Assembly: GCA_020718225.1 (NCBI GenBank)
Contig: DYSO01000013.1
Coordinates: forward strand, 1-33,054
Source of the DNA: Draconibacterium orientale
Lineage (GTDB): Bacteria; Bacteroidota; Bacteroidia; Bacteroidales; FEN-979
Direction: 5' to 3'
Length of the DNA stretch: 33,054 bases
In this document: positions 1-33,054 of the stretch, one piece after another
Numbering within the stretch: the stretch's first letter is position 1
Layout: each line of letters begins with the position of its first letter
Position numbers and translations under genes: made by a program
The notes under the pieces: model-generated
The model's database searches: none
Seen by the model: only the letters and a program-made list of their open reading frames with translations
Told to the model about the DNA's origin: nothing

Positions 1-45
1 GGCGGTTTCTCTTTCAGATACGAAGTTTACGACCGGAAAAAATAA
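1..45 (+). CDS. 3' end of a probable outer-membrane beta-barrel protein (partial)
   Basis: Reading frame 1 from the first base gives GGFSFRYEVYDRKK and then TAA at 43-45. The alternation of aromatic or hydrophobic with polar residues resembles the last strand of an outer-membrane barrel, but only 14 residues are visible. It converges with the leftward gene ending at 53, leaving 7 bp, which is the tight convergent spacing seen elsewhere in this window. The beta-barrel identity is inference; the frame itself could be a chance one. Confidence 0.4.
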   Translation, partial: GGFSFRYEVYDRKK

Positions 46-52
46 CCCGGAA

Positions 53-1348
53 TCAGGTTTTTCGTTTTTCTTTTTTGGCGGCCGGAAAAAGTACATTGTT
101 CAATATTAACCGGTACCCGGGTGAATTCGGATGGAGGTTCAGATCGGTCGGAGGATCTCCCACCAGGTGCTGATAATCTTCTGGATCATGCCCCCCAAGA
201 AAAGTCCAGGTTCCTTTACCATAATCTCCGTGGATGTAACGGGCTTCGTTTAACGATTTGGTTTCGCCTAAAATGACAACATTTGTTTTGAGATACCGTT
301 TATTAAAAGCGGTGGTCTGTCCCATAAAACCATGGATCATCTTTTCGTGGTCCTGACACAACATGCTGGGTACCTGGTCCCATTTAGCTGAAAAATCGAA
401 AAGGATAAAAAAATCATTCTCTTTCCTGATTGTTTTTGGTCTTGTTTCTGTGACATCAATCGATGAGATTTCGTATTCATAAGGATTGACGCTGAGGGTA
501 AAATTCTCAAAAGCAAAACAGTTTCCAAAATTCAATTTCGATTGTGCACTGCGGTCCATGGGATCCCCATCAAACATTACATCACAGATATCGACTCCGT
601 CGGCTGATAATGCTATATCGTAACTATCTGGTGCTGAACACATTGAAAAAAGATAACCGCCTCCGGCAACAAAATCACGAATTTTTTTTGCAACCGCTAA
701 TTTCATCTGTGATACTTTTTCGTATCCCATCTTATGGGCGCTCGATTCCTGTGATGCCACATCTGCCTGGTACCAGGGGAAACTCTTATAAGCTGCCCAG
801 AATTTTCCGTATTGGCCCGTAAAATCTTCATGGTGCAAATGCAACCAGTCGTACAGGGGCAATACCCCGGTCAGGAGCTCCTCGTCATAAATAACATCAT
901 AGGGTATCTCGGCATACGATAAAACAAGGGTCACCGCATCGTCCCAGGGAAGTTTGTTTTTCGGGGAATAAACTGCAATTTTTGGCGATTTGTGCAATTT
1001 TATTTGTTCCATATTTATTTGCGGATCAGCAATTTCCTGAAAGATGGAACGAGCCTGGACATCGGCAATCACCTGAAAACTCACCCCCCGGATGGTACAT
1101 TCCTGCTCGAGCTGCCTGTCATATTGAAAAATGAAACTTCCACCGCGGTAATTAAGCAACCAGTCAACCTCAATCTCTTTTTTTAAAACCCAATAGGCAA
1201 TTCCATAAGCTTTCAGATGATTTTTTTGCGCATCATCCATCGGAATAAAAAGGTATGCTGCCTGAAGGGATGGCAGGCAGAAAAGAAAAACGAAGAGTAT
1301 CAGAATAACGTTATTGCTAAAAAGGCGCTTCCTGTGATTCATCATCAT
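53..1348 (-). CDS. Bacteroidota-specific secreted protein (family often mislabelled asparagine synthetase B)
   Basis: The 431-residue product starts with a signal peptide (hydrophobic core about residues 13-28, probable cleavage near LQA-30). The mature part opens with AYLFIPMDDAQKNHLKAYG and ends with a strongly conserved-looking tail (HPNSPGYRLILNNVLFPAAKK, about 406-426). I recognise this as a family widespread in Bacteroidota whose members often carry the name asparagine synthetase B. No N-terminal Cys-2 glutaminase domain or ATP-pyrophosphatase SGGxDS loop is present, so that name is not supported. Segments such as PKIAVYSP (122-129), YDWLHLHHEDF (166-176), IRDFVAGGGYLFSMC (223-237) and GKGTWTFLGGHDPED suggest a class I amidotransferase-like Rossmann fold, which is inference. 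The start has three consecutive ATGs (1348, 1345, 1342), out of frame inside the end of dnaB (32-nt overlap), so the two are probably translationally coupled. Function unknown. Confidence 0.85.
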   Translation of the reverse strand: MMMNHRKRLFSNNVILILFVFLFCLPSLQAAYLFIPMDDAQKNHLKAYGIAYWVLKKEIEVDWLLNYRGGSFIFQYDRQLEQECTIRGVSFQVIADVQARSIFQEIADPQINMEQIKLHKSPKIAVYSPKNKLPWDDAVTLVLSYAEIPYDVIYDEELLTGVLPLYDWLHLHHEDFTGQYGKFWAAYKSFPWYQADVASQESSAHKMGYEKVSQMKLAVAKKIRDFVAGGGYLFSMCSAPDSYDIALSADGVDICDVMFDGDPMDRSAQSKLNFGNCFAFENFTLSVNPYEYEISSIDVTETRPKTIRKENDFFILFDFSAKWDQVPSMLCQDHEKMIHGFMGQTTAFNKRYLKTNVVILGETKSLNEARYIHGDYGKGTWTFLGGHDPEDYQHLVGDPPTDLNLHPNSPGYRLILNNVLFPAAKKEKRKT

Positions 1349-2825
1349 TCATTTTTGACATATAAGTACGGGTCCTGACCGACCCGTCAAAAGAGGTATT
1401 TCCTGAAATGGAATGGGTGGGTGAATATTCCATCTCTACATCTGTAAATTTGACAAATTTGGAGACAAACCGTAAACGGATATCTTTTAAAGGGCCATTC
1501 CTGTTTTTTGCAATGCTTACCTCTGCCACTCCGGAAGTAGAATCGCCCGACTCATCCACATCAATTTTATAATATTCGGGACGGTAAATAAACATGACCA
1601 TGTCGGCATCCTGTTCAATGGATCCGGATTCACGGAGGTCAGACAGAATGGGTTTGGCCGCAGCCGAGCGTTTCTCCGGGGCACGGCTTAATTGTGACAG
1701 CGCAATGACCGGAATGTTTAATTCTTTGGCCAATGATTTCAGCGCCCTCGAAATACTGCTGATTTCCTGTTCCCTGTTGCCCCTGGCATCCTGACTACCC
1801 TGCATGAGTTGAAGGTAATCCACAACGATCATCTGGATGTCGTGGTGTGCTTTTAACCGTCGCGTTTTTGCACGCAGGTCAAAGATCGATAAAGCAGCCG
1901 TGTCATCGATATACAAAGGGGCGTCAACGAGTGATGATATCCGGGAATTTAATTGGGCCCATTCATGTTCTTCCATGGTACCCCGACGTAATTTTTCCTG
2001 TGGAATTTCAGTTTCACTGGATATTAAACGGGTTACCAATTGTATTGACGACATTTCGAGTGAAAAAACGGCCACCGGTTTTTTAAAATCAACGGCAGCA
2101 TTTCGGGCCATGGTAAGGGCAAAAGCAGTTTTCCCCATTCCCGGTCTTGAAGCGATGATGATCAGGTCCGATTTTTGCCAGCCCGAAGTTACCCTGTCAA
2201 GCTCCGTAAAACCCGATCCCACACCCCGCAACTGGCCTTCATGCTGGCGGCCTGCCACAATCTCCTTGATGGCCTCTTTGATGATGGACTGCATGTCCAT
2301 GTATGATTTCCCAATGCTGCTTTCGCTGATAGAAAACAAATTGCTTTCAGCGCGGTCAAGAAGATCAAACACATCGGTGGTATCCTCATAGGCATCTTTG
2401 ATAATTCCCGATGAAACCCGTATCAGTTCCCTCTGAATGTACTTCTGCAGGATGATCCGTGAATGAAATTCGATATTGGCGGCCGATGCTACCCGGTTTG
2501 TAAGCATAGTTATAAAATAAGGCCCACCGGCGATTTCGAGTTCGCCGCTCTTTCGCAACGCTTCTGTTACCGTGAGAATATCCACAGGTTCGTTTTGAGC
2601 GAATAACTTTTGAATTGCTGAAAAAATCAGTTGATGGGTCTCTTTGTAAAAAACTTCGGGTCTTAACACTTCAATAACTTCGGCCAAACGGTCATTTTCC
2701 AACATCATCGCTCCAAGAACAGCTTCTTCAAGGTCGATTGCCTGAGGAGGAATTTTACCGTGTTCAAATACCGTTTCACTAATGGTGGGCTTACGGGTTT
2801 TTTTGCGTGTGTTCTGATCATCCAT
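1317..2825 (-). CDS. dnaB: Replicative DNA helicase DnaB
   Basis: The 502-residue protein has the DnaB layout. The N-terminal helical domain begins near IPPQAIDLEEAVLGAMM (25-41). A linker follows, then a RecA-type motor domain with Walker A ASRPGMGKT (225-233), a Walker B region ending in VVDYLQLM, and ALSQLSRAPEKR with DLRESGSIEQDADMV. It unwinds DNA at the fork as a hexamer and recruits primase. No intein or insertion is seen, and the length is normal. The start at 2825 gives the typical short basic N-terminus. A TACTTTTG promoter element lies only 5 nt upstream of the ATG, which would make the transcript nearly leaderless. The 3' end overlaps the start of the downstream secreted-protein gene. 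Confidence 0.97.
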   Translation of the reverse strand: MDDQNTRKKTRKPTISETVFEHGKIPPQAIDLEEAVLGAMMLENDRLAEVIEVLRPEVFYKETHQLIFSAIQKLFAQNEPVDILTVTEALRKSGELEIAGGPYFITMLTNRVASAANIEFHSRIILQKYIQRELIRVSSGIIKDAYEDTTDVFDLLDRAESNLFSISESSIGKSYMDMQSIIKEAIKEIVAGRQHEGQLRGVGSGFTELDRVTSGWQKSDLIIIASRPGMGKTAFALTMARNAAVDFKKPVAVFSLEMSSIQLVTRLISSETEIPQEKLRRGTMEEHEWAQLNSRISSLVDAPLYIDDTAALSIFDLRAKTRRLKAHHDIQMIVVDYLQLMQGSQDARGNREQEISSISRALKSLAKELNIPVIALSQLSRAPEKRSAAAKPILSDLRESGSIEQDADMVMFIYRPEYYKIDVDESGDSTSGVAEVSIAKNRNGPLKDIRLRFVSKFVKFTDVEMEYSPTHSISGNTSFDGSVRTRTYMSKMNDDESQEAPF

Positions 2826-2829
2826 GTGC

Positions 2830-2837
2830 CAAAAGTA
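2830..2837 (-). promoter_or_regulatory. -7 promoter element TACTTTTG of dnaB
   Basis: The minus strand reads TACTTTTG, an exact fit to the Bacteroidota -7 consensus TAnnTTTG, five bases before the dnaB ATG. No clear -33 TTG was found about 20 bases upstream. If used, transcription would begin at or next to the start codon. Confidence 0.45.
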
Positions 2838-2949
2838 GGGCTATTCCTTTTTGCTTCTTCACCTTCTCCCGTTTTTTTTTATCAACAACCCGCCTCGGAG
2901 CAAACAGGATGTCCCCATTTATATTTAATTTTACATCTCATTAACGCAC

Positions 2950-3435
2950 ATGAAGCCCCTTTTCATACTCCTTCTTATTTTTATTTCCTTTCAGGACAGT
3001 TCCCAGAAAACCCTGATGGTCGAGAAAATCGGGACACTCCGGAAATACTACTTCCATATTGGGGAACCGATAAAAATAAGGGTTTCTAAACCCGATACCC
3101 TGTTGCGAGGAAAGCTGTGGGGCCTTGCCGATTCTATGATCTCAGTTTCCGGTTTGCGCCCCTTCGATGTCGGACTGAAAGATGTGCATTCGGTATTTAA
3201 ACAATTTCCCTTTCCACGTAAAGCAGGAAAGACGCTACTGATAGGATCTGCGGCATTTTTTGGGATTATTGTGGTCAATCACCTCCTGAATAATGAACCT
3301 GTCTTTACTCCCGATCTCTTTATTATCACAGGGGCCATCATGGGAAGTGGGCTGATCTCACTTTCACTTTCCCAGAAACGATGCCGGATAGGAAGTACCT
3401 GGAAACTGAAAGTGTTGAATATCAGTGTTTATTAG
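2950..3435 (+). CDS. Small membrane protein of unknown function
   Basis: The 161-residue product starts with a hydrophobic signal or anchor segment (about residues 4-15). A polar region follows, with GKLWGLADSMISVSGLRPFDV (about 54-74), where an RNA- or protein-binding small-barrel pattern is conceivable. Then come two closely spaced hydrophobic segments near the C-terminus (about 96-113 and 121-138). It is probably an inner-membrane protein with its middle part in the periplasm. It stands alone, divergent from dnaB, and its TAG stop overlaps the TAA stop of the convergent purine nucleoside phosphorylase gene by 2 bp. I do not recognise the family. Codon use resembles that of its neighbours, so it is likely a real native gene. 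Confidence 0.65.
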   Translation: MKPLFILLLIFISFQDSSQKTLMVEKIGTLRKYYFHIGEPIKIRVSKPDTLLRGKLWGLADSMISVSGLRPFDVGLKDVHSVFKQFPFPRKAGKTLLIGSAAFFGIIVVNHLLNNEPVFTPDLFIITGAIMGSGLISLSLSQKRCRIGSTWKLKVLNISVY

Positions 3436-4250
3436 AACTCAGACTCCAACAACATTTTTTTAATTACCCGGGTCATTGCGGGTTCTGCAAGACTGGCAGC
3501 GTCGATGACATGTTTATGTGAAATTTCGACAATTTTTCCGGGGACCCCCAGGTCTGAGATGATCGATACGGCAAAACAATCCAGCCCCATGTGGCGGGCT
3601 GCAATTACCTCCGGAACGGTTGACATGCCAACGGCATCGGCCCCGATGGTACGGATATAATGATATTCAGCAGGCGTTTCATAAGTGGGACCCGACACAG
3701 CTGCATATATCCCCCTGCGGAGTTGAATGCCTTCCCGGACGGCAATATGAAAAGCGCTATCAACCATTTTTTTATCATAGGCATTGCTCATGTCCGGGAA
3801 ACGGATCCCGACCTCATCGTCATTTTTCCCGATCAGGGGATTATCCTTCATAAGATTGATATGGTCTTCAATAACCATGATATCACCAATTTTAAAATCG
3901 GGGTTTAATCCGCCGCTGGCATTGGATAAAATTAACAGTCGTATTCCGAGGAATTTCATGACATACACAGGAAAAGTCAATTCCTTCATTGAATACCCTT
4001 CGTAATAATGAAAACGACCTTGCATGGCAACAATCTTCCTGCCACTCATGGCGCCGAAAATCAATTGCCCGTGATGACCGTCAACGGTCGATACCGGGAA
4101 GTTCGGGATCTCCTTGTATGGAATGGTTTGGCAGATATCAAGCTCCTTTACCAATCCGCCAAGACCGGTTCCAAGGATTATTCCAACTTCAGGCTTCTCT
4201 GTGATCTGTGAGTTTAGAAATGCTACGGTTTCTTTTATTTGCTTTAACAT
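3432..4250 (-). CDS. punA: Purine nucleoside phosphorylase (trimeric type)
   Basis: The 272-residue protein cleaves purine (deoxy)nucleosides with phosphate to free base and (deoxy)ribose-1-phosphate in purine salvage. Family signatures are the phosphate-binding GTGLGGL (27-33), GHHGQLIFG (58-66), MQGRFHYYEGYSM, NASGGLNP, and the C-terminal GPTYETPAEYHYIRTIGADA with GMSTVPEVIAARH. The 'FHYYEGY' and 'STVPE' motifs mark the trimeric PNP/MTAP family rather than hexameric DeoD. The length is normal. The start at 4250 matches the usual family N-terminus and lies 62 nt inside the 3' end of lpxK in another frame, so co-transcription and coupled translation are likely. Confidence 0.95.
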   Translation of the reverse strand: MLKQIKETVAFLNSQITEKPEVGIILGTGLGGLVKELDICQTIPYKEIPNFPVSTVDGHHGQLIFGAMSGRKIVAMQGRFHYYEGYSMKELTFPVYVMKFLGIRLLILSNASGGLNPDFKIGDIMVIEDHINLMKDNPLIGKNDDEVGIRFPDMSNAYDKKMVDSAFHIAVREGIQLRRGIYAAVSGPTYETPAEYHYIRTIGADAVGMSTVPEVIAARHMGLDCFAVSIISDLGVPGKIVEISHKHVIDAASLAEPAMTRVIKKMLLESEF

Positions 4251-5289
4251 AAGTCAATATCTCCTGGTCAAAAAGTTCTTTGTTATTGCCGTGAAAATCG
4301 ATTTCAATCGGAACGTAAAATAACGGCAGATTTTTTAATTTAGTGCTAAACTCTGATGTTTTAAGCCGCATTATATCTTTTTCTGTTGTAACAACGATTT
4401 TTTTCTTCGTTAGAATCGCTTCAAATTTTCTTTTGATGATCTCAATCTCTGTAGCATTATATTGATGATGGTCAGGGAATTTTATGGTGATCAGTTCACT
4501 GCATTTTCTTTTCAGGTGCTCCTGTAAGGGATAATCGTCGGCAATTCCGGTAAAGAGCAGGATTGTGTTCACTTTTTCCGGGGATACCAGCGGCTCTTCG
4601 TTTTGATATGGAATCAGCTGTCCATATCTGATATAGGAAAAATAGAGCCTTTGATGGTCGGCCGGATGTAAATCCTCCTGGATCCTTCTCCTGGTTATGG
4701 GTGAAAAAATGGCCGGGGTTTTGGTAACAACAATAATATCAGCTCGATTGGCTCCCAGCCTGAATTCCCGAAGGGTCCCCGCCGGCAGTACAAAATCATC
4801 CGAATAAAGCCGGTGGTAATCGGTCAGAAGGATCGATATGCCGGGTTTGACCTGGCGGTGTTGAAATGCATCATCCAGTAAAATTGCATCCAACTCCGGA
4901 AATTTTTGAAGCAATTGTGCAATCCCACGCTTTCGGCTTTCATCCACCGCAACTTTGATACTGTCGAATTTCTTCAAATATTGAAGGGGTTCATCACCTA
5001 TATATTTGACGCTCGACCGTTTGGATGCAATGATAAATCCTTTACTTTCGCGGCCATACCCCCGGCTAAGCGTTGCAACAAGGTAGTTGGGTCGTAACAA
5101 CCGGATCAGATATTCAACCATCGGGGTCTTCCCGGTTCCCCCATACGAAAGATTTCCTACAGAAATAACACTTCTGTCAAACGACTCGGAGGGAATAATG
5201 CCAATATCAAATAATAAATTCCGGACCTGTATGACCAGGCCATAAAGGAAAGAAAATGGCGTGAATGCAACCTGACAGATTATTCCCAT
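4189..5289 (-). CDS. lpxK: Tetraacyldisaccharide 4'-kinase (lipid A biosynthesis)
   Basis: LpxK phosphorylates the 4' position of tetraacyl-disaccharide 1-phosphate to give lipid IVA at the inner-membrane face. The 366-residue protein begins with a hydrophobic membrane-associated helix (about 5-20), followed by the Walker A region GNLSYGGTGKTP (45-56). Later come LLDDAFQHRQ, the conserved active-site loop of the family, and LFTGIADDYPLQEHL. The C-terminal part has VVTTEKDIMRL, typical of LpxK. The length fits the family. The gene overlaps punA by 62 nt at its 3' end. Its presence indicates a lipopolysaccharide- or lipooligosaccharide-bearing outer membrane. Confidence 0.96.
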   Translation of the reverse strand: MGIICQVAFTPFSFLYGLVIQVRNLLFDIGIIPSESFDRSVISVGNLSYGGTGKTPMVEYLIRLLRPNYLVATLSRGYGRESKGFIIASKRSSVKYIGDEPLQYLKKFDSIKVAVDESRKRGIAQLLQKFPELDAILLDDAFQHRQVKPGISILLTDYHRLYSDDFVLPAGTLREFRLGANRADIIVVTKTPAIFSPITRRRIQEDLHPADHQRLYFSYIRYGQLIPYQNEEPLVSPEKVNTILLFTGIADDYPLQEHLKRKCSELITIKFPDHHQYNATEIEIIKRKFEAILTKKKIVVTTEKDIMRLKTSEFSTKLKNLPLFYVPIEIDFHGNNKELFDQEILTYVKANKRNRSISKLTDHREA

Positions 5290-5415
5290 GATTCAAACGC
5301 CTAAATTATAAAAAAATACAATTAACCTCCAAAATCTTAAAAGTTCAGGAAGGCGGTTTTTTTATTTCTGTTTAGTCGTGCCTTAGCGCTCAATGATTTG
5401 AAACCGGGAGAATGC
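5290..5415. other. Intergenic region between lpxK and the receiver-protein gene
   Basis: This stretch of 126 bp holds no gene that I can see. It is AT-rich on the lpxK side. On the minus strand it contains TATAATTTAG-like sequence about 15-20 bases before the lpxK start, a weak promoter candidate. No convincing terminator hairpin is present after the receiver gene. Confidence 0.4.
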
Positions 5416-5820
5416 TTAATCAGAAATGGCGGGTTCCCTGACAATAAACTTAATGTTTTTAATCAATTCCGAAATGCCAAAATCAATTTTACTGGTTTTT
5501 ACCAGATAATCGCTGGCCCCGGCTTCGAGTAATTTCACAGCAAGAATGGGGTCGTCAATGGTGGTAAAGAAAATGACGTGAACCTGGGGCGCAGCGTTCT
5601 TCACCTTCTTTAAAAACTCAAATCCCGTGCAATCGCCCAAATCAAAATCAGCAATGATAAAATCAGGGGTTACATTTTTCTGGAGCCGGTACAGACACTC
5701 ATTCCCCGACTGAAACACCTGAACCCCGGAAAACTTGTTTATATTCAGATGATATTTAATGAGATTGCGGTGAATGGAATTCTTATCAACGACAAATAAA
5801 AGATCGGCCTTCATAAGCAT
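5416..5820 (-). CDS. Stand-alone response-regulator receiver domain protein
   Basis: The 134-residue product is a single CheY-like receiver domain with no output domain. The probable phosphoacceptor is Asp58 in IIADFDLGD, the conserved Thr is Thr86 in VIFFTT, and the conserved Lys is Lys108 in DYLVKTS. The acidic pocket usually has two neighbouring acidic residues near the N-terminus; here it reads VVDKN (Asp12, Lys13), so one is replaced by lysine. That may weaken Mg2+ binding and phosphorylation. The first in-frame ATGs are at 5820 and 5814, and upstream only a TTG at 5847 is available, so I chose 5820. No histidine kinase gene lies nearby. The target is unknown; it may act as a phosphorelay intermediate or a protein-interaction switch. 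Confidence 0.85.
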   Translation of the reverse strand: MLMKADLLFVVDKNSIHRNLIKYHLNINKFSGVQVFQSGNECLYRLQKNVTPDFIIADFDLGDCTGFEFLKKVKNAAPQVHVIFFTTIDDPILAVKLLEAGASDYLVKTSKIDFGISELIKNIKFIVREPAISD

Positions 5821-5942
5821 TTTTATGTCAAAATAATAATAGTTCAAATTTTAGTCTTTTTTAAGTATAAACGGTGTTATTTATGGTAAACTTTTAAACA
5901 AGTTTATGAACAGGCAGGAAAAAAATTATTAAAGAGATTCTG

Positions 5943-5950
5943 TAACTTTA
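5943..5950 (+). promoter_or_regulatory. Weak -7 candidate TAACTTTA upstream of the NIF3 operon
   Basis: TAACTTTA matches TAnnTTTG in all but the last base and lies 22 nt before the ATG at 5973. It is the best candidate in the 152-bp divergent region between the receiver gene (start 5820) and the NIF3 gene. The rest of that region is AT-rich, with no other feature that I see. Confidence 0.3.
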
Positions 5951-5972
5951 CAGCCGGTTATAATGATGGAAA

Positions 5973-7067
5973 ATGAAAGTTAAAGAAATTATCGTTTACC
6001 TCGAATCGCTTGCTCCGCTGGCCTACCAGGAAGATTACGACAATGCAGGACTGATAACCGGCGACCCGGAAGGGGAATGTACTTCTGCCCTTCTCTGTCT
6101 TGATCTTACGGAGTTGGTAATGGATGAGGCCATAAAGAAAGGGTGTAACCTGATCATTTCACATCACCCGATTATTTTTCACGCAATAAAAAAACTTACC
6201 CCCGGAGAGCCTGAAACAAACATTCTCGTTAAAGCAATTACAGCCCGGATTGCCATCTATGCCATTCATACAAACCTCGACAATGTGCTGGAAGGGCTTA
6301 ACGCCTTTGCAATGAAGGCGCTTGGGATTTTTGAATACCAGGTTCTGAGGCCTTTTACGGATCGGCTGTCAAAACTGGCCGTATTCACCCCCTTAGCCCA
6401 TGCCGGTAAAGTCAGGGATGCATTGTTTCAGGCAGGAGCAGGGCATATTGGAAATTATGAACAATGCAGTTTCAACCTCCAGGGGATGGGGACTTTTTAT
6501 CCACTTGCGACAGCAAAACCTTACGTGGGAGAGGTAAACCTGCCACATCAGGAGCCGGAAATCCGGATTGAGGTCGTTTTTCAAAACCATCGGAAAAATG
6601 AAATCCTTCAGGCTTTGTTAAAAAACCATCCTTATGAAGAGGTTGCCTATGATCTCTACCCGCTTTCCAATTCTTTTGCACAGGCAGGGCCCGGATTGAT
6701 CGGAAAAATAGAAAACCCGATCCATGAAACAGGATTTCTCCATCACATAAAAAAAACATTCCGATTATCCACCCTCCGGCATTCCACGCTCCGTGACAAA
6801 CCAATCCAAAAAGTGGCCCTTTGTACCGGATCAGGGAGCTTTTTAATACCCGACGCCATCCGGGCCGGCGCCGACATTTTTTTGACCGCCGATTTGAAAT
6901 ATCACGATTTTTTTCTTCCCGGAAGCTCGCTGGTCATCGCCGATATTGGTCATTATGAGAGTGAAAAGGGGGTAAAAGAATGGCTTTATGCAAAGCTTAT
7001 TGAAAAATTCCCTACCTTTGCATTCCTTATTTCAGAGATCAATACCAACCCGGTTCATTATTTATAA
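5973..7067 (+). CDS. NIF3-family dinuclear metal-binding protein (YqfO/GTP cyclohydrolase 1 type 2 homologue)
   Basis: The 364-residue protein has the two NIF3 halves around a central PII-like insert, the long form of the family. Probable metal ligands are His64 and His65 in ISHHPIIFH, Asp103 in HTNLDN, and near the C-terminus His327 and Glu331 in DIGHYESE. CTGSGSFLIPDAIRAGAD followed by LTADLKYHDFF is the family's second signature. The central insert carries NHPYEEVAYDLYPL (about 215-228), typical of YqfO. NIF3 proteins form hexameric rings with two metals per site, and their cellular role is not settled. The start at 5973 is the only ATG in frame with this N-terminus. The gene is first in an operon with the zinc-ribbon gene 10 bp downstream, a pairing that recurs in many bacteria. 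Confidence 0.94.
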   Translation: MKVKEIIVYLESLAPLAYQEDYDNAGLITGDPEGECTSALLCLDLTELVMDEAIKKGCNLIISHHPIIFHAIKKLTPGEPETNILVKAITARIAIYAIHTNLDNVLEGLNAFAMKALGIFEYQVLRPFTDRLSKLAVFTPLAHAGKVRDALFQAGAGHIGNYEQCSFNLQGMGTFYPLATAKPYVGEVNLPHQEPEIRIEVVFQNHRKNEILQALLKNHPYEEVAYDLYPLSNSFAQAGPGLIGKIENPIHETGFLHHIKKTFRLSTLRHSTLRDKPIQKVALCTGSGSFLIPDAIRAGADIFLTADLKYHDFFLPGSSLVIADIGHYESEKGVKEWLYAKLIEKFPTFAFLISEINTNPVHYL

Positions 7068-7077
7068 CTCAGCGTTT

Positions 7078-7995
7078 ATGGCAAAAGCAAAAACCAACCC
7101 CATTGTAACTTCTAAACCTTCAAAACTGGTAAAACCTGTCACCGGAAAAGAGACCGCCGGCGAACCCCTGCCAAAGGAAACAGAACAGGAAGTTATCGAA
7201 AAAACAAAACCGGTAAAAGTTTCGGGTAATACCAAGATAGAACTAAATGAGGAGAAAGCCGAAGTTACCATTGAAAAAAAACTGATCGCCTTATATAGCT
7301 TGCAACAACTTGATTCACAGGTTGATAAAATTAAAATCATCCGGGGTGAACTGCCACTGGAAGTGCAGGACCTGGAAGATGAAATAGCCGGATTGGAAAC
7401 CCGCATCGATAATTATATCCAGGAAACTTTAACCTTTGAGAAATCAATCCAGGAAAAGAAAAACGCCATCAGGGATGCCCTGGCGCTGATAAAAAAGTAT
7501 GAAGACCAGCAAATGAATGTGCGTAATAACCGGGAGTATGATTCTTTGACCAAGGAGATTGAGTACCAGAATTTGGAAATTCAGCTGTCTGAAAAGCGGA
7601 TCAAAGAATACCAGGCAGGTCTTGAAGGGAAATCGGAGGAAATAGAACGGTATCAAAAATTGTTACTTGACAAAAAAACCGATCTGGATATCAAACGCAA
7701 TGAACTGGATGATATCATTGCTGAAACTGAAAAAGAGGAAAATGAACTTACCAGGGCTTCCGAAGAAAACCGTCGGTTCATCGAAGAACGCCTCCTCACT
7801 GCCTACACACGTATTCGTAAAAATGCAAGAAATGGCCTGGCCGTAGTTCAGATTGAACGCGATGCCTGCGGAGGATGCTTCAATAAAATCCCCCCTCAGC
7901 ATCAGCTCGATATCCGTATGCATAAAAAAATTATTGTATGTGAGTATTGTGGCCGTATCCTCGTGGATGATGGCATTGTGAATGCCATTCATTGA
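7078..7995 (+). CDS. Coiled-coil protein with C-terminal C4 zinc ribbon (DUF164/CT398 type)
   Basis: The 305-residue product has a Lys/Pro/Thr-rich N-terminal extension (about 1-60), a long charged coiled coil (about 70-255), and a C-terminal zinc ribbon with Cys264-x2-Cys267 and Cys288-x2-Cys291 (CGGC and CEYC). The motif NNREYDSLTKEIEYQ inside the coil is typical of the family. These proteins are cytoplasmic and thought to bind nucleic acid or act as adaptors; the exact role is unknown. The start at 7078 (MAKAKTNP) lies 10 bp after the NIF3 stop; a longer in-frame reading would overlap NIF3 and is not needed. The stop overlaps the next gene's start as TGATG. The basic N-terminal tail is longer than I would expect for the family. 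Confidence 0.9.
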   Translation: MAKAKTNPIVTSKPSKLVKPVTGKETAGEPLPKETEQEVIEKTKPVKVSGNTKIELNEEKAEVTIEKKLIALYSLQQLDSQVDKIKIIRGELPLEVQDLEDEIAGLETRIDNYIQETLTFEKSIQEKKNAIRDALALIKKYEDQQMNVRNNREYDSLTKEIEYQNLEIQLSEKRIKEYQAGLEGKSEEIERYQKLLLDKKTDLDIKRNELDDIIAETEKEENELTRASEENRRFIEERLLTAYTRIRKNARNGLAVVQIERDACGGCFNKIPPQHQLDIRMHKKIIVCEYCGRILVDDGIVNAIH

Positions 7996-9530
7996 TGGTT
8001 GCACGCTGTAACGGAAAAAATGCGCCCCTGATCAGACTGATACTGATAACGGGCGCATTTTTTTTATCTGTATCCTTTGTCAGCGCCCAGTATGTTTTTA
8101 ACGATCGTTGCAGAGAAGCCTATCGCAATATTTTTTCTCTCAGGTTTCAGGAAGCTGAAAGCATATTGGAAATCGAAAGAAAATTAAACCCGTCCAATCT
8201 CCTTCCGGTCTATCTGGAAAATTACATCGATTTTTTAACCCTTTATATCGGAGAGGAACGTCGTGTATTGAACCAGCTTGTGCCCAATAAATCCATCAGG
8301 ATCAGACAGTTGGAAAAGGGGCTAAAAGACTCTCCCTATTCCGGTTACTGTCTGGCCGAAATCTATCTCCAATGGGCATTCATTCGGATGAAATTTGGGG
8401 ATTTCACCCTGGCTGCCCTCGATATCCGCAATGCCCACCGTCTGTTTACCGAAAATGATACCCGTTTCCCCGGGTTTCTGCCAAATAAAACAGGGCTGGG
8501 TATCATTCATATCATTATGGGACTGGTACCCGAAAATTATCATTGGATCAAAGATATATTGGGGATGAAAGGGACGGTTTCTCAGGGTTTGGCTGAGCTT
8601 CGCCTGGTAGGGACCTATTCCGGCCAGGATCCATCTTTTCTTCTTCTGAGGCCGGAAGCTTCATTTTATCTGGCTTTGATGGCCGCAAATCTTCACAGAA
8701 GCAAACCGGAAACCCTTTTACTGCTCAACAGACTTAATGACCAGGCAAAGGCAGAACAACTCGAATTAAGCCCACTGATAATTTTTGCCCGTTCCAATAT
8801 TCTGTTGAAATATGGTTTTACGGATGAGGCTTTGAAAATATTGCAGAAACGTTCGTTTCGTACACATGACTATCCTTTTTATTACCTGGACTATCTGGAA
8901 GGTTTGGCCCGTTTGAACCAACTCGATTTGGGGGCATCCAGATTATTTCACCAATATATTGGAAATTTTCATGGACAAAATTATCTTCTTGCAGCCCGTC
9001 AGAAGATTGCCTGGATTTCACTGATCAAAGGCGATACCGCTGGATACAAGCATCAGATGGGATTGATCAAAACCGGTGGGGCGCTTTTAGTGGATGAAGA
9101 TAAACAGGCTTTACATGAAGCAAAAGCAGGGATCATACCCGGGGTGTCCCTTTTACGCGCACGTTTGCTGTTTGATGGGGGTTATTACAGCCAGGCTATT
9201 AAAGAATTAACCGATAAACCTGTGAAAAGTTATATTCATACCCGCCGCGACTTTCTCGAATATACATACCGGTTGGGAAGGATATACCATGAATTGGGAG
9301 ATTACAGCAAGGCGGTCGATGCTTATAAACAGACCATTCAGAGAGGGAAAAATGAACCTTTTTATTTCAGTTGTTCTGCTGCATTGCAGCTTGGGCTCAT
9401 GTATGAAAGTCAAGGTCATTTGGCGCAGGCCGACAGCGCTTTTCGGGTTTGTTTATCCATTGATACCCCGGAATACAAAACCAGCCTCAGCCAGAAGGCC
9501 AAAGCTGGTTTGAACAGGCTCAAAAAATAA
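7995..9530 (+). CDS. Secreted or periplasmic tetratricopeptide-repeat protein
   Basis: The 511-residue product has a signal peptide (hydrophobic core about 13-28, probable cleavage after VSA-31). Helical TPR-like repeats follow across most of the length. The clearest are near the C-terminus: YRLGRIYHELGDYSKAVDAY and LQLGLMYESQGHLAQADSAF. TPR proteins are protein-protein interaction scaffolds; the partner is unknown. The ATG at 7995 shares its A with the preceding TGA, implying translational coupling; a TTG one codon earlier is also possible. Codons 7-23 form a strong terminator-like hairpin (separate entry), which may make this gene's expression lower than or conditional on that of the genes before it. 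It converges with the FadL-like gene, leaving 4 bp. Confidence 0.88.
   Translation: MVARCNGKNAPLIRLILITGAFFLSVSFVSAQYVFNDRCREAYRNIFSLRFQEAESILEIERKLNPSNLLPVYLENYIDFLTLYIGEERRVLNQLVPNKSIRIRQLEKGLKDSPYSGYCLAEIYLQWAFIRMKFGDFTLAALDIRNAHRLFTENDTRFPGFLPNKTGLGIIHIIMGLVPENYHWIKDILGMKGTVSQGLAELRLVGTYSGQDPSFLLLRPEASFYLALMAANLHRSKPETLLLLNRLNDQAKAEQLELSPLIIFARSNILLKYGFTDEALKILQKRSFRTHDYPFYYLDYLEGLARLNQLDLGASRLFHQYIGNFHGQNYLLAARQKIAWISLIKGDTAGYKHQMGLIKTGGALLVDEDKQALHEAKAGIIPGVSLLRARLLFDGGYYSQAIKELTDKPVKSYIHTRRDFLEYTYRLGRIYHELGDYSKAVDAYKQTIQRGKNEPFYFSCSAALQLGLMYESQGHLAQADSAFRVCLSIDTPEYKTSLSQKAKAGLNRLKK
8015..8065 (+). terminator. Intrinsic-terminator-like hairpin inside the TPR gene's signal-peptide codons
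   Basis: AAAAAATGCGCCC at 8015-8027 is perfectly complementary to GGGCGCATTTTTT at 8051-8063, and the run of T continues to 8065 (eight T in total). The stem is 13 bp with six G:C pairs and the loop is 23 nt. The loop itself holds CTGAT three times (8028, 8037, 8043) and the palindrome CTGATCAG. It starts 19 nt after the zinc-ribbon stop codon but lies within the coding sequence of the next gene. It could act as an internal terminator, attenuator or mRNA-stability element. Confidence 0.6.
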
Positions 9531-9534
9531 CAAC

Positions 9535-10998
9535 TCAGAATCTAAAACCAAGCGTGGTTAAAACGGTGTGTGTATAATTGTTAATATGGGTGGGGTTCAC
9601 CATATCGGCGTCGTATAAATAGTAATCCTGGGCCATTTTTGACCACACATAAGTCACATCTGCAAAAAAGTGGCGCGACCTGTAACCGAATCCACCGGAT
9701 GCCTGGAACCGTTCACTGTTGTTGCTTCCCGTTACGTATGGGTTGCTGAAATAGGCAAAGCCGCCCCGAAACCTGAAATTCGATAAGCGCCATTCTGTTC
9801 CGAGTCGCAGGTTTCCCCAAGATTGGTAGGTTGATTTGATCGCATTATTTACATCGGTATAGCTGTCAAACTGTGAATTAAAACGCGACTGTGAATAATC
9901 AACATACTCATAATCAGCGCTAAAAAGGCCAGCGGATCCAATGATGAAGGCCACGCTGCCCATGGCCCGAAATGGGGTTGTTAAACGGTAATCGTAGTTG
10001 CCAATGGGAGAATAAGCAGTAGCATTCCATTGTGTAACGGTAAAATTGGATTGCATGCTGCTGAACCATTCGTCGTGCATGCTGGGAAACCATGTCGGGG
10101 TATGTATGGCCGCACCTATCCTCACCCAGGAAGCGGGTTTGTATATCAACCCGAATTTAACATTCATACCGGTGCCCTGGGTTTGCAGGTTGTACCTGTA
10201 ATTAAGGGAAATAAAATTTGGGATGGTATCTTGTGTCCGTACCTCCTGGTAGCTGCTGGTTTCATAATAGCGTATTGTAGGAACGCCAAAGGTTAGCCCG
10301 AAATACAGTTGATCATTAAAATTCCCTCCCATGGAAAGTTCCAGTTCATTCATGGAGCCGGAGGTGGAAATGGTTTTACTTTGTGAAACGCCGCCATATT
10401 TTGCATCGCAATAATACTGTTGCGGGGCGCTGTCGAAGGCAACAAGATTGGTTGCATAAGCCAAGCCGATGTCAAAAGGATAATCGTCCCGAACATACTC
10501 AGGGGGGACACCTTTGGTATTAAGTTCATCAACATAGCTTTGCATCATGGAATTCCGGGTATTGATACCGGAAATGAACACCTGGTTATTGAAGTCGTTT
10601 TGCCGGTTAAATCCGAAACCTATGTTAAAAGCTTTAAATTTCCCCTGATTTCCTCTGCCGGACGGGTTAACATTAATGATAAAACCAAAATTGCCCAAGC
10701 CAAAATTCACCTCGTCGGCCGATGTGTTGGTACCGTTGTAGGTGGCAGTTGAATGGGTGATGATGGGTGCAAAGGTAAAGGTCATTTCCGATGCCTTATA
10801 TAGGCCGATTCCTGCCGGATTGGTGCCAAGTGTTGAAAAATCAGCGCCAACTGCCCCAAAGGCGCCACTCAATCCATTAAAGCGGGCAGTCCCGTTATAA
10901 TATACTCTTGAGTAACGGAGGGCATCTTCGGCGGTTTGACCGAGGGTGGAAGACACTGCCAGCCAGATCGATGATAATATGATGATTGTTTTTTTCAT
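9535..10998 (-). CDS. FadL/OmpP1-family outer-membrane porin (often annotated hemin receptor in Bacteroidota)
   Basis: The 487-residue product has a signal peptide (MKKTIIILSSIWLAVSSTLGQ). Next is the typical Bacteroidota FadL-like opening: ALRYSRVYYNGTARFNGLSG (about 26-45), with GAFGAVGADFSTLGTNPAGIGLYK right after it. Many alternating amphipathic strands follow, and the last one ends in LGFRF with terminal Phe, the barrel-insertion signal. FadL-type proteins carry hydrophobic compounds across the outer membrane; the substrate cannot be read from the sequence. The gene lies 41 bp after the lipoprotein gene on the same strand and may be co-transcribed with it. It converges with the TPR gene. 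Confidence 0.88.
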   Translation of the reverse strand: MKKTIIILSSIWLAVSSTLGQTAEDALRYSRVYYNGTARFNGLSGAFGAVGADFSTLGTNPAGIGLYKASEMTFTFAPIITHSTATYNGTNTSADEVNFGLGNFGFIINVNPSGRGNQGKFKAFNIGFGFNRQNDFNNQVFISGINTRNSMMQSYVDELNTKGVPPEYVRDDYPFDIGLAYATNLVAFDSAPQQYYCDAKYGGVSQSKTISTSGSMNELELSMGGNFNDQLYFGLTFGVPTIRYYETSSYQEVRTQDTIPNFISLNYRYNLQTQGTGMNVKFGLIYKPASWVRIGAAIHTPTWFPSMHDEWFSSMQSNFTVTQWNATAYSPIGNYDYRLTTPFRAMGSVAFIIGSAGLFSADYEYVDYSQSRFNSQFDSYTDVNNAIKSTYQSWGNLRLGTEWRLSNFRFRGGFAYFSNPYVTGSNNSERFQASGGFGYRSRHFFADVTYVWSKMAQDYYLYDADMVNPTHINNYTHTVLTTLGFRF

Positions 10999-11039
10999 GG
11001 ATCAATAGTTTTTAGTTGGTTCCCTGAATCTGCTGAGGG

Positions 11040-12443
11040 TTATCTGCGCCGTCCGCCACTTCCGCCGGTGGAACCCCCTGAAGACCCTGACCGTGAAGGG
11101 GCAGAATAACTTCCGCCACTGTTACCAGAGCGGGATGGCGCTGAATAGGAACCGCTACTGCCCGAGCGTGCCGGAGCGCTGTAATTTGATCCTGAACGGA
11201 CAGGCGTTGATGAACCCGGGGAATAGGATCCGGACGGAGTTGAATAACTTCGTTTGTTGTTGTTTGTAGGAATGGTGCGGCTTTTGTTCCCGGTTGTTGT
11301 AGGAGTGGTATTGGTTTTTTGTCCAATTGTGGAAGGGGTAGTGCGGGCAGCGCCTGCATTATTGGTTCGTGGGCTGATATATTCCTGACTGGATTTGGGT
11401 TGGCGGTAAACCGGGGAAGAGTAACTTTGTGTTGATCCTGAGCGTTTTGTGACATTCTCACTTCCGGGACGAATATAGCGGGGAGCGGTTTGCTGGCTGC
11501 GGGTTTGAATTTGTTTTTTATTGTCAGATTTTGGATAGGGCGCCTGGTTGGCGCTGCCGGAACGGGAGTAACGGTACTCCTTCTGATTGGCGGGAACACT
11601 TCGGGTGGCTGTTTGATTGGTACTTCTGGCAGCAGTTTGCCCAGTTTCCCTGATGGCCGTTTGGTCCGTATTCCTGTTGGTCATTTGTTCTGTACTTCTG
11701 GTCTGTAATGCCGGATCAGTTATTCTTGAATTGACTGGTGGAGTACTGACCCTTTGGTTCAGGTTGATGGGCCCGGCAATGTTCTGGGATGAACTCCGGT
11801 CATTTCTTATGCCGCTGATCCCATCATAAGCTGTCAGGTTGTTTCTTGGCCCATAAAAGGTATTGGTCGGATAATATGGATAGTAACCCTCATAATACCA
11901 TGGATTATAACAACAGCAGCATCCATAGGGATAATACCAGGGATTATACCAGCTATAATAGGGGTAACCCCATCCCCATCCCCAATCAAAGCCCCATCCA
12001 TAATAGGGATAACCCCATCCAAATCCGTAGGAATAGGATGGCCCGTAATAACCGCCATAACCAGCGCCAACCCCAAAATAGACATTGACATCGGGATTTG
12101 TGCTCTCTGTAGTGACATCATTGGTCCCGCCAGAATGGGATTCGTCGAAATACCCTTTGGTGGTATCTGAACTTGAAAACCGGCTGATACGGGAAGAATA
12201 GGAATAGTCATTGTAATCATCAGCGAAAGTGGAACTACTCGATTTAGCCCAGGTTGCACTATCGGGGGCTGTGATAACCTGTTCTCCGGAATAAGATGCT
12301 TGTGTACTGTATTGAGTGGCTTTTGCCGGGCTTGAAGATGAGGCATAAACATCATCGTTATCAAGGGATGATGTTAATTTTTGTGTCGTACAGGCACTTA
12401 TGGCCACACTGAGGATAACGACACTGAGGATTGACTTTTTCAT
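11040..12443 (-). CDS. Low-complexity lipoprotein rich in Gly/Tyr/Trp and Ser/Arg, with a CCCC cluster
   Basis: The 467-residue product has a lipoprotein signal with lipobox ISAC (Cys18), so it is probably anchored in the outer membrane. Residues 19-118 are Ser/Thr/Asp-rich. Residues 120-200 are extremely rich in Gly, Tyr, Trp and Pro and contain four consecutive cysteines at 175-178 (codons 11910-11921). Residues 210-400 are Ser/Thr/Gln/Arg/Asn-rich and look disordered. The tail repeats a motif like GSYSAPSRSG at least three times and ends GGRRR. No enzyme domain is visible. The composition suggests a disordered, perhaps aggregating or surface-matrix protein. Other reading frames stay open here only because of the biased composition. 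I do not recognise a named family, though aromatic-rich lipoproteins of this sort occur in Bacteroidota. Confidence 0.8.
   Translation of the reverse strand: MKKSILSVVILSVAISACTTQKLTSSLDNDDVYASSSSPAKATQYSTQASYSGEQVITAPDSATWAKSSSSTFADDYNDYSYSSRISRFSSSDTTKGYFDESHSGGTNDVTTESTNPDVNVYFGVGAGYGGYYGPSYSYGFGWGYPYYGWGFDWGWGWGYPYYSWYNPWYYPYGCCCCYNPWYYEGYYPYYPTNTFYGPRNNLTAYDGISGIRNDRSSSQNIAGPINLNQRVSTPPVNSRITDPALQTRSTEQMTNRNTDQTAIRETGQTAARSTNQTATRSVPANQKEYRYSRSGSANQAPYPKSDNKKQIQTRSQQTAPRYIRPGSENVTKRSGSTQSYSSPVYRQPKSSQEYISPRTNNAGAARTTPSTIGQKTNTTPTTTGNKSRTIPTNNNKRSYSTPSGSYSPGSSTPVRSGSNYSAPARSGSSGSYSAPSRSGNSGGSYSAPSRSGSSGGSTGGSGGRRR
11041..11250 (-). repeat. Degenerate tandem repeats encoding SYSAPSRSG-type units
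   Basis: The 3' end of the lipoprotein gene encodes successive variants of the unit SGSYSAPSRSG (YSPGSSTPVRSG, NYSAPARSG, SYSAPSRSG, SYSAPSRSG). The DNA units are similar but not identical, so they are old or under selection rather than a recent slippage product. Confidence 0.6.
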
Positions 12444-12499
12444 GGTACAAATCTTTAAAACCGTGAATCTCTTTTCTCTTTACGATCGGTATAATTTTG

Positions 12500-12507
12500 T
12501 ATTTTTG
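12500..12507 (+). promoter_or_regulatory. proS: -7 promoter element TATTTTTG of proS
   Basis: TATTTTTG at 12500-12507 fits TAnnTTTG exactly, and a second match, TAATTTTG, lies at 12492-12499. The ATG follows 50 nt later, a normal leader length. The elements sit between the inverted arms TACGAT (12481-12486) and ATCGTA (12510-12515), a possible operator. Confidence 0.5.
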
Positions 12508-12557
12508 CTATCGTAAAATGAGACGCATAATAACAAATTTCATACCAAACTTAAAAA

Positions 12558-14033
12558 ATGGCTAAAGATTTTTCAACCCGGGCAGAAAATTATTCTCAAT
12601 GGTATAACGATTTGGTTATCAAAGCCGATTTAGCTGAGAATTCAGCAGTGAGGGGCTGTATGGTTATTAAACCTTATGGTTATGCCATTTGGGAGCAAAT
12701 CCAATCGGTATTGGATAAAATGTTCAAGGCAACCGGTCATTCCAATGCTTATTTCCCGATTTTCATACCCAAATCTTTTTTTAGTAAAGAGGCGAGCCAT
12801 GTTGCGGGTTTTGCAAAGGAATGTGCGGTTGTAACCCATTATCGGTTAAAGAATTCACCAGATGGAAAAGGGATTATAGTGGATGAAGATGCCCGGCTCG
12901 AAGAGGAACTGATTGTGCGCCCGACTTCGGAAACCATTATTTGGGACACTTATAGGAATTGGATAAAATCGTACCGCGATCTTCCTGTTTTAGTTAACCA
13001 ATGGGCCAATGTTGTCCGTTGGGAAATGAGGACACGGCTTTTTCTGCGAACTACTGAATTCCTCTGGCAGGAGGGCCATACTGCGCATGCAAGTGAGGAG
13101 GAGGCGATCAGGGAAGCAGAAACCATGCTTCAGGTATATACTGACTTTGCTGAAAAATGGATGGCAATTCCGGTTTTACAAGGTACAAAATCTCCTTCCG
13201 AACGGTTTGCAGGAGCTATTGAAACCTATGCCATTGAAGCGTTGATGCAAGACGGGAAAGCTTTACAATCGGGTACTTCTCATTTTCTGGGACAAAATTT
13301 TGCCAGGGCATTTGACGTCAAATTTTTAAGTAAAGAGAACCAGCTTGATTATGTTTGGGCTACTTCCTGGGGGGTGTCAACCCGTTTGATGGGCGCTTTG
13401 ATCATGTCGCATTCAGACGATCATGGATTGGTACTCCCTCCCAGACTAGCACCGATTCAGGTAGTTATTGTGCCGGTTTTTAAAACCAGCGAACAGTTGG
13501 AACAAATATCCAGGGTTGTAGGCCCTGTTAAAAGCGCGCTGGAATCGAAAGGGATCACTATAAAGTATGATGACCGGGATACCCAGAAACCAGGTTGGAA
13601 ATTTGCCGAATATGAATTTAAAGGGGTCCCGGTCAGGCTCACTTTGGGCCCCCGCGATATTGAACAGGGAACTGTTGAAATTGCCCGCCGGGATACCCTT
13701 GAGAAGGAAGTTTTTCAGATAAAAGATATTGAAAACAAGGTTGTTCATCTTCTTGACCTGATCCAGCAGAATTTATACGACCGGGCCCTTTCATTCAGGG
13801 AAAATAACACCTTTCGGGTTGATACCTGGGCTGAATTTAAAGAGATCCTTGATGGTACCGGAGGGTTTATCTCTGCCCATTGGGATGGCACCGCTGAAAC
13901 CGAAGAAAAAATCAAAGAAGAGACCAAGGCGACAATCCGTGTTATCCCGCTAAATAACCCAAAGGAAGAGGGCAGATGTGTCTATTCCGGGAAGCCTTCC
14001 CATCAAAGGGTTATTTTTGCCCGGGCGTATTGA
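12558..14033 (+). CDS. proS: Prolyl-tRNA synthetase, archaeal/eukaryotic type
   Basis: The 491-residue class II enzyme charges tRNA-Pro with proline. The layout is that of the short archaeal/eukaryotic (type 3) enzyme, without the bacterial editing insertion between motifs 2 and 3. Motifs include [12 protein letters not shown] (121-132), then [25 protein letters not shown] (motif 2, about 153-177) and [18 protein letters not shown]. The anticodon-binding domain starts around [12 protein letters not shown]. The C-terminal extension ends in a Tyr (VIFARAY), as is usual in this type. Only one cysteine ([10 protein letters not shown]) remains where archaeal members have a Cys4 zinc site, so zinc binding there is probably lost. 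This type is normal in Bacteroidota. It is a single gene with its own promoter. Confidence 0.96.
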
Positions 14034-14045
14034 GGATGTTTTTTT

Positions 14046-14807
14046 CTATTCAGCAGGAATGGGAAGGATCTGGTCGGAATTTTGCGGATTTTTAATAATC
14101 ACCTCCGGCGGAGGATTGGATTTATAATATATATTGCCGATAGAGCCGACCGTAGCGATGAGTTGATGTTTGGCTTGTACGTAACAATCGTTGGTTCCGT
14201 AATTTTTAATATAGGTATAACCGGTACGGAGGTCCCGGCAATCAAATAAACCATAGTCCCCGGCAAAGATGTTGCTCTCATCACAGATACCCTGTATCAG
14301 AAAATTGACGGTTCCCATGTGCTGAACAAATGTTACTTTCCTGCAGTTAACATACAGTGAAATGATTCCGCTTCCACCCCAGGTATGGATCTCTATGGTG
14401 TCGTTGTACAAAAGGTTGGTTGACCGAACATCCCCGGAGGATTTGTAAGCGATAAATAAAATATGTTTGTAATATGAAAATGAAACATAAACCACCGGAT
14501 TGGAATATTCACGTAACCAGTTGCATGAATTGTTGTTATGAATGACAAGGCTCGCCCCGGATACTTCGGCCGTAATTCCGGAAATGAGGTTTTTTCCAGC
14601 TTCAACGACCACCCTGTTACCTGTTTCCTGAGTCAGGATAAGGGTGACGTTATCATTTAAATAGATACTGTCAAAACTACTGACGGTCAGTGTATCCCTT
14701 GTAAGTTCTCCACTGCTGGTAAAGCAATTTTTACTTTTAGTGCAGGAAATCAGCCCTGATATTAAAAGGATCATCAGGGCAATACTTGTTCTTTCTTTGA
14801 TTCTCAT
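14046..14807 (-). CDS. Lipoprotein with GIN/DUF2807-like beta-helix domain
   Basis: The 253-residue product begins with a lipoprotein signal, MRIKERTSIALMILLISGLISC (Cys22 in lipobox LISC). The rest is repetitive beta-strand sequence. It opens with DTLTVSSFDSIYLNDNVTLILTQ, the typical entry into the 'auto-transporter adhesin head GIN' domain, and includes HTWGGSGIISLYVNC and YTYIKNYGTNDCYVQA. These domains form short beta-helices on envelope proteins; the function is unknown. The start at 14807 gives TGAAATG with the stop of the preceding barrel gene, so the two are surely one operon. Longer in-frame starts at 14879 or 14831 would overlap that gene and spoil the signal peptide. Confidence 0.85.
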   Translation of the reverse strand: MRIKERTSIALMILLISGLISCTKSKNCFTSSGELTRDTLTVSSFDSIYLNDNVTLILTQETGNRVVVEAGKNLISGITAEVSGASLVIHNNNSCNWLREYSNPVVYVSFSYYKHILFIAYKSSGDVRSTNLLYNDTIEIHTWGGSGIISLYVNCRKVTFVQHMGTVNFLIQGICDESNIFAGDYGLFDCRDLRTGYTYIKNYGTNDCYVQAKHQLIATVGSIGNIYYKSNPPPEVIIKNPQNSDQILPIPAE

Positions 14808-14808
14808 T

Positions 14809-16005
14809 TCAGCGAACAGTTTTTCGTCCATATAGTACAGTAAACCTGTAACCGAACCCCCATCCGATATATTCAGCACGGCCCCAAACCACCTTTAGCA
14901 TTACACTGGCAAAAACATGGTCAGATATATTATACTGGACAGCAAGTTTCTGATACCAGGGTGTAGCCGGTTTCATATAGTGCAGATAATAACCAAAGTT
15001 AAAAATAATTCCAAGTTTGCCCATGGTCAGATTATAAGCTGCATTGATACCGGGATTGAGAAATTTCAGGTTGGTTATGGTGGTGTCGGGATACCCGGTT
15101 TGGTCGATATAATAGAGTTCGTAAACCTTCCTTTGGGATGGGTCGTACGACAGGTCTAATCCAATGCCGAACTGGCTCTTTTTTGAGAGACGGACCAGGG
15201 TATTTTCATAGAAATGATATACGAGATAGTTTTCGCCGGTGACAGCTATCAGGTTTTTCCATCCGAGGGCCAATCCCAGATTAAAATCAAGGGGCCGCTG
15301 AAGTGTGGCCGAGTAGGGTTCGGTCGGAGCATAAAACCGGTCGGGAATATTTCTGTTTTCAGAGAAGGGCCTGTAGGCGATCCCTATGTTGGCCAGGGGT
15401 GCATTAATGCCGTTGTTGGGTAGTTTCAGCGATCCGTTTGAAAAATGCTGTAAACTGATCCCTGCAGATATTGAGAATGTCCGACTGATCCGGAACCGTG
15501 TTTCGATCATTAAATTGACCGCGGCATTGAAATGGGATCCTATTGCTAAGTTTTTGTAGTTTGTAAGCCTGTCGAACCGGTTTGTTAAATATCCAATTCC
15601 CAGGGCAAACCGAAACCCCAGGGTGAAAGTTTTGCTTTTTAGCAAGGGAAAGTTGATCAGGGGCATCAATGCGTAAGCCTCACCCAATTCCGGGTTGTTG
15701 CCCAAACCGCAGTAAAAAAAAGTTAATCCGATATTCGGATAGTTAAATGCCCTTTCCCATTTCTGCTTTCCAAAGGTAATTTTTTGAAGGCTGATCTCAT
15801 AGGCAGGAAAGTGCGCGCTGTATTGTTCCAATTCGAGATGATGGGGAAAAAGAAAACCATAATGGGCTTTCACTTCGATCATCAGGTTGGATGAAACAAG
15901 GGTATGTTGACGTTGTGAATTTACCTCCTTTGAAAAATGACAGAGCAGTAAAACAAGGAGGGTTAAACGAAAGTATAACAACAATGGGTAAACTTTTTCA
16001 GTCAA
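14809..16005 (-). CDS. PagL-like outer-membrane barrel (acyloxyacyl hydrolase / lipid A deacylase family)
   Basis: The 398-residue product resembles the Bacteroidota acyloxyacyl hydrolase/PagL family, outer-membrane barrels that remove the 3-O-acyl chain of lipid A. The key segment is LQHFSNGSLKLPNNGIN (185-201), with the His-x-Ser pair at His187 and Ser189. In Pseudomonas PagL a catalytic Glu follows the 'PNxGI' stretch; here that position is Asn201, so activity is uncertain. The C-terminal half (about 215-398) is a further barrel-like region, longer than minimal PagL. Start choice: the in-frame ATG at 16167 would run through the divergent mazG start, and the next Met lacks a signal peptide. 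TTG at 16005 gives MTEKVYPLLLYFRLTLLVLLL, a good signal peptide. It is coupled to the GIN lipoprotein gene downstream. Confidence 0.8.
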   Translation of the reverse strand: MTEKVYPLLLYFRLTLLVLLLCHFSKEVNSQRQHTLVSSNLMIEVKAHYGFLFPHHLELEQYSAHFPAYEISLQKITFGKQKWERAFNYPNIGLTFFYCGLGNNPELGEAYALMPLINFPLLKSKTFTLGFRFALGIGYLTNRFDRLTNYKNLAIGSHFNAAVNLMIETRFRISRTFSISAGISLQHFSNGSLKLPNNGINAPLANIGIAYRPFSENRNIPDRFYAPTEPYSATLQRPLDFNLGLALGWKNLIAVTGENYLVYHFYENTLVRLSKKSQFGIGLDLSYDPSQRKVYELYYIDQTGYPDTTITNLKFLNPGINAAYNLTMGKLGIIFNFGYYLHYMKPATPWYQKLAVQYNISDHVFASVMLKVVWGRAEYIGWGFGYRFTVLYGRKTVR

Positions 16006-16030
16006 GGATTGTAATCTATGGGTATGTCGA

Positions 16031-16038
16031 CAAAAATA
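16031..16038 (-). promoter_or_regulatory. -7 promoter element TATTTTTG of the PagL-like gene
   Basis: The minus strand reads TATTTTTG, an exact TAnnTTTG match, 25 nt before the proposed TTG start at 16005. This position supports that start over the ATG at 16167, which lies upstream of this promoter. Confidence 0.45.
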
Positions 16039-16060
16039 AACGGTATTACTCTGAAAATCG

Positions 16061-16068
16061 TATTTTTG
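16061..16068 (+). promoter_or_regulatory. mazG: -7 promoter element TATTTTTG of mazG
   Basis: TATTTTTG at 16061-16068 fits TAnnTTTG and lies 15 nt before the mazG ATG. It is back to back with the identical element on the other strand, 22 bp away, so a compact divergent promoter region serves both genes. Confidence 0.45.
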
Positions 16069-16083
16069 TGAAAAATAATCGGG

Positions 16084-16857
16084 ATGGAAAAGAAAATTGA
16101 TGCTTTCCGGCGACTGTTGGAGGTGATGGATGAACTCCGCGAAAAATGTCCCTGGGATCAAAAGCAAACTTTGGAATCCCTTCGTTATCTTACCATTGAA
16201 GAAACTTATGAACTTTCGGAGTCCATTCTTTCGAAGGATATGGAAGCCATCCGGAAAGAGTTGGGCGACTTGATGCTACACCTGGTGTTTTATTCAAAAA
16301 TTGCTTCCGAATCAAATGCCTTTGATATCGGGGATGTGCTTGAAAGTATTATTAAAAAGCTGATACACCGGCATCCTCATATTTTTGGGGATGTAACGGT
16401 TAAAGATGCAAAGGAGGTGCATGATAATTGGGAACGGATAAAACTATCGGAAAAGGGGAACCGGTCTGTTCTATCCGGGGTCCCGGCAGGTTTACCGGCC
16501 ATGGTCAAAGCGTACCGTATTCAGGAAAAAGCCAGCGGTGTCGGGTTTGATTGGGAAAACCGGGACCAGGTGTGGGAAAAAGTCATCGAGGAGTTGAATG
16601 AGCTGCGCGATGCCGTTGACCAGGGGTTGGAACACAAAATGCAAGAACATGAATTGGGCGACCTGATCTTTGCCATCATCAATTATGCGAGGTATATCGA
16701 CGTCAATCCCGAAGATGCACTGGAGCGGACCAACCGCAGGTTCATCGGGCGGTTTAACCATCTCGAAAAAAAAGCGGCAGAATTAAACAAACCTCTTTAT
16801 GATATGGAGCTTGCCGAAATGGAAGTTTACTGGAACGAAGCGAAAAAGCTTGAATAA
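16084..16857 (+). CDS. mazG: Nucleoside triphosphate pyrophosphohydrolase MazG
   Basis: The 257-residue protein hydrolyses (d)NTPs, especially non-canonical ones, to NMP and pyrophosphate. It has two MazG repeats. The first opens with CPWDQKQTLESLRYLTIEE (22-40) and has the Mg2+-binding pattern EETYE (39-43) with ELGDL (59-63). The second has EELNELRDAV and ELGDLIFAIINYARYIDVNPEDAL. The length is close to the E. coli enzyme (about 263). The phosphatase gene follows after 7 bp, so the two form an operon. Confidence 0.96.
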   Translation: MEKKIDAFRRLLEVMDELREKCPWDQKQTLESLRYLTIEETYELSESILSKDMEAIRKELGDLMLHLVFYSKIASESNAFDIGDVLESIIKKLIHRHPHIFGDVTVKDAKEVHDNWERIKLSEKGNRSVLSGVPAGLPAMVKAYRIQEKASGVGFDWENRDQVWEKVIEELNELRDAVDQGLEHKMQEHELGDLIFAIINYARYIDVNPEDALERTNRRFIGRFNHLEKKAAELNKPLYDMELAEMEVYWNEAKKLE

Positions 16858-16864
16858 TACAAGG

Positions 16865-17689
16865 ATGACCCTTTCCAGGCTTTTTCTTATTTGTTTTTTG
16901 CTGGTTTATACCATAAACGGCAGGTGCCAGGTTGATTCTATTGGGACGATCTCTTGTTCAGCAGTTCCGGACAAGGCTTATTTCAAATCATATCTCACAG
17001 ATACCCGGGATATTCTGGTCTCGCCTTTTCGTTGGAATACGGCGCAATGGATTGGTTTTACTGCAATTACCGGAGGGTTTGTGGTTTTATTATCGCAGGA
17101 TGCGAAAATTCAACAGTTGGCACAGGCAAACCGTGTACCTTTTCTGGATGGTTTTGTAAAATATGGGGTTGAACCCTGGGGAAGCAGTTGGTATACTCTA
17201 CCGGCCCTGGGGATCCTTTATGGCGCCGGCGCCATAACAGGGGATCCAAAGGCGCGGTTTACAGCCTTGAAGGGGGTGGAAGCATTTTTTTTCGGTGCGG
17301 TTTCAGCGCAGATTGTCAAACAACTTACCCATCGGCACCGTCCGTTTCAGGATAATCCTCCGGATCCTTCGAAATGGGAAGGACCTTTTGCCTCCCTCCA
17401 ATATACATCATTTCCATCCGGGCATGCAACCGTTGTTTTTGCTGTTGCTACCGTAATAGCAACGGCATATAAAGGTACCGTCTGGGTTCCGGTGCTCTGT
17501 TATTCACTGGCTTCGCTTACTGCATTATCACGTATTTATGATAACCGGCATTGGGCTTCAGATGTACTGATAGGTTCAGCGCTGGGTTTTGCGATTGGTA
17601 AGACCATCATCAATAACCACCTGAAAAAGGTACAACTGTTACCGGTCAGTCATACCGGGTTGGGGGCAATGGTCATCTACAAGTTATAG
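16865..17689 (+). CDS. PAP2-family membrane phosphatase
   Basis: The 274-residue protein has a signal or anchor segment (about 4-18, ending in GRCQ) and the three PAP2 acid-phosphatase motifs: KQLTHRHRP (152-160), PSGH (184-187) and SRIYDNRHWASD (222-233). The catalytic His187 and His229 are present. Hydrophobic segments lie around 63-77, 112-124, 186-202 and 206-220. Such enzymes dephosphorylate lipid phosphates (undecaprenyl pyrophosphate, phosphatidylglycerol phosphate or lipid A) at the periplasmic side; the substrate is not readable here. The start at 16865, 7 bp after mazG, gives the signal peptide; a longer in-frame start at 16799 would overlap mazG. It converges with the peroxiredoxin gene, leaving 5 bp. 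Confidence 0.9.
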   Translation: MTLSRLFLICFLLVYTINGRCQVDSIGTISCSAVPDKAYFKSYLTDTRDILVSPFRWNTAQWIGFTAITGGFVVLLSQDAKIQQLAQANRVPFLDGFVKYGVEPWGSSWYTLPALGILYGAGAITGDPKARFTALKGVEAFFFGAVSAQIVKQLTHRHRPFQDNPPDPSKWEGPFASLQYTSFPSGHATVVFAVATVIATAYKGTVWVPVLCYSLASLTALSRIYDNRHWASDVLIGSALGFAIGKTIINNHLKKVQLLPVSHTGLGAMVIYKL

Positions 17690-17694
17690 AGGGA

Positions 17695-18327
17695 TCAATG
17701 TTTGCTGAGGTAACTGGCGACCCCTTCCGCAGTGGCTTTCATTCCTTCATCGCCTTTGTGCCAGTTGGCCGGGCAGACTTCGCCATTTTCTTCGAAAAAT
17801 TGCAGGGCGTCCACCATCCGGAGCGCTTCGTCGATACTACGCCCAAGCGAAAGGTCGTTGACAACCTGATGTCGGACAATGCCTTGTTTATCGATTAAGA
17901 AGAGACCGCGGAGGGCGACCGGACCCCCTTCGAATACCATCTCCCCTTCTTCGGTATAGAGATACGCTCCGGCCAGAACGTCGAAGTTGGCCGAAATTGT
18001 TTTTGAAAGATCCGATACGATGGGATATTTAACCCCCTTGATCCCGCCCTTATCCAATTCGGTATTTAACCAGGCCCAATGGGAGAACTTGGAGTCGATG
18101 GAGCAGCCGACTATGGCCACATTCCTGTTTTCAAATTCTTCAATTTTATCCTGGAAGGCAATCAGTTCCGTCGGACAAACAAAAGTAAAATCGAGGGGAT
18201 AGAAAAAAAAGATTACATGTTTTTTTCCTAAATATTGTGAAAGGGAAAACTTTTCCACGAATTCACCGCCATTGATAACGGCATCTGCTTCAAATAAAGG
18301 GGCTTTTTTTCCAACCAATACTGCCAT
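17695..18327 (-). CDS. 2-Cys peroxiredoxin (AhpC/Prx1 type)
   Basis: The 210-residue cytoplasmic enzyme reduces hydrogen peroxide and organic peroxides. The peroxidatic Cys51 sits in YPLDFTFVCPTE (43-54). The resolving cysteine is near residue 185 in GEVCPANWHKG. The catalytic Thr and Arg positions also look normal (Thr48; ...GLFLIDKQGIVRH). The length and both cysteines put it in the typical 2-Cys Prx1/AhpC group. No AhpF reductase is adjacent, so electrons probably come from thioredoxin. It has its own promoter, overlapped by a perfect 8-bp palindrome (separate entry), which suggests redox-dependent control. Confidence 0.95.
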   Translation of the reverse strand: MAVLVGKKAPLFEADAVINGGEFVEKFSLSQYLGKKHVIFFFYPLDFTFVCPTELIAFQDKIEEFENRNVAIVGCSIDSKFSHWAWLNTELDKGGIKGVKYPIVSDLSKTISANFDVLAGAYLYTEEGEMVFEGGPVALRGLFLIDKQGIVRHQVVNDLSLGRSIDEALRMVDALQFFEENGEVCPANWHKGDEGMKATAEGVASYLSKH

Positions 18328-18360
18328 AATATTGTTTTTAAGTTTAAATATTATTGTTAA

Positions 18361-18385
18361 TTCTATATCGGTTGCAAATATAGAA
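18361..18385 (-). promoter_or_regulatory. Palindrome over the peroxiredoxin promoter (candidate operator with -7 element TATATTTG)
   Basis: TTCTATAT (18361-18368) and ATATAGAA (18378-18385) are perfect inverted arms around a 9-nt spacer. On the minus strand the -7 element TATATTTG (18382-18375) begins inside one arm. A second, wider inverted repeat, AATATTGTTT (18328-18337) with AAACAATATT (18395-18404), encloses it. The start codon is 34 nt downstream of the inner arm. A regulator bound here would block or position RNA polymerase. The region is AT-rich, so the outer repeat may be chance. Confidence 0.45.
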
Positions 18386-18417
18386 ATTATTTAGAAACAA
18401 TATTAATAATTTTATAA

Positions 18418-19926
18418 TTATTTAATACTACGGATGTCAAAGTGCAATGGTTCGCTGAGAATGAAATCGAAAAGGGTCATTTTCCTGATTTCATAATAGC
18501 TTTTCCAGAAGGTTTGCAGGGCATAATAGTAGTTTTTTTCTGAATTGTCTGTTTCCATCTGGGCATTGTTCAGGTCGAGGATACTGTTGATTTTCCCGAT
18601 CAGGTAACGGCCTTTGGTAACTTCATAACTTTTTTTTGCAACGGTATCTGATTTGGCGGCGATGCGTAATTGGTTTTGTTGCATGTTGAACTGGACAACT
18701 TTAAGATAAACATTGCGTTGGAAGTCAATAATATCCTGTTCAACAGAAGTTTTTACGACCTCTTCCTGTGACTGGGCCATTTTAATTTTTCCATGTGCTA
18801 CTCCCCAGTCTAAAATTGGGATGGTAAGGCCCAGGGAGACTTGTCGTTGGTCGAGTGGGTTCAGGTATGCTTCGGGGACGGTGGCTCCGGTTTGGGTTAG
18901 GCCTATGATGGCGTTAAGTTCGGCGTCGAAGCGGCCTTCCGTTTTAGCGCGGTTAACGTCGCGTGCGGCTTCCAGAAGTCGTTTTTTAAAATCGATGACA
19001 GAAGATGAATTTTTATTTGCAAGGTCAACGGCATGGGTAGGGTCAATTTTAAAGAAGTTTATGTTTCCCGGTGGGATTAATTCAATATTGACCGAGTCTT
19101 TAATCCGAAGTTGTGATTTAAACCGGAACTGAGCATTATCGAGAGCAAGGTTGGCATTTTCAAAGGCAGCCTGTGCCTGAAGAAAATTTAATTCCAGCTG
19201 GAGGAGGTCATTTTCTGCAATTTTTCCCAGTTGGTATCTTCCTTTGGCGATATGGTAGAGGGTGTCATAATTGGAAAGGTTGGTAAGTGAAATTTTCTTT
19301 TCAATCTGGGCCTGAAGTAAGGCAAAGAAATAGTCGGTTGTGGTAATAGCCACCTGTTCTACATCTTCGAGGTATTTTCGTTGGGCCTGATCGTATTTAA
19401 GTGGTTGTATTTTTCGGTCCCATCGAAAGGGGTTATAGGTAAATATGGGTTGGCTCAGCCCTACATTGACCGGGGTACTCATGTAGGAGATTGGATTTTC
19501 GGATTTTAAGTTATTGACGCCTGAGAGGCCGGAGCTCAGATAAACAGTTCCGCCCGTGATTCCGAGTTTCTGGGTGAGCGCCAGGCTGGCATTAGCGCTG
19601 ATGTTTTGCTGGCGGATATAACTTTGGGTCCCATCGGGGTTCAGGTATGGGGAGAGGCTTTGTTGAATATTGGGCAGGGTAGCGGTCAGACCCAGCGCCG
19701 GGAGGTTGGATGCCCGGTAGGAACGGTAATCCCAATAACTGGCGCGAAAGTTTTGTTTGGCATTCAGCGCCCCGGGTGATTGTTGCTGGGCTATTCCGAT
19801 GGCTTCATCGAGGGTCAGGCGGCGGATATTTCCCTGTCCATAAGAGAAAAAGGAGATTAGGCAAAGGAAGAGGGCAGGGACGGGTAGGGAACGGTTTGCT
19901 GACCGTACAAGCAAATTTTTATTCAT
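18418..19926 (-). CDS. TolC-family outer-membrane efflux protein
   Basis: The 502-residue product has a signal peptide (core about 16-28, ending in SYGQ). Two TolC repeats rich in coiled-coil helices follow, starting with LTLDEAIGIAQQQSPGALNA (about 36-55), with the second half around 245-460. TolC-type trimers form the outer-membrane exit duct of tripartite pumps. The ATG at 19926 overlaps the 3' end of the permease gene by 8 nt, which fits one operon with the adaptor and permease; a longer reading to 20013 would run deep into the permease gene. It is the last gene of the efflux set. Confidence 0.92.
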   Translation of the reverse strand: MNKNLLVRSANRSLPVPALFLCLISFFSYGQGNIRRLTLDEAIGIAQQQSPGALNAKQNFRASYWDYRSYRASNLPALGLTATLPNIQQSLSPYLNPDGTQSYIRQQNISANASLALTQKLGITGGTVYLSSGLSGVNNLKSENPISYMSTPVNVGLSQPIFTYNPFRWDRKIQPLKYDQAQRKYLEDVEQVAITTTDYFFALLQAQIEKKISLTNLSNYDTLYHIAKGRYQLGKIAENDLLQLELNFLQAQAAFENANLALDNAQFRFKSQLRIKDSVNIELIPPGNINFFKIDPTHAVDLANKNSSSVIDFKKRLLEAARDVNRAKTEGRFDAELNAIIGLTQTGATVPEAYLNPLDQRQVSLGLTIPILDWGVAHGKIKMAQSQEEVVKTSVEQDIIDFQRNVYLKVVQFNMQQNQLRIAAKSDTVAKKSYEVTKGRYLIGKINSILDLNNAQMETDNSEKNYYYALQTFWKSYYEIRKMTLFDFILSEPLHFDIRSIK

Positions 19927-21304
19927 ACCTGAGGGATTCGACGGGGTCTTGTTTTGCAGCGCGTTTTGCCGGCATATATCCAAAGATAATTCCAACGGAT
20001 GCAGAGACTCCAAATGAAATTAAAATCGATACCGGGGAGACGATGGTGAGGATGTTGGTAATTTCCATGATGCCTTTTGAGAGGGCAAGTCCGAGAATAA
20101 TTCCAATGATTCCACCGGAGATACTAAGCAGGGTAGCTTCCATAAGAAACTGGAGAATAATATCGCGTTTGGTTGCGCCGATGGCTTGGCGGATTCCGAT
20201 TTCTTTGATACGTTCCATGACGGAGGCCAGCATGATGTTCATGATACCGATACCGCCTACCAGCAGTGAGATGCTGGCAATGGCGCCGAGTACGATGTTG
20301 AAGATGTCCTTGGTGCGTTGTTCCTGTTTCAGCAACAATTCAGGAACTTTAATGTCAACATCATCAACGCCGGCATGTCGGCGCAGCATCATTTTTTTTA
20401 AAATTTCTGTAGTTGGTCCGATTTGTTCACTTTCTTTTACCTGAACAACGATTTTATCAATCTGATTTTTTAGCGATTCTTCGGAGGAACCGGAAGAAAA
20501 GACGGAAAATCCGCCGTCAAAAAACGTCATACCGCCGCCATGGAGAGAAGCATCGGTGATCATGGTCCTGTCGCGGTATCTTCTGAGCAATGTCTGGATG
20601 GGTGCATAGAGGGAGTTGTTATAATCTGAAATTCCGAGGTTTTCGATGCTTGACTGGTTGACATCTCTTTTTTTCAGGACGCCTACGACCCGAAGCCAGA
20701 TTGGGCCGCATTTGATATCCTTTCCAATGGCGTCGCTTCCGGGAAAGAATTTTGATTTGATGGAAGGGCCGATGATACAAACCGGTTTTCCATCTTTGAG
20801 TTGGGCATCATTAAACATCTCTCCGCTTTGAAGTTCGAGGGCAAAGACCCGGAAGAAATCGGGGGTAACTCCGGTGAGTTTGGCAGAGGATTTGATTCCA
20901 TCTTTAATAATATCTGTCTCATAGATCACTTCCGGGCTCACAGTGAGTACGGTGGGTATGATGGCTTTAATACTCATGGCGTCTTTCAGGCTCAGTCCGG
21001 GTGAGTATTTTCCTTTGGTTTTTTCGTTATTTTGATCTTCAGTTTGATTTTCAGAGCTGTTTCCGGTTGAAGTTGAAGCGGAGCCTTTGTTTTTTTCAGG
21101 TTTCGGAGAGATTAGTATGTTGTTGACCCCGACCAGTTTCATCTGGTCCAGGATTTCTTTTCGGGCGCCATTTCCGATTGCCATCATGGTAATGACGGCA
21201 GCCACGCCAAAGATGATCCCCAGTGCGGTAAGCATAGAGCGGAATTTATTCAGAAAAACCGCTTCAAGGGCGATGTTAAAAATGTATTTATATCGTTCGA
21301 ACAT
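19919..21304 (-). CDS. MacB-like ABC transporter permease (FtsX domain), no ATPase domain
   Basis: The 461-residue protein has an N-terminal membrane helix (about 21-43, in LTALGIIFGVAAVITMMAIG). A large periplasmic MacB_PCD domain follows, then three C-terminal helices of the FtsX domain (about 332-360, 385-410, 420-445), ending in PVESLRYE. MacB-type permeases drive periplasmic efflux of peptides, lipids or drugs by mechanotransmission and need an ATPase subunit. None is fused here and none is encoded next to it. A hydrophilic Ser/Asn/Lys/Glu-rich stretch (about 68-103) is inserted early in the periplasmic domain. The gene lies between adaptor and TolC genes on the same strand, 72 bp after the adaptor. 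Confidence 0.92.
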   Translation of the reverse strand: MFERYKYIFNIALEAVFLNKFRSMLTALGIIFGVAAVITMMAIGNGARKEILDQMKLVGVNNILISPKPEKNKGSASTSTGNSSENQTEDQNNEKTKGKYSPGLSLKDAMSIKAIIPTVLTVSPEVIYETDIIKDGIKSSAKLTGVTPDFFRVFALELQSGEMFNDAQLKDGKPVCIIGPSIKSKFFPGSDAIGKDIKCGPIWLRVVGVLKKRDVNQSSIENLGISDYNNSLYAPIQTLLRRYRDRTMITDASLHGGGMTFFDGGFSVFSSGSSEESLKNQIDKIVVQVKESEQIGPTTEILKKMMLRRHAGVDDVDIKVPELLLKQEQRTKDIFNIVLGAIASISLLVGGIGIMNIMLASVMERIKEIGIRQAIGATKRDIILQFLMEATLLSISGGIIGIILGLALSKGIMEITNILTIVSPVSILISFGVSASVGIIFGYMPAKRAAKQDPVESLRYE

Positions 21305-21376
21305 GCTGTACGTAATTGATAATTAATGATTAATAATTTCCGGAGACCAGGAGTGACAGATATCCGGGCATGTGAA

Positions 21377-22732
21377 CTATTTTTTTATAATAAGAGGCGC
21401 TTTGGGTTTTCTGATGGTTGAATCCTTGTCCTCTTGTTTATCGGGTTTTTGAGGGATTGGTTTAATTCTGAATTTGTCGAGGGTCTCTTTTGGGAGGGGT
21501 TCGAGCGATATTTTATCGGAGTTTTCCGGAGGTACGAGGAGGAGTTCATCATCTTCCAGGACTCCGGCCCTGACGATAATTTCATTATCGTTCGACTGGC
21601 CCACGACGACTTGTTGCCGTACGATGGACCCGCCATTTTTCTTATAGACAAAGGTTATGGAATCGGTATTAAAGATGGCTTCGATCGGGATGAAGAGCAC
21701 GCTATCGACAATGCTTGTCAGGATGGTATTTTTGGTAGTCATGGCAGGCCGCAGGATGGAGTCGAATTCTTTGACAAGTATTCTCACCTCATAGACTTTG
21801 GCGTTTGTGTTTTGGAGTTGTTCGCCGATGTTGGCCACTTCAGTAACTTTTCCGGTGAATTGTTTTTCGGGAAAGGCATCGATTCCGATCCGGACCGGTT
21901 GTCCTACTTTTACTTTACTGATATCGATTTCATTTATATAGGTTTTTGAGATCATTTCTGACAGATCGGGCAATTCGGCGACGATGTTATCCCAGGCATT
22001 GATGGTTGCCCCGATGCCGATTTTATTACCGTCCCAATTCCGGCGGTAAATTACCATTCCGGCTTTTGGGGCCACAACGTTGAATTGTTTCAGGACATCG
22101 TTCATTTGTTCCAGTTTCCGTTTTGCCTGGTTATAGGAAGCGGATACTTCCTGCATATTTGCAACGGCCTTCTGGTATCTTAATTTGTAGTTTTTTTCAG
22201 CTTGTTCGTGGGCACGTTCCGATTTTTCGAGTTCAATCTGTACCTGTCGTATGGTGGCAGGGGGTTCATATTTTGACTGGTCCAGGGTTATTTTTTTTTC
22301 TTCCAGGGAATATTTAAGGTTGATCAGTTCGTCGCATGCATTTCGGAGTTCCAGTGAAGTATCGAGACGGGTTTTGGTCATTTGTGATTCCAGTTTTTCA
22401 AGGTTTGTCTCTTCGTCTTTGATCTTATTGGATATCTCGGTACGATCGAGTGATGCGACATACTGGCCTGAGTCTACCACTGTTCCATCGGGAATGATAT
22501 CCTGAAGTTTGACCTGCCAGATCTGGATTTGGCGTAAAGCCTGGGGGCCATAAATTTTTTCCGAACTTTTGGCGATCAGTTCCCCGGTGGTGGTTACTTC
22601 GATCGGGAAATTGCCTTTTTTAACTTTGGCAATGATGTGTTGGCCTTTGTTATTGGTTGAGAAGAGGAAGTAGGCGACGATTGCCAGAAGAAAGAGGGCG
22701 GCAATTCCATAGATGGTGGGTTTGCGTTTCAT
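21377..22732 (-). CDS. HlyD/MacA-like periplasmic adaptor protein
   Basis: The 451-residue protein has one N-terminal membrane anchor (about 8-25) and then the membrane-fusion-protein layout. A lipoyl/barrel half (VTTTGELIAKSSEKIYG) comes first, followed by a coiled-coil hairpin (about 100-220). The second lipoyl half follows (FNVVAPKAGMVIYRR), then the beta-barrel domain (INEIDISKVKVGQPVRIGID) and the membrane-proximal domain. The C-terminal tail is Pro/Lys-rich and ends PLIIKK. It links the permease to TolC. It starts 38 bp after gyrB on the same strand. Confidence 0.92.
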   Translation of the reverse strand: MKRKPTIYGIAALFLLAIVAYFLFSTNNKGQHIIAKVKKGNFPIEVTTTGELIAKSSEKIYGPQALRQIQIWQVKLQDIIPDGTVVDSGQYVASLDRTEISNKIKDEETNLEKLESQMTKTRLDTSLELRNACDELINLKYSLEEKKITLDQSKYEPPATIRQVQIELEKSERAHEQAEKNYKLRYQKAVANMQEVSASYNQAKRKLEQMNDVLKQFNVVAPKAGMVIYRRNWDGNKIGIGATINAWDNIVAELPDLSEMISKTYINEIDISKVKVGQPVRIGIDAFPEKQFTGKVTEVANIGEQLQNTNAKVYEVRILVKEFDSILRPAMTTKNTILTSIVDSVLFIPIEAIFNTDSITFVYKKNGGSIVRQQVVVGQSNDNEIIVRAGVLEDDELLLVPPENSDKISLEPLPKETLDKFRIKPIPQKPDKQEDKDSTIRKPKAPLIIKK

Positions 22733-22770
22733 GGGACAGAGCTAAGGGGTATATAAACAACCGTTTAACA

Positions 22771-24750
<1,980 letters not shown>

Positions 24751-24762
24751 TCAATGAATACA

Positions 24763-24770
24763 CAAAGGTA
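24763..24770 (-). promoter_or_regulatory. gyrB: -7 promoter element TACCTTTG of gyrB
   Basis: The minus strand reads TACCTTTG, an exact TAnnTTTG match, with its last base 33 nt upstream of the gyrB ATG. The rest of the gap up to the wecB stop at 24866 is AT-rich, with only a weak 6-bp hairpin (AAAATC 24809-24814 with GATTTT 24818-24823). Confidence 0.5.
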
Positions 24771-24865
24771 AGAAAAAAAATCGGATAAAAATCTATGAAA
24801 ACATCAGGAAAATCAAGGATTTTATTAACAATTTCCGGTGAAAAAAGAGAGGGCAGTTCCGGGAA

Positions 24866-25921
24866 TCAGGAAAGCAATTTTTTCAGGATGTTTCCGGCTG
24901 CATGACCATCTCCGAAACCGTTTTGGCGGGAGGCGGATGGGGTGGGTAGCAGGGCCGCTTCAACGATGCGGTCCGGGTCGCTTCCGGTGATGATATTCCA
25001 ATGGTTGTGAAGGGTTTCGATCCATTCTGTTTCTGTTCGGAGGGTGATGCATTGTTTCCCTAAGAAATAGGCTTCTTTTTGCAGTCCTCCGGAATCGGTA
25101 AGGACTTTCAGGGAATCGATGGTCAGTTTGAGCATTTGAAGGTATCCAACCGGTTCAATGATATGGATATTCGGGGTAACAATAATTTCTTTATCCAGGA
25201 TTTTCCGGGTTCTTGGATGGATTGGGATAACAATTTCGAAGGGCAGTTGGGAGAAAGCAGCAAAGATTTTTTTCAGGTTTTCCGGTTGATCGGTATTTTC
25301 GGCCCGATGAATGGTTGCAAGCAGATATTTTTGGGGAATGCCGGGGGTAGCGTATTTTTCCGGATTGTTGAGAATTGCTGACTGATAATACAGGACGGAG
25401 TCGAACATCACATCCCCCGTAAAAATCGTATTTGCTGAAAGCCCTTCGTTGTGGAGGTTTTGAACAGCAGTTTGGGTAGGGGCGAAGAGCATGTTGGAGA
25501 TACAATCGGTCATAACGCGGTTGATTTCTTCGGGCATGGCCCGGTTAAAACTTCGCAGTCCTGCTTCGACGTGGGCAACCGGGATATGGAGTTTTACGGC
25601 AGCAAGAGCTCCGGCCAGGGTTGAATTGGTATCTCCGTAAACGAGGGTAATATCGGGTTTTTCATGCAGAAGGATATTTTCAATTCCCTGCAGCATCCGG
25701 CCGGTTTGATTGGCATGGCTTCCGGATCCGACCTCCAGGTTGAAATCGGGTTCGGGAATATCCAGTTCACGAAAAAAAATCCGGGACATATTTTCATCGT
25801 AGTGCTGGCCGGTATGCAGCAATAGTTCATGAACCGACGGATGGGCAAGAATTTCCCGGGAGACGGTAGCTGCTTTGATAAATTGTGGACGGGCGCCGAC
25901 CACCGTAACGATTTTTATCAT
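24866..25921 (-). CDS. wecB: UDP-N-acetylglucosamine 2-epimerase (non-hydrolysing)
   Basis: The 351-residue cytoplasmic enzyme interconverts UDP-GlcNAc and UDP-ManNAc, a precursor for surface polysaccharides. Signatures are TVVGARPQFIKAA (about 5-17), HTGQHYDENMS, VYGDTNSTLAGALAA, PVAHVEAGLRSFNRAMPEEINR, and the C-terminal LTDSGGLQKEAYFLGKQ with RTETEWIET. The GT-B fold and length fit. The start at 25921 (MIKIVTVVG) is preferred to an upstream in-frame codon at 25942, which would overlap the 3' end of the RNase P RNA. It lies 18 nt after that RNA's 3' end and may depend partly on readthrough from its promoter. Confidence 0.95.
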   Translation of the reverse strand: MIKIVTVVGARPQFIKAATVSREILAHPSVHELLLHTGQHYDENMSRIFFRELDIPEPDFNLEVGSGSHANQTGRMLQGIENILLHEKPDITLVYGDTNSTLAGALAAVKLHIPVAHVEAGLRSFNRAMPEEINRVMTDCISNMLFAPTQTAVQNLHNEGLSANTIFTGDVMFDSVLYYQSAILNNPEKYATPGIPQKYLLATIHRAENTDQPENLKKIFAAFSQLPFEIVIPIHPRTRKILDKEIIVTPNIHIIEPVGYLQMLKLTIDSLKVLTDSGGLQKEAYFLGKQCITLRTETEWIETLHNHWNIITGSDPDRIVEAALLPTPSASRQNGFGDGHAAGNILKKLLS

Positions 25922-25925
25922 AGTT

Positions 25926-25962
25926 GAAAAAATAAAAAACAACAGTTCCGTAAGCGGGATTC
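25926..25962 (-). terminator. Probable terminator at the rnpB 3' end
   Basis: On the minus strand the RNA ends ACAG..TCC..GGA..CTGT, which can fold locally as an alternative hairpin, and is followed directly by TTTTTTATTTTTT (25939-25927). This resembles an intrinsic terminator just before the wecB start at 25921. Confidence 0.5.
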
Positions 25963-26281
25963 TGTTTTAATCTGTCATTTATCTGAGCCCGGCGTCACCG
26001 CCGGGCTTTAGCGACCCACCCTCCGGCATTGGGCGGGCAACCCTTAACTGCCGGTTTACTTGGTCTTTCAACCCATGAGGTTTACCCTTCCGGCCGGTCA
26101 CCCGGCCGGACCGTGGTCTCTTACACCGCGTTTTCACCTTTACCCATTCGGGTAGTTGTTTTCTGTGGCACTGGCTGTCTCCCGGCCTGAAACCGGGAGC
26201 CTTCCCGTTAGGAAGCATGGCGCCCTGTGTTGTCCCGACTTTCCTCCACGCCTTCCGGCGCAGCGACAGAACGAACTGTTG
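25940..26281 (-). ncRNA. rnpB: RNase P RNA (bacterial class A)
   Basis: This is the catalytic RNA of RNase P, which matures tRNA 5' ends. Read on the minus strand it contains the universal core: GGAGGAAAGTCGGGAC near the 5' end, then AGTGCCACAGAAAAC, GTGAAAACGCGGTGTAAGAG, CCAAGTAAACCGGCAG, GATAAATGACAG, and AACAGAATCCCGCTTACGG at the 3' end. The ends are set by helix P1: CAACAGTTC (26281-26273) pairs with GAACTGTTG (25948-25940). The length of about 342 nt is normal. A TACTTTTG element ends 7 nt before the 5' end, and a T6-A-T6 run follows the 3' end. The open frame across this locus is not a gene. Confidence 0.96.
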
Positions 26282-26287
26282 TGGCCA

Positions 26288-26295
26288 CAAAAGTA
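26288..26295 (-). promoter_or_regulatory. rnpB: -7 promoter element TACTTTTG of rnpB
   Basis: TACTTTTG on the minus strand ends at 26288, 7 nt before the inferred RNA 5' end at 26281. That is the spacing expected for a -7 element, so sequence and structure agree on the transcription start. Confidence 0.6.
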
Positions 26296-26317
26296 AACAA
26301 TTTAAAGATATAATGGA

Positions 26318-26325
26318 TACCTTTG
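26318..26325 (+). promoter_or_regulatory. -7 promoter element TACCTTTG of the MATE gene
   Basis: TACCTTTG fits TAnnTTTG and lies 38 nt upstream of the MATE ATG, divergent from the rnpB promoter. No clear -33 box was seen. Confidence 0.4.
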
Positions 26326-26363
26326 CCCGGGGATGATTGTCACCTTACCGTTTGGAATAGCCC

Positions 26364-27713
26364 ATGAAAGATCTGAGTTACGGAGATGAAAGAAAGCTGA
26401 TATTCAGGTTCGCGGTCCCCATGCTGCTGGGTAATGTTTTTCAGCAACTCTACAATGTGGTTGACAGCGTTGTAGTTGGAAGGTATATTGGAAAAGCGGC
26501 GCTTGCCGCTGTCGGGACATCAGCTCCTATCATATTTCTGCTTGTCTCCTTTATCATTGGTTTAACCATGGGTTTTACCATTGTTGTTTCACAATATTTT
26601 GGGGCAAAACAGATCGACAAGGTGCAAAAAGCGATCAACACCCTGTATATTTTTATGTTTTTCACCTCCCTGATTGTAACGGTTGGGGGGATCATGCTGA
26701 GTAAGACAATATTTCTGTTGATTGATCTTTCGCCGGAGATCATTCCGGATGCCATGATTTTTCTGAATATTTTTCTTTTGGGGTTGATTTTTCTTTTTGG
26801 TTATAATGGAACCAGCGCCATTCTCCGGGGACTTGGGGATTCAAAAACGCCACTCTATTTTCTCATCGGTTCGGTTGTGTTAAACATTCTGCTCGACATT
26901 CTTTTTGTGCCCATTCTGCACTTTGGAATATGGAGTGTTGCGGTTGCTACCGTATTTTCGGAGGCAGTGGCTTTCACAGCCCAGATCATTTATCTGAACC
27001 GATATCATAAGGTTGTAAAATTTTCTTTCCGGGGGTTGCAATTTGACCGTGATATTTTTATAAAAAGCATCCGGATTGGGATTCCTACCGGTTTACAGCA
27101 AACTTTTGTTGCAGCAGGGATGGTTGCCTTGTACTGGGTAGTAAACCAGTTCGGGGTGGATGCCAATGCAGCTTACAGCGCAGCCGGAAGGATTGATAGT
27201 TTTGCAGCGATGCCTGCCATGAGTTTTTCGGTGGCGCTATCTACTTTTGTGGGACAGAATCTGGGGGCAAACCGTCCCGACCGGGTTAAAACCGGTCTCC
27301 GGGCAACGCTGATGATGACAAGCATTATCTCCATTTCAATTTCCCTGATCACGGTTTTATTCGGTCGTTACCTGATGCGGATGTTTACCACCGATCCGGT
27401 TGTGATCCGGATGGGTGGCGATTATCTGATGATTATTGGTTCGACCTATCTTCTCTTTTCAACCATGTTTGTTATCAATGGATTATTACGGGGCGCCGGC
27501 GATACCCTGGTGTCGATGTTTATCAGTTTATTTTCCCTTTGGGTGATCCGCATTCCTGTTGCCTATTTTCTTTCGAAAAACACTTCCTTAGGGGTTTTGG
27601 GGATATGGTGGTCAATTCCCATTGGTTGGTTTTCCGGTATGGTTTTGTACTATTGGTATTACCGTTTGGGAAAGTGGAAAACCAGGGCAGTAGTGAAATA
27701 TCCGCGTAATTAA
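26364..27713 (+). CDS. MATE-family multidrug/cation antiporter
   Basis: The 449-residue inner-membrane protein has twelve hydrophobic segments in two related halves. It opens with LIFRFAVPMLLGNVFQQLYN (about 13-32) followed by VDSVVVGRYIGKAALAAVG, the typical MATE N-terminus. The second half begins near FIKSIRIGIPTGLQQTF. Such transporters export drugs or metabolites using Na+ or H+ gradients; the substrate is unknown. It is a single gene divergent from rnpB and converges with the glycosyltransferase gene, leaving 18 bp. Confidence 0.94.
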   Translation: MKDLSYGDERKLIFRFAVPMLLGNVFQQLYNVVDSVVVGRYIGKAALAAVGTSAPIIFLLVSFIIGLTMGFTIVVSQYFGAKQIDKVQKAINTLYIFMFFTSLIVTVGGIMLSKTIFLLIDLSPEIIPDAMIFLNIFLLGLIFLFGYNGTSAILRGLGDSKTPLYFLIGSVVLNILLDILFVPILHFGIWSVAVATVFSEAVAFTAQIIYLNRYHKVVKFSFRGLQFDRDIFIKSIRIGIPTGLQQTFVAAGMVALYWVVNQFGVDANAAYSAAGRIDSFAAMPAMSFSVALSTFVGQNLGANRPDRVKTGLRATLMMTSIISISISLITVLFGRYLMRMFTTDPVVIRMGGDYLMIIGSTYLLFSTMFVINGLLRGAGDTLVSMFISLFSLWVIRIPVAYFLSKNTSLGVLGIWWSIPIGWFSGMVLYYWYYRLGKWKTRAVVKYPRN

Positions 27714-27731
27714 TTCAGTTGGATAATAAAG

Positions 27732-29036
27732 TCACCCAATGGAAATGCGGTTCAAAACAGAGGCGAGGTGTCGGGTCAGTGTTTTTCTGGAATATTGCCG
27801 GATATTTTGAGGTTTTGGGGCCGGGGTACCTGATTTAAACTGCTGGTAAAGCGATCGGATGTTATTTTTCATTTTATCAACCTCCCCAAAGCCAGCCAAT
27901 AAGCCTGATTTTGTCGCTTCAAGGATTTGGGCTGCATCGCCATCTTCGGGTCCCAAACATAAAATGGGCCTTTCTGCGGCAAGGTATTCAAAAAATTTTC
28001 CCGTGAGGATCATTTTCGAATTGGGTGTGTTGTTGATGATAAGCAGCAGTACCTGTGCCTTCCGCTGACTTTGTATGACTTCATTGTGCGGCATGTAATC
28101 AATTTTTGAAACAAACTGTTGCAGTCCGTATTGTTGCAGTGATTCCATGACGGTGTAATCTGCTTTTCCGATCAGCTTAATCTCCAGGTCTTGCTTAAAA
28201 TGTTCATTTTCAAGAAGTAGCTTGTTGATCGCCTCCCAAAGGGTAACCGGGTTTCGGGAGCCGGTAAGGGTTCCGATATGGGCAATGGAAAAACGGGAAT
28301 CCAGTGTCAGCGGGGAGACGGTTTCCACATCGGAATCGTCGAATCCATTGGTTATGACTTCATAGTGGCGGGGATACAGCTGCCGGAAGTCGTTTGCCAT
28401 GGTATTGCTGATTACGGTAACTGTATTGGCTTGCTGAAGAACCTGCTTTTCCAGGGAGCGGTGTTTGGAATCGGCCCATGGGGTCAATTTCAATTCTTTA
28501 TAAAAATCGATGTTGGTCCACGGATCCCGAAAATCGGCCAGCCATGGAAGGTGAAACATTTTTGCAAGGGGCATGGCGATCAGGTGCATGCTGTGGGGAG
28601 GGCCGGTTGAAATTATAACATCAACAGGGTGTTCCTTCAATTGTTTTATCAGGAAGCGGATGGAGGGTTTGATCCAGAACCTGCGGGCATCGGGGATAAA
28701 AAAGTTACCCCGGATCCAGACGGAGATGGATTCCATTGTTTGGTTATTTTTCTTTTCAGAAAGAAAAGCGGCATTGATTTTTTCCTCTTTTTTTCGCCCC
28801 ATCAATTTTTTATATGCGCTGTATGGTTCCCAGATGGGTAATTTCCAGACCTCGGTACCGGGGGGGATATCGGAGAAAAGGGAAGGATCGTTTTCAGGAA
28901 ATTCCGGGTTTTCGGGAGTATAAATAACAGGTTCCCAGTTATAATCACCGAGGTATTTGACAAATTTAAGCCATCGCTGTACACCGGCCCCGCCGCTGGG
29001 TGGCCAGTAGTAAGTGATGATCAGCGCTTTTTTCAT
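27732..29036 (-). CDS. Glycosyltransferase, GT4-like (GT-B fold)
   Basis: The 434-residue protein starts with ALIITYYWPPSGGAGVQRW (4-22), the nucleotide-sugar transferase opening common in Bacteroidota GT4-like enzymes. IISTGPPHSMHLIAMPLAK and LADFRDPWTNIDFYKE follow. The C-terminal half holds IAHIGTLTGSRNPVTLWEAI and a GKFFEYLAAERPILCLGPE stretch, the family's donor-binding EYLAA/RP motif. It is a cytoplasmic or membrane-associated sugar transferase, probably for surface polysaccharide or glycan; donor and acceptor are unknown. It overlaps the upstream YfhO-type gene by 4 nt (ATGA), so they are one operon. Confidence 0.9.
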   Translation of the reverse strand: MKKALIITYYWPPSGGAGVQRWLKFVKYLGDYNWEPVIYTPENPEFPENDPSLFSDIPPGTEVWKLPIWEPYSAYKKLMGRKKEEKINAAFLSEKKNNQTMESISVWIRGNFFIPDARRFWIKPSIRFLIKQLKEHPVDVIISTGPPHSMHLIAMPLAKMFHLPWLADFRDPWTNIDFYKELKLTPWADSKHRSLEKQVLQQANTVTVISNTMANDFRQLYPRHYEVITNGFDDSDVETVSPLTLDSRFSIAHIGTLTGSRNPVTLWEAINKLLLENEHFKQDLEIKLIGKADYTVMESLQQYGLQQFVSKIDYMPHNEVIQSQRKAQVLLLIINNTPNSKMILTGKFFEYLAAERPILCLGPEDGDAAQILEATKSGLLAGFGEVDKMKNNIRSLYQQFKSGTPAPKPQNIRQYSRKTLTRHLASVLNRISIG

Positions 29037-31510
29037 GCTTTTGCTTTCCGGTTCTTTCGGATTTCCATTCCAATGGCAAGAAGTACAAGGATAATAAGAA
29101 GGATCGAGCTTGCCATGGAAATTTTTTCTCCAAGAAAAAAGACATTTGGTTCAAATTTAAACACCAGGCTGTGTTCCCCAGCGGGTAAAACCATGGCGCG
29201 CAAGACATAGTTTGAACGGAAATGAGGGGTTAACCGGCCATCCACGTATGCATTCCAGCCTTTTGGGTAATATATTTCGGAAAAGACAGCCAGTCCGTTC
29301 TTTTTAGTTTTGTACTGGTACTTCAGCTCATTGGGGGCGTACTCAACCAGTTGGATTATATCCAGTGAATCTCTTCCCGGTTCGAAGGTTTTCAGCATGT
29401 CGGCAAACTTTTTATCGACGACAGTGGCACTTCCCGGAGTAAGGTCATGCAACGCGTTGATTTCGGCATCGGCGTTATCCACGAGTTTGTAAGATTCGAC
29501 AAACCAGGCATTTCCAAGTGCATTTGAATTGAGGTAGGCCATGGGTTGTTTGTTGTTGTCGGGCAGAATAAAATACCGGGTGTTAAGCATATTCAGTACA
29601 GGAATGCTATCGGTACGCATCGACCGTGCAAAGGTTTGAATATCCTGGTCTATGCCGGTCTCGATCAATTCCTGATAGCGACGGAGTTTGGCCCCGTGAT
29701 ATCCGCCGATGGATTTATGGTAATAGGATGTTCCTGCATCGTTAAAGGTATTGGAGGTAAGGTTCAGTACCCTGAAATCGAGTGTCGGATCGCTGAGTAT
29801 CTGGTTGTCGGCAGCAGTAGGTTCAAACGGTTTTTCCACCTTCGATTTTGAGGTGAAACTATCGTTGTTCAGGTATCGTTTGTTAACAGAAAACAGATCA
29901 AAGAGGATAAGGACAATCAGGATGAGATAGACATACCCTTTGTTCAATTTATTGAATAATAATGCCCAGAGAGCCAGTGCAGAAAGGGTAATAAAAATCA
30001 GTGCACGGATTGCATCCATCCGGAGAAGGGCTTCCCGGTCGTCGCGCACGGCCTGCATGAACCAGCCGGGAAGTTGTTGTGCCATGGCCTGATCGCTGGG
30101 CCCTGTGAAGTTAAGGAACATTCCTGGGAAGATCGCATACAACAAGCTGAGACCCCCGGTGATGAGGAAGGCAATTTGAACTCCCCGGAACATCTTTTTC
30201 TGTTCGTCTCGTCGGTCGAGCAATGTTTTAACAGCAAGAATAGCCAGCAAAGGCATGGCGAATTCTGCAATGACAAGGATCATTGAAACGGCCCTGAATT
30301 TATTATAACCGGGGAGATAATTCAGAAAAAAATTGGTAACGGCCATTAAATTATGGCCCCATGAGAGGATGATGGAGAGCAGGGTTGCCGCGAGCAGCCA
30401 CCATTTGATCGGGCCTTTTACAATGATGAGGCCCAGCAGAAAGAGGAAGCAGATGATTGCCCCCACATAGACCGGTCCTGAAGTAAAGGGTTGATTGCCC
30501 CAGTAATAGAGGTAGGAGATCGGTTGGCTTGTAAACTGACGGATGGTCCCCTGGTCTAATCCATTAGCAGTCATTGCCTTAACAACTTCCGAGTTGTCAC
30601 TGACACGGGCGCCGGAAGCGCCTCCGTAATAGTCGGGGATTAGGAGTGTCATGGTTTCCCCGATTCCATAACTCCACTGGGTAGCATAATCTTTATCGAG
30701 TCCGGAGGTGCGGTTGTGCTTTTCACTTGTCAGTTCCGATTTTCCGCGGATGGTGTATTTACCATATTCGTAAGTTGCCCAAAGGCTGGTAAGATTGGTC
30801 AGGATGGCGAAAATCACGGCAATGACCAGAACGCCCACAGCGGTGAAGAACGGCGCAAGTTCTTTAAAACGGACAGCATGGATCAGTTTAAACAGGCCAA
30901 GCAGCAGGGCGGTCATGGCCAGATAATAGGTGATTTGCGGATGGTTTGTTTTTACTTCAAGGGAGAGAAACAGGGCCGTCAGGATCCCTCCCCAGAGGTA
31001 TTTTCGTTTCATGGTCAGGATCATTCCCGCGATGACCGGAGCCATGTAAGCGATGGCATGGGCCTTGGAATTATGGCCGGCTTCGATGATGATAAAAAAG
31101 TAGGATGACATTCCAAATGCAATGGCTCCGGCAATGGATAACCAGGGGTCGACACCCATGACGAGCAACAAAATAAAAAATCCAAGGAAATAGAGAAATA
31201 CCAGATTGGCCGGGTGGGGCAGGCCCAATGTTAAAATGCTATCAAGGTACCCAAGTACATTGGCTGTATATTTGGTCGAAACCTGATAGGCCGGCATTCC
31301 TCCGAACATCGAATTGGTCCAAAGCGGTTCCTGGCCGGTTTTCGCCCTGAAGTCAACAATTTCTTTAGAAACTCCGGTAAAATTTACGATATCACTTTGA
31401 AGAATTCTTTTTCCTTCAAGGATCGGACTAAAATAGATGATGGTAATCAGAAGGAAGATTACAATTGTCGACACATAGGGCAGGAACTTTTTTACTTGAA
31501 TGTTTTTCAT
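29033..31510 (-). CDS. YfhO-family polytopic membrane protein
   Basis: The 825-residue protein has a membrane segment at about 11-30 and then many others up to residue about 545. A periplasmic beta-rich domain spans about 560-790 (with NTRYFILPDNN and FSEIYYPKGWNAYVDG), and a last membrane helix lies near 796-815. The arrangement GGMPAYQVS and ILQSDI near the N-terminus and YYPKGW near the C-terminus are hallmarks of YfhO-type proteins, relatives of polyprenyl-phosphate-dependent GT-C glycosyltransferases. In Gram-positive bacteria YfhO acts in teichoic acid glycosylation; in Bacteroidota the substrate is unknown. The 4-nt overlap with a GT4-like gene supports a joint role in envelope glycosylation. 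Confidence 0.9.
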   Translation of the reverse strand: MKNIQVKKFLPYVSTIVIFLLITIIYFSPILEGKRILQSDIVNFTGVSKEIVDFRAKTGQEPLWTNSMFGGMPAYQVSTKYTANVLGYLDSILTLGLPHPANLVFLYFLGFFILLLVMGVDPWLSIAGAIAFGMSSYFFIIIEAGHNSKAHAIAYMAPVIAGMILTMKRKYLWGGILTALFLSLEVKTNHPQITYYLAMTALLLGLFKLIHAVRFKELAPFFTAVGVLVIAVIFAILTNLTSLWATYEYGKYTIRGKSELTSEKHNRTSGLDKDYATQWSYGIGETMTLLIPDYYGGASGARVSDNSEVVKAMTANGLDQGTIRQFTSQPISYLYYWGNQPFTSGPVYVGAIICFLFLLGLIIVKGPIKWWLLAATLLSIILSWGHNLMAVTNFFLNYLPGYNKFRAVSMILVIAEFAMPLLAILAVKTLLDRRDEQKKMFRGVQIAFLITGGLSLLYAIFPGMFLNFTGPSDQAMAQQLPGWFMQAVRDDREALLRMDAIRALIFITLSALALWALLFNKLNKGYVYLILIVLILFDLFSVNKRYLNNDSFTSKSKVEKPFEPTAADNQILSDPTLDFRVLNLTSNTFNDAGTSYYHKSIGGYHGAKLRRYQELIETGIDQDIQTFARSMRTDSIPVLNMLNTRYFILPDNNKQPMAYLNSNALGNAWFVESYKLVDNADAEINALHDLTPGSATVVDKKFADMLKTFEPGRDSLDIIQLVEYAPNELKYQYKTKKNGLAVFSEIYYPKGWNAYVDGRLTPHFRSNYVLRAMVLPAGEHSLVFKFEPNVFFLGEKISMASSILLIILVLLAIGMEIRKNRKAKA

Positions 31511-31540
31511 GGAATGCGTTGGTTTGTCGAAGCTTACGAA

Positions 31541-31576
31541 AATAAAAAAAGAAGATAAATCGTATTATCTTCTTTT
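31541..31576 (-). terminator. Intrinsic terminator after rpmH
   Basis: AAAAGAAGATAA (31547-31558) and TTATCTTCTTTT (31565-31576) form a perfect 12-bp stem with a 6-nt loop. On the minus strand the stem is followed by a run of T, ending rpmH transcription before the YfhO gene start at 31510. The flanking A/T runs could let it work in both directions. Confidence 0.75.
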
Positions 31577-31627
31577 ATACAAAATTGCGAAAAATCAGGA
31601 TCAATTCAACGGATCAAAAAAGAAAAA

Positions 31628-31789
31628 CTATTCTTTATCTAATTTTTCGTCAGAAACTGTCAATTTTTTTCTTCCCTTGGCCCTTCTGGCAGCCAATACT
31701 TTACGTCCGTTGGCATCGGCCATCCGGGCGCGGAAACCATGCTTGTTGTTTCTTTTACGGTTCGATGGCTGGTAGGTTCTCTTTGTCAT
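31628..31789 (-). CDS. rpmH: 50S ribosomal protein L34
   Basis: The 53-residue very basic protein [20 protein letters not shown]... has the full L34 signature, with [23 protein letters not shown] following. It is a structural protein of the large ribosomal subunit. The start at 31789 is the canonical family start; an in-frame extension to 31873 would run through the promoter. The C-terminus ([10 protein letters not shown]) is a few residues longer than many L34 proteins. The gene stands alone: rnpA, usually next to rpmH, is not here. Confidence 0.97.
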
Positions 31790-31810
31790 TGTTACTTTAT
31801 TTTGGGAGTG

Positions 31811-31840
31811 CAAAAATACGGATTTTTTGGAAACCACAAA
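31811..31840 (-). promoter_or_regulatory. rpmH: rpmH promoter (-33 TTTG, -7 TATTTTTG)
   Basis: On the minus strand TTTG (31840-31837) and TATTTTTG (31818-31811) are separated by 18 nt, close to the Bacteroidota -33/-7 spacing. The ATG follows 21 nt after the -7 element. This is the most complete promoter in the window. Confidence 0.6.
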
Positions 31841-31860
31841 ATTTTGATCATTAAATATTT

Positions 31861-31868
31861 TACTTTTG
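31861..31868 (+). promoter_or_regulatory. -7 promoter element TACTTTTG of the methyltransferase gene
   Basis: TACTTTTG matches TAnnTTTG and lies 25 nt before the ATG at 31894, divergent from the rpmH promoter. Confidence 0.45.
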
Positions 31869-31893
31869 TCCAAAGAAGATAAGACAACAGAAC

Positions 31894-32619
31894 ATGTCGT
31901 TTAAATTAACCCTGATCCGGAAAACGAAATGGTTTTTTTACCGGTGTAAGCTTCACCGGGTGGTAGGTCCCTTAACCGGTTTGCTCTTTAACCTTGCCTA
32001 TTTGTCGAAGGTGTCGGCATGGATTGACAAAAACCGGAACATTCCCTTCAATGATTTTTATGCACCCCGGTGGGACTACAACAAACGGTACATTTTATAC
32101 GATTATGTTTTTAGGACCAGGGATTTGGGTCAGCCCATTACCTATCTTGAATTTGGTGTTTCCGGGGGTTATTCGTTTGACTGGTGGGTCAGGGCGAATA
32201 CCCATCCTGCTTCCCGTTTTGTTGGTTTTGATACCTTCGAAGGGCTTCCCGAAGACTGGGGCGGTTTCAAAAAGGGGGCGATGACCACACATTCCCGGTT
32301 GCCTAAGGTTGATGACCCGAGGGCCCGGTTTGTTAAGGGGTTGTTCCAGGAGACCCTGCACGATTTTTTAAGCGCCTATGAAGGCAAGGAAAACCGCAAA
32401 GTAATTCTGATGGATGCCGATATTTATACTTCGACCCTTTATACCCTCACCATGCTTGCCCCGCATCTGACCAGGGGTGATATCCTGCTTTTCGACCAGT
32501 TTAATGTTCCTGCGCATGAATTTCTGGCTTTCCAGCATTTTACAAGCAGTTATTATCTGAAATTCAATTTGATAGGTGCGGCTAACAATTACTATTTCTG
32601 CGCTTTTGAATTGGTTTGA
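31894..32619 (+). CDS. TylF/macrocin O-methyltransferase-like SAM-dependent methyltransferase
   Basis: The 241-residue protein has a Rossmann methyltransferase core. The SAM-binding motif I is [13 protein letters not shown] (83-95), followed by [15 protein letters not shown] (110-124), the acidic strand-2 motif typical of TylF-type enzymes. [16 protein letters not shown] (about 165-180) carries metal-binding Asp residues, and DILLFDQFN comes later. TylF family members methylate sugar hydroxyls; in Bacteroidota they often sit in polysaccharide loci. The substrate here is unknown. It has its own promoter and is not in an operon. An 11-G tract follows 11 nt after the stop. Confidence 0.85.
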
Positions 32620-32630
32620 AAGGTTATTCC

Positions 32631-32641
32631 GGGGGGGGGGG
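32631..32641 (+). repeat. Homopolymer tract of 11 G
   Basis: Eleven consecutive G lie 11 nt after the methyltransferase stop codon. Such tracts are prone to slippage, and to sequencing or assembly error. Confidence 0.85.
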
Positions 32642-32705
32642 AAATGATACCTTTTTGAAGGTCACTTGTTAAAAGATGCTGTAGCAAAGGAACTCTATAA
32701 TGTAT

Positions 32706-32924
32706 CTAAAGAAGGACTTCTTCCTTTAAAGTGAGGAACGTGGTTTTAATGATTTCCCAAATCATAGAATGATCTGCTGCATCCTTTTCATGGATTGAGC
32801 GATTACGAAAACTTACTATTTTACTGGTATTCTCAGGTAATTTTTCTGGCTGCAGCGTATCAAATTTATTAACAGCTTTTCCAAGGATGCTTATCAGAAG
32901 TTTAATTTTTTTCTCTCCGTACAA
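32706..32924 (-). pseudogene. HepT/DUF86-like toxin fragment (5'-truncated)
   Basis: The 72-codon frame aligns by eye with the C-terminal two thirds of HepT-type (DUF86) proteins: ISILGKAVNKFDTLQPEKLPENT, then IVSFRNRSIHEKDAADHSMIW and LKEEVLL. The HepT RNase/AMPylation-target motif is Rx4HxY; here Arg and His are kept (RNRSIH) but the Tyr position is Lys. The first 40-50 residues of the family are missing and the only start is a TTG at 32924. No nucleotidyltransferase antitoxin (MntA) lies beside it. It is most likely a dead remnant. Confidence 0.6.
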
Positions 32925-33000
32925 GGGCAGGTTTTATCGCTTCTGTTTTTCTCTTTTCCTGTTCCAGTAATCTAAACCCTGCCCGAATACCATAAAGGTA
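32902..33000 (-). pseudogene. ParD-like antitoxin C-terminal fragment
   Basis: The frame between stop codons at 33003-33001 and 32904-32902 reads YLYGIRAGFRLLEQEKRKTE..., which resembles the 'SEVIRAGLRLLEEEExKLEALK' tail of ParD/CopG-type antitoxins. The N-terminal ribbon-helix-helix part is absent behind a TGA. It overlaps the HepT-like fragment in a different frame. No ParE gene is visible. The identification rests on a short match and is tentative. Confidence 0.4.
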
Positions 33001-33054
33001 TCATAACTGTCCGAACAAATTAAAAAAGTAGAAAAGTTCAAAAGGCTACATTTG

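Follow-up and report, generated by a model that had tools for sequence, protein, structure and literature searches.

The question raised by this locus is why a hairpin resembling an intrinsic terminator lies within the first codons of a gene, and whether evolution has kept the RNA structure, the encoded peptide or both. The window, i.e. the whole stretch of 33,054 nucleotides analysed here (Draconibacterium orientale, contig DYSO01000013.1), harbours a conserved trio on the + strand: a DUF34/NIF3 gene (PF01784; 5973-7067), a gene for a C4 Zn-ribbon protein (PF02591, Zn_ribbon_9; 7078-7995, with the start taken at 7078 and the ORF open further upstream) and a gene for a secreted TPR protein of 511 aa (7995-9530). 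The Zn-ribbon stop codon (7993-7995) and the TPR ATG (7995-7997) overlap by 1 nt in a TGATG motif (7993-7997, + strand), a possible site of termination-reinitiation. The hairpin (8015-8063, + strand) follows 19 nt after the stop and is formed by codons 7-23 of the TPR gene. As the preliminary description had it, a perfect 13-bp stem (8015-8027/8051-8063) encloses a 23-nt loop in which CTGAT is present three times. The 5' arm reads AAAAAATGCGCCC and the 3' arm GGGCGCATTTTTT, with 6 G-C pairs, and the stem reaches 15 bp when two G-U pairs at 8013-8014/8064-8065 are counted; RNA folding places a second short helix within the ‘loop’. The eight T said to come after the stem do form a run (8058-8065, + strand), but six of them are the 3' arm itself.

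The hairpin is not a product of chance, since the fold of 8005-8070 (-26.5 kcal/mol) has a z of -6.3 and 0 of 200 shuffles were equally good. We scanned both strands of 411,922 bases from this genome, made up of the window and the initial parts of 40 further contigs, for hairpins of the same grade (a minimum of 10 perfect Watson-Crick pairs, 4 G-C pairs and 7 T of 8). Five were found. Two of them lie inside ORFs of at least 120 aa on the same strand, and only the hairpin of the window is near the 5' end of its ORF (23 nt in, versus 596 nt). The other lies at 19758-19797 of L191, 596 nt into a 244-aa ORF. A pattern-based terminator scan did not list the hairpin of the window because it permits loops of at most 8 nt. 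In Rfam 15, the interval 7500-8600 gave 10 matches at E up to 10, all far under the gathering score. A dispersed repeat was rejected as well: the hairpin pattern occurs at a single place in the genome, and a covariance model run with stricter filters over 43 genomes of the family on either strand found only this operon at E <1e-5, the best match outside it having an E of 2.7e-4.

The stem lies wholly inside the codons of the TPR signal peptide (MVARCNGKNAPLIRLILITGAFFLSVSFVSA, with cleavage judged by eye). Counting from 7995, the first 45 codons hold a single in-frame ATG, GTG or TTG, namely the ATG at 7995 itself (an ORF listing also counts a TTG just before it). Any start further downstream would therefore lose the signal peptide, as had been claimed earlier, and the hairpin is truly coding.

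In the family of the window, TPR protein matches were found in 39 of 43 genomes, including a weak repeat match (G024) and a 27% relative (G040), and Zn-ribbon matches in 40 of 43; no TPR relative was found in plasmid records. The family set comprised the 36 loci with both genes, one a genome (L002-L031 and L033-L038). Excluded were L032, a second copy in genome G026, and L039-L044, i.e. TPR relatives of 25-28% identity with no Zn-ribbon match. In G026 the operon is present in two near-identical copies (L003 and L032), on two contigs of one assembly.

The stop and start codons overlap as TGATG or TAATG in 32 of the 36 loci and as TAGTG in one. The signal peptides of 33 of the 36 fit one 14-codon pattern, the stem being formed by the codons at its two ends; this spacing is partly imposed, as the pattern used for these 33 loci fixes it and the block of L030 was set by hand. 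L029 and L038 are without the block. With G-U counted, 31 of the 34 block loci keep 8 or all 9 basal pairs, L012 keeps 7, and in L030 the pairing is lost. The codon block starts at a median of 23 nt past the Zn-ribbon stop in these 34 loci and at exactly this distance in 30, so shortly after a stop codon, as in intrinsic terminators. Two loci enter the frame differently. In L005 (1483-1548) the hairpin is kept with its 5' arm read one base out of the usual register, encoding K-G-T-C, and the frame may be entered at an in-frame ATG that still belongs to the Zn-ribbon gene, 13 nt short of where its stop codon ends, or at a TTG at the hairpin edge; a covariance model built without L005 recovered it at E 2.4e-7. 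L020 has no start overlapping the Zn-ribbon stop, and its only in-frame start is a GTG at the edge of the hairpin.

The hairpin goes when the TPR gene goes. Three family genomes have the Zn-ribbon gene without a TPR orthologue (L045, L046 and L047), and no such hairpin follows the Zn-ribbon stop; the Zn-ribbon gene can therefore do without it. In L048, the Zn-ribbon gene is followed by a TPR remnant in which the base pairs of the hairpin have, by eye, decayed; the inverted repeat found downstream of it is unrelated. In L046 and L047 at least, the sequence past the Zn-ribbon stop looks, by eye, like the end of a convergent gene.

Selection on the structure was examined in a gapless alignment of 66 nt and 33 loci (A1), from which L005, with its shifted register, L029 and L038 were left out. 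Its 9-bp basal helix is paired in 96.3% of cells, versus 25.9-60.6% on sliding the partner by 1-3 columns; shuffled alignments had a mean of 76.2%, and 0 of 500 reached the observed value. Two-sided changes occur in eight of the nine basal pairs, a number reached by 1 of 500 shuffles. RNAalifold returned, unprompted, the same basal helix together with the inner helix, in which two of four pairs likewise show two-sided changes among the relatives. In the common register, wobble positions of one arm lie opposite those of the other, and at one such wobble-wobble pair, i.e. columns 18-48 (codons 2 and 12), the combinations are AU in 15 loci, GC in nine, CG in seven, UA in one and another in one.

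These changes were also counted by parsimony on a protein tree (quick method) of the Zn-ribbon and TPR proteins, the latter minus its N-terminal 39 residues. Columns 18-48 changed nine times on one side, eight on the other and nine jointly, compared with 11-18 jointly for eight non-partner wobble pairs; hence nearly all changes at this pair coincide. The other two basal wobble-wobble pairs (5 and 8 changes, 10 jointly; 10 and 7, 12 jointly) are less clean and appear hardly better than the best non-partner pairs. The amino acids of the arms change together too (P-G, L-S, L-N, R/W-W, and A-A to I-I), the arm peptides being K-A-P/G-A-F, K-I-P/G-I-F (L003), K-A-L/N-A-F or K-A-R/W-A-F, so that the RNA element constrains which amino acids the signal peptide contains.

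It could be argued that the codons of such a peptide are complementary by coincidence (AAG GCA CC ... GG TGC CTT for K-A-P ... G-A-F), with the RNA itself unselected. Indeed, the codons for K, A and P are partly complementary to those for G, A and F by the code, and a null of synonymous codons already forms some stem. This null (400 resamplings per locus, loci with a lost hairpin counted) is nevertheless exceeded in most loci, with a stem z >2 in 22 of 36 (mean 2.43) and an MFE z <-2 in 23 of 36. Together with the four pair types at columns 18-48, complementary in 32 of 33 loci, and the co-changing amino acids of the two arms, this makes coincidence extremely improbable. Because the sequences are related, the values from the alignment and from resampling are not to be multiplied. 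As pairing is kept and the paired sides change together, the RNA structure is selected beyond the protein; pairing and the encoded export signal are both kept in evolution. The preliminary description had taken the hairpin to be both coding and regulatory, which is strongly supported: a lack of conserved pairing, which it had named as a refutation, was not observed, as relatives preserve the pairing by compensatory changes, several of them at wobble positions.

What the structure might do is suggested by loci outside the family. Many Zn-ribbon/TPR pairs, whether from the order's other families or from named Bacteroidota records, have an ordinary terminator after the Zn-ribbon gene, with the TPR gene starting past it, e.g. 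the intergenic terminator AAAAAAGAGGAGTTC/GAACTCCTCTTTTTT of L054. By a rule of at least 6 T of 8, 48 outside loci have a terminator before an ATG and three before a GTG or TTG (51 loci), while 13 with both genes close together have none; one further locus is unclear, in two the genes are far apart, 29 are without a Zn-ribbon match in the stretch taken and 27 are duplicates. The same rule calls eight of the 36 family loci free of a terminator, though L005 and L015-L017 have the hairpin. In the 51 loci the hairpin begins at a median of 21 nt past the Zn-ribbon stop, and in 38 the TPR start lies at most 40 nt past the hairpin. In the order search, 117 of 344 genomes gave a match, in many cases a weak one, and the 30 loci that it gave were examined along with 40 more. 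The class search matched 132 of 395 genomes, and its 30 loci, one being that of the window, were examined. By eye, the other 29 comprise 21 with a terminator before the start, one with an absorbed terminator (L234), one unclear (L229), two without a terminator and four without a Zn-ribbon match.

In the family, the TPR start codon precedes the hairpin, which makes the terminator coding. The simplest account, in which the direction of change is inferred from the distribution, is that the terminator stayed in place while the start codon of the TPR gene shifted upstream past it. A single origin, in the ancestor shared by all of the family except L038, is compatible with the tree, but a tree of this type cannot separate gain from loss. 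We therefore consider the hairpin to be probably an intrinsic and presumably leaky terminator of the nif3 - Zn-ribbon unit that has been overprinted by the TPR gene, leaving TPR expression to read-through. The window has the features expected of such a terminator, i.e. a stable hairpin containing G+C pairs and, directly after it, a U-rich tract with eight T.

The strength of this tract varies among relatives. With a score of the d'Aubenton-Carafa type, 15 of 34 family hairpins score >0, with a median of -2.6, against 44 of 51 intergenic hairpins with a median of 20.1; the window itself scores 23.2. Family U-tracts are often broken by a CTG codon (TTTCTGCTTTTT), and T enrichment beyond what the amino acids dictate is modest and not specific to the tract (z 3.55 in codons 14-18 and 2.68 in codons 19-24). 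In contrast, the hairpins are more stable in the family (median -19.7 kcal/mol) than between genes (-11.5). The proposal that the hairpin makes the operon polar is plausible and supported by its position and from the terminators at the same place in other families, but many relatives have mediocre U-tracts.

This shift from classic terminators towards stable stems and weak tracts would also fit another role of the RNA, i.e. protection of the 3' end, a site of RNase cleavage that separates the Zn-ribbon and TPR mRNAs, or tuning of TPR translation just past the initiating ribosome. Since start and stop codons overlap, the 23-nt distance of the block in 30 of 34 loci is at the same time a fixed distance from the start codon. 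In L020 and L005, however, the hairpin keeps its distance from the Zn-ribbon stop despite the displaced starts, and outside the family ordinary terminators occupy the same position. We regard them as possible but rather doubtful.

The motif TAnnTTTG is the -7 box of Bacteroidetes. A TPR promoter of its own in the 3' end of the Zn-ribbon gene was rejected, as TAnnTTTG occurs in 0 of 36 loci in the 120 nt before the Zn-ribbon stop, and a looser form in six of 36. Read-through therefore seems the likeliest source of TPR mRNA, other promoter types being possible. Outside the family, TAnnTTTG is found between terminator and TPR gene in 8 of 51 loci and TAnnTTTV in 31 of 51. Because a U-tract is by its nature similar to this motif, these uncontrolled counts do not lend themselves to interpretation.

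Whether ribosomes would interfere with termination can be approached from E. coli. In one study (PMC4824070), terminators placed within the first 100 bp of a coding region remain largely efficient, the presence of a start codon 30 bp ahead of the terminator lowers efficiency by about 10%, and a distance of >27 nt between stop and terminator gives the full effect, with two constructs at 17 and 18 nt reaching a termination of 0.12 and about 0.8. Based on these data, a hairpin with a U-tract about 20 nt past the stop would be expected to terminate, if only partially.

The same data bear on an attenuator controlled by ribosomes, in which those reinitiating at TGATG would invade the hairpin and allow read-through, so that TPR expression would report translation. 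The overlap of stop and start (TGATG, TAATG or TAGTG) in 33 of 36 loci agrees with such control, as does the 19-nt distance from stop to hairpin in the window, which is near the 17-18 nt of the two E. coli constructs whose termination differed so widely (PMC4824070). However, no alternative antiterminator pairing was detected in 30 aligned loci from -111 to +80, where the 5' arm pairs with its own 3' arm with a probability of at least 0.97. The codons before the hairpin vary and contain no run of a single amino acid (by eye), and in place of the short leader ORF with regulatory codons of leader-peptide attenuators there is an ORF of 511 aa. The effect of only about 10% that an AUG 30 bp before an E. 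coli terminator had (PMC4824070) also argues against it. We therefore judge such an attenuator unlikely, and the earlier suggestion that ribosomes hold the hairpin open is not supported, given the lack of antiterminator pairing from -111 to +80 and that small effect of translation. Of note, Bacteroidetes are reported to initiate and reinitiate translation without making use of Shine-Dalgarno motifs (PMC6728339), so the efficiency of reinitiation at this locus is not predictable from such motifs.

In this family the TPR gene starts before the hairpin, in most loci at a codon that overlaps the Zn-ribbon stop, and an overprinted terminator would thereby belong to the signal-peptide codons (K/N-A-x ... 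x-A-F). Polymerase stopping at the U-tract would yield the nif3 - Zn-ribbon mRNA, and polymerase reading through would yield TPR mRNA, with read-through setting a low ratio of TPR to Zn-ribbon. As the terminated mRNA would carry the TPR start codon but no stop, ribosomes initiating there would reach the end of the message and have to be rescued. Of the 43 family genomes, 40 have SmpB. As for tmRNA in the genome of the window, the sole match (26.3 bits, against an Rfam cut-off of 47) is a tRNA-Ala and was rejected.

The upstream operon's terminator doubles as the attenuator of the next gene in the frd terminator/ampC attenuator of E. coli, where, unlike here, it lies outside the downstream coding sequence. 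Terminators within coding regions are also already known: brfA and arfA, bmrB, an engineered tR2 and RNA 3' ends reported inside E. coli ORFs (PMC7815308). The coding-region terminator of brfA in B. subtilis makes a non-stop mRNA, and in brfA as in arfA of E. coli the same bases are coding and terminator (both as described in PMC6881298), as would be the case here, where a terminator-like hairpin also lies inside an ORF upstream of its stop codon. However, the terminator of brfA and arfA is described there as near the 3' end, with the truncated protein as the product and control by trans-translation (PMC6881298), in contrast to a terminator at the 5' end, from which truncation would leave only part of a signal peptide. 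The engineered tR2 of E. coli is similar in that the terminator comes soon after the start codon, a non-stop mRNA results and termination mostly survives translation, but it is an artificial arrangement in a short ORF (PMC4824070), whereas the present one is natural, conserved across a family and located in the signal peptide of a 511-aa protein. In the ribosome-mediated attenuator of bmrB-bmrCD in B. subtilis, a coding-region terminator limits downstream expression, yet it involves a short leader ORF with a predicted antiterminator and anti-antiterminator (PMC4191407), as opposed to a full-length secreted protein for which no antiterminator was found. Among the matches listed in the literature search (titles and abstract openings), there was no report of a terminator in the signal-peptide codons of a downstream gene that is kept by compensatory changes.

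Since a coding-region terminator would make a non-stop mRNA, one would expect predictions of this kind to be silent or spurious. The present case is natural, strong evolutionary evidence indicates that its structure matters, and it lies at the 5' end of a long gene and has intergenic counterparts for comparison. It could serve as a clean system for studying how ribosomes, TGATG termination-reinitiation and RNA polymerase share one stretch of RNA. If its terminator has indeed been absorbed, the same bases of DNA would specify both where a transcript ends and the signal by which the following protein is exported. In the window, the TPR gene ends at 9530 and a convergent gene on the - strand ends at 9535 (region 9527-9540); no + strand terminator was found between the two ends by the pattern scan, which misses loops >8, and TPR read-through transcripts would therefore run antisense into the convergent gene.

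It is tempting to speculate, with considerable reserve, that intrinsic terminators have been absorbed for good into the codons for the following gene's signal peptide, several times around this one operon in Bacteroidia and related Bacteroidota, being kept in one family as two sets of codons co-evolved, and that routine non-stop mRNAs, cleared by ribosome rescue, help to keep the secreted TPR protein low. By inspection, similar cases exist in a few other lineages, and absorption may thus have occurred more than once. Seven outside loci were flagged as absorbed or possibly so (L092, L108, L157 and L162; L159, L160 and L163), of which L162 and L163, with 7-bp stems, were not counted. In L092 (family f95), a 12-bp stem and T8 fall inside MIRLIKYWILKKEHLLFLFLFFIMQPLFS, and in L234 (f157) a 15-bp stem falls inside MTAIHNNIHKRLLATAAKSLFVF; the absorbed stem of L108 (f27) is small, with 7 bp. 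In L157 and L160, both from Chitinophaga records, the whole stem is coding if a TTG is the start, while from the first ATG the start codon falls in the 3' arm; L159 is like them, with a TTG or GTG start. Enough sequences for a covariation test were available in the family of the window only: for L092, which belongs to the family of G237, there is one other family genome, whose locus is without a terminator by the rule. In L216-L221 (family f123), the TPR ATG lies about 10 nt past the hairpin and the frame is open back into the 3' arm, an arrangement that is a possible intermediate towards absorption.
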